Below the pieces are notes generated by a model that saw only the letters and a list, made by a program, of their open reading frames with translations, ran no database searches and had not been told where the DNA came from. This document shows positions 1 to 64,000 of a stretch of DNA of 64,000 bases, in pieces. The translations under genes and the position numbers were made by a program. The stretch comes from Pseudotamlana agarivorans (lineage in GTDB: Bacteria; Bacteroidota; Bacteroidia; Flavobacteriales; Flavobacteriaceae): assembly GCF_001642835.1 (NCBI RefSeq), contig NZ_LXEI01000001.1:558001-622000 (forward strand), written 5' to 3'. How positions within the stretch are numbered: the stretch's first letter is position 1; each line of letters starts with the position of its first letter.

Positions 1-543
1 GATTACCGTACCCATGAAACCAAGCATTGGTGCAAGAGCGATAAATAAAGATATCCAAGATACATTCTTTTCTAACTGTCCCATTTGTACACCACCGTAA
101 GCTACAACAGCTTTTTCAGCAGCATCAAGACCTTCATCAGTTCTATCTAAACCTTGGTAGTAGATAGATGCTACAGGTCCTTTTGTGTTTCTACAAACTT
201 CTTTAGCTGCTTCAACACCACCTGATGCTAATGCGTCCTCAACATCTTGAGTTAATTTTTTTGTATTTGTAGTAGAAAGGTTTAAAAAGATAATTCTCTC
301 AATAGCAATTGCTAAACCTAGAATTAAACATAATAATACGATCCCCATAAATCCAGGACCACCTTCAATAAATCTCTTTTTTAATTCTTGGTGAAACCCT
401 AAAGTTTCAGCAGGCGCAGCGTCATCTTGTGTAATAGTTGTTGCTACTGTTGTCGTAGTAGTTGTACTTGCAATTGTAGTTGCATTAGCAGTTCCAAATA
501 CCATCATTCCTGTTATGGCAAGGATAGAAAATAATCTTTTCAT
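1..543 (-). CDS. MotA/TolQ/ExbB proton channel family protein (3' end outside window)
   Basis: The frame begins with ATG at 541-543 and stays open to the window edge (181 codons), so the C-terminus is missing. It starts with a signal-peptide-like segment (MKRLFSILAITGMMVFGTANA), then a Thr-rich linker, a membrane segment (GIVLLCLILGLAIAIERIIF) typical of the first TolQ/ExbB helix, and the family sequence LEKNVSWISLFIALAPMLGF near the edge. Known role of the family: with an ExbD/TolR partner it uses the proton gradient to energise TonB-dependent outer-membrane transport or Tol/gliding functions. An N-terminal signal-like extension with a low-complexity linker is usual in Bacteroidota members. 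The partner exbD genes would be expected just beyond the left edge. A weak -7-like element (TATCTTTA on the minus strand, 576-583) precedes it. Confidence 0.9.
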   Translation of the reverse strand, partial: MKRLFSILAITGMMVFGTANATTIASTTTTTTVATTITQDDAAPAETLGFHQELKKRFIEGGPGFMGIVLLCLILGLAIAIERIIFLNLSTTNTKKLTQDVEDALASGGVEAAKEVCRNTKGPVASIYYQGLDRTDEGLDAAEKAVVAYGGVQMGQLEKNVSWISLFIALAPMLGFMGTVI

Positions 544-618
544 GTTCTAGATCTTAATTTTATTAGTTAAAGGGTTAAAGATAAAAAAAAAAAGCAATTA
601 AACTGCAAAAAATCACAG

Positions 619-706
619 CAGAGAGGAAGGGATTCGAACCCTCGATACCCTTTTGAGGTATACACACTTTCCAGGCGTGCGCCTTCGACCACTCGGCCAC
701 CTCTCT
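619..706 (-). tRNA. tRNA-Ser (anticodon GGA)
   Basis: On the minus strand the 7-bp acceptor stem AGAGAGG/CCTCTCT closes an 88-nt molecule with D-arm GGCCGAGTGGTCGAAGGC, anticodon loop CTGGAAA (anticodon GGA, reads UCC/UCU), a long variable arm (class II, expected for Ser) and T-loop GGTTCGAATCC. The discriminator base is G. CCA is not encoded. It lies between ansA and the proton-channel gene, all on the minus strand. Confidence 0.97.
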
Positions 707-779
707 ATTGTATGCTTATTTTTTTTCGGGGATGAAATAACAAAAAATTCTTTGAACCCTAAAATTTTGAAGGTTAATT

Positions 780-1811
780 TTAAGACAATTCTCCGCGTAA
801 AGGCGTTTCATACATGGTTTTGAACCGATTACCAGGTATTTCTTGCCCTAGTAAAAACATTAATTTTCCTAGAGCTGCTTCGGTGGTAATGTCTTTTCCA
901 GAGATAACGCCTATGTTTTTTAAAGCACTACTCGTTTCATAATGCCCCATCATAACACTTCCTCCTACACACTGTGTAATATTTATTATATGAATACCTT
1001 TTGAAATATTTTCTGTTAAAATATTTAAAAACCAAGATTCGGTGGTGCAATTTCCAGCACCATATGATTCTATAATAACTGCTTTTAGGTTTGGAGTTTG
1101 AAATATACTTTGAATTACAGCTTCGGTAATACCGGGATATACCTTTATTAGAGCTATATTATTGTCTAGTTTTTTATGAACTTTAAGTTTTTTACGTGTA
1201 TTGGGTTTAAACAAATACTCGTAATTCACCTTAAGATGCACCCCCGATTCGGCCAAATCATGATAGTTAAATGACGAAAAAGCTTGAAAATCTTCAGCAT
1301 TTAATTTCGTTGTTCTATTAGCGCGATATAATTTATATTCAAAGTATAAACACACCTCCTGAATATCAGGCTTACCTTTAGTTTGCAATGAAGCCACCTG
1401 AATAGAGGTTATTAAATTTTCTTTGGCATCGGTTCGTAAGTCTCCAATTGGCAATTGTGAGCCGGTAAACACCACAGGTTTTCCCAGGTTTTCCAACATA
1501 AAACTTAAAGCTGAAGCACTATAACTCATGGTATCACTACCATGAAGTACAACAAAACCATCGAAATCATCATATTGATCTTCTATAAGTTCTGCGATTT
1601 GAACCCAAGAATCGATGTTCATGTTACTAGAATCAATAGGTTCTTCAAAAGACACCGTATCGATATCACAGTCCAAAAGTTTTAATTCTGGGATTTGATC
1701 GAGTAAGGTTTTAAAATCGAATGATTTTAAGGCCCCGGTTTTAAAATCCTTAACCATCCCAATGGTTCCACCTGTATAAATGAGTAATATTTTTACTTTC
1801 GAACTTTTCAT
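780..1811 (-). CDS. ansA: type I L-asparaginase
   Basis: 343 residues, cytoplasmic (no signal peptide). Hydrolyses L-asparagine to aspartate and ammonia. The first catalytic loop YTGGTIGMV (residues 12-20, nucleophile Thr in GGT) and the second signature HGSDTMSYSAS (about 90-100, Thr-Asp pair) are both intact, and length matches type I bacterial asparaginases. Its start lies only 3 bp after the tatD stop, so the two are co-transcribed from the promoter upstream of tatD. tRNA-Ser follows 73 bp downstream on the same strand. Confidence 0.94.
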   Translation of the reverse strand: MKSSKVKILLIYTGGTIGMVKDFKTGALKSFDFKTLLDQIPELKLLDCDIDTVSFEEPIDSSNMNIDSWVQIAELIEDQYDDFDGFVVLHGSDTMSYSASALSFMLENLGKPVVFTGSQLPIGDLRTDAKENLITSIQVASLQTKGKPDIQEVCLYFEYKLYRANRTTKLNAEDFQAFSSFNYHDLAESGVHLKVNYEYLFKPNTRKKLKVHKKLDNNIALIKVYPGITEAVIQSIFQTPNLKAVIIESYGAGNCTTESWFLNILTENISKGIHIINITQCVGGSVMMGHYETSSALKNIGVISGKDITTEAALGKLMFLLGQEIPGNRFKTMYETPLRGELS

Positions 1812-1814
1812 ATC

Positions 1815-2588
1815 CTATTTATTAAAGACTTCTACCGAATTCTTTGTGGTTATTTCTGCAATTTCCTCTATGGATTTACCATATATCGCAGACAACCTCT
1901 CTAAAACCTTTAGTATATATAAACTTTCGTTCCGTTTTCCGCGGTACGGTACTGGTGCTAGATAGGGCGCATCTGTTTCTAAAACAATATGTTTAAGGTC
2001 AATATTATTTAGAAACTGATCTATTTTACCATTTTTAAAAGTGACTACCCCGCCGACCCCTAGTTTCATATTGTAAGAAATGGCTTGATGTGCCTGTTCC
2101 AAATTTCCGGTAAAACAATGAAATATACCAAATAAATCATCGGACTTCTCACTTTCAAGAACTTCAAAAATTTCATCAAAGGCTTCACGGCAATGAATTA
2201 CAATGGGCAATTTATATTTTTTCGCTAAGCGGATTTGATAGACGAATGCTTCCTTCTGAATATGTAATGTAGATTTATCCCAGTATAAGTCAATTCCTAT
2301 TTCACCAACAGCATAAAAGGACCGTTTTTCTAGCATGTCTTCTACATGTTGAAGTTCGGCCTTATAATCTTCCTTAACATGTGTAGGATGTAAACCCATC
2401 ATTAAGAATACATTTTCAGGGAAACGGGTTTCTAATTCCAGCATCGATTGAGTATATGTAGAATCTATGGCTGGAATGAAAAATCTTGAAACCCCTTGCT
2501 CTATTGCTCGGGTAATCATCTCCTCACGGTCGTCATCAAAAGCTTCACTATATAAATGGGTGTGTGTGTCTGTAATAATCAAAGGCAA
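1815..2588 (-). CDS. tatD: TatD family metal-dependent hydrolase (DNase)
   Basis: 257 residues of TIM-barrel amidohydrolase fold. Metal ligands visible in order: DTHTHLYSEAF (HxH at residues 9-11), GEIGIDLYWD (Glu near 96), IHCREA, FHCFTGN and the final ETDAPYLAP (Asp near 205). TatD proteins are Mg-dependent 3'-5' exonucleases acting in DNA repair and quality control. First gene of a tatD-ansA unit. A perfect -7 element (2619-2626) lies about 30 nt upstream and is back-to-back with the promoter of the plus-strand protease gene. Confidence 0.93.
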   Translation of the reverse strand: MPLIITDTHTHLYSEAFDDDREEMITRAIEQGVSRFFIPAIDSTYTQSMLELETRFPENVFLMMGLHPTHVKEDYKAELQHVEDMLEKRSFYAVGEIGIDLYWDKSTLHIQKEAFVYQIRLAKKYKLPIVIHCREAFDEIFEVLESEKSDDLFGIFHCFTGNLEQAHQAISYNMKLGVGGVVTFKNGKIDQFLNNIDLKHIVLETDAPYLAPVPYRGKRNESLYILKVLERLSAIYGKSIEEIAEITTKNSVEVFNK

Positions 2589-2618
2589 AATTTTAAATTA
2601 AAGGGTTATGGCTTTTGG

Positions 2619-2626
2619 CAAAAATA
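2619..2626 (-). promoter_or_regulatory. -7 element for tatD-ansA
   Basis: Reads TATTTTTG on the minus strand, a full match to the Bacteroidota TAnnTTTG. The predicted transcript start near 2613 leaves a leader of about 25 nt before tatD. No clear -33 TTTG is seen. Confidence 0.55.
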
Positions 2627-2642
2627 ATCGTTTTTACATGAT

Positions 2643-2650
2643 TATATTTG
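2643..2650 (+). promoter_or_regulatory. -7 element for the retropepsin / response-regulator unit
   Basis: TATATTTG, a full match to TAnnTTTG, ending 16 nt before the ATG at 2667. It is divergent from the tatD promoter, with 16 bp between the two -7 elements. Confidence 0.55.
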
Positions 2651-2666
2651 TATAAAACATGATGAT

Positions 2667-3110
2667 ATGGAAACGCTGCAACAATTTCTTACTGATAAAG
2701 GGTATTCTAAGATAAAACTACACCTTACTAAAACAAATCATTTTGAAATTAAGGCCTCCATAAATGGGAAAAAAGGACTTTTTATTTTAGACACCGGAGC
2801 TTCGAATTCCTGTGTTGGTTTTGAAGCCATTAAATCCTTTAAACTAAACGCTGAGGATTCCTTAATTAAAGCTGCTGGTGCAGGTGCCACTGATATGGAA
2901 ACCAAACTGTCTAAAAAGAACAAAATAAAGATAGGAAAATGGTCCAGTAATAAGGTTGTATTAGTTTTATTCAACCTCAATCATGTGAATGCTGCTTTAA
3001 TTAATCACAATTCCAAACCTGTAGATGGTATTATAGGGGCCGATATTTTAAAAAAAGGGAAAGCTGTAATAGACTACGAAAAGAAATACTTATATTTAAA
3101 GCTGAGTTAA
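2667..3110 (+). CDS. retropepsin-like aspartic protease
   Basis: 147 residues without signal peptide or membrane segment, so probably cytoplasmic. The catalytic motif FILDTGASNSC (Asp42-Thr-Gly-Ala) is followed about 80 residues later by the hydrophobic-Gly flap/core motif GIIGADIL, the layout of single-domain retropepsin-like (Asp_protease_2) proteins that act as homodimers. The substrate cannot be told from the sequence. The gene ends 9 bp before a NarL/LuxR response regulator, suggesting co-transcription. Confidence 0.82.
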   Translation: METLQQFLTDKGYSKIKLHLTKTNHFEIKASINGKKGLFILDTGASNSCVGFEAIKSFKLNAEDSLIKAAGAGATDMETKLSKKNKIKIGKWSSNKVVLVLFNLNHVNAALINHNSKPVDGIIGADILKKGKAVIDYEKKYLYLKLS

Positions 3111-3119
3111 TAGCAAAAT

Positions 3120-3764
3120 ATGAAAAGTTCTATTGTAATTGCGGATGACCACCCCCTAATTTTACGTGGACTACTAGATTTCTTAACCACAGAAGGTTAT
3201 CCAATTTTAGGAAGTTCTAGTGATGGGCAAACGGCATACAACCAAATTGTAAAACACAAGCCTGAAGTCGCCATATTGGATATTAATATGCCAGTAATGT
3301 CGGGACTTGAAGTTGCAGAACTCTGTTTAAAAAATGCCTTACCTACGAAAGTGGTTTTGCTTACGTTACATATTAATGAAAAATACTTCAATCAAGCGCT
3401 TGAATATAAAGTACAGGGTTATATTCTAAAAGAATTAGCCATAGAACAAATTGAAGAATGCATTGAGCAACTTAAACAAGGTAACACTTACTTTAGTCAG
3501 GAAATTGATGCTTATTTAGATCCCGATCACATAGATAACCAGCCAACTGATGCTATGCGCCAGTTAACTAAATCGGAATTAAAAATAGTAAAACTGATTT
3601 CAAAGCATAAGTCAAGTCACGAAATCGCCGAGCACTTATCTATTTCTGTTAGAACGGTAGAAAAACACAGAAGTAATATTGTAAAAAAATTAGAGATTAA
3701 TAACAGACCAACATCACTAGCCATCTGGGCTTTAATAAATAAAAGATTACTCTTCAAACTTTAA
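3120..3764 (+). CDS. orphan NarL/FixJ-family response regulator
   Basis: 214 residues. N-terminal receiver domain (about 1-120) with acidic pocket DD at 9-10, phospho-acceptor Asp54 in LDINMP, and conserved Lys104 in GYILKE. C-terminal LuxR-type helix-turn-helix (about 145-210) including SVRTVEKHRSNIVKKL. It should bind DNA on phosphorylation. No histidine kinase is adjacent; the only operon partner is the upstream retropepsin gene, 9 bp away. The downstream region holds a candidate small transcript that could be a target, but nothing proves it. Confidence 0.92.
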   Translation: MKSSIVIADDHPLILRGLLDFLTTEGYPILGSSSDGQTAYNQIVKHKPEVAILDINMPVMSGLEVAELCLKNALPTKVVLLTLHINEKYFNQALEYKVQGYILKELAIEQIEECIEQLKQGNTYFSQEIDAYLDPDHIDNQPTDAMRQLTKSELKIVKLISKHKSSHEIAEHLSISVRTVEKHRSNIVKKLEINNRPTSLAIWALINKRLLFKL

Positions 3765-3793
3765 CAATACAGTAAATTTAATTTTTAAATTTA

Positions 3794-3830
3794 ACAAGAG
3801 AAAACCTAATGCTTTTACGCTTTCTCTTGT
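3794..3830 (+). terminator. hairpin after the response regulator
   Basis: Perfect 10-bp inverted repeat ACAAGAGAAA / TTTCTCTTGT with a 17-nt loop, 30 bp after the stop codon. It lacks a clear U-tract, so terminator function is likely but not certain. Confidence 0.5.
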
Positions 3831-3935
3831 AAAATCATTAATTAAATAAAGCTAAAACCCTACAATTCAGTGTGTTTTATGTGAATTTTCTTAAGTAAAT
3901 CACAATGATTTCTTAAAATTACGTAGAACTGCGTA

Positions 3936-3966
3936 TTTGCTATTAAGATATAAGCTACTATCTTCG
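3936..3966 (+). promoter_or_regulatory. candidate promoter of a small transcript
   Basis: TTTG at 3936-3939, exactly 19 nt, then TATCTTCG at 3959-3966 (one mismatch to TAnnTTTG). This is the Bacteroidota -33/-7 layout with ideal spacing. It would start a transcript near 3972 that ends at the strong hairpin at 4194-4218. Confidence 0.5.
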
Positions 3967-4005
3967 TATTGCTATTAATTCTTTTGAGAGAGAATTTTTT
4001 TTAAC

Positions 4006-4031
4006 ACTCTGCACTGGAAACAGTGCAGGGT
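4006..4031 (+). ncRNA. GNRA-capped hairpin in the 5' part of the small transcript
   Basis: CTGCACTG-GAAA-CAGTGCAG is an 8-bp perfect stem closed by a GAAA tetraloop, extended to 11 bp at 4006-4008/4029-4031 with one wobble pair. It lies between the candidate promoter and the 31-codon frame at 4071. It is not a terminator (no U-tract), so it may be a stable RNA element or a leader structure. Confidence 0.45.
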
Positions 4032-4070
4032 TTATTAAGAAATCCTCTTAAAACTAAAAACAATACTCTC

Positions 4071-4166
4071 ATGGAAAATAACACATTCAACAGGTACTGT
4101 ACAATAGGTCTAACACTCCTTATTGTTTTTATTCTCAGTATAAACATTTACGTGTTTTTCATTTAA
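4071..4166 (+). CDS. putative 31-residue single-span membrane peptide
   Basis: ATG to TAA, 31 codons. It encodes a short polar head (MENNTFNRYC) followed by one hydrophobic helix rich in Leu, Ile, Val and Phe up to the end. It has its own candidate promoter, a structured leader and a strong terminator 28 bp after the stop, so it sits in an independent unit of about 250 nt between the response regulator (plus) and sucB (minus). The family is not recognised. The transcript could instead be a non-coding RNA with a fortuitous frame. Confidence 0.4.
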   Translation: MENNTFNRYCTIGLTLLIVFILSINIYVFFI

Positions 4167-4187
4167 TGCTATTATCAACTAAAAAAT

Positions 4188-4230
4188 AAAAAAGGGCGCT
4201 GAAATAAATTCAGCGCCCTTTTTTATTTTT
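4188..4230. terminator. bidirectional terminator
   Basis: 10-bp perfect stem GGGCGCTGAA / TTCAGCGCCC (4194-4218) with a 5-nt loop, flanked by A-rich sequence on the left and T-rich sequence on the right. It serves both the small plus-strand transcript and the convergent sucA-sucB mRNA. Confidence 0.9.
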
Positions 4231-4246
4231 TATATTATCTATTGGC

Positions 4247-5455
4247 TTATAATTCTAAAGCCTTTTTAATATCGTTATCCATTAGAATTTCAGTAGGGTT
4301 CTCTAAAGCTTCTTTAACAGCAACAAGGAATCCAACACTTTCTTTTCCATCAATAATTCTGTGGTCGTAAGATAGTGCCACGTACATGATTGGTCTAATT
4401 TCAACTTTACCATCGATAGCTACAGGTCTTTCAACAATGTTATGCATACCTAAAATTCCACTTTGAGGAGGGTTGATAATAGGCGTAGATAACATACTTC
4501 CAAACACACCACCATTGGTAATGGTAAAAGTACCACCAGTCATTTCATCAACAGTAATTTGACCGTCTCTTGCACGTAATGCTAAACGCTTTACTTCGGC
4601 TTCAACACCTCTAAAACTTAAATTTTCAGCATTTCTAATAACAGGAACCATTAATCCTTTAGGTCCTGATACTGCAATACTAATATCGCAAAAATCGAAA
4701 GAAAGCATTTCTTTACCACTAATCATTGAGTTTACTGCAGGATACATTTTTAATGCTCTCACTACAGCTAATGTAAAGAAGCTCATAAATCCTAATCCAA
4801 CACCGTGTTTAGATTTAAAAGTATCTTTATACTCTGAACGTAAAGCAAAAATTGGCGACATATCAACTTCGTTGAAAGTCGTTAACATAGCTGTTGTATT
4901 TTTTGCTTCAACTAAACGCTCTGCTACTTTTCTTCTTAGCATCGACATTTTACTAGTCGTGCTTGTTCTTGATCCTCCTGTTGGTGTTCCCATAGAAGGT
5001 ACGGCATTAATCGCATCGTCTTTAGTAACACGACCATCTTTACCTGATCCAGAAACAGCAGATGCTTCAATACCTTTTTCGGCTAATATTTTCTTAGCAG
5101 CAGGGCTTGCGCTACCCGTTGCATAAGTTTTAGCTTCAGGAGTCGCTTTTGGAGCTTCAGCAGCTGGAGCTTCTTCTTTCTTTTCTTCCTTTGCAGGAGC
5201 GTCACCTTCAGGTTTTTCAGCACTGGTATCGATTAAACAAACCACGGCGCCTACTTCTACAGCATCACCTTCTTCCGCTTTAAGCGTAATTATTCCGCTA
5301 ACTTCAGCAGGTAATTCTAGGGTTGCTTTATCACTATCCACTTCAGCAATAGCTTGATCTTTTTCTACGTAATCTCCATCTTCAACAAGCCATGTTGCAA
5401 TTTCAACTTCTGTAATAGATTCCCCTGGTGAAGGGACTTTCATTTCTAAAATCAT
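4247..5455 (-). CDS. sucB: 2-oxoglutarate dehydrogenase E2, dihydrolipoyllysine succinyltransferase
   Basis: 402 residues. N-terminal lipoyl domain (1-75) with the lipoylated Lys43 in [12 protein letters not shown]; an Ala/Pro/Glu-rich linker; the E1/E3-binding domain (about 110-150); then the 2-oxoacid acyltransferase catalytic domain with YDHRIIDG near the C-terminus (His365, Asp369). It transfers succinyl groups to CoA in the TCA cycle. It follows sucA by 35 bp on the same strand and ends at the shared bidirectional terminator. Confidence 0.96.
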
Positions 5456-5490
5456 TTTTTATAATTTTAATGGTATCTTATTTCTTTAAT

Positions 5491-8235
5491 CTAACTTTTT
5501 ATATCAAATACAGCATTAATAACTTGTTGCTGTCTTCTTTTATCTCTTGTACTTGACCCTGGAGCAGGCACAGAGTTATATGGTCTTGAACAAACTTCAA
5601 GTTTTACAAGTTCCATACGTTGTGCAATATGCATCCAAGCTCCCATGTTTTTAGGTTCTTCTTGTGCCCAAATATATTTCTCAACATTAGGGTAACGATT
5701 TATTACCGCATCTATTTTATCGATGTGTAATGGGAATAATTGCTCGATTCTAACTAAAGCAACTTCTTCTGTTCCTAATTCTTCACGTTGTGCTAATAAA
5801 TCGTAGTAGAATTTCCCTGTACAGAACACTAATTTTGTAACGTTATCTGGATTGATTGTATCATCAATAACCTCTTGGAATTCTCCTGATGCTAATTCAC
5901 TTATGGAAGATACGGCTTTTGGGTGACGCAATAAACTCTTAGGCGTGAATACGATTAAAGGTTTTCTAAAATCGCGTTTCATTTGACGACGTAACAGGTG
6001 GAAAAAGTTTGCTGGCGTTGTACAATCGGCAACAATCATATTATCGTTTCCACATAACTGTAAGTAACGCTCCATTCTTGCTGAAGAGTGCTCAGAGCCT
6101 TGTCCTTCGTATCCATGAGGTAATAATACAACGATACCATTTTGAGATTTCCATTTATCTTCTGCAGCCGATAAGTACTGATCGAATATAATTTGGGCAC
6201 CGTTACTAAAATCTCCAAACTGCGCTTCCCAGATAGTTAATGTATTTGGGTTGGCCATGGCGTAACCATAATCGAAACCTAACACACCGTATTCTGATAA
6301 GAAGGAATTGTAAATATACATTTCCCCTTTATTAGCTGGGTTTGTGTTTAATAAATTGATACGCTCTTCAGAAATTTCATCACGTAAAATCGCGTGTCTA
6401 TGACTAAAGGTTCCACGCTCTACATCTTGACCTGAGATACGCACATTAAATCCTTCTTCTAGCAAACTTCCGTATGCTAAAGTTTCGGCCATACCCCAAT
6501 CTAAAGTATCGGTTTCAAAAACCATTTTTGCTCTTCCGTCAAGAATACGCTCTGCTTTACGTAAAAACTTCACACCTTCTGGAACAGTAGACACAATTTT
6601 TGAAATACCTTCTAATTTATCTTTAGCATAGGCAGTATCGGCAGGCTCTAACATGGCATCAACACCACGACGTACAAATCCTTTCCAACGCTCCATCATG
6701 AACTCGCGAACTTTAGACGAATCGTCTTCTTTAGATTTTGTATAAGCCGTTTCAAGCGTTTCTTTAAACTCTTCAACAATTTGAGTAGAATATGCTTTAT
6801 CTATAGTGTTTTCAGCAATTAACTTATCCGAGTATATTTTAAACGGATTGGCATGCTTTGCAATATGTTTATATAAGTTAGGCTGTGTAAACCTAGGCTC
6901 ATCACCTTCGTTATGACCATATTTTCTATAGCCTAATAAATCGATATACACATCTTTTTTGTAACGCATTCTGTATTCTAATGCTAGCTCAACCGCGTGA
7001 ACTACAGCTTCAGCGTCATCTGAATTAACATGTAATACAGGCGACAAAGTAACTTTAGCGATATCTGTACAGTAAGTACTAGATCTTGCATCTAGATAGT
7101 TGGTAGTAAATCCTACTTGGTTATTCACAACAATATGAATAGTACCTCCTGTTTTATATCCGTTTAGCTGACTCATTTGAGCAACTTCGTAAACCACACC
7201 TTGACCCGCTATTGCAGCATCACCATGTACGATAATTGGAATGATTTTAGAATCATCACCATCATAATCATTATCAATCTTCGCTCTAGTAATTCCTTCG
7301 GCAACCGGGGCAACAGTTTCTAGATGCGATGGATTAGGCACCAAGTTCATTTTGATAGTTTTACCGTTTTGGTATGTTTTATCAAGTGTTAAACCTAAGT
7401 GGTACTTAACATCACCATCGATATAAGCATCTTCAAAATCTTTACCATCAAACTCGCTAAAAAGTTCGTTCATTGGCTTTCTAAAAATGTTAACCAAAGT
7501 ACTTAAACGACCACGGTGCGCCATTCCAAGAACACACTCTTTTACATCGTATTTTTTAGACGCATAAAAAAGCACATTACTAATAGCAGGAATTAGAGAT
7601 TCTCCACCTTCTAATGAAAAACGTTTTTGCCCAACATATTTGGTTTGCAAAAAGTTTTCGAAAGTTACGGCCTGATTTAATTTAGAAAGAATATACTTTT
7701 TAGTATCTGCCGAAAAGGTTGGGTGATTATCATTTTTATTTAATTGATCTTGCCACCACTTAATAACCTCCGGGTTTCTCAGGTACATATACTCCACACC
7801 AATAGAACTGCAATAAATACGTTCAAGGTGTTTTACAATTTCTCTTAATGTTTTAGGTCCGACACCTAAAACTTCACCAGCATTAAAAAGTGTATCTAAA
7901 TCGTTTTCGGAAAGATCAAAATTACTTAATTCTAAAGTTGGGGTATAGCTTCTTCTGTCGCGAACAGGGTTAGTTTTGGTGAACAAATGCCCACGCATTC
8001 TGTACCCATCAATCAGTCTTAATACATTAAATTCTTTCTGAACATGTTCTGGTATTTGTGTTGAAACACCTTCAATAATCTCACCATCTAACCCATAGTT
8101 CTCTGTTCCAAAGTCGTAACCTTGAAAAAAGGCTCTCCAACTAGGCTCTACACTATCTGGGTTTTCTAAATATTGATTATATAAGTCAGAAAAATACGCC
8201 GTGTGTGCGGCGTTTAAAAAAGAATATTTATCCAT
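5491..8235 (-). CDS. sucA: 2-oxoglutarate dehydrogenase E1 (thiamine diphosphate dependent)
   Basis: 914 residues, the normal length. The N-terminal E2-binding segment (DLYNQYLENPDSVEPSW, about 18-34) is present. Active-site and ThDP/Mg motifs include GMAHRGR (about 237-243), HGDAAIAGQG (337-346) and VNNQVGFTTN; the C-terminal transketolase-like half follows (LLPHGYEGQGSEHSSARMER). It decarboxylates 2-oxoglutarate and passes the succinyl group to SucB. A -7 element at 8280-8287 precedes it. The E3 (lpd) gene is not in this window. Confidence 0.97.
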   Translation of the reverse strand: MDKYSFLNAAHTAYFSDLYNQYLENPDSVEPSWRAFFQGYDFGTENYGLDGEIIEGVSTQIPEHVQKEFNVLRLIDGYRMRGHLFTKTNPVRDRRSYTPTLELSNFDLSENDLDTLFNAGEVLGVGPKTLREIVKHLERIYCSSIGVEYMYLRNPEVIKWWQDQLNKNDNHPTFSADTKKYILSKLNQAVTFENFLQTKYVGQKRFSLEGGESLIPAISNVLFYASKKYDVKECVLGMAHRGRLSTLVNIFRKPMNELFSEFDGKDFEDAYIDGDVKYHLGLTLDKTYQNGKTIKMNLVPNPSHLETVAPVAEGITRAKIDNDYDGDDSKIIPIIVHGDAAIAGQGVVYEVAQMSQLNGYKTGGTIHIVVNNQVGFTTNYLDARSSTYCTDIAKVTLSPVLHVNSDDAEAVVHAVELALEYRMRYKKDVYIDLLGYRKYGHNEGDEPRFTQPNLYKHIAKHANPFKIYSDKLIAENTIDKAYSTQIVEEFKETLETAYTKSKEDDSSKVREFMMERWKGFVRRGVDAMLEPADTAYAKDKLEGISKIVSTVPEGVKFLRKAERILDGRAKMVFETDTLDWGMAETLAYGSLLEEGFNVRISGQDVERGTFSHRHAILRDEISEERINLLNTNPANKGEMYIYNSFLSEYGVLGFDYGYAMANPNTLTIWEAQFGDFSNGAQIIFDQYLSAAEDKWKSQNGIVVLLPHGYEGQGSEHSSARMERYLQLCGNDNMIVADCTTPANFFHLLRRQMKRDFRKPLIVFTPKSLLRHPKAVSSISELASGEFQEVIDDTINPDNVTKLVFCTGKFYYDLLAQREELGTEEVALVRIEQLFPLHIDKIDAVINRYPNVEKYIWAQEEPKNMGAWMHIAQRMELVKLEVCSRPYNSVPAPGSSTRDKRRQQQVINAVFDIKS

Positions 8236-8279
8236 TGTAAGTTAAAGTCTCCTGTAGTTTTTTCAAAAAAAATATTTCT

Positions 8280-8287
8280 CAAAAATA
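8280..8287 (-). promoter_or_regulatory. -7 element for sucA-sucB
   Basis: TATTTTTG on the minus strand, a full match to TAnnTTTG, about 45 nt upstream of the sucA ATG. No clear -33 element. Confidence 0.45.
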
Positions 8288-8392
8288 CAACTTTTAGTAA
8301 AATTAGATGATTCTTTGCCTATATTTATGGCAGTTCATCTTCATTTCACGAATATGATCAAAATAGTGTTAATTTTTTAATATATTATTATT

Positions 8393-8926
8393 TTGAAGAA
8401 GACTTTATTTCATATTACTAAAAAAGCAAGCCTATTATGCGTTGTTTTTTCTTTCTGCTTTATCAATATTCAAGCACAACAGACTAAAGGCGATTTTTGG
8501 AATCAGGTGCGCTACGGTGGCAGCCTGGGATTAAGTTTCGGCAATGATTTTTTTAGCGGCACGATTGCTCCAAGTGCCATTTACCAATTTGATGAGCGTT
8601 TTGCCTTAGGTCTGGGCCTAAACGCCACATTTAACAACCAAAAAGACCTATACAAATCTACCATTTTAGGTGGTAGCCTTATTGGTTTATACAATGTAAT
8701 TCCTGCGATACAAATTTCGGCAGAATTCGAACAGCTTAATGTTAACCAAAATTTCGATGCTACTACTATTTACCGAGATGAAAATTATTGGGTTTCAGCA
8801 CTATATTTGGGCGCTGGTTACCGCACCGGAAATTTTGCGTTTGGCGTGCGTTATGACGTGTTATATGACGACGATAAAAGCATTTATTTCAGCCCATGGT
8901 CCCCATTTTTCAGGGTGTATTTTTAA
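8393..8926 (+). CDS. putative outer-membrane beta-barrel protein
   Basis: 177 residues, best start TTG at 8393. It has a signal peptide (Lys-rich start, hydrophobic core, cleavage after FINIQAQ) and then alternating aromatic/polar strands with glycine turns (SLGLSFGNDFF, ALGLGLNATF, YLGAGYRTGNFAFGVRYDVLY), ending with the aromatic terminus SPFFRVYF expected of an outer-membrane barrel. The size suggests about eight strands. No specific function is recognised. It is divergent from sucA and not in an operon with the next gene. Confidence 0.7.
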   Translation: MKKTLFHITKKASLLCVVFSFCFINIQAQQTKGDFWNQVRYGGSLGLSFGNDFFSGTIAPSAIYQFDERFALGLGLNATFNNQKDLYKSTILGGSLIGLYNVIPAIQISAEFEQLNVNQNFDATTIYRDENYWVSALYLGAGYRTGNFAFGVRYDVLYDDDKSIYFSPWSPFFRVYF

Positions 8927-8981
8927 ACCTTAGTAAAACAAACACAAGGCCACAATTATAAAAATCTCTTTAAAAAGGATC

Positions 8982-9005
8982 GATAATTATGACAATTATC
9001 ATAAT
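8982..9005 (+). promoter_or_regulatory. CRP/FNR-geometry palindrome upstream of the cytochrome c gene
   Basis: ATTATGA-N6-TCATAAT (8986-8992 and 8999-9005) is a perfect 7-bp inverted repeat with the same N6 spacing as CRP sites (TGTGA-N6-TCACA). Its centre (8995.5) is about 42-43 bp upstream of the start predicted from the -7 element at 9025-9032, the class II activator position. The overlapping repeat GATAATT-N5-AATTATC (8982-9000) also resembles a Fur box (15 of 19 positions), which is the alternative reading. Confidence 0.45.
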
Positions 9006-9024
9006 TTCTAAAAATTAAGGCGAT

Positions 9025-9032
9025 TACTTTTG
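9025..9032 (+). promoter_or_regulatory. -7 element of the cytochrome c gene
   Basis: TACTTTTG, a full match to TAnnTTTG, 17 nt before the ATG. No -33 TTTG is present; the palindrome at 8986-9005 occupies the activator position instead. Confidence 0.55.
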
Positions 9033-9049
9033 CCATATTAATTATTTCT

Positions 9050-9550
9050 ATGAAATCAGCTTTAAAAATTGTAATCCCAGTCATACTGACTGCCCTAATA
9101 AGTTGTGGTGATACTTCGGAGAAAAAAAAACCGGGTTTTACTTACGAGAACAAAACAACATTAGAATCTGGCGCTACAGCAGCATCTGAAGAATTGCCAC
9201 CATCAAAAACCATAGATTTAACGAATAAAGGTGTTGGTCCTATTTCTAATATCATTTTAGATGCACAAATAAATACAGAACTAGCTAAACAAGGCGAAGA
9301 CATTTTTAAAAGCACTTGTACAGCGTGCCACAGAACAGACAAAAAATTTATTGGTCCAGCACCGAAAGACATCCTAAACCGACGCACTCCAGAATGGGTT
9401 ATGAACATGATATTAAGCCCAAATAAAATGGTTAAAGACGACCCTTTAGCCAAAGCCTTATTAGAAGAGTACCACGGCTCTCCAATGCCCGTTCAAATCA
9501 ATTCAAAAGAAGAAGCTAGAGCACTATTAGAATACTTTAGAACCCTTTAA
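9050..9550 (+). CDS. c-type cytochrome lipoprotein
   Basis: 166 residues. Lipoprotein signal with lipobox LISC (Cys19). A charged and Ser/Thr-rich spacer leads to a single haem c site CTACH (Cys90-Cys93-His94) followed by GP in FIGPAPKDI, typical of class I cytochrome c. Met in HGSPMPVQ (about 144) is the likely sixth haem ligand. It is thus a periplasm-facing, membrane-anchored electron carrier. It is monocistronic and closed by the terminator at 9645-9672; possible CRP/FNR-type control is described under the upstream palindrome. Confidence 0.92.
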   Translation: MKSALKIVIPVILTALISCGDTSEKKKPGFTYENKTTLESGATAASEELPPSKTIDLTNKGVGPISNIILDAQINTELAKQGEDIFKSTCTACHRTDKKFIGPAPKDILNRRTPEWVMNMILSPNKMVKDDPLAKALLEEYHGSPMPVQINSKEEARALLEYFRTL

Positions 9551-9644
9551 ATCTATCATAAACTTATTACACTTTACCAACAACAACTAAATTTAAACTC
9601 GGCAGAAGTCTGAATCCACCACATTTTACTTTTGCCAAAAACAA

Positions 9645-9675
9645 AAAACGCGAAGCATAGGCTTCGCGTTTTTAA
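9645..9675. terminator. bidirectional terminator between the cytochrome c gene and atpC
   Basis: 12-bp stem AAAACGCGAAGC / GCTTCGCGTTTT with tetraloop ATAG, T-rich on the right and A-rich on the left. It ends both convergent transcripts. Confidence 0.9.
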
Positions 9676-9698
9676 TTTATATGTTATTGAAATTAAAT

Positions 9699-9992
9699 TT
9701 AATCGGCTAAAATAATAGCTTTATTATCTTTCATTTCAAGTGTACCAGATTTAATATCAATTAGTAATACTTTTGTATCAACCATATGAGGTTTTACTTC
9801 TGGATGTAATTTATCGTAATCTAAATGGCTTTTAGTATGAATACGTATCTTAACAGTTCCAGCTGTTAAAAGCGATACTATTGGCGCATGATTTTCTAAC
9901 ATTTGAAATTCACCATCAACACCTGGCACAGCCACAGATTCCACTTCTGAACTAAAAAAGGTTGCTTCAGGCGATACAATTTCTAAATACAT
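9699..9992 (-). CDS. atpC: F1 ATP synthase epsilon subunit, short form
   Basis: 97 residues. It begins MYLEIVSPEATFFSSEVESV and contains GEFQMLENHAPIVSLLTAG, the N-terminal beta-sandwich signature of the epsilon subunit, then stops. The C-terminal two-helix domain that inhibits ATP hydrolysis in longer homologues (about 130 residues) is absent; short epsilon subunits are common in Bacteroidota. It links the c-ring to gamma. It is the last gene of an atpD-atpC unit; the other atp genes are not nearby. Confidence 0.93.
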   Translation of the reverse strand: MYLEIVSPEATFFSSEVESVAVPGVDGEFQMLENHAPIVSLLTAGTVKIRIHTKSHLDYDKLHPEVKPHMVDTKVLLIDIKSGTLEMKDNKAIILAD

Positions 9993-10095
9993 AATTTTAG
10001 TTATTTGTTATTAGTTGATAGTTATTAGTTTCTTGTTATTGATTGTTAGTTTTCACATATCAACCAGAAACTAAAAACTAGTAACCGAAAACCTA
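9993..10095. repeat. low-complexity atpD-atpC spacer
   Basis: A 103-bp spacer with several degenerate copies of TTATTAGTT (plus strand) followed by complementary-looking AACTAAAAACTAGTAACC. This kind of repeat is common between flavobacterial genes. No coding or promoter signal is clear. Confidence 0.5.
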
Positions 10096-11607
<1,512 letters not shown>

Positions 11608-11665
11608 TTATTTATTTAATTTTATGCGACTTAGTTGAGTGAAAACACTTTTTGTTTTCGCGCTG

Positions 11666-11673
11666 CAAAGATA
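11666..11673 (-). promoter_or_regulatory. -7 element for atpD-atpC
   Basis: TATCTTTG on the minus strand, a full match to the consensus; predicted leader about 55 nt. The -33 region reads CTTTC, a partial match only. Confidence 0.55.
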
Positions 11674-11807
11674 TATTTTTTAATTTAAAAAGAAAGTTGT
11701 TTTTATTGCTTTTTTAGACTGAAAAATGAAGCCTAATTTTGAATATAGTTTTTAATGGCTTCGGAAATCTATTATTTGTTAAATAGTACCTTATATATAT
11801 GCTAAAA

Positions 11808-11844
11808 ACACAAGAAACCCTGCAAAATAATTTACAGGGTTTCT
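11808..11844 (-). terminator. terminator of the TonB receptor / beta-helix lipoprotein operon
   Basis: 10-bp stem AGAAACCCTG / CAGGGTTTCT (11813-11822 and 11835-11844) with a 12-nt loop, followed on the minus strand by TTGTGTTTTT. It lies 50 bp past the lipoprotein stop codon. Confidence 0.8.
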
Positions 11845-11897
11845 AGAATTATATTATTTAGGAATCTTAGAACTAAGACTCCTATTTTAAATAATCA

Positions 11898-14087
11898 TTA
11901 TAGTTCAGCATAGTGAGACCATCCATCAAAAGCAGAAGTATCAGCACCTGTAGCAGAAGCATTGTTAGTAATAAAAGAACTGATTAATACAGAACCATCA
12001 ACATTGTTAACAACCTCGGTAGTTGTATAATCGAAATTAGCGTTAGTAAACACTAAAGATCCGTCATTTACTTGATCCAATTGATCGTTTAAGAAAATTA
12101 CAGTCTCTACATTTGTTACAACGATATTATCAAAATGTCCAGCAGTACCTTGCTTAAGATCGAAGGCAGCTTTACCTGTTCTGTTACTTCCTCTAACAGT
12201 AACATCTTTTACAACAGCATTAGCTCTTGGAGAAGCATTAAACTCACCACTTCTACTTGCTAATTCGAAAGCGTAATCACCAACGTTATCATATTGATGA
12301 ATAACAATGTTTGTTAAAGTTCCTGCATACCCTTCATCCCAGTCGATAGAATCATCTTCCATACCAACCATAGATAAGTTAGTAGCTTCTACAGTACCAC
12401 CATAAAATTCAAAACCGTCATCAGCTCCTTCAAAAGCTTCACAGTTTTCTACGATAGTTCCGCTACCACATGCGAAGAAAGAAAATGCATTAAATTCGAA
12501 TTCACCATCTGAAGATGCTTGACCAGCATACTCAACGCGAACATATTTTAAAGACCCTGAGCTATCAGAAGGATTGTTTCCTCCGTAAGGTTGTTGTCCA
12601 GCTTCAGATAATGAATCTGCTGGTCCGTTAAAAGGCGCTCTACCGTGTAAAGTAATTCCACCCCAGTCACCAGCACCACCTTCGGCGTTTTTGTTTTCAG
12701 AAGTAAATACGATTGGTGCATCAGCAGTACCTTCAGCGATTAATTTACCACCTTGTAATACCATTAATAAGTTAACACCTGCAAGTTGATCTTCAGCAGT
12801 TACAGTAATAGTAGTACCTTTTTCGATAGTTAAAGTAGCACCATCTTCAACGTATACCGCTCCTTTTAATGTATAATTTCCAGCTGGAATAAATACTTCA
12901 CCTGTAATTGTTCCTTCAATTACACCTGTGTTAGCTCCAGTTCCATCAATTTCAGAATATCTAGACCATCCAGCAAAAGCAGAAGCATCAGCTCCTGATG
13001 CAACAGGGTTTTGAGATACTAAAGTTCCTGAAACATCAGTACCATCAACGTTGTTAACTACTAAGTTTGTGCTGTATTCAAAATTAGCGTTAGTAAATAC
13101 TAAAGTTCCATCATTTACTTGATCTAATTGATCGTTTAAGAAAATGATTGATTCAGCATTTGAAACTACGATGTTATCAAAATTTCCAGCAGTACCTTGT
13201 TTAAGATCGAAAGCAGCTTTACCACCTCTGTTACTAGCTCTAACTGTAACATCTTTAACTAAAACATTAGCTCTTGGTGTAGCATTAAACTCGCCACTTC
13301 TACTTGCTAATTCGAAAGCGTAATCACCAACGTTATCATACTGGTAAATCACAACGTTTGTTAAAGAACCTGTATAACCTTCATCCCAGTCGATAGAATC
13401 ATCTTCCATACCAACCATAGATAAGTTTGAAGCGTGAACAGTTCCTCCATAAAATTCGAAACCATCATCAGCACCTTCAAAAGCCTCACAATATTCTACA
13501 ACAGTACCGCTACCACAAGCGAAGAATGAAAATGCATTAAATTCGAATTCTCCGTCTGAAGATGCTTGACCAGCGTACTCAACACGTACATATTTTAAAG
13601 ACCCTGAACTATCTGCCGCGTCATTTCCACCGTAAGGCTCTTGACCAGCTTCAGATAATGAATCTGCAGGACCGTTAAACGGCGCTCTACCGTGTAAAGT
13701 GATTCCACCCCAGTCACCAGAACCACCTTCAGCGTTTTGGTTTTCTGAAGTAAATACGATTGGTTCAGAAGCTGTACCTTCAGCAATTAATTTACCACCT
13801 TGTAATACCATTAATAAGTTGATTCCTGCAGCTTGGTCTTCAGCTGTTACCGTGATAGTTGAACCTTTTTCAATAGTTAAAGTAGCATTTTCGTGTACTT
13901 TAACTGCTCCTCTAAGAATGTAATTACCTGTTTCTAAAAATAAATCTTCTGTGATATCTCCTTCAATAATACCTTCGGTTCCTCCTCCATCATCACCTCC
14001 AGTGACATCATCATCATTACTACATGACATTGCAGCTAAAAATAAGCTTGCTACAAGTGTAATTTTTAAAAAGTTTGTTTTCATCAT
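11898..14087 (-). CDS. tandem-duplicated beta-helix lipoprotein, partner of a TonB-dependent receptor
   Basis: 729 residues. Lipoprotein signal with lipobox AAMSC followed by SNDDD, an acidic stretch after Cys like the surface-export signal of Bacteroidota lipoproteins. The rest is two near-identical units offset by 349 residues (1047 bp at DNA level). Each carries a short-strand ladder (ATLTIEKG, LIAEGTA, PIVFTSEN, GDWGGITLHGRAPFN, EFEFNAFSFFACGSGT, ADDGFEFYGGTV, DDSIDWDEGY) that I read as a right-handed beta-helix. No enzymatic motif is recognised. It starts 38 bp after the TonB-dependent receptor, in the place where SusD usually sits, so it is probably the surface-exposed ligand-binding partner. 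The operon carries a Pho-like array. Confidence 0.75.
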   Translation of the reverse strand: MMKTNFLKITLVASLFLAAMSCSNDDDVTGGDDGGGTEGIIEGDITEDLFLETGNYILRGAVKVHENATLTIEKGSTITVTAEDQAAGINLLMVLQGGKLIAEGTASEPIVFTSENQNAEGGSGDWGGITLHGRAPFNGPADSLSEAGQEPYGGNDAADSSGSLKYVRVEYAGQASSDGEFEFNAFSFFACGSGTVVEYCEAFEGADDGFEFYGGTVHASNLSMVGMEDDSIDWDEGYTGSLTNVVIYQYDNVGDYAFELASRSGEFNATPRANVLVKDVTVRASNRGGKAAFDLKQGTAGNFDNIVVSNAESIIFLNDQLDQVNDGTLVFTNANFEYSTNLVVNNVDGTDVSGTLVSQNPVASGADASAFAGWSRYSEIDGTGANTGVIEGTITGEVFIPAGNYTLKGAVYVEDGATLTIEKGTTITVTAEDQLAGVNLLMVLQGGKLIAEGTADAPIVFTSENKNAEGGAGDWGGITLHGRAPFNGPADSLSEAGQQPYGGNNPSDSSGSLKYVRVEYAGQASSDGEFEFNAFSFFACGSGTIVENCEAFEGADDGFEFYGGTVEATNLSMVGMEDDSIDWDEGYAGTLTNIVIHQYDNVGDYAFELASRSGEFNASPRANAVVKDVTVRGSNRTGKAAFDLKQGTAGHFDNIVVTNVETVIFLNDQLDQVNDGSLVFTNANFDYTTTEVVNNVDGSVLISSFITNNASATGADTSAFDGWSHYAEL

Positions 14088-14125
14088 TTTTGTTATTAAA
14101 TTGTTACTGTTTGTATTAAAATTAA

Positions 14126-16924
14126 TTATAGTTTATATGTTAGGTTAAAACTAAAGTTAACGCCTTGGTTAAAACTTTCTATTATGTTACTATACTTTTC
14201 TGGGAACTGCACTTCTTGTGTTGCATCTTGAGTGAAAAGTGTTTTTTCGTTAAGGATATTTCTAACAGTAAAACGCAATCCTATTTTTTCATTAAACTGT
14301 GTATTCCATGAAAAATCTAATTGATTAATTGGTTTTTCATAAATCTCATCGGCACCTTCTACACCTACTGCGTAAATACGTCTTCCGTATGTGTTAAAAA
14401 TCAAGTTTAGTGAAGAATTAGTTTCTCCTTTATCGACCAATTTATAACTCAAATCGGTATTTATTCCCCAATCTGATGCTCCTTGTAATTTTCTGTTTGT
14501 GTTTGTCACCGAAGCAAACTCATCACTATCAGGATCAGCTGAAGCTTCCGAATCCATTAGAATCCCATTAAGACCAAAAGTGAATCCTTCTAAAACCTCT
14601 GTATTGGTAACATTACCAATGTTTAATTTGGCTTCAATCTCTACACCATATATATAAGCTTGATCGAAATTATCGAAGTATGTTCTATAACCTACAGATG
14701 TAGCTCTAGAAAGACGTTCTATAGGACTATCAATAAATTTTCCGAAGGCAGTAAAGGCAAGCACCTCAGAGTTTGATGGGAAAATCTCATACTTTAAATC
14801 AAGATTGTAGTTCTTAGAGTTTTCAATTTCTGGATTACCAATAACTTGATTACCATCTCCATCTTGAAACGTTGTTGGTAGAATCTCTCTTAATCGTGGT
14901 CTCGTTACGGTTTTAGAACCCGCAATACGAATATTTGAAACATCGTTAAGCGTATATTTCACGTTGAATGACGGACTAATATCGAACGGCTCATATTCTA
15001 ATTCGGAGTAAGGCGAATTAATTGAAGTTAACTGCTCACGGTATGTAATTTTTCTATAAGCATACTCTCCTCTAACCCCTACTTGCACTAATAATCGGTC
15101 CCATTCTTTAGTAAAATCTAAATACCCTGCATGTATAGATTGGTCGATAAAACTCTTGGCTTGTGGATCGGCTGTGTTTCTATAAAACAAGTAGCCATCT
15201 TCAAACCCTTGATCAAAAAATGCTTGAGGATCATTCGTATTAATAAAAGGTAAAACACCACTATAATTTTGATCTACAGATATCGTTCTATTAAAGAAAT
15301 CGTAAGAGATCTCATCGTAATTATACCCAGCTTTTAATATGGCGGTATACTTATCTAATTCTTCATTTTTCTGTAAACCAATTTGATAATCTAATTTAGC
15401 ATTTACGTTATAGTTTTCTAACTCTTGATAAAATTTAAAAGGATCGATACCATTGGTAGTAATATACTCTGCTTCTTCACCCTCTCCGGCAGTTCTTAAC
15501 ACACGTCTATCTGGAACATTATTATTACCCAAAGCATAAGATCCTCCAAATGAAAGAATGTGTTTGTCATCTCTCCAAGATTTCTCTCCTAATAATTGAA
15601 AAGACACTAAATCATTTTCGGTATACTTCGTATCTCTAATGTAGAATACTTTATCGTTTAACTGAGTGAATCCATTATTTTCACCTGCCGCTTCTCTAAT
15701 AAAGTTGGAAGAGTTTTGAAGGTAAATGGTATTAAATAATAAACTAAAATTATTATTTCTTTTATAGTTAAGTCCGAATAAAGAAGACTTTTGTGTCGAG
15801 AAATTGTAATTTGTTGTTTGAAAATCCTGCTGTGCAGTACCCTCTGAGTTCAAGGCTCTTTCTACACCCTGTTGAGTAAGAAATGAGTTTCTATAATCTA
15901 AGCTAAAATAAAAACCTACTTTATCGGTTCCATTATTATAAATACTTTGACCATGAGAAATACCAAACCTTGTACTTAAAGGTGCTTTTGTTGTTTCAGG
16001 CGTCCATGAGGTATCGAACATTGTTGCCGATTCTGATGGAGTTGCCGTGTAACCTAAAGTAGCATCTTTATTATAAGGGCCAGGAAGACTACGACCACCA
16101 CCTGTGTAACCTAAAAACTCTAAGTCACCACTATTATCTATATTGAAATCTTTTAAAGTCGTATTTGTATTTACACCTGCACCAAAATTAACAACAGTTA
16201 CAGGTTGACTAGGAATTTGCTTCGTATTAATTTGAAAAGTTGCACCGGCAAAATCTTGATAAATACTACTATTAAAAGTTTTTAATACATCAACCGATCC
16301 CACAATACTTGTAGCGATATAGCTTAGTGGTATAATTTTATTATCTGGATCTGCTGAAGCTAAAGGCAAACCATTAACTAATAAAAAGTTATAACGGTCA
16401 TCTAATCCACGTACAAAAATACCACGATCTTGTACCGTAGTAATCCCTGATACTTTTGTTAACCCTTGCTCTACGTTAGAAACAGCTTTTCTTGTTAACT
16501 CTTCAGCACCAATACTTTGTTTGATTTCAACGGCTTTTTTCTGTTCTAATAATAAAGCCGTTTCACTTTCCCTTTTAGTGGATGTTGTTACAACCACCTC
16601 ATCTAAAGAAGCCGCACTGGCGGTCATCACTATATTAACTTCTTCCGTTTTTCCTGGAGTAACAGTAACAGCTACCTCTTGAGTTTCATAACCTACGAAA
16701 CTAAAAACTAAAGTATAATTTCCTGGTTCAATATTATCAAAGTAGTAAAGGCCATCAAAATCTGAAGTCGTTCCTTTTGTGGTTCCTTTAATTAATACAT
16801 TAGCGAATGCCAAAGGCTCGTTGTTGTATTCTTGATCGGTTAATTTGCCTTTAACCGAACCGGTAGATTGCGCGAATGCTACTGCCGAAGTAAAAATTGT
16901 AAATAGTACTAATAATTTTTTCAT
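14126..16924 (-). CDS. TonB-dependent receptor with N-terminal carboxypeptidase-regulatory-like domain
   Basis: 932 residues if started at the ATG at 16922-16924, which gives signal peptide MKKLLVLFTIFTSAVAFAQ; the open frame extends to 16960, but those codons overlap the -7 element at 16949-16956. Domains: CarboxypepD_reg-like (about 20-105), a short linker VTTSTKRESE, plug (about 130-250, including DRGIFVRGLDDRYNFLLVNG), then a 22-strand-type barrel ending in FSFNLTYKL. It imports an unknown ligand across the outer membrane using TonB. First gene of an operon with the beta-helix lipoprotein. The upstream 11-bp repeat array suggests induction by phosphate starvation. Confidence 0.9.
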   Translation of the reverse strand: MKKLLVLFTIFTSAVAFAQSTGSVKGKLTDQEYNNEPLAFANVLIKGTTKGTTSDFDGLYYFDNIEPGNYTLVFSFVGYETQEVAVTVTPGKTEEVNIVMTASAASLDEVVVTTSTKRESETALLLEQKKAVEIKQSIGAEELTRKAVSNVEQGLTKVSGITTVQDRGIFVRGLDDRYNFLLVNGLPLASADPDNKIIPLSYIATSIVGSVDVLKTFNSSIYQDFAGATFQINTKQIPSQPVTVVNFGAGVNTNTTLKDFNIDNSGDLEFLGYTGGGRSLPGPYNKDATLGYTATPSESATMFDTSWTPETTKAPLSTRFGISHGQSIYNNGTDKVGFYFSLDYRNSFLTQQGVERALNSEGTAQQDFQTTNYNFSTQKSSLFGLNYKRNNNFSLLFNTIYLQNSSNFIREAAGENNGFTQLNDKVFYIRDTKYTENDLVSFQLLGEKSWRDDKHILSFGGSYALGNNNVPDRRVLRTAGEGEEAEYITTNGIDPFKFYQELENYNVNAKLDYQIGLQKNEELDKYTAILKAGYNYDEISYDFFNRTISVDQNYSGVLPFINTNDPQAFFDQGFEDGYLFYRNTADPQAKSFIDQSIHAGYLDFTKEWDRLLVQVGVRGEYAYRKITYREQLTSINSPYSELEYEPFDISPSFNVKYTLNDVSNIRIAGSKTVTRPRLREILPTTFQDGDGNQVIGNPEIENSKNYNLDLKYEIFPSNSEVLAFTAFGKFIDSPIERLSRATSVGYRTYFDNFDQAYIYGVEIEAKLNIGNVTNTEVLEGFTFGLNGILMDSEASADPDSDEFASVTNTNRKLQGASDWGINTDLSYKLVDKGETNSSLNLIFNTYGRRIYAVGVEGADEIYEKPINQLDFSWNTQFNEKIGLRFTVRNILNEKTLFTQDATQEVQFPEKYSNIIESFNQGVNFSFNLTYKL

Positions 16925-16948
16925 TGTTTTTGTCATAATTTCACGCTG

Positions 16949-16956
16949 CAAAGAAA
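16949..16956 (-). promoter_or_regulatory. -7 element of the receptor operon
   Basis: TTTCTTTG on the minus strand (TAnnTTTG with one mismatch), exactly 20 nt downstream of the last box of the 16977-17026 array. This position makes the codons upstream of 16936 unusable as translation starts. Confidence 0.5.
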
Positions 16957-16976
16957 CCATAGGAGATTAATTTTAG

Positions 16977-17026
16977 TGTTACCACATGATTAAAGAACAG
17001 TAACATAAGTGTTATGTTAAGGTTAT
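16977..17026 (-). promoter_or_regulatory. Pho-box-like array 1: five hexamers at 11-bp spacing
   Basis: Minus strand, from distal to proximal: ATAACC (17026-17021), ATAACA (17015-17010), GTTACT (17004-16999), TTAATC (16993-16988), GTAACA (16982-16977). All are exactly 11 bp apart. Direct repeats with one-turn spacing and a TTAACA-like core are the hallmark of PhoB/PhoP-family response regulators. The last box replaces the -33 element. Confidence 0.72.
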
Positions 17027-17143
17027 CTAAAAATAAAACCCACCAAAAACGCATTACATTAAGTTAACATGAAAAAACAAAGAACCTCAATACCAACAGA
17101 TTAGATTGTAACATTTTCCAAAAGACACAAACTTAACCTAACT

Positions 17144-17182
17144 AAAAAAGCTGCTTCCATTTTACTAGAAAGCAGCTTTTTT
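17144..17182 (-). terminator. terminator after the 130-residue receptor-domain-like gene
   Basis: 13-bp stem AAAAAAGCTGCTT / AAGCAGCTTTTTT with a 13-nt loop; the minus strand ends in a T-run. It isolates the short gene from the receptor operon downstream. Confidence 0.85.
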
Positions 17183-17234
17183 AAATTTTATAAAGTCAGT
17201 ATTATTACCTAACCTTATTCTAAATACTTTATGT

Positions 17235-17627
17235 TTATTTATTACTTACGATACCTGAATCATTACTAGCCGTTGTAGCACTAGCAAAAACCGAAGCCAA
17301 ATCATCTAAAGACACCGTACTAGCTCCTAGGTACAATTTTAAATTCTGATCGTTAGCCGATAAAACCTCAACTTTAACTTCTTTAGTTTCATACCCTACA
17401 AAACTATAAACTAAAGTATAAGTTCCTGGTGTTACATTTTCGAATTTAAAAAAACCAGCTTCGTTAGATAAAGTTTCAACACCAGTTTCTTTTACCTTAA
17501 CTTTAGCATACAATAGCGGTGCATTGCCTTCTTCTAAATCCAATAAATTTCCACTTATCGAACCTGTATTTTGAGCAAAACCAAATGCGGAAAAGCAAAA
17601 AACGAGTATATATAAAAATTGTTTCAT
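17235..17627 (-). CDS. stand-alone secreted carboxypeptidase-regulatory-like domain protein
   Basis: 130 residues: signal peptide (cleavage after FGFAQ) and one CarboxypepD_reg-like beta-sandwich (about 20-105). It is strikingly like the N-terminus of the neighbouring receptor (TYTLVYSFVGYETKEVKVEV versus NYTLVFSFVGYETQEVAVTV) and also shares the SLDDL/SLDEV exit. It stops after about 25 more residues, with no plug or barrel. Either a truncated receptor relic or a deliberate free domain. It has its own promoter, Pho-like array and terminator, which argues for a functional gene. Confidence 0.7.
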   Translation of the reverse strand: MKQFLYILVFCFSAFGFAQNTGSISGNLLDLEEGNAPLLYAKVKVKETGVETLSNEAGFFKFENVTPGTYTLVYSFVGYETKEVKVEVLSANDQNLKLYLGASTVSLDDLASVFASATTASNDSGIVSNK

Positions 17628-17647
17628 TGTTCTACTGAATTATTTTG

Positions 17648-17655
17648 CAAAGTAA
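17648..17655 (-). promoter_or_regulatory. -7 element of the stand-alone domain gene
   Basis: TTACTTTG on the minus strand (one mismatch to TAnnTTTG), 20 nt from the nearest box of array 2, the same spacing as in the receptor promoter. Confidence 0.5.
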
Positions 17656-17675
17656 CTACAGATCTGAACGTTATG

Positions 17676-17725
17676 TGTTACCAAAAGATTAATCGTTTGT
17701 GATTATAATGTTACCGCAATGTTAA
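17676..17725 (-). promoter_or_regulatory. Pho-box-like array 2: five hexamers at 11-bp spacing
   Basis: Minus strand, distal to proximal: TTAACA (17725-17720), GTAACA (17714-17709), ATCACA (17703-17698), TTAATC (17692-17687), GTAACA (17681-17676). All are 11 bp apart. The two proximal boxes and their spacers match array 1 almost base for base (TTAATCwTkTGGTAACAC). Confidence 0.75.
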
Positions 17726-17806
17726 GAGACCTATTATTAATAATCCGAAGTACGACCAACATAGCCCATTTTATTAATGAAAATAAGTATCTTGCCACCA
17801 CTTTAA

Positions 17807-19156
17807 ATGACAGCAATGAACTGGGAACAACTACTATCCTTAAAGCGCTTTGGCGACACCAATAAACGTATAAGAAAAGAACAAGATGAAAACCGTATAG
17901 GATTTGAGGTGGATTACGACCGTATTATATTCTCTTCAGAATTTAGAAGTCTGCAAGACAAAACACAGGTTATCCCACTATCCAATACCGATTTTGTTCA
18001 TACAAGACTCACCCACAGTTTGGAAGTTAGTGTTGTTGGTCGTTCCTTGGGCCGTAGTGTAGGACATAAACTCCTAGAAAAGCATCCCCATTTAAAAAAC
18101 ATTCATGGATACCATGCTAATGATTTTGGAGCTATTGTTGCCGCAGCTGCTTTAGCGCACGATATTGGTAATCCGCCATTTGGACATTCAGGTGAAAAAG
18201 CCATTGGTGAGTTTTTTATTAACGGTTCTGGAAAAATTTACAAAGACCAACTCACCCCTAAAGAATATCAAGATTTATGTGATTTTGAAGGCAACGCCAA
18301 CGGATTTAAAATCTTAACCGAAACCAGAGTAGGACGACCAGGAGGCATACGTTTAAGTTATGCCACACTTGGAGCCTTTACAAAATACCCTAAAGAATCG
18401 CTTCCTAAAAAACCTACCTCACATATTTCCGATAAGAAATATGGTGTATTTCAATCGGAAAAAGAAAACTTTGAAGATGTCGCTAAGGAGCTCGGCCTTA
18501 TAAAACGCAGTAACGATAGTATGAGCTATTCCAGACATCCGCTAACCTTTTTAGTTGAAGCTGCCGATGATATTTGCTACACCATTATCGATTTTGAAGA
18601 TGGCATCAACCTTGGCTTAATTCAAGAAGAGTACGCCTTAGAATATTTATCGAAAATCATTAGAAAAAACATCATACCTGAAAATTATTACGCTTTAGAA
18701 ACGCAAAAAGACCGCATTGGTTATTTACGTGCACTCGCAATAGGATCGTTAATTAATGAAGCTGTAGATATTTTTATGGAAAACGAAGAGGCCATTTTAG
18801 AAGGCTCTTTTGACTGTGCTTTATTAGACAAAAGTGCTTATGAAGCCCAAATTAAGGACGTTATAAAAATTAGCGTTGACAAAGTTTACCAATCAACCGA
18901 GGTTATCGATAAAGAAATTGTAGGTTACGGTGTTATAAACACACTTTTAGAAACCTATACCACAGCCGTAAATAATAGTTATAACAATACGCCATCAAAC
19001 TACGACCTATTAATTTTAAAAGGCCTACCCGACACCCTAAAAACGAAAGACGACGATTTATACACCCGTTTACTTAGCGTGTGCCACTATGTATCATTAC
19101 TATCCGACAGCAAAGCTATGTTAGATTATAAAAAAATTAAAGGTTTAGGGTATTGA
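17807..19156 (+). CDS. dgt: deoxyguanosinetriphosphate triphosphohydrolase (dNTPase)
   Basis: 449 residues from the ATG at 17807; an in-frame ATG at 17816 (MNWEQLLS) is an equally good start. HD-domain dNTP triphosphohydrolase: metal ligands in RLTHSLEV and AALAHDIGNPPFGHSG, plus the later EAADDICYTIIDFEDG. It converts dNTPs to deoxynucleosides and triphosphate, limiting dNTP pools. It is monocistronic and divergent from the Pho-array gene; a -7-like TATCTTGC lies at 17788-17795. Confidence 0.93.
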   Translation: MTAMNWEQLLSLKRFGDTNKRIRKEQDENRIGFEVDYDRIIFSSEFRSLQDKTQVIPLSNTDFVHTRLTHSLEVSVVGRSLGRSVGHKLLEKHPHLKNIHGYHANDFGAIVAAAALAHDIGNPPFGHSGEKAIGEFFINGSGKIYKDQLTPKEYQDLCDFEGNANGFKILTETRVGRPGGIRLSYATLGAFTKYPKESLPKKPTSHISDKKYGVFQSEKENFEDVAKELGLIKRSNDSMSYSRHPLTFLVEAADDICYTIIDFEDGINLGLIQEEYALEYLSKIIRKNIIPENYYALETQKDRIGYLRALAIGSLINEAVDIFMENEEAILEGSFDCALLDKSAYEAQIKDVIKISVDKVYQSTEVIDKEIVGYGVINTLLETYTTAVNNSYNNTPSNYDLLILKGLPDTLKTKDDDLYTRLLSVCHYVSLLSDSKAMLDYKKIKGLGY

Positions 19157-19378
19157 AATATTTATCATTGAATATTGACTATTTAATATTAGGGGCTAGC
19201 TTTGAAGTTTAGATAATACTGCTGTTTATTTGTTGAATCGTGTAATCGTAGGTCGTTTTAAGGTATTGATTATTTTTTATTTGTAGAATGAAAAACTTTG
19301 ACCGAAGACAGAGGACGGAGGACGGAAAATAACAACCTTAAACTTTCAAATAACTTTCCACTTTTTAACTTTTAACTT
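19157..19378. repeat. intergenic sequence between dgt and recX
   Basis: No gene. It contains a short GA-rich tandem (GACAGAGGACGGAGGACGGA, about 19304-19323), a type of simple repeat common between flavobacterial genes. No clear hairpin terminator is seen. Confidence 0.4.
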
Positions 19379-19852
19379 CTACCGTATAATCTCGTGCGCT
19401 TTGTCGTAAACCAAATGTGATTCCCAACCACGATACAAAAAATAATTAATAAATTTCTTACGTTTTTTGTAGGTATTTCTTTCTTTTAGTAAATTCGCTC
19501 GGTTTTCTGCTAATTCGGAAAAAACGGTCAGGTAATCATTTTCATCTATTTCAGCTAAGGCTTGATTGATATTAAATTTTGAAATGTCTCTTTGTTTTAA
19601 TTCTGATGTTAAACGACGACGACCCCAATGTTTTATATTGAATTTACCACGAACGAAGGCTTTCGCAAAGCGTTCTTCATTTAAAAAATTATGATCTAGA
19701 AGATGCACTATAATCACATCAATAGCCTCAGGAATCATCGACATGGCTTCCAGTTTTTTTCGGACTTCTTGATGACAACGTTCTTGATAAGCACAGAAAT
19801 GCTCAAGCTTTTTAGTAGCCTCTTGAACCGTATATGTTTTTTTTGATTCCAT
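19379..19852 (-). CDS. recX: RecX-like regulatory protein
   Basis: 157 residues, the usual RecX size, made of helical tandem three-helix repeats: CAYQERCHQEVRKKLEAM, LNEERFAKAFVRGKF and KWGRRRLTSEL-like IKHWGRRRLTSEL, then a basic C-terminal repeat. RecX binds RecA filaments and modulates recombination and SOS. A perfect -7 element at 19860-19867 ends only 7 nt before the ATG, suggesting an almost leaderless mRNA. Confidence 0.9.
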   Translation of the reverse strand: MESKKTYTVQEATKKLEHFCAYQERCHQEVRKKLEAMSMIPEAIDVIIVHLLDHNFLNEERFAKAFVRGKFNIKHWGRRRLTSELKQRDISKFNINQALAEIDENDYLTVFSELAENRANLLKERNTYKKRKKFINYFLYRGWESHLVYDKAHEIIR

Positions 19853-19859
19853 AAGACAT

Positions 19860-19867
19860 CAAAAGTA
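19860..19867 (-). promoter_or_regulatory. -7 element of recX
   Basis: TACTTTTG on the minus strand, a full match to TAnnTTTG, with 7 nt to the start codon. Confidence 0.5.
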
Positions 19868-19944
19868 ACAAGGATAAACAAACAATTGAAAAAAAATTTA
19901 AAAACCAGTTTTAGTTTCTCTCACAAAGACGCAAAAAACACCTC

Positions 19945-22368
19945 TTGAAAACATCAACCTTACTACAACTTTTCCTTTTAATTACAACTTTAGCGTATTC
20001 TCAAACAACTTTAACGGAAGGCGATATCGCTATTACCGGGTTTAATTCTAAAGACCCCGATCAATTTTCATTTGTATTATTAACAGATGTTTCTGATGGC
20101 ACCAGCATAAATTTCACAGATAAGGGTTGGGTTTCAGCTGGAGGCTTTCCTTTAAACGCCGACGGCAAACCTAAAACCGAAGGTATCGTGATATGGAACG
20201 CTACAAGTGATTTACCTTGTGGCACCGAAATTATCATTTCTGAAACCGCTACAGACTCTGGAATTTACACAGCTACTCTTGGCAACGCCACTGAAGACCC
20301 AACTGATCTAGGTTTCTCTCTAGCTTCTAACAACAGTGATCAAATCATTGCCTTTCAAGGTACCAATGTGGAACCTACCATGCTATTTGCCATACATTTT
20401 GGAAGCGATACCGGCTGGACAGATGCTAAAGACAGTAGCAATACGAATGACCCGAACAACAGTGAGGTTCCTGCAGGTTTAACCGATGGCGTCAATGCTG
20501 TTTACATCGGAAACCTGGGTAATGCCTACTACGATTGTAGCACCCAACAGGATCAAACTTTAATTTTAGAAGCTATTGTAAATCCGTTAAACTGGGTTGG
20601 AAAAAAAACAGTTCCACAAATATTAGGAAGCTGTACGTATACTTGTTCTGCCGCACGCAGTTGCATTGGAACGACCACCACTTGGAACGGTTCCTTTTGG
20701 GATAACGGCCTTCCAAACTTAACAACCCAAGCTATAATTTCGGGAGATTATAATACAAATATGGGGTCGTTTAAATGTTGTAATCTAACCGTAGACTCAG
20801 GATTCACTTTAACTATTGACAACAATAGCTTCATTGAAATTGAAAACGACGTCGTTATAAACGGTCATTTGATTGTAGAAAACCAGGGGAATTTTGTTCA
20901 AAATGACCATTTAGGCACTTTCGTTCTTAACGATCCTGGAACAGCCATACTCAACAAAGAAAGCGCTGTCAAACCCAATTGGTATCATTACACCTATTGG
21001 AGCTCTCCAGTAGAAAATACCACAATAGAACAGGTTTTTCCGAATGTGGATAGTGACAGACGATTTTACTTTGAAGCCCAAAACTTTATTGATAACGATC
21101 GAGATGATATTGATGATAATGGCGACGATTGGCAACTTGTAAAAGGCAGCGACCTCATGCTTCCTGGAACTGGTTACGCCTGCACATCGAGTCGTAATAA
21201 CACATTTCCAGCCACAGATAAAATCAGTTTTAAAGGCATATTTAACACAGGAGAATTAACGACTCCTATAGCTGTAAACGATCAAAATTCAGGTTATGCA
21301 TGGAATTTAATAGGCAACCCGTACCCTTCTTCTATCGATTTTGTAGCTTTTCAACAAGCCAACGCAACAGTTATAGATGGGGCCGCATATTTTTGGTCGC
21401 ATAATACAGAACACCATGTATCGCATGCAGGCCATCAGCAATCCAATTTTCATCAAAACGATTATGCCACTTATACCATTGGTTCGGGAGGCGCGGCAGG
21501 AGTTAGTAAAAAAACACCAGGCAAATACATTTCTACGGGACAAAGTTTTTTTGTTCCAGGATTAAAAAACGGCACAGTTAAATTTACAAATGCTATGCGA
21601 ATGGCGGATAACACGAGTAACACCCTCTTTTTTAAAACCAAAAACAACCACAAAACCTCCGAGATTACTCCTAATAAACTGTGGCTAAATCTTACGTCAG
21701 ACAACGGGGTTTTTAGTCAAATTTTAATTGCCTATGTCGAAGGCGCAACTGATAAAAATGACGGACTAGCATATGATGCTAAAAGACTTATAACAGAAAA
21801 TTATTCGGCCATTTTATATTCCACAATTACAGAAGACACAAATAAATACGTCGTTCAGGGTAAAAACCCAAATGATCTCAATGAAAATGAAAACATTAAT
21901 ATTGGTTTTAGTACCCATATTAATGCGCCAACACTCTATAACTTATCCATTGATCATTTACAAGGTGATTTTTTAATGGAAAACAACATTTATTTGAAAG
22001 ACAACTTACTGAATAAAACACATCATTTAAACAATACGGTATACACCTTTACTTCTGAAATTGGTGACTTTAAAAGCAGATTTGAGATCCTTTTTAAAGA
22101 TGTGAATTTATCAAACCATCACACCGAATTAAACGAAGAACGTTTTCAAATATCGAATCTGGAAAACAAGCATATTCACTTCAAAACGTCACCAGATTTA
22201 AAAATAAGAACATTGACCATCTATAATGCTTTAGGGCAAACACTATACCAACTAAAAGGTTCCAGCCATACTGAAACCTATTATTTACCAAACATAGGTT
22301 CCTTTTATATAGTAAAAGCAAAACTCTCTAATGGCGATATAGTGATTAAAAAATCTATAACACCTTAA
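19945..22368 (+). CDS. T9SS type A cargo protein with N-terminal lamin-tail-like region
   Basis: 807 residues; the only start compatible with the signal peptide (MKTSTLLQLFLLITTLAYSQ) is TTG at 19945. The N-terminal region (about 22-230: LTEGDIAITGFNSKDPDQFS, SDGTSINFTDKGW) resembles lamin-tail-like domains. A shared WNG..F..G.P repeat module follows (about 240-330), then a large beta-rich body with WNLIGNPYPSSIDF. The C-terminal sorting domain (about 730-807) has LTIYNALGQTLYQL and ends IVIKKSITP. It should be exported by the type IX system to the cell surface or medium. It is a paralogue of the 38774-41254 gene. Ligand unknown. Confidence 0.85.
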   Translation: MKTSTLLQLFLLITTLAYSQTTLTEGDIAITGFNSKDPDQFSFVLLTDVSDGTSINFTDKGWVSAGGFPLNADGKPKTEGIVIWNATSDLPCGTEIIISETATDSGIYTATLGNATEDPTDLGFSLASNNSDQIIAFQGTNVEPTMLFAIHFGSDTGWTDAKDSSNTNDPNNSEVPAGLTDGVNAVYIGNLGNAYYDCSTQQDQTLILEAIVNPLNWVGKKTVPQILGSCTYTCSAARSCIGTTTTWNGSFWDNGLPNLTTQAIISGDYNTNMGSFKCCNLTVDSGFTLTIDNNSFIEIENDVVINGHLIVENQGNFVQNDHLGTFVLNDPGTAILNKESAVKPNWYHYTYWSSPVENTTIEQVFPNVDSDRRFYFEAQNFIDNDRDDIDDNGDDWQLVKGSDLMLPGTGYACTSSRNNTFPATDKISFKGIFNTGELTTPIAVNDQNSGYAWNLIGNPYPSSIDFVAFQQANATVIDGAAYFWSHNTEHHVSHAGHQQSNFHQNDYATYTIGSGGAAGVSKKTPGKYISTGQSFFVPGLKNGTVKFTNAMRMADNTSNTLFFKTKNNHKTSEITPNKLWLNLTSDNGVFSQILIAYVEGATDKNDGLAYDAKRLITENYSAILYSTITEDTNKYVVQGKNPNDLNENENINIGFSTHINAPTLYNLSIDHLQGDFLMENNIYLKDNLLNKTHHLNNTVYTFTSEIGDFKSRFEILFKDVNLSNHHTELNEERFQISNLENKHIHFKTSPDLKIRTLTIYNALGQTLYQLKGSSHTETYYLPNIGSFYIVKAKLSNGDIVIKKSITP

Positions 22369-22454
22369 AACTATAAATACCCATTGTTTAAAATAACTTA
22401 GATTTTCAAAATATTTATAAGTCGTTTTAATAGCAAGAAAACAAAACGCTATGA

Positions 22455-23174
22455 CTAACTGAAAACCTGATTAAACACTTGTAAAGATTTAGGAGCTCTA
22501 AAACTCCCTAAGTGCAATTCAAAATAAAGCAGCATCATACTTAAAAATGACTGCCTTTGCTTGGAATTAATTTTTATATCTGGTAAGGTATCAAAGGAGG
22601 CACCTAATAGCTGTTTCAACAGAATTAAATTTGGTCCAGAAATGTTATTTCTGTAAACCGGTTTTAACTCAAATTTACCTTCATTTAAATTAAAATTTGG
22701 GAAATCTATGTCCGTTATATCGGGATAAAACCCTAAGTATTTGGTTAGTTTTAATAGGAACAGGAGATGAAAATTAGCATATTCCGACTGGCCATCTAAC
22801 CACAATAAGGTGTTTTCTAAATAACTATAAAGGGTTTCATCTTGTTCTTCTTCATGCAAAGTATTGGATAAGACCTCCGACAAAAACAAAACTATAGCGC
22901 TTTTTAATACATGCGTATGCAAGCTGGAGTAAATAACATTAAGTTTAGTGTCTTTTATGGTTTGCAAGGAACGTTTCTCCTTGTAATCTACCACAATTTG
23001 AATTTGAGATAAGGGCTGAAAATAAGCAGCTTTATTTTGGGTCTTTTTACTTTTTAAAATCCCTCTTAATAAAAAGCTCACAACACCCTTTTGCTGCGTA
23101 TAGCATTTTACGATTAAATCGTGATCTCTATACTTTAACTTAGATAATACAATAGCATGAGTAGTGAGTAACAT
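22455..23174 (-). CDS. recO: DNA repair protein RecO
   Basis: 239 residues. N-terminal OB fold (MLLTTHAIVLSKLKYRDHDL), then the helical C-terminal domain (FLSEVLSN, LGFYPDI). It lacks the four zinc-binding cysteines of some RecO proteins, as is usual here. It loads RecA together with RecR/RecF. Its ATG overlaps the stop codon of porZ (TAATG), so it is translationally coupled to the secretion gene. Confidence 0.93.
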   Translation of the reverse strand: MLLTTHAIVLSKLKYRDHDLIVKCYTQQKGVVSFLLRGILKSKKTQNKAAYFQPLSQIQIVVDYKEKRSLQTIKDTKLNVIYSSLHTHVLKSAIVLFLSEVLSNTLHEEEQDETLYSYLENTLLWLDGQSEYANFHLLFLLKLTKYLGFYPDITDIDFPNFNLNEGKFELKPVYRNNISGPNLILLKQLLGASFDTLPDIKINSKQRQSFLSMMLLYFELHLGSFRAPKSLQVFNQVFS

Positions 23175-25522
23175 TAGCGTACAACCATGAGTTTAATAAC
23201 CTTGGTTTCAAAGGTATCTAAATCGGCTAACATCACCAGGTACACGCCTGAAGCTACGGTATTATTTGCTAGATTTTTTCCGTTCCAATACGCTGTCCCT
23301 CCGTCAATTTCTAAATTATAACCACTGTAACGCTGATTGGTTTTAGATTGTGCTTCAGCGACCAAGTTTCCTTCAATATCGGTAATTTTAATATTCACGT
23401 TTTCAGAAATATCTTTAATTTTCACCTTTTTGTCAAACATATCAAATTCCGGTCGCACAGGATTTGGATACACAAAAGCTTTTTCTAAATTTTCAATAGG
23501 ATTAGACCCTCCTGACAGAAAGGATACCAAGCCTTTCTCGGTAGCGATATAAACAATACCTTTATTGCCATCAATAGACACATCTAACACCGTATTGGAA
23601 GGCAAAGGGGAATTGGTTTTTGTGAAATGAAAAATGGTATTTTGCCCATCTGGCGAAAAATAAAACAATCCAGCATCGGAAGTAGCTACCCATTTATTAT
23701 TAGAACCATCCACTTCTATATCTGTTATATTTTGTTCAAACAATAACTCCTTGGCAACACCATCTTCTTCGATAATAATTTCATCGACACTAACATTTTC
23801 ACTGAAAAAATTAGACGTATTATAAAGCACCCTTAAACCTCTAGAGGTCCCAATCCACAATTGATTTCTTTGATCCAAGGCTAAAGCTGTGGCTGCTGTA
23901 GAAGGCATATTTTGCTCAGCGGTATACACACCCTTTAAAAGTTGACTATTTCCTTCTTCTTGAAAACCAATCAAACCAAATCGAAAACTGGCTATCCATT
24001 TGGTACCATCCGAACCAATAACCAAATCGGCATAACCTAAGTTTCCTCCCGAAAAACCATCGCCAATTACGGCTGTGAAATCATAAGCTTTCCACTGGTT
24101 ATTGCTAAGATTATAGGATTTAAGCGGACGATCAACAAGACTTGTTAAAGTCCATAGAAGACCGTCGTCATCAAATTCTGAAGGCCCCACCCTAATATCT
24201 ACATGGTTTGGATCGTTTGGCAAAACTAAAGACTCCAATCCACTATTTGTTTCATTATATAAAATAGTTGAAACATCATCATCAACTTCCAATAAACCAC
24301 TAAAAAACGAACTAATATAAGCCTGATTACTTTTTGAAGGATTAACAGCAATCGCATTTAAACATTTGGCTTCAAAAACATCACTATAAGGTGTATTAAT
24401 CCAATTATCATATTTTAAATGACTAAACCCCCTGTTGTTTAAAGGATATGGATTGTAAAATAAATCGTATTCACCAAAACTTACCCAAACCCCATCGACA
24501 CTAGCTTCAACTGAAAAAGGAATATTCATTAAAGGGCCATCGGGATGCACTTCTTCAAAAACTGTAGGATTAAGAATTGGCGTTTTTAGTATGCCAAAAT
24601 TTTCGGTGCCAATATAAATAAAATTAGCGTCTAAAATTCCTGCTGTATACTTTGTATTAAATTCTGGAACTGCGCTTACTTGAGCAATTTCATTAAAATT
24701 AGAATCGTAAACAAATACCTGATTTTGAGTGGTTACCATTAGATTATCTTCAACCGACTCTAAGTCCAAGGGCACACTGCTATATGTCGCAACTTCACTA
24801 ATTGACGTTTCGTTAATTACCTGAAACAATTTTCTATTGGTATTGGCAGCATATAAAGTATTCCCGTGGGTTTCTACACCCACCCAACTCCCGGTGGTTA
24901 TGGTTATCCAATTTTGATAATCAATCAAATTAGTACTTGATACGTTAGCCCGTTTTAATCCATTATTATCTAAACAGGATGCGTATATATAATTATCATA
25001 TACGGTAGTTTCGGTTACTGGAATTTGCGAACCATTGGGACCTATAAAATAACTATCTCCAAACTCTAACCGTTCCATATTAAAAACCGAAATTCCATAG
25101 TTTGTTGCGATATACAGTAAATTATTATGGGCATTAAAATGATTTATTTGCTTTTGTGTAGGAGCAATAGTTGCTTTGTCCAGAATATCAACGATACTTA
25201 ATACTCTAGCCCCATCATCTAAAACAATCTCTATTAAACCTGTTTGGTAGCCTATCATTAACAATTCGTATTCTTCATTATAGTAAATTGATGAAATGAA
25301 TTCACCAGACAATCCGTTTACCGTGGTTATTTCATCTATGTCCCCCGTAGTTTGATCACTAACAAAAATAGCATTATCTGAAGCCGCAAAAATTTTGTTA
25401 TGTCCGCGCGTTACGGCCTTAATGTTATTATATGAAAAATACCCATTCCACGATCCCGAAAAATCTTGAGAAAACAACGTGAACGGTAGAAAACAACAAA
25501 TAATTAGAATGTTTTTTTTCAA
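23174..25522 (-). CDS. porZ: T9SS surface protein PorZ
   Basis: 782 residues from TTG at 25520-25522. The frame continues upstream to 25669, but a perfect -7 element lies at 25543-25550 and the TTG start yields a proper signal peptide (KKNILIICCFLPFTLFSQ). Two long blocks of two-component-regulator-type beta-propeller blades (about 20-680; for example AASDNAIFVSDQTTGDID, LWIGTSRGLRVLYN, KWVATSDAGLFYFSPDG) are followed by a C-terminal sorting-like beta-sandwich (FVYPNPVRPEF to the end). This is the PorZ layout: an outer-surface component of the T9SS attachment complex that presents anionic LPS to the sortase PorU. It is followed directly by recO, a neighbour often seen in Bacteroidota. Confidence 0.88.
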   Translation of the reverse strand: MKKNILIICCFLPFTLFSQDFSGSWNGYFSYNNIKAVTRGHNKIFAASDNAIFVSDQTTGDIDEITTVNGLSGEFISSIYYNEEYELLMIGYQTGLIEIVLDDGARVLSIVDILDKATIAPTQKQINHFNAHNNLLYIATNYGISVFNMERLEFGDSYFIGPNGSQIPVTETTVYDNYIYASCLDNNGLKRANVSSTNLIDYQNWITITTGSWVGVETHGNTLYAANTNRKLFQVINETSISEVATYSSVPLDLESVEDNLMVTTQNQVFVYDSNFNEIAQVSAVPEFNTKYTAGILDANFIYIGTENFGILKTPILNPTVFEEVHPDGPLMNIPFSVEASVDGVWVSFGEYDLFYNPYPLNNRGFSHLKYDNWINTPYSDVFEAKCLNAIAVNPSKSNQAYISSFFSGLLEVDDDVSTILYNETNSGLESLVLPNDPNHVDIRVGPSEFDDDGLLWTLTSLVDRPLKSYNLSNNQWKAYDFTAVIGDGFSGGNLGYADLVIGSDGTKWIASFRFGLIGFQEEGNSQLLKGVYTAEQNMPSTAATALALDQRNQLWIGTSRGLRVLYNTSNFFSENVSVDEIIIEEDGVAKELLFEQNITDIEVDGSNNKWVATSDAGLFYFSPDGQNTIFHFTKTNSPLPSNTVLDVSIDGNKGIVYIATEKGLVSFLSGGSNPIENLEKAFVYPNPVRPEFDMFDKKVKIKDISENVNIKITDIEGNLVAEAQSKTNQRYSGYNLEIDGGTAYWNGKNLANNTVASGVYLVMLADLDTFETKVIKLMVVR

Positions 25523-25542
25523 TATGCTAAAATTTTGAATTT

Positions 25543-25550
25543 CAAATATA
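25543..25550 (-). promoter_or_regulatory. -7 element of porZ-recO
   Basis: TATATTTG on the minus strand, a full match. It decides that translation begins at TTG 25522 rather than at the upstream ATG codons (25588, 25669). Confidence 0.6.
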
Positions 25551-25635
25551 TTTATATCTAACGAGTTTTGCTTTAAAAAAATATACATATCCTCAATAAA
25601 CTGAAATTTAAAGCAATAAGACTCTATCAAACAAA

Positions 25636-25662
25636 AAAAGCTCCCAAAACAGGGAGCTTTTC
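25636..25662 (-). terminator. terminator of gdhA
   Basis: 10-bp stem AAAAGCTCCC / GGGAGCTTTT with a 6-nt loop, followed on the minus strand by a T-run; 20 bp past the gdhA stop. Confidence 0.85.
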
Positions 25663-25679
25663 TATACATTTAATTTCTA

Positions 25680-27023
25680 TTAAACAATACCTTGAGCTAA
25701 CATAGCATCGGCAACCTTTACGAAACCAGCAATATTGGCACCTCTTACATAATCGACATAGCCATCTTTATCTGTGCCGTACTCAATACAAGATTTATGA
25801 ATATCCGTCATAATATCTTTTAATTTATTATCTACTTCATCACGAGTCCATTTAAAACGAAGCGAATTTTGCGTCATTTCCAAACCAGAGGTAGCCACAC
25901 CCCCAGCATTAGAAGCTTTCCCCGGAGCAAATAAAATTTTCGCTTTATGGAAAGCTGCTATAGCCCCTTTGGTTGAAGGCATATTTGCACCTTCAGCCAC
26001 GCAAACACAACCATTTTTAAGCAATATTTCTGCATCATTTTCATGAAGCTCATTTTGAGTTGCACATGGTAATGCAACATCACATTTAACCTCCCAAGGG
26101 GTTTTTCCTGGCACAAATTTAGCGTGAGGATAAGCCTCCAAATACGCTTTAATACGAGCCCTTTTAACATTTTTAAGCTCCATAATATGTGCTAACTTTT
26201 TGGTATCAATGCCATCGGCATCATAAATATAACCAGAAGAGTCAGACATAGTTAGCACTTTTCCTCCCAGTTGAAGTACTTTTTCTGCAGCATACTGCGC
26301 AACATTTCCTGACCCGGAAATGACACATGATTTTCCAGCAATGTCCCAACCTTTAGTTTCTAACATTTTCTGAGCAAAATACACAGTACCGTAACCAGTA
26401 GCTTCAGGTCTAATTAAAGAGCCGCCCCAAGACATACCTTTTCCTGTTAGCACCCCTGTAAAGCCATTACTAATTTTTTTATACATACCAAACAAATACC
26501 CTACCTCTCTTGCTCCTACACCAATATCGCCGGCAGGCACATCGGTATTATGACCAATATGTCTAAACAACTCACCCATAAACGCATGGCAGAACCTCAT
26601 GATTTCATTATCACTTTTACCTTTTGGGTCAAAATCACTACCTCCTTTTCCACCACCCATTGGAAGTGTTGTTAAACTATTTTTAAAAACCTGCTCGAAG
26701 GCCAAAAATTTTAAAATACTTAAATTAACTGTAGGATGGAAACGTAACCCACCTTTATAAGGTCCTATAGCCGAGTTCATTTGTATACGATACCCTCTAT
26801 TAACTTGAATTTCCCCGTCATCATCAACCCAACACACTCTAAACATGATAACACGCTCTGGCTCGACCATTCGAAGCAAAATGTTTTTACCATAATATAT
26901 GTCATTTTCAACAACATAAGGAATAACTGTTTCAGCAACTTCTTCTACAGCTTGAAGAAACTCTGGCTCGTTGCCATTTCTTTCCTTTACTAAATCTAAA
27001 AAAGCATCAATCTTACTTTTCAT
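25680..27023 (-). CDS. gdhA: glutamate dehydrogenase (probably NADP-specific, anabolic)
   Basis: 447 residues, the length of hexameric class I GDH. Substrate-binding and catalytic segment LPMGGGKGGSDFDPKGKSD (about 120-140), nucleotide-binding motif SGSGNVAQYAAEKV (about 240), and the C-terminal EGANMPSTKGA. It makes glutamate from 2-oxoglutarate and ammonium. It has a perfect -7 element (27069-27076) and its own terminator, so it is monocistronic. NADP preference is inferred from family membership only. Confidence 0.95.
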   Translation of the reverse strand: MKSKIDAFLDLVKERNGNEPEFLQAVEEVAETVIPYVVENDIYYGKNILLRMVEPERVIMFRVCWVDDDGEIQVNRGYRIQMNSAIGPYKGGLRFHPTVNLSILKFLAFEQVFKNSLTTLPMGGGKGGSDFDPKGKSDNEIMRFCHAFMGELFRHIGHNTDVPAGDIGVGAREVGYLFGMYKKISNGFTGVLTGKGMSWGGSLIRPEATGYGTVYFAQKMLETKGWDIAGKSCVISGSGNVAQYAAEKVLQLGGKVLTMSDSSGYIYDADGIDTKKLAHIMELKNVKRARIKAYLEAYPHAKFVPGKTPWEVKCDVALPCATQNELHENDAEILLKNGCVCVAEGANMPSTKGAIAAFHKAKILFAPGKASNAGGVATSGLEMTQNSLRFKWTRDEVDNKLKDIMTDIHKSCIEYGTDKDGYVDYVRGANIAGFVKVADAMLAQGIV

Positions 27024-27068
27024 AGCACAATAAATATTTTAAATTATTATATAATTAGTATTTTAAAA

Positions 27069-27076
27069 CAAATATA
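27069..27076 (-). promoter_or_regulatory. -7 element of gdhA
   Basis: TATATTTG on the minus strand, a full match; about 45 nt upstream of the ATG. Confidence 0.55.
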
Positions 27077-27157
27077 CATTATCTTCAAAAAAATATCGCT
27101 TTTATTTTAAATTCTTCAACAGTTATTTTTTTTCAAAAATTTAGAAAATTTATATTA

Positions 27158-27188
27158 TTTGTTTTCAGTAAGTGTTTTTATATATTTG
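27158..27188 (+). promoter_or_regulatory. complete -33/-7 promoter of the THC0290_0291-family gene
   Basis: TTTG (27158-27161), exactly 19 nt, TATATTTG (27181-27188). This is the best full match to the Bacteroidota vegetative promoter in the window; the ATG follows 33 nt later. Confidence 0.75.
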
Positions 27189-27221
27189 TTATATAAATAA
27201 CCTGACTAAAAACAAGCTTTT

Positions 27222-28025
27222 ATGATAAAACCAAAAAATGTAACGATTGTTTTTTGTTTTTTTGCTTTGATACAATCCCTTGGTGCACAGTCAGGTTTCT
27301 CACATGAATTAGGCCTTGTGGTAGGTTATGTGGAGATGCGTTCAGACTTCGGAGAGCGTGAAAATTTCTCAAATAATTTCAAAAATTCAGGATTTGGTAT
27401 TGGACTTGTTCATTATATGAATTTCACGTTAAAAGCAGACTGTAATTGCTATACTGCCGATAATTATTTTAATGACCACTTTAAGCTGCGTAGTGAAATT
27501 TCCTATAATAGAACTCATCTAGAACATCATGGAGAATGGGTTGACCCTTCATTAACAAGCCCTGATGCCGATAAACTTCGTGCACATACTGGTTTGGCTA
27601 AAAATTATAATATAGGAACCCAACTCGAGTACTACCCTTTAAGCATTAGAGATTTTCAAGCTTATGCTTATAGATTCACTCCATTTATAAGCCTAGGAAT
27701 TCAATACACCTATCACTCACCTGAAGTAAAAACAACATACAACAATCCCGACCCCAATGCTATCGGCGATGTTACCGACCCAAGCAACTTCTACTCAGGA
27801 TGGGCTCCAGGGTCTGTCGATGCTTCACCTGGAAGCAGCTGGGCTGTTGTAAGTAATGTTGGTGTTAGATATAAACTGTCTCGAGTTTCAGATTTAATGC
27901 TAGACTTTAGATGGCAATTTTTTATGGATGATAAGGTTGATGGTTTAGATCACAACTTACCGTCTAACAAGAATAACGATAGTTTAATTTGGCTAAGTTT
28001 AGGGTATATATTTTATCTCAACTAG
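27222..28025 (+). CDS. outer-membrane protein, THC0290_0291 family
   Basis: 267 residues. Signal peptide with cleavage after LGAQ, then beta-barrel-like strands (HELGLVVGYVEMRSDFGE, YNIGTQLEYYPLSI, TPFISLGIQYTYHSP, NVGVRYKLSRVSDLMLDFRW) and the aromatic C-terminus SLGYIFYLN. It resembles the family annotated THC0290_0291 in flavobacteria, whose function is unknown. It contains an isolated CNC motif near residue 80. Strong own promoter; divergent from gdhA. Confidence 0.75.
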   Translation: MIKPKNVTIVFCFFALIQSLGAQSGFSHELGLVVGYVEMRSDFGERENFSNNFKNSGFGIGLVHYMNFTLKADCNCYTADNYFNDHFKLRSEISYNRTHLEHHGEWVDPSLTSPDADKLRAHTGLAKNYNIGTQLEYYPLSIRDFQAYAYRFTPFISLGIQYTYHSPEVKTTYNNPDPNAIGDVTDPSNFYSGWAPGSVDASPGSSWAVVSNVGVRYKLSRVSDLMLDFRWQFFMDDKVDGLDHNLPSNKNNDSLIWLSLGYIFYLN

Positions 28026-28144
28026 ACGAATTTTTAACTTTATCGCCCCAGTTCTTTTTTCTACCCTACGCTTTTTCAATAAAACTTAAATATTGAGGTA
28101 TTATAAGCCATACCTACAATTATGAAAAACTCCTCACACAAACT

Positions 28145-28861
28145 ATGCGTAATTTCAAACACCTATTCATTTACTTAACAGTACTGTTATGCTTATCTTG
28201 TGATAAGGAATTTAATATTAGCTTTTCGGAAGAACACATCTCACCAAAAAACAACAGTATCGTTGAAATAAACATCCCAAAAGCTTCCGGCAAAGAGTCA
28301 GTTGCTCATCTCATTAACCAAACCATAGAGCAAAACGTTATTTCCTCCATTCAACTAGGATCAATAGATAACGAAAATATACAGGCAAAATCTATTAATG
28401 AAAGTGTCACCACTTTTATAAACGAATTCGAATCTTTGAAAAGAGATTTTCCTGAAAGCCCCCAAATTTGGGAGGCTCAAATTGACGGCGAGGTACTATA
28501 TCAATCGAAAACAATTATCAGTATAGCCATTACCTCATATACCAATACAGGTGGCGCCCATGGAAATTTAAAAATTACTTTCCTGAATTTTAATGCTGAA
28601 AATGGCCAATTAATAGCCAACAAAACGCTTTTTAGCGATATAGACGCCGTAAAAAAAATTGCAGAACCCTATTACAAAAAAACAATTGAAGACAAAAGCA
28701 TACTTTTAAATCAGGACCAATTTATATTACCTTCAAATATGGCTTATACAGAAGAAGGTCTTGTTTTTTTATACAACACGTTTGAAATCGCTGCCTATTC
28801 TGAAGGCATAATCGAATTTAAAGTGCCTTACAACGAAATTGAGTCTTATTTACTTTTTTAA
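28145..28861 (+). CDS. DUF4163/DUF3298-type lipoprotein
   Basis: 238 residues. Lipobox LCLSC (Cys19) followed by DKEF. The middle of the protein matches the DUF4163 layout (long helix SVAHLINQTIEQNV, then strands), and the TGGAHGN motif leads into the DUF3298 part (TGGAHG..TFLNFN...G). Family members include the anti-sigma-linked RsiV-like fold, and a lysozyme-inhibitor-like role has been suggested for some; none can be assigned here. The last 12 bp overlap the convergent DinB-like gene. Confidence 0.75.
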   Translation: MRNFKHLFIYLTVLLCLSCDKEFNISFSEEHISPKNNSIVEINIPKASGKESVAHLINQTIEQNVISSIQLGSIDNENIQAKSINESVTTFINEFESLKRDFPESPQIWEAQIDGEVLYQSKTIISIAITSYTNTGGAHGNLKITFLNFNAENGQLIANKTLFSDIDAVKKIAEPYYKKTIEDKSILLNQDQFILPSNMAYTEEGLVFLYNTFEIAAYSEGIIEFKVPYNEIESYLLF

Positions 28862-29314
28862 AGCTTTCATTAGAGCTAATATATAACCATAATGAATACC
28901 CTCATGTATCACCGCAAATTGCAAAGCATCCTCTATTCGGCTTAGCGTATTCCCAGTTGTAGATACTGTATACTCGGTATAGGCTTTAAAAACACCCTGA
29001 TTATAATCTTTCTGCGTTTTTTCTATACTAGAATTCAATAAGTTTTTTATCTCATGAAGTTCATCCAAGCTTATAGCGCTTTCAGGCTTGGTACCTTTTC
29101 TATACTTATCGATAAGATGTGTTGGTATTGCGACTTCTAATCCCGAAAGCCTGTAACATAACATTTGCTGTGTCACTACACTATGAGCGATATTCCAAAT
29201 GATATTATTGTTAAACTCTTCAGGAATTTTATTTAAATCGTTTAAGGAATATGTTTCCATAATACCTTTAAATATATTCCTGGTATTCGTTAAAACCTCA
29301 AAGGTAAAATCCAT
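28850..29314 (-). CDS. DinB-like four-helix metalloprotein
   Basis: 154 residues forming a four-helix bundle. The usual three metal-binding histidines are visible: His in WNIAHSVVTQQ (about 43) and the pair in HEGIHYGY (about 140-144). DinB/YfiT proteins bind a divalent metal and many act as thiol-dependent transferases (bacillithiol or mycothiol); the substrate is unknown here. It is convergent with, and overlaps by 12 bp, the upstream lipoprotein gene. Confidence 0.82.
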   Translation of the reverse strand: MDFTFEVLTNTRNIFKGIMETYSLNDLNKIPEEFNNNIIWNIAHSVVTQQMLCYRLSGLEVAIPTHLIDKYRKGTKPESAISLDELHEIKNLLNSSIEKTQKDYNQGVFKAYTEYTVSTTGNTLSRIEDALQFAVIHEGIHYGYILALMKALKK

Positions 29315-29371
29315 TTTAATTTATTTTTCGATAAATATACTTTTAATTTGTTTTACCAAAAATCTTAATTT

Positions 29372-29722
29372 ATGAAAAAAGTATATTACCTAAAGACTTG
29401 TAGCACCTGTATACGCATATTAAAAGAGCTAAATTTACCTTCAGATTTCATTCTGCAAGACATAAAGACTGAGCCTTTAACAGCTGATCAATTAGACCAA
29501 ATGAAAACGCTTTCTGGAAGTTATGAAGCTTTATTTAGCAAAAGAGCAAAGCTTTACAAAGAGATGGATTTAAAAAATCAAAATCTAAAAGAACGCGACT
29601 TCAAACACTACCTTTTAGATCACTATACTTTTTTAAGTCGTCCTGTAATTATTATTGATGATTCTATTTTTATTGGAAATTCAAAGAAAACAATAGCAGA
29701 AATAAAGTCGTTACAACTTTAA
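29372..29722 (+). CDS. ArsC/Spx-like thioredoxin-fold protein
   Basis: 116 residues. N-terminal CSTC motif (residues 10-13: LKTCSTCIRIL) on a thioredoxin-fold strand, then the ArsC-family helix region (SYEALFSKRAKLYKE) and the cis-Pro segment SRPVIIID. Family members are glutaredoxin-coupled arsenate reductases or Spx-like regulators. The conserved Arg after the cis-Pro strand that marks true arsenate reductases is not evident, and no arsenic genes are nearby, so a generic redox role is safer. Confidence 0.8.
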   Translation: MKKVYYLKTCSTCIRILKELNLPSDFILQDIKTEPLTADQLDQMKTLSGSYEALFSKRAKLYKEMDLKNQNLKERDFKHYLLDHYTFLSRPVIIIDDSIFIGNSKKTIAEIKSLQL

Positions 29723-29936
29723 AAATCAACGGTTTGTCTTATTTTTTAAAAAAACCAATAAATAACAATATAACTACTTAATTATTAGGTCTTTCCGTTT
29801 GTCGATAAATTTTGTACAACCATGTGTTTCAAAGTAAAAAAAGCACGCTATATCGAAAACTTGAACCAAAAAAGATTCTGCATTGAATTCCTGATTACCT
29901 TTATATACGCTATTATTAATTTTAAACATTAACAAG

Positions 29937-30440
29937 ATGAAATATAAAACAAAATCAGTTTTTGGACTCATTAATATGTTTGCGATAATGCTTGCTTTTT
30001 CAATTTCAACAAAAACGCATGCAACCACTACTATAATGAGTTCAGCCCCTTTAGATTCTAATTTAAGCACACTAGGCTTACATATCTCCCCTATAGCACT
30101 AACTGCAGTTATTGGTGGCGACAAAGATGACCGAAAAGACAAAGACTTCAGTAAAAGAGACAAAGGTTATAGTGGAAGTAACAAAGGTTACGGTGGTAGC
30201 AAAGGTTACGGCGGAAAAAACAAAGGTTACGGTGGAAGAGACAACGGCTTTGGCGGAAAAGACAAAGACAAAAAAAATAACGGATGCCCACACTATGGTA
30301 AGTGTAGCTGTGGCGGCAACAATACACCGCCTGATTCACCACCTAGTGTCCCTATAGATGGTGGCTTAAGCCTTTTAGCTCTAGGCGCAGTAGCTCTTGG
30401 TATTAAAAAAATACGCAAAGAAAAAAATGACAAAATTTAA
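29937..30440 (+). CDS. PID-CTERM sorted surface protein with GYGG repeats
   Basis: 167 residues. N-terminal signal peptide (to about 29), then a Lys/Asp/Gly-rich stretch with five imperfect KGYGG-type units (about 75-105; KGYSGSN, KGYGGS, KGYGGKN, KGYGGRD, NGFGGKD). A Cys-rich patch (CPHYGKCSCGG) follows, then the C-terminal tripartite tag VPIDGG + hydrophobic helix LSLLALGAVALGI + basic KKIRKEK. That tag is the PID-CTERM sorting signal of flavobacteria, a PEP-CTERM-like signal handled by an exosortase-family enzyme, which is not in this window. The repeat region is probably an extracellular, flexible or metal/polysaccharide-binding segment. Confidence 0.75.
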   Translation: MKYKTKSVFGLINMFAIMLAFSISTKTHATTTIMSSAPLDSNLSTLGLHISPIALTAVIGGDKDDRKDKDFSKRDKGYSGSNKGYGGSKGYGGKNKGYGGRDNGFGGKDKDKKNNGCPHYGKCSCGGNNTPPDSPPSVPIDGGLSLLALGAVALGIKKIRKEKNDKI

Positions 30441-30466
30441 CACTTTAAAGAGTTAAATTCCATTAT

Positions 30467-30500
30467 CAAAAAGGCTTTTCCTAGGAAAAGCCTTTTTCTT
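30467..30500 (+). terminator. terminator of the PID-CTERM gene
   Basis: 14-bp stem AAAAAGGCTTTTCC / GGAAAAGCCTTTTT separated by 2 nt, followed by T-rich sequence; 27 bp past the stop codon. Confidence 0.9.
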
Positions 30501-31021
30501 TTACCCTATTTATAAAATTCTATATACTTTTTTATATCTGCTTCGGTATTTCCTCAGCAATTTATAACAGCCCTTGTAAGCAGCGACTCTTTTTATATGT
30601 TAAACCATTTTAGAATATCCAATTGCTCTATAGCTGATATCAGGTTAAATTAAAATTATGTTTCCTCACTAGACAAGAAATACTCATCTCACTAGTGATC
30701 AATATTGTCATAGACTACTAAATAGAAATTTTAGCCCTCAAACAAATATGACTGAATCCAAATAAAAATAGGATCCCTACAATCTTTTTTTTATGAGTTT
30801 TCATGTTACTTACCAATCCTAAGGCATCAACTATTTAAAACTTTAAAGAGTTTCTATAAATCCCTGACCCTTGTTCATAAGTAAAAAACATATGTTTTTA
30901 TCAAAATGGATAACACATCTTATAAGATGTTTTCCCCATAGACATGGCTAGATATGTATTTTTAAGAACATCCATATAGTTTAGAATATCATAATCACAA
31001 GGCAGAACTGAATCCATAAAA
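30501..31021. other. gene-free stretch
   Basis: About 520 bp with no convincing frame on either strand. It contains a 13-bp direct repeat ACTTTAAAGAGTT (30840-30852; other copy at 30441-30453 just outside), an A/T palindrome around ACATATGT (about 30883-30899) and a perfect 16-bp palindrome ACATCTTATAAGATGT (30915-30930). No promoter could be assigned. It may be decayed sequence from a former insertion next to tRNA-Asn. Confidence 0.4.
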
Positions 31022-31049
31022 AAAGCCTCTACATTTCTGTAAAGGCTTT
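31022..31049 (-). terminator. second minus-strand hairpin downstream of tRNA-Asn
   Basis: AAAGCCT-c-TACA-tttc-TGTA-a-AGGCTTT: an 11-bp stem with one internal mismatch, followed on the minus strand by TTTTTTAT. It stands behind a 16-bp copy of the tRNA-Asn 3' end. Confidence 0.65.
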
Positions 31050-31060
31050 CTAATACTAAA

Positions 31061-31076
31061 CTCCTTCTCTTGGGCT
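31061..31076 (-). repeat. 16-bp copy of the tRNA-Asn 3' end (att-like)
   Basis: Identical to 31159-31174 (minus strand AGCCCAAGAGAAGGAG), the 3' end of the functional tRNA gene 98 bp away. It is followed at 31077-31105 by a REP-family fragment (minus strand TGCTGAGCGAAGACGAAG). The rest of the tRNA is missing. It looks like an integration scar or a tRNA-gene remnant. Confidence 0.5.
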
Positions 31077-31122
31077 TACTTCGTCTTCGCTCAGCATAAA
31101 CTTCTCACCCAATTTAATCCAC

Positions 31123-31154
31123 AAAAAAACCCAATACTTTCGTATCGGGTTTTT
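31123..31154 (-). terminator. terminator of tRNA-Asn
   Basis: AAAAACCC-a-ATAC-tttc-GTAT-c-GGGTTTTT: a 12-bp stem with one A/C mismatch, directly beyond the tRNA 3' end, with a T-run on the minus strand. Confidence 0.8.
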
Positions 31155-31158
31155 GCTG

Positions 31159-31232
31159 CTCCTTCTCTTGGGCTCGAACCAAGGACCCTCTGATTAACAG
31201 TCAGATGCTCTAACCAACTGAGCTAAGAAGGA
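31159..31232 (-). tRNA. tRNA-Asn (anticodon GTT)
   Basis: 74 nt. Acceptor stem TCCTTCT/AGAAGGA with discriminator G; D-loop AGCTCAGTTGGTTAGAGC; anticodon loop CTGTTAA (GTT); T-arm TTGGTTCGAGCCCAA. CCA not encoded. Monocistronic, own terminator. Confidence 0.97.
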
Positions 31233-31305
31233 GTGTTGCTGTTTTGCTTAGCGAGTGCAAATATAAAAGCTTTTTTAGTTTCTGCAAACATTTTTTAAAA
31301 AAATT

Positions 31306-32649
31306 TTATTCAAATAATGCTTTATAAATATCATTACCATTTGCAAAGAGTACTAAAGCTATTAAAAGGAAGAATCCAACCATCTGAGCATACTCCATAA
31401 ATTTGTCGCCAGGCTTTCTTCCAGAGATCATTTCATATAGTAAAAACATTACATGTCCGCCGTCTAAAGCAGGAATAGGTAATAAATTTAAAACACCAAG
31501 CATAATAGATAAAAAGGCTGTAATGCTCCAAAAGTACTCCCAGCTCCAAGTGCTAGGAAATATATCGTAAATAGCTTTAAACCCACCTACACCTTTATAA
31601 GCACCTGTACTAGGTGAAAAAATAGCTCCTAACTGATCCCAGTAAGACACTACTTTATCCTTTGCCTTTGTAACACCAACTGGAATAGACTCGAAGAAAC
31701 CATAATCTTTAACATCAAACTTATAATATCCTAAAGCCTCTAAAGTTTTTGGTGTACTAGCGCCTAAAACTACGCCAAGCTTTCCTTCAGAACTCACTTT
31801 AAGTGGTAAAGAAATTTCTTGATCCTCGCGTTTTACTGTTGCAGTAATATCTTGCCCCTTCAATGTTTCTAATGACGCCATAACTTGATCGGCATATTTT
31901 GTAGCTTGATTATTCATCCCCACAATGATATCGCCTTTTTTTAAGCCGCTCGAATAATTTGCAGAGCTATCTTGCACTTGAACCACCACAAAAGGTTGTC
32001 TTAAACTAATGAATCCTTTTTCCTTGGCATCCATTAACTGAGATAAAAAATCTACAGGCATGGTTACGGTAGATGGTGTACCGTCGCGTTCTATTTTAAT
32101 CTCATGACCAAAAAGCACCTTTTCTGAGATGTCTGAGAATTTTTCAATTTTTTCACCATCAACAGCAATGATTTTGTCTCCGGTATGCAGTCCAGCCTTG
32201 TTAGCCACAGAACTTTGTACTAGAAGTCCGTCGTTAATATTTTCTACCGGTAAAAAGGTGTCTCCATAAAAGAAGCTAATACCTATATATATCACAATGG
32301 CTAATAAAAAATTCACCGTAACCCCACCAAGCATAATAATTAAGCGTTGCCAAGCTGGTTTCGAACGAAATTCCCAAGGCTGGGGCTCTTTGGCCATTTG
32401 CTCGGTATCCATACTCTCGTCTATCATTCCCGATATTTTTACATATCCGCCAAGAGGTAACCATCCAATCCCATAAACCGTATCCCCTATTTTCTTTTTG
32501 AATAGTGAAAACTTCACATCAAAAAACAAATAAAATTTTTCAACACGAGTTTTAAACAGCTTTGCAGGAATAAAATGTCCCAATTCGTGCAAAATAATGA
32601 GCAACGAAAGGCTTAGTAAAAACTGAGAAATCTTTATAACAAAATCCAT
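31306..32649 (-). CDS. rseP: site-2 (RIP) zinc metalloprotease RseP
   Basis: 447 residues from the ATG at 32647-32649 (MDFVIKISQFLL); the frame could begin 5 codons earlier at 32664, but this start matches the family. Zinc motif HELGH at 21-25, second motif LLPIPALDGGHV near 390 in the C-terminal membrane part, and two PDZ-like domains between (GLHTGDKIIAVDGEKI and GLKKGDIIVGMNNQ). It cleaves anti-sigma factors or signal peptides within the inner membrane. A perfect -7 element lies at 32679-32686. Confidence 0.93.
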   Translation of the reverse strand: MDFVIKISQFLLSLSLLIILHELGHFIPAKLFKTRVEKFYLFFDVKFSLFKKKIGDTVYGIGWLPLGGYVKISGMIDESMDTEQMAKEPQPWEFRSKPAWQRLIIMLGGVTVNFLLAIVIYIGISFFYGDTFLPVENINDGLLVQSSVANKAGLHTGDKIIAVDGEKIEKFSDISEKVLFGHEIKIERDGTPSTVTMPVDFLSQLMDAKEKGFISLRQPFVVVQVQDSSANYSSGLKKGDIIVGMNNQATKYADQVMASLETLKGQDITATVKREDQEISLPLKVSSEGKLGVVLGASTPKTLEALGYYKFDVKDYGFFESIPVGVTKAKDKVVSYWDQLGAIFSPSTGAYKGVGGFKAIYDIFPSTWSWEYFWSITAFLSIMLGVLNLLPIPALDGGHVMFLLYEMISGRKPGDKFMEYAQMVGFFLLIALVLFANGNDIYKALFE

Positions 32650-32678
32650 ATGATAGTCTAACATTTTTTATAATCGTG

Positions 32679-32686
32679 CAAAAGTA
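32679..32686 (-). promoter_or_regulatory. -7 element of rseP
   Basis: TACTTTTG on the minus strand, a full match; the start predicted about 5 nt on supports the ATG at 32649 (leader about 25 nt) over 32664. Confidence 0.55.
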
Positions 32687-32813
32687 AGGTTTTAAACCAA
32701 CTTTGGGAAAACAAATAAACAAAGCCATACGATTTAACATCATTTTATATGTAAACCATACCAAGCAAGGGGATTTCTTATCTATTATATTTTTAGACAC
32801 AAGAGAATCATCG

Positions 32814-32821
32814 TATTTTTG
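32814..32821 (+). promoter_or_regulatory. -7 element of the SCO gene
   Basis: TATTTTTG, a full match, 28 nt before the ATG at 32850. The open frame reaching back to 32703 crosses this promoter and is not translated. Confidence 0.6.
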
Positions 32822-32849
32822 CAGGCATCTAATTTTCATAACAATCTTT

Positions 32850-33524
32850 ATGTTATCATTTTTTAAGGATTACAAAATTTTCGCCATTGTTTTCATGATT
32901 GTTTCCATTATTATTGTTTCAATCATATATAATACTCTAAACGTATACCAACCCCTACCTATATACCAACCTACCATGGTACAACCTGAATTGGTTGACA
33001 GCACGCTTCATTACAAAAAGAAATACCATAAGATTGCTGATTTTAGCCTAACGAATCAAAACGGTAAAACTATTACCCAGGAAGACTACAAAGACAAAAT
33101 TTATGTTGCCGATTTCTTCTTCACGACATGCCCTACTATTTGTCCGATTATGACCAAAAACATGGCTCGTATTCAAAAAGACATATTAAATGATGATGAT
33201 GTTATGCTGCTTTCACATTCGGTTACTCCAGAAATCGATACCGTTGCGCAGTTAAAACGATATGCCATTAAAAAAGGCGTAAACGACAAGAAATGGAATT
33301 TAGTTACAGGTGATAAAAAACAGATTTACGAATTGGCCAGAAAAAGTTATTTGGCCGTAAAAGATGACGGCGATGGTGGCCCTTTTGATATGATTCACAC
33401 CGAAAACTTTATGTTAATCGATAAGAAGCGTCAAATTAGAGGGTTTTATGATGGCACCAACCCTGAAGATATTGAGCGACTACTTAAAGATATTAATATT
33501 CTTAAAGAAGAATACTTACAATAG
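32850..33524 (+). CDS. SCO1/SenC family copper chaperone / thiol oxidoreductase
   Basis: 224 residues. One N-terminal membrane anchor (about 9-30), then a thioredoxin fold facing the periplasm. Copper-binding CxxxC in FTTCPTICPIM and the conserved His in MIHTENFML near the C-terminus are both present, so metal-binding capacity is intact. SCO proteins assemble the CuA centre of cytochrome oxidase. The start was set at 32850 from the promoter and the membrane anchor. It lies 71 bp upstream of feoA, which has its own promoter. Confidence 0.93.
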   Translation: MLSFFKDYKIFAIVFMIVSIIIVSIIYNTLNVYQPLPIYQPTMVQPELVDSTLHYKKKYHKIADFSLTNQNGKTITQEDYKDKIYVADFFFTTCPTICPIMTKNMARIQKDILNDDDVMLLSHSVTPEIDTVAQLKRYAIKKGVNDKKWNLVTGDKKQIYELARKSYLAVKDDGDGGPFDMIHTENFMLIDKKRQIRGFYDGTNPEDIERLLKDINILKEEYLQ

Positions 33525-33561
33525 TTTTTCTTCTTAATTTTTTTAGACTATAAATTTAAGC

Positions 33562-33569
33562 TATTTTTG
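33562..33569 (+). promoter_or_regulatory. -7 element of feoA-feoB
   Basis: TATTTTTG, a full match to TAnnTTTG, 26 nt before the TTG start of feoA. I could not find a convincing Fur or DtxR box around it. Confidence 0.55.
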
Positions 33570-33595
33570 CTTCTTTAAAATCAATCTAAATAGCA

Positions 33596-33832
33596 TTGCA
33601 AGATACTTTAGCACAATTAGAACACGGTGAAAGTGCCATCATTACCGATGTGTCTTCCGTTCATATTCCTCTAAAACTTTTAGAAATGGGCTGCCTACCT
33701 GGTAACACCGTACAGTTAGTACAGCTAGCGCCTTTTCACGACCCTATGTATTTAAACATAAATGGATCGCATCTTGCTATTAGAAAGGAAACTGCAACCC
33801 ACATATTAATTGAAAAGGTAAGGCATGAGTAA
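33596..33832 (+). CDS. feoA: FeoA ferrous iron transport accessory protein
   Basis: 78 residues starting with TTG at 33596 (no in-frame ATG keeps the fold). SH3-like FeoA fold: LAQLEHGESAIITDV, LLEMGCLPGNTVQLVQLAPF, DPMYLNINGSHLAIRKETATHI. A cytoplasmic partner of FeoB. It overlaps the feoB start by 8 bp, indicating translational coupling. Confidence 0.92.
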   Translation: MQDTLAQLEHGESAIITDVSSVHIPLKLLEMGCLPGNTVQLVQLAPFHDPMYLNINGSHLAIRKETATHILIEKVRHE

Positions 33833-35924
33833 ACAGATTAATGTAGCTCTAATAGGTAATCCGAATACAGGGAAAACCTCGGTTTTTAATGCCTTAACAG
33901 GATTAAACCAAAAGGTTGGAAACTACCCAGGCATTACGGTTGAAAAAAAAGAAGGTGTTTGCAAGCTACCACGAGGCCTTAAAGCGCATATTATTGATTT
34001 ACCTGGAACTTACAGTTTAAACGCGTCATCACTTGATGAAAGTGTGGTTATTGAATTGCTGTTAAACCAGAACGATAAAGATTTTCCAGATATTGCTGTG
34101 GTTGTTACCGATGTAGAAAATTTAAAACGTAACCTTTTAATTTTTACACAAATAAAAGACCTTAAAATCCCAACGCTACTGGTCATAAACATGGCCGATA
34201 GAATGAGTTATAAAGGGATTTCTTTAGATATTGCATATTTAGAAGAACAACTACAAACAAAAATAGCCCTTACAAGTACCAGAAAAAAAATTGGGATTGA
34301 CACACTAAAAGAGCTTATTGCAAACTACAAAGAGGTGCCTTCTGAACCCTGTTTAGACATCGCTCAAATTGATGCTAACTACTTTGAAAACTTACGCAAA
34401 GCTTTTCCGAATCAGTTATTATACAAGCTTTGGCTTGTTATTACGCAAGATGTAAACTTCGGTAAAACTGACCGCAAAGAGTTTGATGCTGTTGCAGATT
34501 TTAAAACAAAAAGTGAGGGCGACTTAAAACGTCTTCAGCAAAAGGAAACCATTAAGCGCTATCAATATATAAACAACGTTCTTAAAAAGGGACAAACTAT
34601 TGATGCTACTCAAGCTAAAGATTTACGTTCCAAACTAGACCGTGTATTAACACACAAAGTATGGGGTTACGTGATTTTCTTTATCATATTAATGGCTTTA
34701 TTTCAATCTATTTACGACTGGGCTACAGTCCCTATGGATATGATTGATTCGGCTTTCGCTTTTTTAAGTGAATGGACAAAAGACCATCTGCCTTCGGGAG
34801 CTTTTACAGATTTACTTTCTGAAGGTATTATTCCTGGCTTAGGCGGTATTGTTATATTTATTCCACAAATCGCTTTCTTATTTCTCTTTTTAGCCATTTT
34901 GGAAGAAAGTGGTTATATGAGTCGTGTGGTATTTTTAATGGATCGCGTTATGCGTCGTTTTGGACTAAGCGGAAAAAGTGTTGTCCCGTTAATTTCTGGA
35001 ACAGCCTGTGCCATTCCAGCAGTTATGGCTACAAGAAATATTGAAAGCTGGAAAGAGCGCCTTATCACTATTTTAGTAACGCCTTTTACAACCTGTTCGG
35101 CCAGATTGCCGGTTTACCTAATTATTATTGCATTGGTCATTCCAGACGGTAGCTTTCTAGGCTTCAGCTATCAAGCCCTTACCTTAATGCTACTTTATTT
35201 ACTAGGTTTTGGAACAGCTGTCGGTTCGGCTTATATATTAAACAGAATCCTTAAAATAAAAAGCAAATCGTTTTTTGTGATTGAAATGCCTAATTACAAA
35301 TTACCTTTATTTAAAAATGTTTTTTATACGGTGGTTGAAAAAACCAAGGCCTTTATTTTTGGTGCTGGTAAAATCATTTTAGCCATTTCTATTGTCCTAT
35401 GGTTTTTAGCATCTTATGGTCCAGGTGAAAATTTTAATAGTGCCGAAAACATCATCGCTGAACAGTATGCTTCGGATAATTTAGAAGAAGAAGATTTAGA
35501 ACACAAAATAGCCCAATATAAATTAGAACACTCTTATATTGGTATTGCGGGTCGTGCTATCGAGCCTGCCATAAGACCTCTGGGTTATGATTGGAAAATT
35601 GGTATTGCGATTATTAGCTCCTTTGCTGCCCGTGAAGTTTTTGTGGGCACCTTAGCCACCATTTACAGCGTTGGAAGTGATGACGAGGAAACTATTAAAA
35701 ATAGAATGGCTGGTGAAGTGAATCCTATTTTAGGAGGCCCTTTATTTACTTTTGCTTCAGGTATTTCATTATTGCTTTTTTATGCTTTCGCCATGCAATG
35801 TATGAGTACTTTAGCCATTGTAAAACGAGAAACAAACTCTTGGAAATGGCCCGTTTTACAACTGGTAATCATGTCTGTTTTTGCTTATGTTGTAGCCTTA
35901 ATAGCCTTTCAATTATTGAAATAA
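33825..35924 (+). CDS. feoB: FeoB ferrous iron transporter
   Basis: 699 residues. N-terminal G domain with G1 GNPNTGKTS (10-18), G3 DLPGTYSL (about 57-64) and G4 NMAD (about 121-124), the GDI helical domain, then a polytopic C-terminal half with the two Gate regions including GTACAIPAVMATR and FTTCSARLPVYL. It imports Fe(II) through the inner membrane. It sits between feoA and a small FeoB-associated Cys-rich gene, forming the full flavobacterial feo operon. Confidence 0.96.
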   Translation: MSKQINVALIGNPNTGKTSVFNALTGLNQKVGNYPGITVEKKEGVCKLPRGLKAHIIDLPGTYSLNASSLDESVVIELLLNQNDKDFPDIAVVVTDVENLKRNLLIFTQIKDLKIPTLLVINMADRMSYKGISLDIAYLEEQLQTKIALTSTRKKIGIDTLKELIANYKEVPSEPCLDIAQIDANYFENLRKAFPNQLLYKLWLVITQDVNFGKTDRKEFDAVADFKTKSEGDLKRLQQKETIKRYQYINNVLKKGQTIDATQAKDLRSKLDRVLTHKVWGYVIFFIILMALFQSIYDWATVPMDMIDSAFAFLSEWTKDHLPSGAFTDLLSEGIIPGLGGIVIFIPQIAFLFLFLAILEESGYMSRVVFLMDRVMRRFGLSGKSVVPLISGTACAIPAVMATRNIESWKERLITILVTPFTTCSARLPVYLIIIALVIPDGSFLGFSYQALTLMLLYLLGFGTAVGSAYILNRILKIKSKSFFVIEMPNYKLPLFKNVFYTVVEKTKAFIFGAGKIILAISIVLWFLASYGPGENFNSAENIIAEQYASDNLEEEDLEHKIAQYKLEHSYIGIAGRAIEPAIRPLGYDWKIGIAIISSFAAREVFVGTLATIYSVGSDDEETIKNRMAGEVNPILGGPLFTFASGISLLLFYAFAMQCMSTLAIVKRETNSWKWPVLQLVIMSVFAYVVALIAFQLLK

Positions 35925-35944
35925 TAAATTCTAACTAAAAACAC

Positions 35945-36082
35945 ATGAACGCCTTCATTCAAAACATACTGGTTATTACAGCGCTTATTTTAGCTGTGGT
36001 GTTTTTAGTTAGAAAATACATCTGGAAAAAGAAAAAGCCTAAAAAAGGCTGTGGTGGTAACGATGACTGTGGTTGCCATTAA
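35945..36082 (+). CDS. FeoB-associated Cys-rich membrane protein
   Basis: 45 residues, 20 bp after feoB. One N-terminal membrane helix (FIQNILVITALILAVVFLV), then a basic stretch RKYIWKKKKPKKG and a Cys-rich tail GCGGNDDCGCH. This matches the small FeoB-associated Cys-rich proteins (FeoC-like position) that accompany feoB in Bacteroidota. The cysteines may bind iron or an Fe-S cluster; the precise role is unproven. Confidence 0.85.
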   Translation: MNAFIQNILVITALILAVVFLVRKYIWKKKKPKKGCGGNDDCGCH

Positions 36083-36438
36083 GGCTGTGAGCGTCTAAAA
36101 GTTAGACCTACCTCATTTAGAACTGTTGACATAATTTACCTAACCTCCTTTTTACTATTTTGCTGATCTAATTAGCATACCAAAACCCTTACCTGCCATG
36201 AGTGCTAAGAGATATTTCGACAAGCTCAATATGACAAGTAATAAATTATAAAAGCTTCACAAACAATTTATTTTTTTAATCATACCCATTCCCGAGAAGC
36301 ATCTCAGCATGGCTTCTGTATAACACTCTAAACACTTTTTAATTTTAACCTTCCATAAGTTTGGAGCATATCAACCCTACTTCAAGCGTATTACCTATTT
36401 TCTTACTTTTTATTTTTAGTCTTATCTAAAAATATATT
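36083..36438. other. intergenic region with REP-family copies
   Basis: No gene. It contains a REP-family copy at 36216-36237 and a second related fragment near 36290-36313 (CCCGAGAAGCATCTCAGCAT). It separates the feo operon from the next TonB-dependent receptor. Confidence 0.5.
36216..36237 (-). repeat. REP-family half-element (intergenic copy)
   Basis: On the minus strand TTGTCATATTGAGCTTGTCG and following AA, matching 19 of 22 positions of the copy inside the ketoacyl synthase gene at 46919-46940. It is a standard flavobacterial dispersed intergenic repeat. Confidence 0.7.
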
Positions 36439-36446
36439 TATATTTG
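36439..36446 (+). promoter_or_regulatory. -7 element of the second TonB-dependent receptor
   Basis: TATATTTG, a full match, 15 nt before the ATG at 36462. It overlaps a TTG at 36444 that would otherwise extend the frame. Confidence 0.55.
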
Positions 36447-36461
36447 AACAAATTAAATTTA

Positions 36462-38705
36462 ATGAAATATCTAATAATATTTTTTTGTTTAGCTTCAATA
36501 ATCATAAATGCTCAAGATATTACGGGTCATGTGTTATTTGACAACTTACCACTTGCCTATGCAAATGTTTATTTAAAAGGCACACGGCAAGGCACAACAA
36601 CCAATGAAGACGGCAGCTATAACCTTAAAAACATCAAACCAGGAAACTATACCATCATTGTCTCTTATACCGGATTTAAATCTGAATCAAAAGACATAAG
36701 GATCGCTAATGAAGATGTTGTGATAAATTTTAATCTAGAAACATCTGCAGATCTGGACGAAGTGGTTGTTACAGGAACTTTAAAAGCCGTTTCTAGATTG
36801 GATAGCCCTGTTCCTGTTGAAGTTTATAGCCCTGCCTTTCTGAAGAAAAATCCAACGCCTAATATTTTCGAATCGCTACAAAATGTGAATGGTGTACGGC
36901 CACAAATTAATTGTAGTGTTTGTAACACCGGAGATATTCACATCAACGGACTCGAAGGTCCATACACCTTAGTTTTAATAGACGGTATGCCTATTGTTAG
37001 CGGCTTGTCTACCGTTTATGGTTTGTCGGGCATACCAAATTCACTTATTGAACAGGTAGAAATCGTAAAAGGCCCAGCCTCCTCACTTTATGGTAGTGAA
37101 GCCGTTGGTGGTTTAATTAACGTTATCACTAAACGCCCCGAAAATGCCCCCTTATTTTTTGCGGATAGCTTTGTTTCAGGCTGGGGGGAATGGAATTTAG
37201 ACGTCGGTTTTAAAGCAAAAATTGGCAGTAAAACCGATTTACTTTTAGGGGTGAATTATTTTAACTACAATAATCCTATTGATAACAACAACGATAATTT
37301 CACCGATTTAGCACTTCAAAATAGAATATCGGTTTTTCAAAAGTGGAATTTTGAGCGTAAAAAAAATAGAGTTTTTTCGCTTGCAGGGCGGTTCTTTTAT
37401 GAAGACCGTTGGGGTGGTGAAATGCAATGGAATCCATCTTATCGTGGTGGCGATGATGTTTACGGGGAGAGTATTTATACCTCGCGTTACGAATTACTAG
37501 GAACCTACCAACTTCCTGTTGCCGAGAAAATGATGTTGCAATTTTCGTATACCGACCATGATCAAAATTCCGTTTACGGCAATACACCATATCTTGCTAA
37601 ACAACGTATTGGTTTTACACAGCTTATTTGGGATAAACCTTTAAAAGGTCATGATTTATTATTCGGACTTGCAGCCCGATATAATTATTATAATGATAGT
37701 ACTCCCGCTACTACTACTGCCGATGAAATAGTCATTCCGTCACTTTTTGTTCAAGATGAAATGATACTTCACAGAAAACACAGTTTGTTAATAGGTGCTC
37801 GTTATGATTACGATAAACGCCATGGCTCTATTTTTACACCGCGATTGGCTTATCGATTTAAACCTTCGGACCAGGCTATTATCCGACTCAATGCTGGTAC
37901 AGGTTTTCGCGTTGTCAACCTATTTACTGAGGAGCATGCGGCACTAACAGGCTCGAGAGATGTTGTTGTTACTGAAAATTTGAACCCAGAGCAATCCGTA
38001 AATTTCAACTTAAATTATTTACAGAAATTTTACAGCAAAAAAGGTATGATGTTCACCTTAGATGCCTCTGCTTGGTACACCCATTTTTCTAATTTAATTG
38101 CTCCCGACTACGAGACTAACCCCAATCAAATTATTTACTCTAATTTGGAGGGAAAAGCAGAAAGCAAAGGTGTTAGCATAAATTTAGACGCCAATTTAGC
38201 AAGCGATATTAAAGTCCTTTTAGGGGCAACCCTGCAAGATGTCACCACCACCCACAACAACGTCACACAGCGCCAAATACTAACCGAAAACTTTACAGGA
38301 ACCTGGGGTATTTCATATAAAAATTACAAATACCAAACTACGGTAGATTACACAGGAAATATTTATGGCCCCATGCGTTTGCCGCTCCTAGGGGATTTAG
38401 ATCCTAGATTACCCGAATCACCTATTTGGAGCATCCAAAACATTCAATTTACATTTGACGGTTTAAAAAACTTTGAAATTTATGGTGGAGTTAAAAACTT
38501 ATTGAATTGGACGCCTAACAAAGGAAACCCCTTTATTATAGCTCGAGCTGATGATCCATTTGACAATGATGTAGCATATGACAATAACGGCGACGTCCTT
38601 GTAACACCAGTCAACCCTTATGGCTTAACTTTCGACCCTACCTATATTTATGCACCAAACCAAGGGAGGCGACTATTTTTAGGTTTACGGTATGTTTTAA
38701 ATTAA
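36462..38705 (+). CDS. TonB-dependent receptor with carboxypeptidase-regulatory-like N-terminus
   Basis: 747 residues from the ATG at 36462, giving signal peptide MKYLIIFFCLASIIINAQ. CarboxypepD_reg-like domain (about 19-100), then a plug (about 110-230) with a conserved Cys pair in NCSVCNTGDIHINGLEG and VEIVKGPASSLYGSEAVGGL, then a barrel ending RRLFLGLRYVLN. The plug resembles vitamin B12/metal-chelate type receptors (LVLIDGMPIVSGLSTVYG). Its position 380 bp after feoAB and SCO suggests metal or metal-complex uptake, but the ligand is not certain. Confidence 0.9.
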   Translation: MKYLIIFFCLASIIINAQDITGHVLFDNLPLAYANVYLKGTRQGTTTNEDGSYNLKNIKPGNYTIIVSYTGFKSESKDIRIANEDVVINFNLETSADLDEVVVTGTLKAVSRLDSPVPVEVYSPAFLKKNPTPNIFESLQNVNGVRPQINCSVCNTGDIHINGLEGPYTLVLIDGMPIVSGLSTVYGLSGIPNSLIEQVEIVKGPASSLYGSEAVGGLINVITKRPENAPLFFADSFVSGWGEWNLDVGFKAKIGSKTDLLLGVNYFNYNNPIDNNNDNFTDLALQNRISVFQKWNFERKKNRVFSLAGRFFYEDRWGGEMQWNPSYRGGDDVYGESIYTSRYELLGTYQLPVAEKMMLQFSYTDHDQNSVYGNTPYLAKQRIGFTQLIWDKPLKGHDLLFGLAARYNYYNDSTPATTTADEIVIPSLFVQDEMILHRKHSLLIGARYDYDKRHGSIFTPRLAYRFKPSDQAIIRLNAGTGFRVVNLFTEEHAALTGSRDVVVTENLNPEQSVNFNLNYLQKFYSKKGMMFTLDASAWYTHFSNLIAPDYETNPNQIIYSNLEGKAESKGVSINLDANLASDIKVLLGATLQDVTTTHNNVTQRQILTENFTGTWGISYKNYKYQTTVDYTGNIYGPMRLPLLGDLDPRLPESPIWSIQNIQFTFDGLKNFEIYGGVKNLLNWTPNKGNPFIIARADDPFDNDVAYDNNGDVLVTPVNPYGLTFDPTYIYAPNQGRRLFLGLRYVLN

Positions 38706-38773
38706 AAGCTTTTCCATTTTCGTTAAAACCCAGTGTTTATTTTCAAACAACACTATTTCAAAACCTAAAGCGA

Positions 38774-41254
38774 TTAATATCTGCTCACTCCTTTTTTAGT
38801 CAAAACTTGTCCGTTAGAAAGTTTTATTTCAGCAATAAAAACAGCGCTTAAATTAGGGAGCTCATAGGTCTCAGAATAACTATCGCCTTCAAGCTGATAA
38901 AGAGGCTGCCCAAGCAGATTAAAAATTGAAATAGTTTCTATTTTTAAATCTTTCGGAACGATAAACTGCACGACATTGTTTTCTAATGAAATTAAGCGCA
39001 CCTTATCTTCAAGTTCAATATCTTCTACCGATAGGGTCTTTTCAAATCTAATTTCAAAACGGTCATTAAATTCACCGGTTTGAGGCGCAGAAAATATATA
39101 GTCATTTTGATTTAAGTTCCATTGTATTTCTGGAGTTTGTGCCTTATCGATTAAAAGAACCTCATGGTTATTAAAAAAGTCACCTTCGGTATTATGAATA
39201 GATATGGTGTAAGAAATTGTCGCGTCTAAGGTGCTTTTAAACCCTAAAGGGATCACCTCACTTACCGTAAGGCTGCCAGGGTATTTTCCTTGGATAATAA
39301 ATTTTTTATCTGAACCCGGAATAGTCGAATACAGTAATGAACCATTTACAGGGTAGGTATGAGCATCGTAAGACAGGCCGTCATCCATATCGGTTGCACC
39401 AGGAACGTAACCAACCAAAATTTGGTTTGATGTGTTATCGGTGGAGTGTAAATTAAGCCATATTTTATTGTCTTTCGTTTGGACTGTTTTAGAGGAAGTA
39501 CTTTCCTTAAAAAACACTCTGTTAGCAGCAGGAAATTCGGAGCGCATACTATTGTTAAATGTGATTTGCTCCTGATTTATACCAGTACCTCCACCATCTT
39601 TAAGAGCAACAAAAAAGCTTTGCCCCGAGGGTATTGCATAAGTTGATAGTGATGCTAAAACAGGTGTAGTAGACGTGTCACCACCACTTGAAACCACACC
39701 GGTATCATTAATTATAGCGTAATCTGCAGTGTTAAAATTTTGTTGTTGGTTTCCATTTGCCGAGGAAGAAGGTGCACTATTTTGCGACCACAAATAAACA
39801 GCTCTTTCGAGATTAGGGTTTACACTAAAAAACACATCCGAATCGATTGCCGAAGGGTAAGGATTACCTATTAAGTTCCAGTTTTGGTCGCTTTTCTCAT
39901 CATCGTTTCCATAAACATCAACGTTGTAAACGCCGTTATTAAAAACCCCTGTAAAAATCGCAACAAATTTGGTGCCCGGACCTGCATTATTGGCATTAAA
40001 ATAGGCAGGGGTAGTTGTGGTACTATACCCTATGCCAGGTTGCATGGTGGTGTCACCAATATGGGTCCAATCGTTACCATCGTCATCGATCTCGTCTTGA
40101 CCAGGGATCGTGGCATTGTTATTTTGATCTTCTTTAGTAGAGTCTCTGTAATTTTGAGCATTAAAAATGAACAAACGATTGGGATTGTAAAATGGGATTG
40201 CCGTTGAAACTTGAGCACCAACTATAGGCGAACTCCAATAAGTGTATTCGTACCAGGCATCCATCGGAGCTGTTTCCCGATGGAACGACATGGTACCATT
40301 GTTTGTTACTAACCCATTATCGTTGTGCTGCACCAAAGCGCTCCCCGATTGTACAATTAGAGAAGCATTATTTTCTACAATAACGTCATTCTCTACCACT
40401 ATCGTTCCATTTGTATCTATACTTAATAAATTACCACTAGTTACGGTTAAATTACACGCTTCAAAACTACCCGTAGTACCGGTAAAATAATCGGCATCAA
40501 CAATAACAGCAGTATCAGTATCAGGTGTACCTCCTACCCAATTACTGCCATCCCAAGTTGTAGTACCACCAGAGCAATAGCCTGCTATGGGGTCTCCCCA
40601 AATTTCAATGTTATCTATGGCGATGTCTTCTTCACTAGAATCAACATGAATTTCAATGGTGATCGTTAAAAGGCTTCCAGTACCTGTAATATCGGCATTA
40701 AATGGACTAAAAGCATCATTTACTTTTTGGCCTTCTCCTACTCCATCATTATCCGTGTCTACAGCTAAATATCCTTCACTTGAACCGGATTTATCCCAAC
40801 GCAAATACAACAATTGTTGGTTGGTCTGACTGTCGATACTGTATTTAAACAATACAAAATCATCATCTTCCCAAGAAGGCCCATTATCATGTTCAGCTAA
40901 ATCTACTTTAAATTTTAAGTTTTCAAATCCTGAAATATCGATATTATTCACAGTAAGAGTAGCAATAAAACTATCACTATACCCTGAAAAAAAACGAAAA
41001 TCTTGCGCACCAAAAAAATGACCTGTTTGGTTAGTGTATGATATGTCTCCCGAAATTGTAGTACCATTGGTTCTTACAAAATAATCTTTCTCATCTTTTC
41101 CTGCAATAATTTGTTCATGAGGATTAGTAGTGTAAATAGACGGAGAAGTACTGCTGGGGTCGGTTTCAAAATCGAGAATATAAATTTGCTGCGATTGTGA
41201 AAATAGAGACTGAAAAACTAGAAATAAAACTATGAGGGCGTAGTATTTTTTCAT
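38774..41254 (-). CDS. T9SS type A cargo protein
   Basis: 826 residues: signal peptide (cleavage after FQSLFSQ), an N-terminal beta-rich lectin-like region (about 25-220; contains the acidic EHDNGPSWEDDDFVLFKYS), the shared TTTWDGSNWVGGTPDTDTAV module (about 230-330), a body with WNLIGNPYPSAIDSDVFF, and the C-terminal type A sorting domain (about 750-826; ISIFNLLGQPLYQLEG ... LSNGQVLTKKG). It is paralogous to the 19945-22368 gene from the module onward, with a different N-terminal domain. Ligand unknown. Confidence 0.85.
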   Translation of the reverse strand: MKKYYALIVLFLVFQSLFSQSQQIYILDFETDPSSTSPSIYTTNPHEQIIAGKDEKDYFVRTNGTTISGDISYTNQTGHFFGAQDFRFFSGYSDSFIATLTVNNIDISGFENLKFKVDLAEHDNGPSWEDDDFVLFKYSIDSQTNQQLLYLRWDKSGSSEGYLAVDTDNDGVGEGQKVNDAFSPFNADITGTGSLLTITIEIHVDSSEEDIAIDNIEIWGDPIAGYCSGGTTTWDGSNWVGGTPDTDTAVIVDADYFTGTTGSFEACNLTVTSGNLLSIDTNGTIVVENDVIVENNASLIVQSGSALVQHNDNGLVTNNGTMSFHRETAPMDAWYEYTYWSSPIVGAQVSTAIPFYNPNRLFIFNAQNYRDSTKEDQNNNATIPGQDEIDDDGNDWTHIGDTTMQPGIGYSTTTTPAYFNANNAGPGTKFVAIFTGVFNNGVYNVDVYGNDDEKSDQNWNLIGNPYPSAIDSDVFFSVNPNLERAVYLWSQNSAPSSSANGNQQQNFNTADYAIINDTGVVSSGGDTSTTPVLASLSTYAIPSGQSFFVALKDGGGTGINQEQITFNNSMRSEFPAANRVFFKESTSSKTVQTKDNKIWLNLHSTDNTSNQILVGYVPGATDMDDGLSYDAHTYPVNGSLLYSTIPGSDKKFIIQGKYPGSLTVSEVIPLGFKSTLDATISYTISIHNTEGDFFNNHEVLLIDKAQTPEIQWNLNQNDYIFSAPQTGEFNDRFEIRFEKTLSVEDIELEDKVRLISLENNVVQFIVPKDLKIETISIFNLLGQPLYQLEGDSYSETYELPNLSAVFIAEIKLSNGQVLTKKGVSRY

Positions 41255-41403
41255 GATGTTATATGTTTTAATGCCTTGTAATTATGCACAGCTATTGTTT
41301 AAAACAACAAAGGCTTGCGCAGTAACCATGTGCCGCATTTTTATGTAATACCTTAAAACGGCATGAATAAAAACGAAAAAGGCATTTAATTTAGTGGCCA
41401 ATA

Positions 41404-41411
41404 CAAAGTTA
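41404..41411 (-). promoter_or_regulatory. possible -7 element of the 38774-41254 gene
   Basis: TAACTTTG on the minus strand, a full match to TAnnTTTG, but about 150 nt upstream of the ATG, so the leader would be unusually long. Confidence 0.35.
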
Positions 41412-41533
41412 AAGTAAATAGAATACAGCTACTAGGATCATTATGTCGTTAATCGGCAATAATATACATTTCCTCGAAAAAGGAGTTTTTTTTGTTTATA
41501 AACTTATATAATTAATAATGAAACCGTGTTTAA

Positions 41534-41983
41534 CTAGAAAAACTTACCTGCTTCAATAATAGAATTACCAACGCGTTTATACTTTACTTTAGTACCCTTG
41601 GCACAAAACATGTAAACGGCTTCAGATTTTTGTTCTTTAACCCACAAAAGGATGACCTCACTAGCTTGGCAATCATAATCTTTAGCGACCTTTTCTTTAA
41701 CATGGTCTATGGTAGCTCTACCCTTTTTAAGTTGACTTTGAATTTTAGAATTTAGTTTAGGTTCTTCGTAGTCGGCTGCAATTTGGCATCCCTCGGTGTT
41801 TTCGTTTTTAGCCACGGCCGCCTCAATAGCATTTGGTTCTGGAGCTTTCGCATCAATATATTCCCAAGTGTAATCGGCTTTAAGCAACACTCGTCGACCG
41901 TCTTCTGTTTTTACAATATAATTGTTCTGTGAAAATCCGATAAATGATAGGCTGAATAGAAAAATAAAGATGTAAGTTTTCAT
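41534..41983 (-). CDS. DUF3157-like periplasmic protein
   Basis: 149 residues from the ATG at 41981-41983; the frame runs up to 42037, but a perfect -7 element at 42005-42012 and the signal peptide (MKTYIFIFLFSLSFIGFSQ) fix the start. The N-terminal strand-turn YIVKTEDGRRVLLKADYTWEYI matches the DUF3157 core; Cys residues occur in EGCQIAA, YDCQASE and MFCAKGT. Function unknown. Divergent from bioF. Confidence 0.7.
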   Translation of the reverse strand: MKTYIFIFLFSLSFIGFSQNNYIVKTEDGRRVLLKADYTWEYIDAKAPEPNAIEAAVAKNENTEGCQIAADYEEPKLNSKIQSQLKKGRATIDHVKEKVAKDYDCQASEVILLWVKEQKSEAVYMFCAKGTKVKYKRVGNSIIEAGKFF

Positions 41984-42004
41984 AAATAAAATGTGATAGG
42001 TTAT

Positions 42005-42012
42005 CAAAAGTA
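42005..42012 (-). promoter_or_regulatory. -7 element of the DUF3157-like gene
   Basis: TACTTTTG on the minus strand, a full match, 21 nt upstream of the ATG at 41983. Confidence 0.55.
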
Positions 42013-42072
42013 CAGAAATTATGTCAAAAGAAATCAAGTCTTCTAATTTATGAGAATGCTTAAATTAAGAAG

Positions 42073-42080
42073 TATATTTA
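42073..42080 (+). promoter_or_regulatory. -7 element of bioF
   Basis: TATATTTA (one mismatch to TAnnTTTG), ending only 4 nt before the bioF ATG at 42085, so the mRNA may be leaderless. Confidence 0.4.
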
Positions 42081-42084
42081 CGGC

Positions 42085-43236
42085 ATGTTTCCTGAAAAAT
42101 TACATCAAAAATTAGAAAACCGTAATGCTGAAAATGCATTGAGGCAACTAGGTATGGATAATCCATACGTTGATTTTTCATCAAATGATTATTTAGGCTT
42201 TTCAAAAAATGAAACTATTTTTAATGAAAGCCATGCCTTTTTAAAAGCACAAAATATGCTTCAAAATGGTGCAACAGGCTCCCGTTTACTTTCAGGAAAT
42301 CATAAGTTATATCCCTTTGTAGAAAAACAATTGGCCAACTTTCATAATAGTGAATCTGCCTTAATATTTAATTCGGGATACGACGCCAATATTGGTTTTT
42401 TTTCCAGTGTACCGCAACGTGGCGATATTATTTTATATGATGCCTATATTCATGCCTCCATCCGTGATGGCATGCTCATGAGCAACGCAAAAGCCTATAA
42501 ATTTAAGCATAACGATTTAAGAGATTTAGAAACGTTATTAACTCGTTTTACTGAAAATGCGTCTAACAGTAAACAGCATATTTATGTCGTTACCGAATCT
42601 GTTTTTTCTATGGATGGCGATTCACCAGATTTAGAAGAACTATCGCAAATATGTAAAAAGCACAAGGCGTATTTAGTGATTGATGAAGCACATGGCCTAG
42701 GCATTTTTGGAAAACATGGTGGCGGACTCATACAACACCTAGGCCTGGAAAAAGCCGTGTTTGCTAGAATTGTAACCTACGGAAAAGCCTTAGGATGCCA
42801 CGGTGCCGCCATTTTAGGTAGCGACCTTTTGATACAGTATTTGGTTAATTTTTCTAGGAGTTTAATTTACACAACAGCACTCCCGCCTCACAGTTTGGCT
42901 ACCATTCATGCCAGTTATTTAGCCCTAGAGCAAACTCAAACACGCCAAAAACTAAAAGAAAACATCCAGTTTTTTAAGTCTGAGATCATTAAAAATCAGC
43001 TACAAAAGTTGTTTATAGAAAGTGATTCGGCCATACACTGCTGTATCATTTCAGGAAACGATAGGGTGAAACACATATCAAAACATATTCAAAATTCAGG
43101 ATATGATGTCAAACCCATCTTGTCTCCAACGGTTTCAAAAGGACAGGAACGCTTACGCTTTTGTCTACACGCTTATAACACCGAAGCTCAAATTTCTGAA
43201 GTTTTAAAATTACTAGCCACCTTGGTAACCTCATGA
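42085..43236 (+). CDS. bioF: 8-amino-7-oxononanoate (KAPA) synthase
   Basis: 383 residues, PLP-dependent alpha-oxoamine synthase. It condenses pimeloyl-thioester with L-alanine, the first committed ring-forming step of biotin synthesis. Motifs: FSSNDYLGF, NGATGSRLLSGNH, VIDEAHGLGIFG (PLP-Asp), and PLP Lys in TYGKALGCHG (about 231). First gene of the biotin cluster; its stop overlaps the next start (ATGA). Confidence 0.94.
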   Translation: MFPEKLHQKLENRNAENALRQLGMDNPYVDFSSNDYLGFSKNETIFNESHAFLKAQNMLQNGATGSRLLSGNHKLYPFVEKQLANFHNSESALIFNSGYDANIGFFSSVPQRGDIILYDAYIHASIRDGMLMSNAKAYKFKHNDLRDLETLLTRFTENASNSKQHIYVVTESVFSMDGDSPDLEELSQICKKHKAYLVIDEAHGLGIFGKHGGGLIQHLGLEKAVFARIVTYGKALGCHGAAILGSDLLIQYLVNFSRSLIYTTALPPHSLATIHASYLALEQTQTRQKLKENIQFFKSEIIKNQLQKLFIESDSAIHCCIISGNDRVKHISKHIQNSGYDVKPILSPTVSKGQERLRFCLHAYNTEAQISEVLKLLATLVTS

Positions 43237-43646
43237 GCAATCGTTTTAAAACCAAAGCGCGATTTCAGTACTCTACCGAAGCCCAAATTGTAAAAGGGCG
43301 TTTGGAAGCCGAAGGCATACAGGTTTTTTTATCCGATAATTTAACCATCGATACCGATCCACTAGTGAGCAACGCCATTGGCGGTGTAAAACTAAAAGTG
43401 CTATCTAAACAGGCGCTAAAGGCGCAACATATTTTAGAATCCATAAGTAAATATTCGATAGACGACGAAGGCCATACCATCGTTTGTCCAAATTGCGAAA
43501 GTCAAAAAGTTGCCCTCTTTTCAACAATTAAGGATGCTAAATCATTATTCTGGTTTATTTTTGGGGTTTTATTTTCATCGCTTCCATTTTATATGAAACA
43601 TAAATATAGATGCGAATCGTGTCAAACGGAGTTTAATATCAAATAA
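43233..43646 (+). CDS. DUF2007-domain membrane protein with C-terminal zinc ribbon
   Basis: 137 residues, overlapping bioF by 4 bp (ATGA). N-terminal DUF2007 ferredoxin-like domain (FQYSTEAQIVKGRLEAEGIQ ... IGGVKLKVLSKQALKAQHIL, about 8-70), then CPNC, one membrane segment (LFWFIFGVLFSSLPFYM) and CESC, which together look like a split zinc ribbon. Its biological role is unknown. Its place inside the biotin operon is probably incidental, since DUF2007 proteins occur in many contexts. Confidence 0.78.
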   Translation: MSNRFKTKARFQYSTEAQIVKGRLEAEGIQVFLSDNLTIDTDPLVSNAIGGVKLKVLSKQALKAQHILESISKYSIDDEGHTIVCPNCESQKVALFSTIKDAKSLFWFIFGVLFSSLPFYMKHKYRCESCQTEFNIK

Positions 43647-43674
43647 ACAACACGTTGCACGTCCATAGGAATGC

Positions 43675-43702
43675 GATACTGAAACACATGCAGCATGACG
43701 AA
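43675..43702 (+). repeat. REP-like element at the bioD start, shortened form
   Basis: It shares CTGAAACAC and CAGCATGACGAAA with the 46238-46283 element but lacks its central palindrome. The bioD ATG (43695) is the ATG of the repeat's ATGACGA end. Confidence 0.55.
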
Positions 43703-44315
43703 AAAAACAAACACCTATTTTATAACAGGTATTTCTACCGAAGTTGGTAAAACCGTGGCCTCCGCCATTGTTACTGAGGCCTTAGAAGCCGATTACTGGA
43801 AACCCATTCAGGCTGGAGAATTAGACCATTGCGATACCAAAAAGGTGCAAAACCTAATATCCAACACCAATACAAAATTTCATCCTAACGCCTATGCGTT
43901 AAACACGCCTATGAGTCCGCACGCTTCCGCGGAAATTGATAACCTTACAATCGATTTAAAGCAGGTAAACCCTCCCAAAACTAACAATCATTTGGTTATT
44001 GAAGGTGCTGGTGGTTTATTAGTTCCTTTGAATGATGAAAATACGATTTTAGATATTATCAAACCAATTTATAAGGTTATTGTGGTATCTAGGCACTATT
44101 TAGGAAGCATCAACCACACACTTCTAACGGTAAAATTACTGCAAGAAAAAGGATTTGATGTATCGCTAATTTTCAGTGGAAACGAACATAAAACAACGGA
44201 AGACATCATTAAAAAAATGACAAAAGCTCCCGTTATTGGAAGAATAGAGGAAGAACCGTATTTCGATAAAAATGTGATTCGGGAATATGCTGAGAAATTT
44301 AAAACTAATTTGTAA
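43695..44315 (+). CDS. bioD: dethiobiotin synthetase
   Basis: 206 residues, P-loop ATPase. P-loop TGISTEVGKT (about 9-18), DAPA-binding segment KPIQAGELD, catalytic-region EGAGGLLVPL (about 100-110). It carboxylates diaminopelargonic acid to dethiobiotin using ATP. The start ATG lies within a REP-like repeat end (see 43675-43702). 48 bp after the DUF2007 gene. Confidence 0.94.
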   Translation: MTKKTNTYFITGISTEVGKTVASAIVTEALEADYWKPIQAGELDHCDTKKVQNLISNTNTKFHPNAYALNTPMSPHASAEIDNLTIDLKQVNPPKTNNHLVIEGAGGLLVPLNDENTILDIIKPIYKVIVVSRHYLGSINHTLLTVKLLQEKGFDVSLIFSGNEHKTTEDIIKKMTKAPVIGRIEEEPYFDKNVIREYAEKFKTNL

Positions 44316-44316
44316 C

Positions 44317-44343
44317 GTCACCCTGAACTTGTTTCAGGGTCAC
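44317..44343. repeat. REP-family hairpin after bioD
   Basis: CCCTGAA-cttgt-TTCAGGG (44321-44339) flanked by GTCA and TCAC, two bases after the bioD stop codon. It could also slow or end transcription, although no T-run follows. Confidence 0.65.
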
Positions 44344-44394
44344 ATCAACATATGAACCCAACATAAATTACGTAAAAACAACAAGAATAATGAG

Positions 44395-44435
44395 ATGCTT
44401 AACTCCTGCCGGCAGGCAGGAGTTAAGCATGACGA
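44395..44435. repeat. REP-family palindrome at the bioA start
   Basis: Perfect 16-bp stem ATGCTTAACTCCTGCC / GGCAGGAGTTAAGCAT with loop GGCA (44395-44430). Bases 44409-44435 match 46256-46282 at 26 of 27 positions. The right end carries GCATGACGA, whose ATG is the likely bioA start (44429). Confidence 0.8.
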
Positions 44436-45712
44436 CTATAACACTTATGACACTACAACAACGCGATAAAAAACACCTCTGGCACCCACTTACCCAACAT
44501 AAATTGCACCCCGAATCTATTGCCATTACAAAAGCAAAAGGCTGCGTGTTAACAGACGAAAATGGTAACGAATACATTGATGCCATCGCCTCGTGGTACA
44601 CCTGTATGTACGGGCACTGCAACGATTATATTACGAGTCGAGTTTCAGAACAAATGAAACAGTTGGATCAAGTGGTTTTTAGTGGTTTTACACACGAACC
44701 TGCAGTGAAACTATCCGAAGCTTTGATCAATATTCTTCCCGATAATCAACAAAAAATATTTTTTAGTGATAACGGCTCCACTTCGGTTGAAATTGGTATT
44801 AAAATGGCCCTACAATATCATTTTAACAATGGCGAAAAACGCAATACCCTAATCGCCTTCGAGGATGGTTTTCACGGCGATACCTTTGGCGCCATGAGCG
44901 TTTCTGGACTCTCGGTTTATAACGGTCCGTTTGAAGAATTTTTCCTCGATGTGAAACGTATTCCCGTTCCAAACGGTGAAAATTTAGAGGCCATTTTAGA
45001 GCAATTAGAAAAAATTTCTAAAGACAATAAAGTCGCAGGATTTGTTTACGAGCCTTTGGTTCAAGGTGCAGCAGCCATGAAAATGCATGATATTAATGAC
45101 TTAAATGCAATTTTGCAATTTTGTAAAAGCAAACACATTATAACTGTTGCCGACGAGGTGATGACGGGGTTTGGTAAAACCGGAAAACATTTCGCATCGT
45201 TACACATGGAAACCAAACCTGACGTGATGTGTTTAAGCAAGGCGCTTACAGGCGGATTACTACCCATGGCATTAACCACCTGCTCACAAGATATTTACGA
45301 TGCTTTTTATAGTGACGATATCGGAAAAGGCCTTTTTCACGGACACACCTATTCGGCAAATCCACTAGCTTGTACAGCTGCTTTGGCGAGCATAGAATTG
45401 CTACAAACCGAAGCCATTCAAAGCAATATACAGCGCATTATAGCCTCACATCAAACTTTTGGCGAACACATTAAAAAGCACCCTAAAGTAAAAGGTATCA
45501 GACAATCGGGCGTTATTTTTGCCTTAGATTTAGATGTAGAAATGCAACGCTACGGAAACATACGTGACAAACTGTTCAAATTTTTCATGGATCACGGCGT
45601 GTTTTTACGACCGCTAGGGAACACCATTTACATTCAAGCGCCTTATGTGGTTACGGAAACTCAGTTAGAAAAAATCTATCAAGTTATTGAAGAGGCTTTG
45701 GATATTGTTTAG
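44429..45712 (+). CDS. bioA: adenosylmethionine-8-amino-7-oxononanoate (DAPA) aminotransferase
   Basis: 427 residues from ATG 44429; an alternative ATG at 44447 (MTLQQRDKKHLWHP) is closer to family starts. The longer frame from 44390 only translates the palindrome. PLP class III aminotransferase: DAIASWYTCMYGH (substrate entrance), SDNGSTSVEIGIKMA, DEVMTGFGKTG, PLP Lys in LSKALTGG (about 270). It converts KAPA to DAPA with SAM as amino donor. It is separated from bioD by two REP-family elements that may form strong mRNA hairpins close to the start. Confidence 0.93.
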   Translation: MTTITLMTLQQRDKKHLWHPLTQHKLHPESIAITKAKGCVLTDENGNEYIDAIASWYTCMYGHCNDYITSRVSEQMKQLDQVVFSGFTHEPAVKLSEALINILPDNQQKIFFSDNGSTSVEIGIKMALQYHFNNGEKRNTLIAFEDGFHGDTFGAMSVSGLSVYNGPFEEFFLDVKRIPVPNGENLEAILEQLEKISKDNKVAGFVYEPLVQGAAAMKMHDINDLNAILQFCKSKHIITVADEVMTGFGKTGKHFASLHMETKPDVMCLSKALTGGLLPMALTTCSQDIYDAFYSDDIGKGLFHGHTYSANPLACTAALASIELLQTEAIQSNIQRIIASHQTFGEHIKKHPKVKGIRQSGVIFALDLDVEMQRYGNIRDKLFKFFMDHGVFLRPLGNTIYIQAPYVVTETQLEKIYQVIEEALDIV

Positions 45713-46231
45713 TAAATCAATTTCATTATCTAAAGTTTTTAGACACGAATTACACAGATTATCACGAATAGTTTAGCATGCAAAAATTTGTGAAATTAGT
45801 GTCAAGATTAAGTGTTATTCCAATTTAAGATTACCACATTCGCTGTGTGTCTCTGTGGAAACTCTGAGCATCTCGGCGTAAGAATTACTGTTTTTATTTC
45901 ACAAAGATTCACGGAGCTACACTGAGAGTCACAGAGGCGTCGCGTTATTATGTTTTTTGAAAATTAAAAAGGATGCGATTTCAATAAAAATGTTAACAAT
46001 GAGTGATCCCTAACTCATAAATAGTACTTTTGTCAACTAACGTAAAACTGAATTTTGATCTAAAAAATTAACTAGCGATTTGCCTGAAGTGAACTTTAGA
46101 GATTGTCCCCTTGAGGGGACTTTAGGGGTGTTCAAAAGTGTTTTTAAACTCCAATGCACATACCAACTTCAACAAACGCTACTTGACAATGTTCAATGAT
46201 GTTAACTTTTTAGATTCACATCACCATATTA
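45713..46231. repeat. gene-free stretch with dispersed flavobacterial repeats
   Basis: 520 bp without a frame. It holds at least three repeat types: ACACGAATTACACAG...GTGAAATTAGTG (about 45742-45803), a CTCTGTGGAAACTCTGAGC / CAAAGATTCACGGAGC...GTCACAGAGG block (about 45850-45936), and the hairpin GTCCCC-TTGA-GGGGAC with GACTTTAGGGGTGTTC (about 46104-46135). All are intergenic repeat families; none encodes a protein. Confidence 0.6.
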
Positions 46232-46237
46232 TGAGGT

Positions 46238-46283
46238 GCTGAAACACCTTGCCTCCCGGCAGGCAGGAGTTCAGCATGACGAA
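46238..46283. repeat. REP-family palindrome at the ketoacyl synthase start
   Basis: Outer arms GCTGAA (46238-46243) and TTCAGC (46270-46275), inner GCC/GGC arms, and 27 bp (46256-46282) almost identical to the bioA element. The open frame from 46236 merely translates this element; its terminal ATGACGA is out of frame with the gene. Confidence 0.75.
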
Positions 46284-46289
46284 ATATTT

Positions 46290-47492
46290 ATGCAACAACC
46301 CATTTCCATTACAGCCATATCGTCTATTTCTTCCTTAGGAAAAACATCCGACGAAGTATGGCAAAGTTATTTAAACAACAACCATTGTCTGACTTCAAAA
46401 TCCGTTTTGAATCAAAAGCTACCGGTGGCACAAATTCCGGAGCATGCTAAAGGGGATATTGAGTCTTTAAAGCAGTCCGATCAAAAATATAAGTCTTTAG
46501 ACAATTCTGTTTTATATGCCATTTACGCTTCTAGAGCTGCTGTAAAACAAGCAAAATGGAAGGCTAGCGATAATTTCGGCATCAACTTAGGATCTTCCCG
46601 TGGCGCTACCGAACTTTTTGAAACTTATTACGACTCCTTTCTACAATCCAATAAAGCTGAAACCTTAAGTTCGCCAACCACAACCTTAGGCAATATTGCC
46701 TCTTGGGTGGCTCACGATTTACAAACCGAAGGCCCAGAAATAAGTCATTCCATAACCTGTTCTACAGCTTTACATGCCATGTTAAATGGTATCGCATGGA
46801 TTAATTCTGGCATGTGTAATAAATTTTTGGTTGGAGGAAGTGAGGCGCCATTAACGCCCTTTACCCTTGCCCAGATGCAAGCGCTAAAAATATATTCGCA
46901 AGTTAAAATTCAAGTTGATTGTCACACTGAGCCTGTCGAAGCGCATGAAGCAACATTCCCATGTCGCGCCTTAGATCTTGAAAAAACCAAAAACACCATG
47001 GTGCTAGGCGAAGGTGCTTCCGTAGCTTGTTTGGAAGCTGGCATTCAGGAGGACGCCCTTGCTGTTATTAGCGGCTATGGCTATGCTACCGAAATATTAA
47101 AACATAATATTTCTATTTCTAGCGATGCACAATGTTTCCAGAAATCGATGAAAATGGCCTTAGGCGATTTAAATCCCGATGAGGTCGATGTTATTGTCAT
47201 GCATGCACCAGGGACTATAAAAGGCGATTTATCGGAAGTAAAAGCCATTGAAAAAGTGTTCCCTAATCCACCGTCACTTACCACAAACAAATGGAAAATT
47301 GGACATACTTTTGGGGCTTCCGGGTCGTTAAGTATCGAGTTGGCGGTTTTGATGCTTCAAAAGCAACACTTTATAAGTGTTCCTTATTTAAAGGATCAAA
47401 AACAACCAAATAGAATTAAAAACATACTAGTAAACGCTGTTGGTTTTGGAGGCAACGCGGTTTCTATATTATTAACCAAGGCAGGCGATTAA
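46290..47492 (+). CDS. beta-ketoacyl-ACP synthase I/II-like protein in the biotin cluster
   Basis: 400 residues from ATG 46290 (MQQPISITAISS); upstream codons lie in a REP palindrome. Thiolase fold with a complete condensing triad: Cys157 in SITCSTALHA, His305 in VMHAPGTIKGD, His339 in KIGHTFGASG. In this position it may build the pimeloyl moiety or its precursor, since no bioC, bioH, bioW or bioZ is present. Oddities: residues 205-222 (VKIQVDCHTEPVEAHEAT) look like an insertion encoded by a REP-family repeat, and the C-terminus TKAGD plus stop fall in another repeat, with a divergent second copy of the tail just downstream. Confidence 0.85.
   Translation: MQQPISITAISSISSLGKTSDEVWQSYLNNNHCLTSKSVLNQKLPVAQIPEHAKGDIESLKQSDQKYKSLDNSVLYAIYASRAAVKQAKWKASDNFGINLGSSRGATELFETYYDSFLQSNKAETLSSPTTTLGNIASWVAHDLQTEGPEISHSITCSTALHAMLNGIAWINSGMCNKFLVGGSEAPLTPFTLAQMQALKIYSQVKIQVDCHTEPVEAHEATFPCRALDLEKTKNTMVLGEGASVACLEAGIQEDALAVISGYGYATEILKHNISISSDAQCFQKSMKMALGDLNPDEVDVIVMHAPGTIKGDLSEVKAIEKVFPNPPSLTTNKWKIGHTFGASGSLSIELAVLMLQKQHFISVPYLKDQKQPNRIKNILVNAVGFGGNAVSILLTKAGD
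46919..46940 (+). repeat. REP-family half-element inside a coding sequence
   Basis: TTGTCACACTGAGCCTGTCG followed by AA, matching 19 of 22 bases of the intergenic copy at 36216-36237 (opposite strand). It is read in frame as part of DCHTEPVE in the ketoacyl synthase. Confidence 0.75.
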
Positions 47493-47556
47493 GTTCCTGC
47501 CCTTACGGGAGGCATTTGTGGGCAGTGCCGTTAGCATTTTAATAAGTAAAAGCTAA
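47480..47556 (+). pseudogene. REP-like spacer and divergent second copy of the ketoacyl synthase tail
   Basis: GGCAGG...CCTGCC (47480-47501) spans the stop codon. Then 47512-47556 reads AFVGSAVSILISKS and stop, aligned with GFGGNAVSILLTK at the real gene end (8 of 12 residues after the first, about 64% DNA identity). It has no start and is the remnant of a second, related 3' end. Confidence 0.6.
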
Positions 47557-47576
47557 AGTCATTCCCATATTATTAC

Positions 47577-47584
47577 TATTTTTG
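47577..47584 (+). promoter_or_regulatory. -7 element of bioB
   Basis: TATTTTTG, a full match, 23 nt before the ATG at 47608. bioB can therefore be transcribed on its own as well as from upstream. Confidence 0.55.
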
Positions 47585-47607
47585 ACCCAAATTAAGTATT
47601 GGCTATT

Positions 47608-48708
47608 ATGAGTGAGATGAGACACAATTGGACCAAAGAAGAAATTTTAGAGATTTATAACAAACCTTTTATGGATTTGCTTTATGAAGCAGCAACAATT
47701 CACCGTTTGCATCATGACCCAAATACCGTTCAGGTGTCAACTTTATTATCTATAAAAACAGGAGGATGTTCAGAAGATTGTGGCTATTGCCCACAAGCAG
47801 CTAGATACCACACCGATATTGAAGGGAACGATTTAATGTCTGTGCAACAAGTTAAAGCACAAGCTTTACGCGCTAAATCAGGCGGAAGTTCACGTGTTTG
47901 TATGGGAGCTGCATGGCGTAATGTAAAAGATGGCGAGGAGTTCGATCAAGTTTTAGAAATGGTAAGAACCATTAATAAACTAGATATGGAAGTGTGTTGC
48001 ACCCTTGGAATGGTCACCGAAAATCAAGCGAAGCGTTTGGCTGAAGCTGGTTTATATGCTTACAATCATAATTTAGATTCTTCGGAAGAATATTATAAAG
48101 AAGTGATTTCAACCCGTGGTTATCAAGATCGTTTAGATACTATTGATAATGTTCGTAAAACCAATGTTACGGTTTGTAGTGGTGGTATTATTGGTATGGG
48201 TGAAAATATTGAAGATCGTGCTGGTATGTTAGTGGCGCTTTCTACTTTAAATCCGCAACCAGAATCGACACCAATAAACGCTTTAGTAGCTGTTGAAGGA
48301 ACGCCTTTAGAAGATCAAGAACCTGTTTCTATTTGGGATATGGTACGTATGGTAGCCACCACAAGAATTGTGATGCCAGAAACTCAAGTACGTTTAAGCG
48401 CAGGGCGTACGCAAATGACTAGAGAAGGTCAGGCCATGTGTTTCTTTGCAGGAGCAAATTCTATTTTTGCAGGAGATAAGCTATTAACTACTCCAAATCC
48501 AGATGTGAACGAAGACATGAAAATGTTCGAATTATTAGGATTAAAACCTCAAAAACCATTCACTAAAAAAGTACAGCCAAAAACGGTTGAAGCTCAAGAT
48601 TCTAAAATTGAAGCTTTAGGCGAAAAACCAAAATGGACACGCCCAGAACATAAAATTGAACGTAACGAAGCGGCAAGAGCTTTAAGAAAAGAGGCGTCAC
48701 AAGATTAA
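47608..48708 (+). CDS. bioB: biotin synthase
   Basis: 366 residues from ATG 47608; the frame opens at a TTG 9 bp earlier. Radical-SAM cluster motif GCSEDCGYCPQ (CxxxCxxC near residue 50), further conserved Cys in CTLGM and VCSGGIIGMGE (2Fe-2S ligands), and conserved Arg in QVRLSAGRTQM. It inserts sulfur into dethiobiotin. The C-terminal 45 residues are charged and poorly structured, typical in length. Last gene of the cluster; ends at a bidirectional terminator. Confidence 0.96.
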   Translation: MSEMRHNWTKEEILEIYNKPFMDLLYEAATIHRLHHDPNTVQVSTLLSIKTGGCSEDCGYCPQAARYHTDIEGNDLMSVQQVKAQALRAKSGGSSRVCMGAAWRNVKDGEEFDQVLEMVRTINKLDMEVCCTLGMVTENQAKRLAEAGLYAYNHNLDSSEEYYKEVISTRGYQDRLDTIDNVRKTNVTVCSGGIIGMGENIEDRAGMLVALSTLNPQPESTPINALVAVEGTPLEDQEPVSIWDMVRMVATTRIVMPETQVRLSAGRTQMTREGQAMCFFAGANSIFAGDKLLTTPNPDVNEDMKMFELLGLKPQKPFTKKVQPKTVEAQDSKIEALGEKPKWTRPEHKIERNEAARALRKEASQD

Positions 48709-48731
48709 GTAAGTGCTTCGCATAAAAAATA

Positions 48732-48770
48732 AAAGCCCCGAATTTGATTGGTATCAGATTCGGGGTTTTT
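48732..48770. terminator. bidirectional terminator after bioB
   Basis: CCCCGAAT-t-TGAT / ATCA-g-ATTCGGGG with loop TGGT, flanked by A-rich and T-rich tracts. It serves bioB and possibly the convergent cargo gene. Confidence 0.85.
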
Positions 48771-48820
48771 ATTTTATTCTTAAAGGCCAGGTTTACACGC
48801 CTAAACCACTCAATACCTCA

Positions 48821-51800
48821 TCAATTAGCAACTACCACTTTTCTAGAAACCTCAGCATCTGAAGTTTTGATTGAAAACACATAAACGTCGGAAGCGAAAC
48901 GTATAGGCACACTAATTTTCTTGTCTGAAGACTGAATTGTAACATCCAAAACCTCTTGGCCCAGTACATTTACGGCCTTTAGGCTCTTAACATTTGTAGC
49001 TTTAGGATTACTAATAACAATATTATCGTTCTGGTTATTGAAATACAGTTGAAGTTGGTTATTACTCTCTGAATTTACACCTAAGGATTCTGATGCTTCT
49101 GAAAAAGCAATCGCAAAACGATCTTCTATTAATCCGCTATCAACATTTACAAAAAAGGTCCCCGATTTTAAATCATGATAAGTATCGTAATCTTTTAAAT
49201 AGATATCATAGTCTTCAGCAGCATATTCTAAACTGTCAATTTTGATTTCGATCAAGCCTCCCGATTGCGTTTTTACGCTAAGTGGTAAAACAGTTTGTGT
49301 GGTAATCGTATCTACTCCTTGAATAAAATATTCGGATTGATCGATGCTCCAGTACATATCTTCGGCATTATCTTCGTTCACAGGAGCATCATAACCCCAA
49401 TCGTAATGAAGTGATGCCTTTTTATCTACGGTAGTTAATAACTGGCGTTTATAACCCTTTGGCGACTGGAAGCCCAGTCTGAATTTGGGCCTGGCGTCTG
49501 TAGTTTTTGCGGTTGTTATTTTCGATGCTTTAGTCGTTGTTTCTTTAATAAAAATGGAATTATCGTATGTTTCTCTATTGTAGACACGCTGGCCATTATT
49601 AAAAACAATATCGGTACTCGTCTGGCTACCGGCAGCTTTAACAAAAAAGCCTTGAGCTACTGGAATATATTGTGTTGGCACTTTTGTGCCTGGCCCTCCA
49701 TTCGGACTCACCCCAGCAGCAGGCGTTGTAGCAGCCGAGCCTACACCACCAGAAAGGTTATACATAGCATAACCACCCTCATACTCCTTTAAGTAATGAG
49801 AATTCCCACCATAGTGGTCCCAAAAATAAAGTGTACCCTCAATAGTATTTTGGTTATCGGTTAAAAATTGATCGGCATCTAATGCCGATGGATATGGGTT
49901 ACCCACCAAATATTCGTTACCAGGATTTAAGGTAAGGGTAAAATCCCCATTGTTAGGCATCCCTGTAAAAGTGTAGTTCTGTGTTTGAGTTAAGTCTGTA
50001 TTAGTGGTGGTCCCTTTCATGGTAAACCCTTGTCCAACGACTAACTCTCCCGTACTTTTTATCCGCTCCCAAGCGTAATAATTATCAGCTAAAGCATCCT
50101 CAAATTTATACAACCAAAACTCCGAAATTGTAACAGGGCTTTGTGAACCATTATAACCACCTGTATATTGTACTAGGTTCGAGCCGTTATACAAGATGCC
50201 TCCAACAGTATATTTGCCACTGCCATTATTAACAGGAGAGCTCCAATAATTATAGGTATATAAGTTCTGTACCCCTTGTTGGTCACGTTCTATTACGCCA
50301 TCGCCCGACCCCAAAACACTTTCTGTAGTCTGCAGCAATTGCCCCTCGCCTTGTAAATCGATTAAACCACCAGTACCAATATCTAAATACCATGAGTTTT
50401 CTAGCTTTTTATTGTTTTTAAATTCGAAATGAGCTCCTGGGTCAATAATTAATCCTAGGTTAACAACATCGACACCATTATTGCTGTTATTAGAATGGTT
50501 ATTTGTAATGTGATTTTTTACATGTACAATAGCTGCTTCATGCTCAGGATAATCTGTAATATCCCAAACATCACCATGCAACCAAACGTTAACATCACCC
50601 CAATTGCCATCGTTTGTGGTTTCAAAAGGTAGTGGAGCGGTTTGAAAAAAGATGTCTTTAACATTGTAAATAGTGGCACCTGAGGTGTTTTTACCTGAAA
50701 TATCAATTAATTTATCGTCTTGATACGTGTCCATTTTGTAATAGCGAACTAAAGTACTTCCAAAATCGGACGCTATATCCAAAGGAATGATTTTTCCACT
50801 GTTAAAACTGTTGTTATCGTCCAATTCTTGATACACCATGCGTTTTACCTCATTTTCAGTGAGGGCTCTATTGAAAACGCGCACTTCGTCTATTTCACCT
50901 TTAAAATGACCAATGGCACTACCTTCTGGACCAGTACCAATATTAAAGGTGTTTATTGATGCTGAATTAGTTATAGGACCACTAAAGGCAGTTGTTTTAG
51001 CCAATTCTCCATTTACATAAAATCGAACCTCATTATCAGCATCAGAATACGTACAGGCTAAGTGTGCCCAGGTACCGATAGGCACAGGTACAATTGCATC
51101 AAGCTTACCATTTACGAAAACATCGACATTAGTTCCAATATAAAGAAAATTAATCCCATGTTCTCCTATAATGAACTCCCCTCCAGTTGGCGTATCAGGT
51201 TTCACCCAACACATCATGGTTCCTTCACTAGTACCATTTAAAAACTGGGGTTCTTGTACATAATCGTTACGGCCATCGAAATACAGACTATAACTGTCAT
51301 TCAGATCCCTAGGCGATCCAAAAACGGTATCGTCCTCATCACGGGAATCAACGATACCATCGCCATCAGTGTCAGTATTTGGTGTAATCATGCCTGTAGA
51401 AGCATCTATAGTTAGTAAAGGCAGATAAATATCACCTAATGTTATGGTATTATGTATCGGATCAATAAAGTCCCATATCGTATCTCCATTTACATTTTCA
51501 GGATTTGCATAGATTGTTAACCCAAATCCATCTTTATCATCTATACGATCTAAAATGCCATCACCATCGCTATCGACACCATCGCCAACGCCGTTTCCAG
51601 TAACATCAACATCACCAAAACTATCGTATTCAAGTGCATCGAATACCCCGTCGTTATCGGAGTCTAAATCTAAGTAATTTGGGACACCATCACCATCGCT
51701 ATCGGTCCCTAGAGTTAAATTAGTTATATCTATATGTTGCGTTCCTCCACTTTCAAAATCATCATGTACACCATTAGTATTAGAATCTATCCAATTATCA

Positions 51801-53257
51801 CCAAATAAAGTAGCATCCTTATCCGTATCTAAAAATTCCTTTCTTAATTCTACGATATTTGGAATGCCATCGTTATCATCGTCAAGATCATTTATGTCGG
51901 CAACACCATCACCATCGCTATCACAGTATTCTTGTGTTATACGAATATCATCTAGAGCAAAATCATTTCCAGAAGCATCTACTTGTATATCTGTTAATAC
52001 CACAATAATGGTATCTTCATCAGTGGTAAATGTAGGAGCTGTAATGGTTTGCCAATCTGAAGGTGAAATTACGGCGCTTGTACCACTTGAAGTGATATCG
52101 GTTATAGCGTCGCTGTTATCGTCTTTACTATGTATTTTTAATAATTCAACAGAATCACTTGCCAGCGATGTTGTGCCATCGCTTCTAAAGATTTCCATTT
52201 TTATAATAGGATTTTTGCGATTGCTATCAGGTTCTTTAACATCTAAATTAACGGCATAAAAACTATATGATATAGGTATGTTTGGTGTTATTCCTGTAAC
52301 TGTTATGGTATAAGCTACAGTGCTGCCTCCAGCATCACCATCAAAAATAGCCATACGTCCGTTGGTATCATTCATGGTATGGTCTTCCATAGCCCCCCAG
52401 TCTCCGTTTAGGCCTGTCCAAGCAGCAATCTGACTGTCACTGGCATCATGAAACAGCGTATACTCTCCATTAGAAACATTATCGGAAGAGTTTCCGGTAT
52501 AAGGGCCTGCCTCATATGCATAAGCTGAACTAGAACCTGTAACCCCAGCTGACGGAATGGACTCTCGCGTTGTACCAGATCCGAAGTCTTCATGTAACAA
52601 GACCACTTGCGCTTTTGTAGCAGAAGTTTTTGATTCACAAAGAGTGGTTTCATCCTCATCTAAAATACCATCGTTATCATCGTCTAAATCAATGTTATCG
52701 GTAATACCATCGCCATCGGTATCGGGGTAAGCGCTACTAGCTCCCCCTGGAACTCCAAAAATTTCAATTTCATTTATACTAACATAACTACTAGAAAAAC
52801 CAGAACCTCCAGTAACTCGAAGTCTAACATACCTACCAACACTTGGTGTGGTAAAATTAGTATTACTACCTACATTACCCGATGAGCTTATTAAAGTTGT
52901 ATATGTTCCATTAATTCCAACTGCTTCAGTAGCAACTTCTATTGTAAATTCATAATTCCTATCTTGATATGTATTTAATGTAAAACTTGATAAGGTATAC
53001 TCCCCTTTTAAATCGAAAGTAGCAGACTTTGGATATTGAGGGGAAGCATTTACCGCCCATCTGGAATCAGAATCACTTTCATCAATATCGCCATCAATTA
53101 AATTATCTAATGAAGTACTTGGTTGGGTATCACCCGTTATTGTAACACCTGGTACTTGTAATACATCTACTTGTGCGTAAATTGAATAATGTGCTGTTAA
53201 AAAAAACAATAGAAAAAAGTATACGCTTTTACTGATGTGTAAATTAAATAGTACCAT
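48821..53257 (-). CDS. giant T9SS type A cargo: F5/8 type C, thrombospondin type-3 and LamG-like domains
   Basis: 1478 residues. Signal peptide (cleaved after YSIYAQ). F5/8 type C-like domain (about 30-170, RYVRLRVTGGSG ... INEIEIFG). Calcium-type TSP3 repeats (DTDGDGITDNIDLDDDNDG and similar, about 178-200 and 445-650), a CBM-like insert (about 220-440), and a LamG/concanavalin domain (about 660-810, MCWVKPDTPTGGEF). A long beta-rich body contains EYLVGNPYPSALDADQF, and the type A sorting domain (about 1400-1478, LKAVNVLGQEVLDVTIQ) closes it. It is a paralogue of the 53716-58854 gene. Probably a surface adhesin or glycan-binding protein. Confidence 0.85.
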   Translation of the reverse strand: MVLFNLHISKSVYFFLLFFLTAHYSIYAQVDVLQVPGVTITGDTQPSTSLDNLIDGDIDESDSDSRWAVNASPQYPKSATFDLKGEYTLSSFTLNTYQDRNYEFTIEVATEAVGINGTYTTLISSSGNVGSNTNFTTPSVGRYVRLRVTGGSGFSSSYVSINEIEIFGVPGGASSAYPDTDGDGITDNIDLDDDNDGILDEDETTLCESKTSATKAQVVLLHEDFGSGTTRESIPSAGVTGSSSAYAYEAGPYTGNSSDNVSNGEYTLFHDASDSQIAAWTGLNGDWGAMEDHTMNDTNGRMAIFDGDAGGSTVAYTITVTGITPNIPISYSFYAVNLDVKEPDSNRKNPIIKMEIFRSDGTTSLASDSVELLKIHSKDDNSDAITDITSSGTSAVISPSDWQTITAPTFTTDEDTIIVVLTDIQVDASGNDFALDDIRITQEYCDSDGDGVADINDLDDDNDGIPNIVELRKEFLDTDKDATLFGDNWIDSNTNGVHDDFESGGTQHIDITNLTLGTDSDGDGVPNYLDLDSDNDGVFDALEYDSFGDVDVTGNGVGDGVDSDGDGILDRIDDKDGFGLTIYANPENVNGDTIWDFIDPIHNTITLGDIYLPLLTIDASTGMITPNTDTDGDGIVDSRDEDDTVFGSPRDLNDSYSLYFDGRNDYVQEPQFLNGTSEGTMMCWVKPDTPTGGEFIIGEHGINFLYIGTNVDVFVNGKLDAIVPVPIGTWAHLACTYSDADNEVRFYVNGELAKTTAFSGPITNSASINTFNIGTGPEGSAIGHFKGEIDEVRVFNRALTENEVKRMVYQELDDNNSFNSGKIIPLDIASDFGSTLVRYYKMDTYQDDKLIDISGKNTSGATIYNVKDIFFQTAPLPFETTNDGNWGDVNVWLHGDVWDITDYPEHEAAIVHVKNHITNNHSNNSNNGVDVVNLGLIIDPGAHFEFKNNKKLENSWYLDIGTGGLIDLQGEGQLLQTTESVLGSGDGVIERDQQGVQNLYTYNYWSSPVNNGSGKYTVGGILYNGSNLVQYTGGYNGSQSPVTISEFWLYKFEDALADNYYAWERIKSTGELVVGQGFTMKGTTTNTDLTQTQNYTFTGMPNNGDFTLTLNPGNEYLVGNPYPSALDADQFLTDNQNTIEGTLYFWDHYGGNSHYLKEYEGGYAMYNLSGGVGSAATTPAAGVSPNGGPGTKVPTQYIPVAQGFFVKAAGSQTSTDIVFNNGQRVYNRETYDNSIFIKETTTKASKITTAKTTDARPKFRLGFQSPKGYKRQLLTTVDKKASLHYDWGYDAPVNEDNAEDMYWSIDQSEYFIQGVDTITTQTVLPLSVKTQSGGLIEIKIDSLEYAAEDYDIYLKDYDTYHDLKSGTFFVNVDSGLIEDRFAIAFSEASESLGVNSESNNQLQLYFNNQNDNIVISNPKATNVKSLKAVNVLGQEVLDVTIQSSDKKISVPIRFASDVYVFSIKTSDAEVSRKVVVAN

Positions 53258-53357
53258 GAGAGTTGGGCTAGTTACGAGGTCGCTCGGTGTAATTGTAGAA
53301 AACCTTAATAGATAATTACAAAGTAATCAATTAATCAACCAAACTGGTTTACCAGAT

Positions 53358-53365
53358 CAAAAGTA
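53358..53365 (-). promoter_or_regulatory. -7 element of the 48821-53257 gene
   Basis: TACTTTTG on the minus strand, a full match; leader about 95 nt. Confidence 0.45.
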
Positions 53366-53396
53366 AATAATAAATTAAAACAGCCAAAAAGAGGGA

Positions 53397-53413
53397 TGTT
53401 TTTTCGATGAAAA
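53397..53413 (-). promoter_or_regulatory. motif shared by the two giant cargo promoters (copy 1)
   Basis: Plus strand TGTTTTTTCGATGAAAA, 31 bp upstream of the -7 element. Copy 2 differs at one base. An inverted repeat lies immediately beyond it. Confidence 0.45.
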
Positions 53414-53617
53414 TCACTGACTTACAGTGATTCCCATGTTTATTTTACGAAATCAGCAAGAAAAGCACTACTTTTTTAGATTAATTTTTGACTACTTAAA
53501 CCTTATCATGAGAATTTTTAAAGATTTAGATAGTAGACATACGCTAATTTGAAGCGTGCGCAGAATGTATTTGTTTGATAAATTTAATGACTACCATATA
53601 TGACATTCATAGCATAC

Positions 53618-53660
53618 AAAAACACCTCTACAATCTGGTTTTAATAGATTGTAGAGGTGT
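53618..53660 (-). terminator. terminator of the 53716-58854 gene
   Basis: 15-bp perfect stem ACACCTCTACAATCT / AGATTGTAGAGGTGT with a 9-nt loop, followed on the minus strand by TTTTTG. Confidence 0.9.
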
Positions 53661-53715
53661 GTTAAAAGCGTCGATTTAGAGTTCGCTTTAAAGATTCAAC
53701 ATCATACAAACGGCC

Positions 53716-56700
53716 TTACTCCGAAATCACTATTTTTTTAGAAACTTCCGTCCCATCTACAATCATTGAGCATACATACACCCCTGATGCTAAGCTGGTA
53801 GGTAGACTTATTTTTGTATCGGAAGCATGCACAGGATATTCAAAAACCATCTGACCAAGCATATTCACGGCCTTTAAACCTTCGATGTTCATGCTATTAG
53901 GGTTGTTAATGATGATGCTAGAACTTTGCTTGTTATAAAACAGCCCTAAACTTTGGATGTTTTCTTCAACAATATCTAATGTATTTCCTTCAGTAGAAAA
54001 GGCAATTGCAAAACGATCACTAATGAGTCCGCTATCAACATTCACGAAAAATGAACCTGCTTTTAAATCGTGAAAAGTATCGTAATCCTTCAAATATACC
54101 GGCACATCATCAGGTAGGTTTTCTAAGGCATGTATACTTATTTCAATTAAACCTCCCGATTTGGTTTTTACGGTTAATGGCAGAACAGTTTGTTCGGTTA
54201 TAGCATCAATCCCTTGAATAACATAATCGGCATTTTCAACCTCCCAATACATATCTTCTATATTGGTTTCATTTATTAGTCCGTCGTAACCCCAATCTAC
54301 ACCCATGGTAGCATGATCATCAACCGTCGTTAATAATTGGCGTACATATCCTTTTGGCGATTCGTAATTGATTCTAATTTTTGGTCGAAGATCTTCATTC
54401 TTTGAACCCTCTTGCTTCGATGTTTTAGTACTGGCATTTTTTACAAAAACAGAGGTATTTGTACTTTCGGTTACAAAAATTCTTTGATCGTTTTCGAAGA
54501 CAATATCTGCTTCTGTAGCCGTATCGGCCTTTACAAAGAAACCTTGTCCTACAGGAATATAGCGATGTGGTGTTTTTTCTGGGGAAGCCGAATGACTAGG
54601 GGCAGCTGCGGCTGCAGTTCCTGTCATTGCCGGTGTCCCTCCTGAATAATTATAAACCCCATAACCACCTTCGTAATCCTTAGAATAATGTGAATTCCCA
54701 CCATAGTGCTCCCAGAAATATAGGGTACCATCTAAAGCGCTTTGGTTATCTTCTAAAAATTCATGAGCATCAATAGCTGAAGGGTATGGATTCCCAACCA
54801 GGTACTCATTGCCAGGATGAATTTTTAACGTGATCTCACCATTATTAGGAACCCCTTTAAACGTATAGTTTTGTTCTGGTTTGCTTCCTTTAGCTCCAGG
54901 ACCTTTCATGGTATAACCTTCACCAACAAACATTTCTCCAGTACTCTTCATATGTTGCCATAAGGCATAGGTGTCACTTTTATTATTTGCGTATTTCCAA
55001 ATCCAATATTCGGCAATAGAGATTGATGTGTCGGTTTTCACTCCATCGTAACCCCCTATAAAACTAATCGGTTTTGGGTTATATTCATCCGAGCCATCCA
55101 TTAACACACTTGCAACGGTATAACTTTCATCGCCATCAACAGCGCTATTAGGATTTGAACTGTGTACAGGCGATGACCAATAATTATAGTTATGTTGAGA
55201 AGTTTCACCTTGCTGATCAACTTCTAAAGCACCCTGGGTACCAGCTACCAAATCACTGTCTTTGGTTTGTATTAATTGAGATTCCCCATGTAAATCGATA
55301 TCACCATTCAACTCTAAATACCAAGTATTATTTAAATCGGAGTCATTTAAAACATCAAGTCGTGCATTTTCATCAACAATCAAACCTAAAGTGGTATGTG
55401 AATAGCTGGTGGTGACTTCGTGAGCTACATTAACGATTACCCATTCGTTAATATTCGCTTCATCATCAATATCCCAAACATCGCCATGTAACCAGGTTGA
55501 CTTACTTCCCCAGTCGCCATTTGCCATTGTCTCAAAAGGAAGTGGTGCCGTTTGCCCCATAATGTCTTTCACATTATAAATGGTTGCTACTGCACTGTTA
55601 TTAAGTGAATGATCTTTTAATTTATCATCTTGAAAATCATCTAATTTATAATAACGCTGTAATCCTGAAGAAAGATTGGAATTTATTTGTTTAGGAATAA
55701 TTTGACCTTGATTTAAATCAGTTTCATCTAATTCTTGATAAATCATTTTTCTAATTGGGCTTGAATATATAGCTTCATTAAATACACGAACTTCATCAAT
55801 TTCCCCCATAAAATAATTAGAATTACTATCGGGAGTACGCCCAATACTGAAACTTGAAGTTGATGCGGCTAAACCTCCAGAAGCACTTACTTTGTCTGCT
55901 GAAAAATTTCCATTAGTGTATAACCATAAATGATCTCCAAAACGAGCCGTTACATGAATCCAAACTCCAGTAGCTAAAGGTTCATCACTGGTTATTGTTT
56001 TTCCACCACCACTGGCAATTAAATTGTTGTTACTATCGAGCTGCATATAAAAATTATCCTGCCCCATAATAAATCGCGTTCCTGTTGCTGAAGGGTCAAT
56101 TTTTATCCAGCACATCAATGTCGCTTCCGCCCAACTACTCATAAACGAAGGTTCTGCCACATAATCATTACGCCCATCAAAGTACAAAGCAAACGAACCA
56201 TTTAAAGCTCTAGGCGAACCAAAAACAGCAGTATCGGTATCGAACGCGTCCAAAATACCATCCTTATCGGCGTCGGTAGACCCATCAATAACGCCATCGT
56301 TATCAGCATCGAGATGGGCGAATATTTCTGGAATATCATTGATTCCTCCAGATTTCGGATTTAAATAATCGGGAGTTCCTGAAGTGGTTTCAACAGGAGA
56401 CGCATAAGATGCTACTCCAAAACCAACGTAATTATCTATGTTATCTAAAACACCATCGCCATCACTATCGATGCCATCACCTACACCATTTCCAGTAATA
56501 TCGATATCACCTAAGCCGTCGTACTCAAGGGCATCAAAAACACCATCGTTATCAGAGTCTAAATCTAAATAATTAGGTACACCATCACCATCAAAATCGG
56601 TCCCCGGAGTTAAATTGGTTATATCTATATGATTTGTTCCTCCGCTTTCAAAATCGTCATGCACACCATTTGTATTAGAATCTATCCAATTATCACCTAA

Positions 56701-58854
56701 TAGAGTAGCATCCTTATCCGTGTCTAAAGATGCCTTTCCTAATTCCACAACATTGGGAATACCATCGTGATCATCGTCTATATCTAAAACATCGGCAACG
56801 CCATCGCCGTCGGAGTCACAAAATAGTTGTACCACTCGAATATCATCTATAGCGAGGTCGTTACCTAGGCCGCCAACGGATTGATTTATAAGCCTAACCA
56901 TGAAATCGGAAGTTTTAGGAAAAAAAGAAAGATAAAATACTTCCCAGCTAACACTATCAGATGGCTCTATGTCTTTGGTGCTATCTTCTGCAAGTATTTT
57001 TGTACCGTCTGAAGATAAAATTTGCATCAAAACATTGGGTTTACTTCTTGGTGGATCGTGTTCTTCACGATCTAAATTAATAACTGCAAAACTGTAGGTC
57101 ACTTCAACATCAGGTGTAACTCCTGAAATTTGATTTTCGTAAAACACACCTCCAGCAACATTTTCTGCATTAAAAATGGCCATTCTACCATTCGTATCAT
57201 TAGGTGTGTAATCGTCTCCTTGATACCAGTAGCCTGCGGACCAACTCGCTATGTCTCGTGCATTATGGTAAACAGTATATTTACCATCAACAACGTCTCC
57301 ACTAGCAAGATACTCATAGGTTGTACTTGCAGCTGCAAAATTGGCATCTATTTCAACACGATTGGTACCAGCGCCAAAAGTTTCATATAAAAACACCGTT
57401 TCTGCTTTAGAAGCTGATGGATTTGACTTACATATGTTGTTTTCAACGGTATCCAAAATCCCATCATTATCATCGTCTAAATCGATATTATCGGTAATAC
57501 CATCGCCGTCGGTATCAGGATACACTGTTGGGTCGCTTGGGGTAGGTGCCGGAGATGGGTCTGGAGTTGGAGTTGAGGATGTGATGTTTATGAAGTAGTC
57601 TTCGAATTCTTCATATTTTCCCGAAGCATATTGACTACAAGAATTAGCAGTAGAATTCCATTTATCTCGAGTACCAACACGCATAACAGTATTTCCTGAA
57701 ACTACACTTGTAGGGATTGTAAAGTTTAATCCTTCATCACCTGATCCAGTTGCAACGTATTCATTTGAATCATCAAAATCTCCATCTCGATTATAATCGA
57801 TAAAAACATCTTTAGCATAATTAGGCTGATGACCTCTTACTGTAATAGATATATTATAATTTATATCTGCAATTAAATCAACAGGTGAAAGGTTAAAAAA
57901 TGATTTGTAGCCGCCGTTATCTCCCGATGTATTATTAAGTGTAATTGTTTTCCCTGTAAGTGTCACATTATCTATATATCTGTGCATCTCGGAAGTAGAA
58001 GTTGGTGTACAGGTGTCCGGCTTAACCAGAATATTCACCGTTCCTATTGAGCAATTATTATTCACATCACATAGTGAATATGTAAAACTATCAGTTCCCA
58101 TGTAATCTGGGTTTGGAATATATTCAAAGATACCGTCGGTAATTTCTGTAAGAGATCCATGGGATGTTTCGTTTAATATTTTGTAGTCGTCTCCAGTACC
58201 GCCATGAGAACTCAAAACATCATTACTAGTAACATTAATTTTATTTGTAGTACCCGAAGTACTATTCAAAAAGACAGTTAAATCATCATCATTAACAACA
58301 GGGATAGGTGGTAAAGAGATATTTAAAGTATAATCCTCTACTTCGGAGAGTTCATTATTAAAATCACAAGGAGTTGCTGGAATCGTTTTACAACTTGCAT
58401 TATTATAACAATAAACCGCTGCAACTCTCATCACGGCTGTATTTGATACAAATTTGTCTAAGGTAATACTTCCCGAAAAATTGTAATTGTTTGATGTTTC
58501 TCCAGAATCATATACTAATTCGAAGTTGCCAGTACCATCGTAATCTATCCAAATGCCCATGCTGGCTGTTGGAGTTCCATTTTTAACAGAGTTTGTAGCC
58601 GAGAAATTATATGTATTCCCTGTAGTAACATTTACCTTTTCCGAAGTGTAATCTGCATAACCTTCTTGAACACCACTATTGTGGTTTATTTCAGAACCAG
58701 AATCACCGATTATTGTAAAATTTGAAATTCCTTTCTGGTTCGTATACCCCATATTAGTTGGTACACACTGAGCATGAACCAAACCAACCGAACCAACGAA
58801 AAAAAATAGAGCTACAAAAAGCGCTCTATGAAACTGAGAGTAGAATTTTGCCAT
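53716..58854 (-). CDS. giant T9SS type A cargo: GEVED, Ig/cadherin-like, thrombospondin type-3 and LamG-like domains
   Basis: 1712 residues. Signal peptide (cleaved after LVHAQ). Two GEVED-type domains (about 60-180 with WIDYDGTGNFE; about 290-425 with FIDYNRDGDFDDSNEY) flank a cadherin/Ig-like tandem repeat (about 185-280, NPDYMGTDSFTYSLCD). Then come a Pro linker, TSP3 repeats (about 440-465 and 690-880), a LamG-like domain (about 900-1040, MCWIKIDPSATGTRF), the body, and the sorting domain (last 75 residues; LKAVNMLGQMVFEYPV). From the first TSP3 repeats onward it parallels the 48821-53257 protein. Probable surface adhesin or polymer-binding protein; ligand unknown. Confidence 0.86.
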   Translation of the reverse strand: MAKFYSQFHRALFVALFFFVGSVGLVHAQCVPTNMGYTNQKGISNFTIIGDSGSEINHNSGVQEGYADYTSEKVNVTTGNTYNFSATNSVKNGTPTASMGIWIDYDGTGNFELVYDSGETSNNYNFSGSITLDKFVSNTAVMRVAAVYCYNNASCKTIPATPCDFNNELSEVEDYTLNISLPPIPVVNDDDLTVFLNSTSGTTNKINVTSNDVLSSHGGTGDDYKILNETSHGSLTEITDGIFEYIPNPDYMGTDSFTYSLCDVNNNCSIGTVNILVKPDTCTPTSTSEMHRYIDNVTLTGKTITLNNTSGDNGGYKSFFNLSPVDLIADINYNISITVRGHQPNYAKDVFIDYNRDGDFDDSNEYVATGSGDEGLNFTIPTSVVSGNTVMRVGTRDKWNSTANSCSQYASGKYEEFEDYFINITSSTPTPDPSPAPTPSDPTVYPDTDGDGITDNIDLDDDNDGILDTVENNICKSNPSASKAETVFLYETFGAGTNRVEIDANFAAASTTYEYLASGDVVDGKYTVYHNARDIASWSAGYWYQGDDYTPNDTNGRMAIFNAENVAGGVFYENQISGVTPDVEVTYSFAVINLDREEHDPPRSKPNVLMQILSSDGTKILAEDSTKDIEPSDSVSWEVFYLSFFPKTSDFMVRLINQSVGGLGNDLAIDDIRVVQLFCDSDGDGVADVLDIDDDHDGIPNVVELGKASLDTDKDATLLGDNWIDSNTNGVHDDFESGGTNHIDITNLTPGTDFDGDGVPNYLDLDSDNDGVFDALEYDGLGDIDITGNGVGDGIDSDGDGVLDNIDNYVGFGVASYASPVETTSGTPDYLNPKSGGINDIPEIFAHLDADNDGVIDGSTDADKDGILDAFDTDTAVFGSPRALNGSFALYFDGRNDYVAEPSFMSSWAEATLMCWIKIDPSATGTRFIMGQDNFYMQLDSNNNLIASGGGKTITSDEPLATGVWIHVTARFGDHLWLYTNGNFSADKVSASGGLAASTSSFSIGRTPDSNSNYFMGEIDEVRVFNEAIYSSPIRKMIYQELDETDLNQGQIIPKQINSNLSSGLQRYYKLDDFQDDKLKDHSLNNSAVATIYNVKDIMGQTAPLPFETMANGDWGSKSTWLHGDVWDIDDEANINEWVIVNVAHEVTTSYSHTTLGLIVDENARLDVLNDSDLNNTWYLELNGDIDLHGESQLIQTKDSDLVAGTQGALEVDQQGETSQHNYNYWSSPVHSSNPNSAVDGDESYTVASVLMDGSDEYNPKPISFIGGYDGVKTDTSISIAEYWIWKYANNKSDTYALWQHMKSTGEMFVGEGYTMKGPGAKGSKPEQNYTFKGVPNNGEITLKIHPGNEYLVGNPYPSAIDAHEFLEDNQSALDGTLYFWEHYGGNSHYSKDYEGGYGVYNYSGGTPAMTGTAAAAAPSHSASPEKTPHRYIPVGQGFFVKADTATEADIVFENDQRIFVTESTNTSVFVKNASTKTSKQEGSKNEDLRPKIRINYESPKGYVRQLLTTVDDHATMGVDWGYDGLINETNIEDMYWEVENADYVIQGIDAITEQTVLPLTVKTKSGGLIEISIHALENLPDDVPVYLKDYDTFHDLKAGSFFVNVDSGLISDRFAIAFSTEGNTLDIVEENIQSLGLFYNKQSSSIIINNPNSMNIEGLKAVNMLGQMVFEYPVHASDTKISLPTSLASGVYVCSMIVDGTEVSKKIVISE

Positions 58855-58927
58855 AAGATTTGAGAGACTGAGAGATTATTATACTAATAAATTTTAGTGT
58901 AATATTTTAATTTTTAATAACAAGCGG

Positions 58928-58935
58928 CAAATTTA
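58928..58935 (-). promoter_or_regulatory. -7 element of the 53716-58854 gene
   Basis: TAAATTTG on the minus strand, a full match; leader about 70 nt. Confidence 0.5.
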
Positions 58936-58968
58936 GAATTAAAAAGACATAGCTTCCTGACTATCTGG

Positions 58969-58985
58969 TGTTTTTTCGATAAAAA
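58969..58985 (-). promoter_or_regulatory. motif shared by the two giant cargo promoters (copy 2)
   Basis: Plus strand TGTTTTTTCGATAAAAA, 33 bp upstream of the -7 element. As in copy 1, an inverted repeat lies just beyond. Confidence 0.45.
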
Positions 58986-59137
58986 ACATGATTTTCATCA
59001 TATTTCACCTATAAAATCATGAAAATGACATAATTACACGCACTTAAACAAGTCTAAACCTACATATAAGAAAGAATTTTCTTATAAAAAACAACAAATT
59101 ACAAAATTTACAAGACCAATCTGCCACATTTAAAATG

Positions 59138-59145
59138 TATATTTG
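59138..59145 (+). promoter_or_regulatory. -7 element of the CAP-domain gene
   Basis: TATATTTG, a full match, 19 nt before the ATG. Confidence 0.55.
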
Positions 59146-59164
59146 AGAACCCAAATCTATAAAT

Positions 59165-59635
59165 ATGAAAACTACCTACCTAAAACCATGGTCTTTCATG
59201 GTGATTTGCACTTTATTTTTAAGTGTATTGTCATGTTCTTCAAGCAATAATGACTCTAATGACTCTAGTATTAACAGTCAAATTCTGAACTTATTAAACG
59301 ACCATAGGGCGGATTTAGACTTACCCACCTTAGCCTTCAATGCTTATGCGACTACTTTAGCTGAAGAACACAGCTTGTACATGGCTACCCAAGACAAATT
59401 GAGTTACGACAACTCTCATCAACGTGCCGAGTTGCTATTTCAAGCCGAAAACCCCATTAAGATGGGAGAAAGCGTAGCTTCAAAATACAAAACGGCCGAT
59501 AATGTTGTTGAAGCCATGTTAAATAATCTAGATCACAAAAACAATATTGAAGCCGATTTTACGCATATAGGCATAGGCGTTAGCAAAAGTGAAAGCGGTA
59601 TTAATTACTTCAGTTTTATATTCTTGAAGAAGTAA
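59165..59635 (+). CDS. CAP/SCP-domain lipoprotein
   Basis: 156 residues. Lipobox LSVLSC followed by a Ser/Asn/Asp spacer. CAP domain (about 40-156): LLNDHRADLDLPTLAFNAYA, the cavity residues His in SHQRAE and Glu in MGESVA, then HIGIGVSKS and a final YFSFIFLKK. Bacterial CAP proteins are extracytoplasmic with poorly known roles (some bind lipids or act as scaffolds). Own promoter and terminator, so monocistronic. Confidence 0.85.
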   Translation: MKTTYLKPWSFMVICTLFLSVLSCSSSNNDSNDSSINSQILNLLNDHRADLDLPTLAFNAYATTLAEEHSLYMATQDKLSYDNSHQRAELLFQAENPIKMGESVASKYKTADNVVEAMLNNLDHKNNIEADFTHIGIGVSKSESGINYFSFIFLKK

Positions 59636-59667
59636 ACAAAATTATTTTTCAAACATTACAACCGATA

Positions 59668-59701
59668 GGCTGTCTAATTTTTAGACGGCCTTTTTTTTTT
59701 T
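59668..59701 (+). terminator. terminator of the CAP-domain gene
   Basis: 8-bp stem GGCTGTCT / AGACGGCC (one G-T pair), 7-nt loop, then a long T-run. Confidence 0.9.
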
Positions 59702-59768
59702 GTTAAAGTTATGTTTAGGAAAAGATGATACCCTTTAAAACCCACATTTAAATATTACTTTAGTAAAA

Positions 59769-61352
59769 ATGGCTGAAAAGCCTTTAAATTATTTAAAAAT
59801 GACTCATCCTAACACCTCTTTCGGTATAGATAAAGCCCTTGACATTTTAGGTATAAAACCTGTTAACGCAGGTACTTCTACCGGTTCAAACCAGTTTTCA
59901 ACCGGAAAATCCATCGATAGCATCTCCCCAGTTGATGGCCAACTAATCGCTAAGGTAACCAGCACAACAAAAGCCGATTACGAAAAAATGATGGAAAGCG
60001 CTACCCAAGCCTTTTTACATTGGCGAAAAATCCCAGCACCGCAACGTGGCGATATCGTAAGGCAATTTTCAAATAAATTAAGAGAGAAAAAAGAAGCGCT
60101 GGGCAAATTGGTTTCCTATGAAATGGGTAAAAGTTACCAAGAAGGCTTAGGTGAAGTTCAGGAAATGATTGATATCTGCGATTTTGCGGTTGGCCTTTCC
60201 CGTCAGTTACACGGCCTGACCATGCATAGCGAACGCCCTGGCCATCGCATGTATGAGCAGTACCACCCTCTTGGTGTGGTTGGTATTATTTCTGCCTTTA
60301 ATTTTCCCGTAGCCGTTTGGGCTTGGAACACGGCTTTAGCCTGGGTATGTGGGGATGTTTGTGTTTGGAAACCTTCGGAAAAAACACCGCTTTGCGGCAT
60401 CGCTTGTCAAAACATCATAGCCGAAATATTAACTGAAAACCATTTACCTGAAGGTATTTCTAATCTGATTATTGGTGATGCTAAAGTGGGTGAATTTATG
60501 ACTAAAGACACACGAATTCCTTTAATTTCAGCAACCGGATCCACTAGGATGGGGAAAACCGTTGCTCAAGAAGTTGCTGCCCGTTTAGGTAAAACCTTGT
60601 TAGAGCTTGGTGGTAATAATGCCATTATTGTGACACCTGATGCCGATATAAAAATGACAGTTATCGGAGCCGTTTTTGGTGCTGTAGGCACTGCAGGACA
60701 GCGCTGTACCTCAACAAGACGTTTAATTATTCATGAAAGCGTTTACGATAAAGTGGTCTCAGCCATTACTAAAGCTTACCAACAATTACGCATTGGAAAT
60801 CCTTTAGATGAAAGCAACCATGTAGGCCCTATTATAGATACCGATGCCGTTAAAATGTACAGCAAAGCCCTAAAACAGGTCGTAAAAGAAGGCGGCCAAG
60901 TACTTGTTGAAGGCGGAATCCTTAAAGGTTCTGGATTTGAAAGCGGTTGCTATGTGAAGCCCGCTATTGTAGCTGTTGAACCGCATTACAGCATGGTTAA
61001 ACAAGAAACTTTTGCCCCTATTTTATATGTGATGACATACGAAGGCGAGGTTGAAAATGCCATTAACATACAAAATGACGTCGCCCAAGGGTTAAGCTCG
61101 GCGATTATGACCAATAATTTACGTGAAGCCGAACGTTTTCTTTCGGTGGAAGGCTCCGATTGTGGTATTGCTAACGTAAACATTGGGACTTCTGGCGCTG
61201 AAATTGGTGGCGCCTTTGGTGGTGAAAAAGAAACTGGTGGTGGTCGTGAATCGGGATCGGATGCTTGGAAAGTTTATATGCGCCGACAAACCAACACCAT
61301 TAACTACACAACTGAATTGCCTTTGGCTCAAGGGATAAAGTTTGATTTGTAG
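59769..61352 (+). CDS. ALDH7-type aldehyde dehydrogenase (alpha-aminoadipic semialdehyde dehydrogenase-like)
   Basis: 527 residues; possible internal starts at MTHPNTSF, but the first ATG is acceptable. ALDH superfamily: NAD site ISATGSTRMGKTVAQEV, catalytic Glu in LELGGNN (about 280), nucleophile Cys in TAGQRCTSTRR (about 318), C-terminal EIGGAFGGEKETGGGRESGSD. The antiquitin/ALDH7 subfamily oxidises aminoadipate semialdehyde (lysine catabolism) or related aldehydes. No lysine genes are adjacent, so the substrate is inferred from subfamily only. Confidence 0.9.
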   Translation: MAEKPLNYLKMTHPNTSFGIDKALDILGIKPVNAGTSTGSNQFSTGKSIDSISPVDGQLIAKVTSTTKADYEKMMESATQAFLHWRKIPAPQRGDIVRQFSNKLREKKEALGKLVSYEMGKSYQEGLGEVQEMIDICDFAVGLSRQLHGLTMHSERPGHRMYEQYHPLGVVGIISAFNFPVAVWAWNTALAWVCGDVCVWKPSEKTPLCGIACQNIIAEILTENHLPEGISNLIIGDAKVGEFMTKDTRIPLISATGSTRMGKTVAQEVAARLGKTLLELGGNNAIIVTPDADIKMTVIGAVFGAVGTAGQRCTSTRRLIIHESVYDKVVSAITKAYQQLRIGNPLDESNHVGPIIDTDAVKMYSKALKQVVKEGGQVLVEGGILKGSGFESGCYVKPAIVAVEPHYSMVKQETFAPILYVMTYEGEVENAINIQNDVAQGLSSAIMTNNLREAERFLSVEGSDCGIANVNIGTSGAEIGGAFGGEKETGGGRESGSDAWKVYMRRQTNTINYTTELPLAQGIKFDL

Positions 61353-61502
61353 ATTTATTACGAATAAGTTATTTCGCAGAGTTAGGCGGAGCAGACGCTA
61401 AATTACACGAAGAAATTAGTCATTCAGAAGGAGGCACGACTGAGGAATCTTTCCGCTAAAAGGAGGATGTTACACTTCTTTCTGAATGGCAGACTTCATG
61501 CT
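61353..61502. repeat. intergenic REP-family region
   Basis: Inverted arms CATTCAGAA (61421-61429) and TTCTGAATG (61480-61488) enclose GGAGGCACGACTGAGGAATC and an AAAGGAGGATG segment, a flavobacterial intergenic palindrome family, between the convergent ALDH and endonuclease-fold genes. Confidence 0.6.
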
Positions 61503-62378
61503 CTACCGTTGAATTACCGTTTTTATCATTTCATGATCAGATTCTAGAGAATTGATTTTTTTAGAATCCAAAATATCTAAATCTTTAGACACCCAAATAT
61601 GATCTAAGGATAGTAAAGGCAAACCCCATGGCCAAGTTTCTCGAAAGCCATTGCCCTTAGAAGAAAACCAGTGGTTGAAATGCGTTTTGATTTCCTTAAA
61701 AAACAAAGATTCATAAGGCAAATTGAAATCGCCTAAAACCAAAGTTCGGTCACCAAATTCTATTTGTTCATCTACAAAATCTAGCTCCCAATGTCTAGGC
61801 ACATCCTTACTCCCCGTAACATCAACAGCATAAAAATGAATACCCGTAGTCTCAAAATGGACTACAGAAGTATTGTACTTTGAGATATTATCGGAAACAA
61901 TAGTCATGGGATGCTTTGAAAAAACAGAAAGTTCCCGTTTAGATTTGTAAAAATAATACTGCGGATACAAAGCCTGCAATCGCGAAAAATCGGTATCACT
62001 AGCTTCTGCAAGTACCATAACATCAGGAAAACTACCATATTGCGCCACCGCATCTTCAAAGTGATGTTCGCGAGAGGTGTTCCAAAAAACAACTTCTAAA
62101 TCTTTTTCGGAAATAGGTTCGGCAAAGGTAAACCTAAAACTGCCGGCAAGCCAAATCAGCAGTAAAATCCCTGCAAGTATTAAATTGTACTTTCGTCTTT
62201 TACCAAGGAATATAGACAAACCAACAACAATACCTATAATGACAGGTAAAGGAAAAGGATAAAATATCAATGACCACTCGTATGTGCTATCTTTAATTAC
62301 AAAATGTAAAATGAGTAGCGCTAAAATAATAGCGATATTTAAAACGAAATAAAGGCCTTTAATAAATTTAAAAATCAT
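61503..62378 (-). CDS. membrane-anchored endonuclease/exonuclease/phosphatase-fold protein
   Basis: 291 residues from ATG 62376-62378, which overlaps the upstream stop as ATGA; the frame from 62408 would overlap the neighbour by 34 bp. Two or three N-terminal membrane segments (about 5-90), then the EEP domain: VVFWNTSRE (Asn), VLAEAS (Glu), LGDFNLPYE (Asp/Asn), LDHIWVS and the terminal SDHEMI. Catalytic residues are complete. Known relatives are phosphodiesterases or nucleases; the periplasmic orientation is inferred. Last gene of the CYTH / YciI-lipoprotein operon. Confidence 0.85.
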   Translation of the reverse strand: MIFKFIKGLYFVLNIAIILALLILHFVIKDSTYEWSLIFYPFPLPVIIGIVVGLSIFLGKRRKYNLILAGILLLIWLAGSFRFTFAEPISEKDLEVVFWNTSREHHFEDAVAQYGSFPDVMVLAEASDTDFSRLQALYPQYYFYKSKRELSVFSKHPMTIVSDNISKYNTSVVHFETTGIHFYAVDVTGSKDVPRHWELDFVDEQIEFGDRTLVLGDFNLPYESLFFKEIKTHFNHWFSSKGNGFRETWPWGLPLLSLDHIWVSKDLDILDSKKINSLESDHEMIKTVIQR

Positions 62379-62935
62379 CTTAAATGATATCCTTTTGCTG
62401 CCCACCAAGGATGGATTTCAACCTTTAAACGGTTTGCTTGAACCATAGGATCTTCATTAGCTAAACGTTCGGCCATTTTTTTTGTAGGTACATTGTATAT
62501 GGTAATACCTCTAATATCGCCATCATCACCAAACGGTCCAGAAATATCGGCATGGCCTTCCTCGTACATTTTTCCTAAATATTCTAAATGTTGCTTTTGA
62601 AGCTCGGCTGTTTCTTCTTCATTCTGACCACGAATAGCACCCGACTTTAAAAAAGCGATAAAATATTGCTGCATTAAAATGGTATCCTGGGTTTTCTCAT
62701 CAACATAATCGAAAGTTTTATAACCTTTGGCTTCTAAAGCCTCTTTAATTTGTTTCTGTGTTTTTTTATTGGATTGAGCCTTTACAAAAGCATTGTATAA
62801 AGAATCTTTAACTTTCATGACAGCCAGTTCTTCTGGAGTAGGCGGTATAACTTCTGGTGTTTTAACATCCTCTTTACAAGAAGCAATGAATAACATGATT
62901 AAAAAAACTGAGGCTATTTTTTTTATGATTTCCAT
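62375..62935 (-). CDS. lipoprotein with C-terminal YciI-like domain
   Basis: 186 residues. Lipobox LFIASC followed by KEDVKTPE. A charged helical spacer (about 35-85) leads to a YciI-related domain (about 90-186; YFIAFLKSG, HLEYLGKMYEEG, SGPFGDDGDIRGITIY, EDPMVQANRLKVEIHPWW). YciI proteins are normally small cytoplasmic dimers with a His-Asp pair, so a lipid-anchored exported version is unusual. It overlaps the CYTH gene by 13 bp and the next gene by 4 bp. Confidence 0.78.
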   Translation of the reverse strand: MEIIKKIASVFLIMLFIASCKEDVKTPEVIPPTPEELAVMKVKDSLYNAFVKAQSNKKTQKQIKEALEAKGYKTFDYVDEKTQDTILMQQYFIAFLKSGAIRGQNEEETAELQKQHLEYLGKMYEEGHADISGPFGDDGDIRGITIYNVPTKKMAERLANEDPMVQANRLKVEIHPWWAAKGYHLR

Positions 62936-63396
62936 AGTTTAAATGGGTTTTTACTTAATTGTGAATTATAATATCTAATATCTCCTGTAACTTCTTCGGC
63001 TAACCATTCGGGTTTTATAAAAGTTTCGGTTTCTGTTTTCAGTTCTACTTCGGCAAGTACCAAACCTGTATTATCACCAAAAAATTCATCGACTTCAAAA
63101 ACATGAATACCAACTTGTACTTCATAGCGTATCTTATCGATAATGGCTTCTTCACAAAGATTTATTAGGGCTTCAGCTTCTTCTAACGAAATCAACTTTT
63201 CCCATTCAAATCGTGATAATCCCGATTTTGAAGAGGCACCTTTAACCGTGATAAAGCCTTCATCATCTCTTATTCGAATTCTAACCGCCCGATCTTTATG
63301 AGAATTTAAATACCCTTGACAAATACGGGTTTGCTTAAAAGCTTCTTTTTTAAAAGTTTCAGAGTTCACTAAAAACTTACGTTCGATCTCTATCAT
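62923..63396 (-). CDS. CYTH-domain protein (triphosphate tunnel metalloenzyme)
   Basis: 157 residues, single CYTH domain. EIERKFLV (ExExK at 3-7) at the N-terminus, alternating acidic and basic strands (AVRIRIRDDEGFITVKG, KIRYEV, VFEVDEFFG, VLAEVELK) that form the tunnel barrel. Known activities in bacteria are inorganic triphosphatase and, in some, adenylate cyclase. First gene of a tightly overlapping three-gene operon; divergent from dinB. Confidence 0.92.
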   Translation of the reverse strand: MIEIERKFLVNSETFKKEAFKQTRICQGYLNSHKDRAVRIRIRDDEGFITVKGASSKSGLSRFEWEKLISLEEAEALINLCEEAIIDKIRYEVQVGIHVFEVDEFFGDNTGLVLAEVELKTETETFIKPEWLAEEVTGDIRYYNSQLSKNPFKLWKS

Positions 63397-63480
63397 ATGC
63401 CATCGGACCCATTTACCATACGGTCGCTATTTAATTTTAAAATCTGAATAAACAAAGATTACACCTTCTCAGGAATTCAT

Positions 63481-63488
63481 AAATTTAC
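63481..63488 (+). promoter_or_regulatory. -7 element of dinB
   Basis: TAAATTTA (one mismatch), ending 4 nt before the ATG at 63493, the same geometry as at bioF; possibly a leaderless mRNA. Confidence 0.35.
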
Positions 63489-63492
63489 AGTA

Positions 63493-64000
63493 TGTTATCC
63501 GATTTACCAATAAGAAAAATAATTCATGTCGATATGGACGCCTTTTACGCGTCGGTAGCGCAATTGGATAACCCAGAATTAAAAGGCAAAGCCATAGCTG
63601 TAGGCGGTAGTGAAACACGTGGCGTAATTAGTGCGGCCAGTTACGAAGCTCGAAAATTTGGAGTTAAAAGTGCCATGTCTGGTAACTTAGCCGTAAAACT
63701 TTGTCCGGAACTCATCTTTGTAAAAACCAATTTTGAACGCTATAAAGAAATCTCCAAAAGGATAAGAAAAATTTTCTTGGACTACACCGATTTGGTGGAA
63801 CCACTATCTCTCGATGAAGCCTACTTAGACGTCACTCAAAACAAAAAAGGGAATCCGAGTGCCTCCCTAATTGCTCAAGAAATTAGGGAACGTATTTTTA
63901 ATGAAGTAGGTTTAACTGCTTCTGCCGGTATCTCAATAAATAAATTTATTGCTAAAGTGGCTAGCGATTATAATAAGCCTAACGGACAAAAAACAGTGAA
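63493..64000 (+). CDS. dinB: DNA polymerase IV (5' part, runs off the window)
   Basis: ATG at 63493, open to the edge (169 codons). Y-family polymerase signatures: [19 protein letters not shown] (first catalytic Asp pair), [17 protein letters not shown], and the second catalytic motif [13 protein letters not shown] (Asp-Glu), then [20 protein letters not shown]. It performs error-prone translesion synthesis. Little-finger and clamp-binding parts lie outside the window. Confidence 0.96.

Follow-up and report, generated by a model that had tools for sequence, protein, structure and literature searches.

The two arrays of direct repeats located in front of a receptor operon and of a small gene in the window (i.e. 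the whole 64-kb stretch of DNA analysed in the current work) are very probably the Pho boxes of a PhoB-driven regulon. The arrays, their spacing, their conservation and their association with phosphate genes were established directly, and from these we infer binding by PhoB and induction of the genes concerned.

Two box arrays at a fixed distance from the -7 element

Array 1 (16977..17026, minus strand), a Pho-box-like array located in the promoter of the receptor operon, consists of five 11-bp half-sites with the hexamers ATAACC (17021-17026), ATAACA (17010-17015), GTTACT (16999-17004), TTAATC (16988-16993) and GTAACA (16977-16982). Array 2 (17676..17725, minus strand), located in the promoter of the small gene, is likewise composed of five 11-bp half-sites, with the hexamers TTAACA (17720-17725), GTAACA (17709-17714), ATCACA (17698-17703), TTAATC (17687-17692) and GTAACA (17676-17681). 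The period is exactly 11 bp on the minus strand in both cases, which is the direct-repeat period of a Pho box and bears out to the base the preliminary description of two five-hexamer arrays in 11-bp steps. The hexamer type TTAACA/GTAACA given in that description applies strictly to one of the five boxes of array 1 and to three of the five boxes of array 2; the middle box is degenerate in both arrays, and the motif is better described as TAAC every 11 bp. The two proximal boxes, previously called nearly identical, are fully identical between the arrays (TTAATC and GTAACA).

Each array is followed by a -7-like element. That of the receptor promoter, TTTCTTTG (16949..16956, minus strand; TTTG at 16949-16952), which we take to be of the Bacteroidota type TAnnTTTG, has its TTTG 25 bp from the last TAAC, and that of the small-gene promoter, TTACTTTG (17648..17655, minus strand; TTTG at 17648-17651), shows the same spacing. 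Counted from the last hexamer, TTTG is reached after 24 nt in both promoters, and the distance of 20 nt reported earlier between the last box and the -7 element holds when counted to the octamer TTnCTTTG. Because the listed receptor ORF begins at 16960, which is upstream of the -7 element, translation is more likely to begin at the ATG at 16936 or 16924.

Five TAAC boxes with at least 17 of 20 bases matching at period 11 occur at two places on both strands of the 64-kb window, these being the two arrays, and no such five-box site was retrieved from the same strands at periods of 8, 9, 10, 12, 13 or 14. Among 40 Markov-simulated windows no array scoring at least 15 with TTTG in place was obtained, and when each promoter region was shuffled 300 times with its dinucleotides preserved, a score as high as that observed was never obtained. 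The arrays and their spacing relative to the promoter thus exceed chance. A search with a 17-base pattern allowing two mismatches was uninformative (161 matches versus 178 for the reversed control), its sole standouts being two exact matches, both of which are the window sites.

Operator layout across promoters

Twenty-four promoters preceding a receptor, lipoprotein or small gene were read, comprising those in the fetched regions of relatives and the two of the window. With the position left free and the gap allowed to vary from 20 to 35, the distance from the last TAAC to TTTG was 25 bp in all 24, two of which are statistically weak. When 23 of these promoters (G001 being left out) were compared with their shuffled versions, 21 beat all 300 shuffles, and the remaining two were reached by seven shuffles (G025) and one shuffle (G014). 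The TTTG of the receptor promoter is invariant in 20 aligned relatives.

In the 11 promoters outside the genus, the box columns are kept and the spacers are not, with boxes 1 to 5 carrying 2.0, 1.9, 0.7, 1.7 and 1.7 bits per column and the other columns 0.6. The middle box is therefore degenerate in relatives as it is in the window (0.7 bits per column as opposed to 1.7-2.0 in the other boxes), and because it is weak while boxes 1-2 and 4-5 are strong, the operator is read as a pair, a skipped turn and a pair. This layout, at a fixed 25 bp from TTTG, is apparently new, as is a conserved stand-alone gene for a receptor N-terminal domain equipped with its own array; no paper describing such an array was found in a search of the open-access full-text literature. 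The regulatory system itself is of a known kind, and it is the layout and the place of the small gene that look new.

It could be argued that the window arrays are alike merely through duplication of a promoter together with its gene, with nothing binding to either, considering that the small gene and the receptor N-terminal domain are paralogous (39% identity) and that the proximal boxes are identical. However, the boxes persist while the spacers diverge, the TTTG distance is constant, and the array is also present before unrelated genes, which contradicts such an origin and renders it scarcely credible.

Array sites and phosphate genes in the own genome

A sequence-only model was built from 20 receptor, lipoprotein and small-gene promoters with the window left out, and was applied to the own genome, where 150 of 4456 candidates were scored. 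Under this window-free model array 1 scored 62.6 bits and array 2 56.1 bits. The third-best site among the 150 scored candidates (17.4 bits) is located 22 bp before a gene for a phosphate-selective porin (PF07396), which is followed by the only PF01384 (PHO4) transporter gene of the genome. This site has three boxes, the last TAAC being 14 bp from TTTG, i.e. one turn nearer with the phase kept. Two phosphoesterase-like genes, one having a PF12850 match and the other a PF00149 match below the cut-off, are preceded by sites of 13.4 bits at distances of 21 and 23 bp; the site at 21 bp, weak in this genome, belongs to a PlcP-like phosphoesterase, whose counterpart scores 20.5-25.7 bits in three congeners. 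The remaining low-scoring sites fall within coding sequence, precede unrelated genes or are followed by no gene. Among the 150 candidates scored, no strong array of all five boxes was obtained apart from the two in the window, and the arrays at other phosphate genes of the genome are shorter and weaker than these. A second porin gene (on C50) has a 10.4-bit match oriented the other way, which was not counted.

The check proposed earlier, that the array should occur at phosphate genes of the same genome, was positive at the porin-PHO4 pair and weakly so at the PlcP-like gene. At the single PF00245 alkaline phosphatase gene, inspection of the upstream 200 bases and of the region ahead of the overlapping gene on that side revealed no array. 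When relatives are included, the sites at known phosphate genes comprise the own porin O/P with PHO4 and, in relatives, those at porin, PHO4, PlcP-like and PstS-like genes and those divergent to phoBR.

A PhoB-type regulator (PF00072, PF00486) is encoded at G000:C1:178853-179530 beside a PhoR-like kinase, these genes (C1:178-180 kb) being about 0.40 Mb from the window arrays; reading of the own phoB promoter revealed degenerate GTTAT repeats only. The PhoU (PF01895) and PstS (PF12849) families had no match in the own genome, and a pstSCAB-phoU set under the same control, as expected of a Pho regulon, was accordingly not found there. Since PhoB and PhoR are present and PhoU and PstS without a match, sensing of phosphate by way of PstSCAB-PhoU is hardly to be expected, which raises the question of PhoR control in the absence of PhoU and PstS.

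Array sites in 40 genomes

Across 40 genomes (the own genome included) 65 matches of at least 17 bits were obtained, corresponding to 18 training sites, the two window sites and 45 others, and each match was assigned by script to the nearest gene on the same strand. Among the 45 held-out matches, 17 precede gene kinds on which the model had been trained (seven receptors, six lipoproteins, four small genes) and 12 precede other phosphate genes (five porins, five PlcP-like, one PHO4 and one PstS-like); two are located at phoB loci, one lies between a porin gene and the gene adjacent to it, and a phosphate link is lacking in 13. Pfam confirmed the identity of the genes submitted, namely five porins, the PHO4 and PstS-like genes, the phosphoesterases, four small genes and five receptors.

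A PhoB ortholog is encoded by 34 of the 39 relatives. An array of at least 20 bits was present in 23 of the 39, every one of which (23/23) has a PhoB ortholog, and among the 16 relatives without a 20-bit array the ortholog is still present in 11, a co-occurrence which is confounded by relatedness.

A different regulator of the OmpR family with similar 11-bp repeats (ArcA-like or acting in envelope stress) could bind the arrays, the phosphate genes then being part of its targets. The 13 held-out matches without a phosphate link would fit such a regulator, as would the presence of other response regulators in the own genome (the nearest being 35% identical to the PhoB query) and, in the accessible part of PMC9603813, the resemblance of the Riemerella PhoP motif to the E. 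coli ArcA motif. The recurring targets, namely porin O/P, PHO4, PstS-like and PlcP-like genes and the phoBR-divergent operon, nevertheless represent the content of a phosphate regulon, and we consider this alternative to be quite unlikely.

Named loci and label-blind test

An alignment scan with the lipoprotein in named genomes yielded at least 555 stretches encoding lipoprotein relatives, of which the best 80 were used as named loci. In these best 80 of at least 555 loci a receptor-like ORF is present in 79, PhoB in 26, and PhoB, PHO4 or a porin in 51. In all seven Flavobacterium loci with flanks (L222, L232, L242, L245, L248, L256 and L267) PhoR and PhoB are divergent to the receptor and lipoprotein genes, and an array of 23.7-37.6 bits is located before the receptor, between phoBR and the operon; the eighth Flavobacterium locus (L274), a short contig, comprises no more than the lipoprotein. 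In several loci, such as those of Algibacter (L199), Gaetbulibacter (L200), Tamlana fucoidanivorans (L202) and Aestuariibaculum (L203) and others, a single island brings together dgt, the small gene, the genes for the receptor, the lipoprotein, the porin and PHO4, and a weakly MORN-like gene.

The model produced 80 matches of at least 17.2 bits in these best 80 of at least 555 loci, a count which is not genome-wide because the loci were chosen by their lipoprotein. They are located before receptors (48), small genes (14), porins (6), lipoproteins (5) and PHO4 (1), and the other six before one PstS-like gene, one stand-alone PF13715 domain, two chromate transporters and, in two cases, no gene.

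A label-blind test was performed on 637 ORFs unlike the labelled genes, in which three in-phase boxes had to precede TTTG at 25 or 14 bp. It was passed by six of the 637, identified by Pfam as three PF07396 porins and two PF12849 binding proteins, the sixth being a 148-aa protein without a Pfam match; with control gaps, consisting of two sets of ten others, one and three of the 637 ORFs passed. Among the labelled genes the same three-box test was passed by six of 16 porins (Fisher 6.5e-8), five of 19 small genes and 36 of 88 receptors, and no enrichment was seen for PHO4 (PIT; 1/30), lipoprotein (1/89), PhoB (0/26), PhoR (0/25), MORN-like (0/35), dgt (0/26) or GT (0/15) genes.

The repeats could in principle be a promoter or DNA-curvature element that is A/T-rich in each helical turn and has no dedicated regulator, since the boxes are indeed A/T-rich, occur once per turn and lie near the -7 element. 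Yet each box has a conserved C, the strand is fixed, and five boxes at a gap of 25 with a score of at least 16 precede none of the 637 other ORFs as opposed to 48 of the 88 receptors of the named loci, so that an element of this type is most improbable. The earlier suggestion of a phosphate regulon is supported by the fixed spacing in 24 of 24 promoters, the phoBR-divergent operon in seven of seven loci, the porin-PHO4 pair as third site and five of the six ORFs passing the blind test.

Two further observations concern individual loci. In two Aquimarina loci an array-like site (L204:1531-1620 and L208:6217-6298) is located in front of the chromate-transporter gene (PF02417) that adjoins the phosphate genes. 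In the phoB loci of two relatives (L197:7760-7862 and L196:9408-9506) a weak array faces away from phoB, that of L197 preceding a gene whose 113-aa product carries a type IX sorting tail (PF18962).

The receptor operon

The first gene of the operon (14126..16936, minus strand) encodes a TonB-dependent receptor with a PF13715 N-terminal domain, a PF07715 plug and a PF14905 barrel. The second (11898..14087, minus strand) encodes a 729-aa candidate lipoprotein of FII type with Cys22, which is invariant in 28 aligned homologs, and with tandem beta-helix repeats. It had no match in Pfam or NCBIfam, and homologs were retrieved from 47 of 60 genomes (the own genome included). The window protein consists of two tandem repeats sharing 80% identity across 339 aa, and in many relatives the protein is a single copy of about 400 aa. 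The predicted model (mean pLDDT 83.5) shows beta-helices, and its best matches in the PDB are beta-helix glucanases and lyases with TM-scores of about 0.2; because these scores are low, the fold class alone is claimed. A comparison of the lipoprotein profile with PDB sequences gave only hemagglutinin chains among the 60 matches listed (E 0.028-0.35), which were judged spurious.

Comparison with known systems

The E. coli Pho box consists of direct repeats of 11 nt, two per site, according to the accessible text of a review (PMC4415409). The window arrays resemble the PhoB operator described there in having head-to-tail 11-nt repeats upstream of a promoter and, presumably, a PhoB-type reader, and they differ from it in that the boxes are TTAAC-like instead of CTGTCAT, in the degenerate turn between two box pairs and in the TTTG -7 element. 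The sequence pattern provides a usable Pho-box definition for a bacterial family for which the literature searched contains one in-vitro motif, and phosphate regulons thereby become predictable from genomes. Riemerella anatipestifer belongs to the same order, Flavobacteriales. DAP-seq of its PhoP identified TTTAACA as the most conserved bases, and this two-component system is up under phosphate starvation (PMC9603813, available part); the likeness is one of motif, and that part of the paper mentions no 11-bp array or fixed promoter spacing of the kind present in the window. PhoB of Bacteroides fragilis binds the pstC promoter (PMC3547664, in part), and predicted Pho boxes are marked at plcP clusters with no sequence given in the portion of PMC4796936 at hand; a Bacteroidota Pho-box consensus was not found in the accessible sections of PMC12872454, PMC4796936 and PMC3547664.

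The closest counterpart of the operon is the PUSIV cluster of F. johnsoniae, which in the available part of PMC8115612 comprises phoBR, the receptor Fjoh_0545 and the FII lipoprotein Fjoh_0546, and in which phosphate depletion gave values of 8.02 for the receptor, 9.91 for the lipoprotein and 3.06 for PhoB (column FC, taken as log2). The window unit likewise combines a receptor with the Pfam set PF07715, PF13715 and PF14905 and an adjoining FII-type lipoprotein of the beta-helix class. In contrast to PUSIV, it lies away from phoBR, which is about 0.40 Mb distant on the same contig, its neighbours are dgt and the small gene, and the lipoprotein is duplicated in tandem. The gene order in the seven Flavobacterium loci equals the locus-tag order Fjoh_0543-0546 of this phosphate-induced cluster (PMC8115612, in part), a match made by gene order. 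The OprP porin of the F. johnsoniae phoBR cluster was not induced (-1.3; same part of PMC8115612), which counts against the Pho-box reading since porins carry boxes here. The term 'Pho box' has no occurrence in PMC8115612.

FI, FII and FIII lipoproteins are 31-36% identical to a low-phosphate lipoprotein of C. crescentus (PMC8115612, in part). ElpS of Caulobacter crescentus, in the accessible text of PMC2996285, is likewise a surface lipoprotein made under phosphate starvation, a likeness of description, and differs from the window lipoprotein in being released with the help of a type II system. Like SusCD importers, the operon combines a TonB-linked receptor, which carries PF13715 at its N-terminus, with a lipoprotein gene next in order; unlike in SusCD, no SusD match was obtained for the lipoprotein, the model of which is a beta-helix, and the receptor scored 90.3 bits against a SusC/RagA cut-off of 368.25 bits.

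Proposed mode of action

Taken as a whole, the evidence makes it highly likely that the arrays are Pho boxes, i.e. PhoB half-sites through which the receptor-lipoprotein operon and the small gene are turned on under phosphate starvation. In such a case PhoR would phosphorylate PhoB upon starvation, and two 22-bp sites on one helix face (boxes 1-2 and boxes 4-5) would each be occupied by a PhoB dimer, with weak contact or none at the middle turn. The dimer on the downstream side, at 25 bp from TTTG, would then take over the role of a -33 element in recruiting RNA polymerase. The receptor and the beta-helix surface lipoprotein may capture or process a phosphorus source and carry it across the outer membrane, and the small secreted protein may perhaps be a periplasmic partner or competitor of phosphate receptors. 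As to the previous proposal that both units are dedicated to outer-membrane uptake, the receptor and the lipoprotein fit, and for the small gene it is an extrapolation.

A more far-reaching proposal, to which we give tentative and rather doubtful status, is that Flavobacteriaceae control their phosphate regulon, which here lacks pst/phoU, by means of a PhoB operator with its own layout (two half-site pairs with a skipped turn, 25 or 14 bp from the -7 element) and that a stand-alone domain protein with a TonB-box-like end might have phosphate receptors, or TonB itself, as its periplasmic target.

The small gene and its neighbourhood

The small gene (17235..17627, minus strand) encodes a secreted-looking protein of 130 aa consisting of a single stand-alone CarboxypepD_reg-like domain (PF13715), which is 39% identical to the N-terminal region of the receptor. 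Near its end it has a degenerate SLDDL, presumably a TonB-box remnant, the receptor counterpart being SLDEVVV. No match was found in PHROGs, and a fold predicted without an alignment was a poor model (mean pLDDT 38.1) and was discarded. This uncharacterised protein, kept with its own array, is a candidate for a part in TonB-dependent uptake.

Array 2 separates the small gene from a divergently oriented dgt-like gene (17807-19156), which lies beside the operon in many relatives. Table 1 of PMC8115612, a paper available in part, contains Fjoh_3841, a strongly phosphate-induced 'Tbdt' with PF13620 only and no plug or barrel, which could be a stand-alone domain protein like that of the small gene. 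Stand-alone genes for receptor N-terminal domains also occur elsewhere in phosphate clusters (L251:4385-4711, L237:11371-11778, L255:12476-12868 and L257:12861-13262), each of them preceded by an array-like site.
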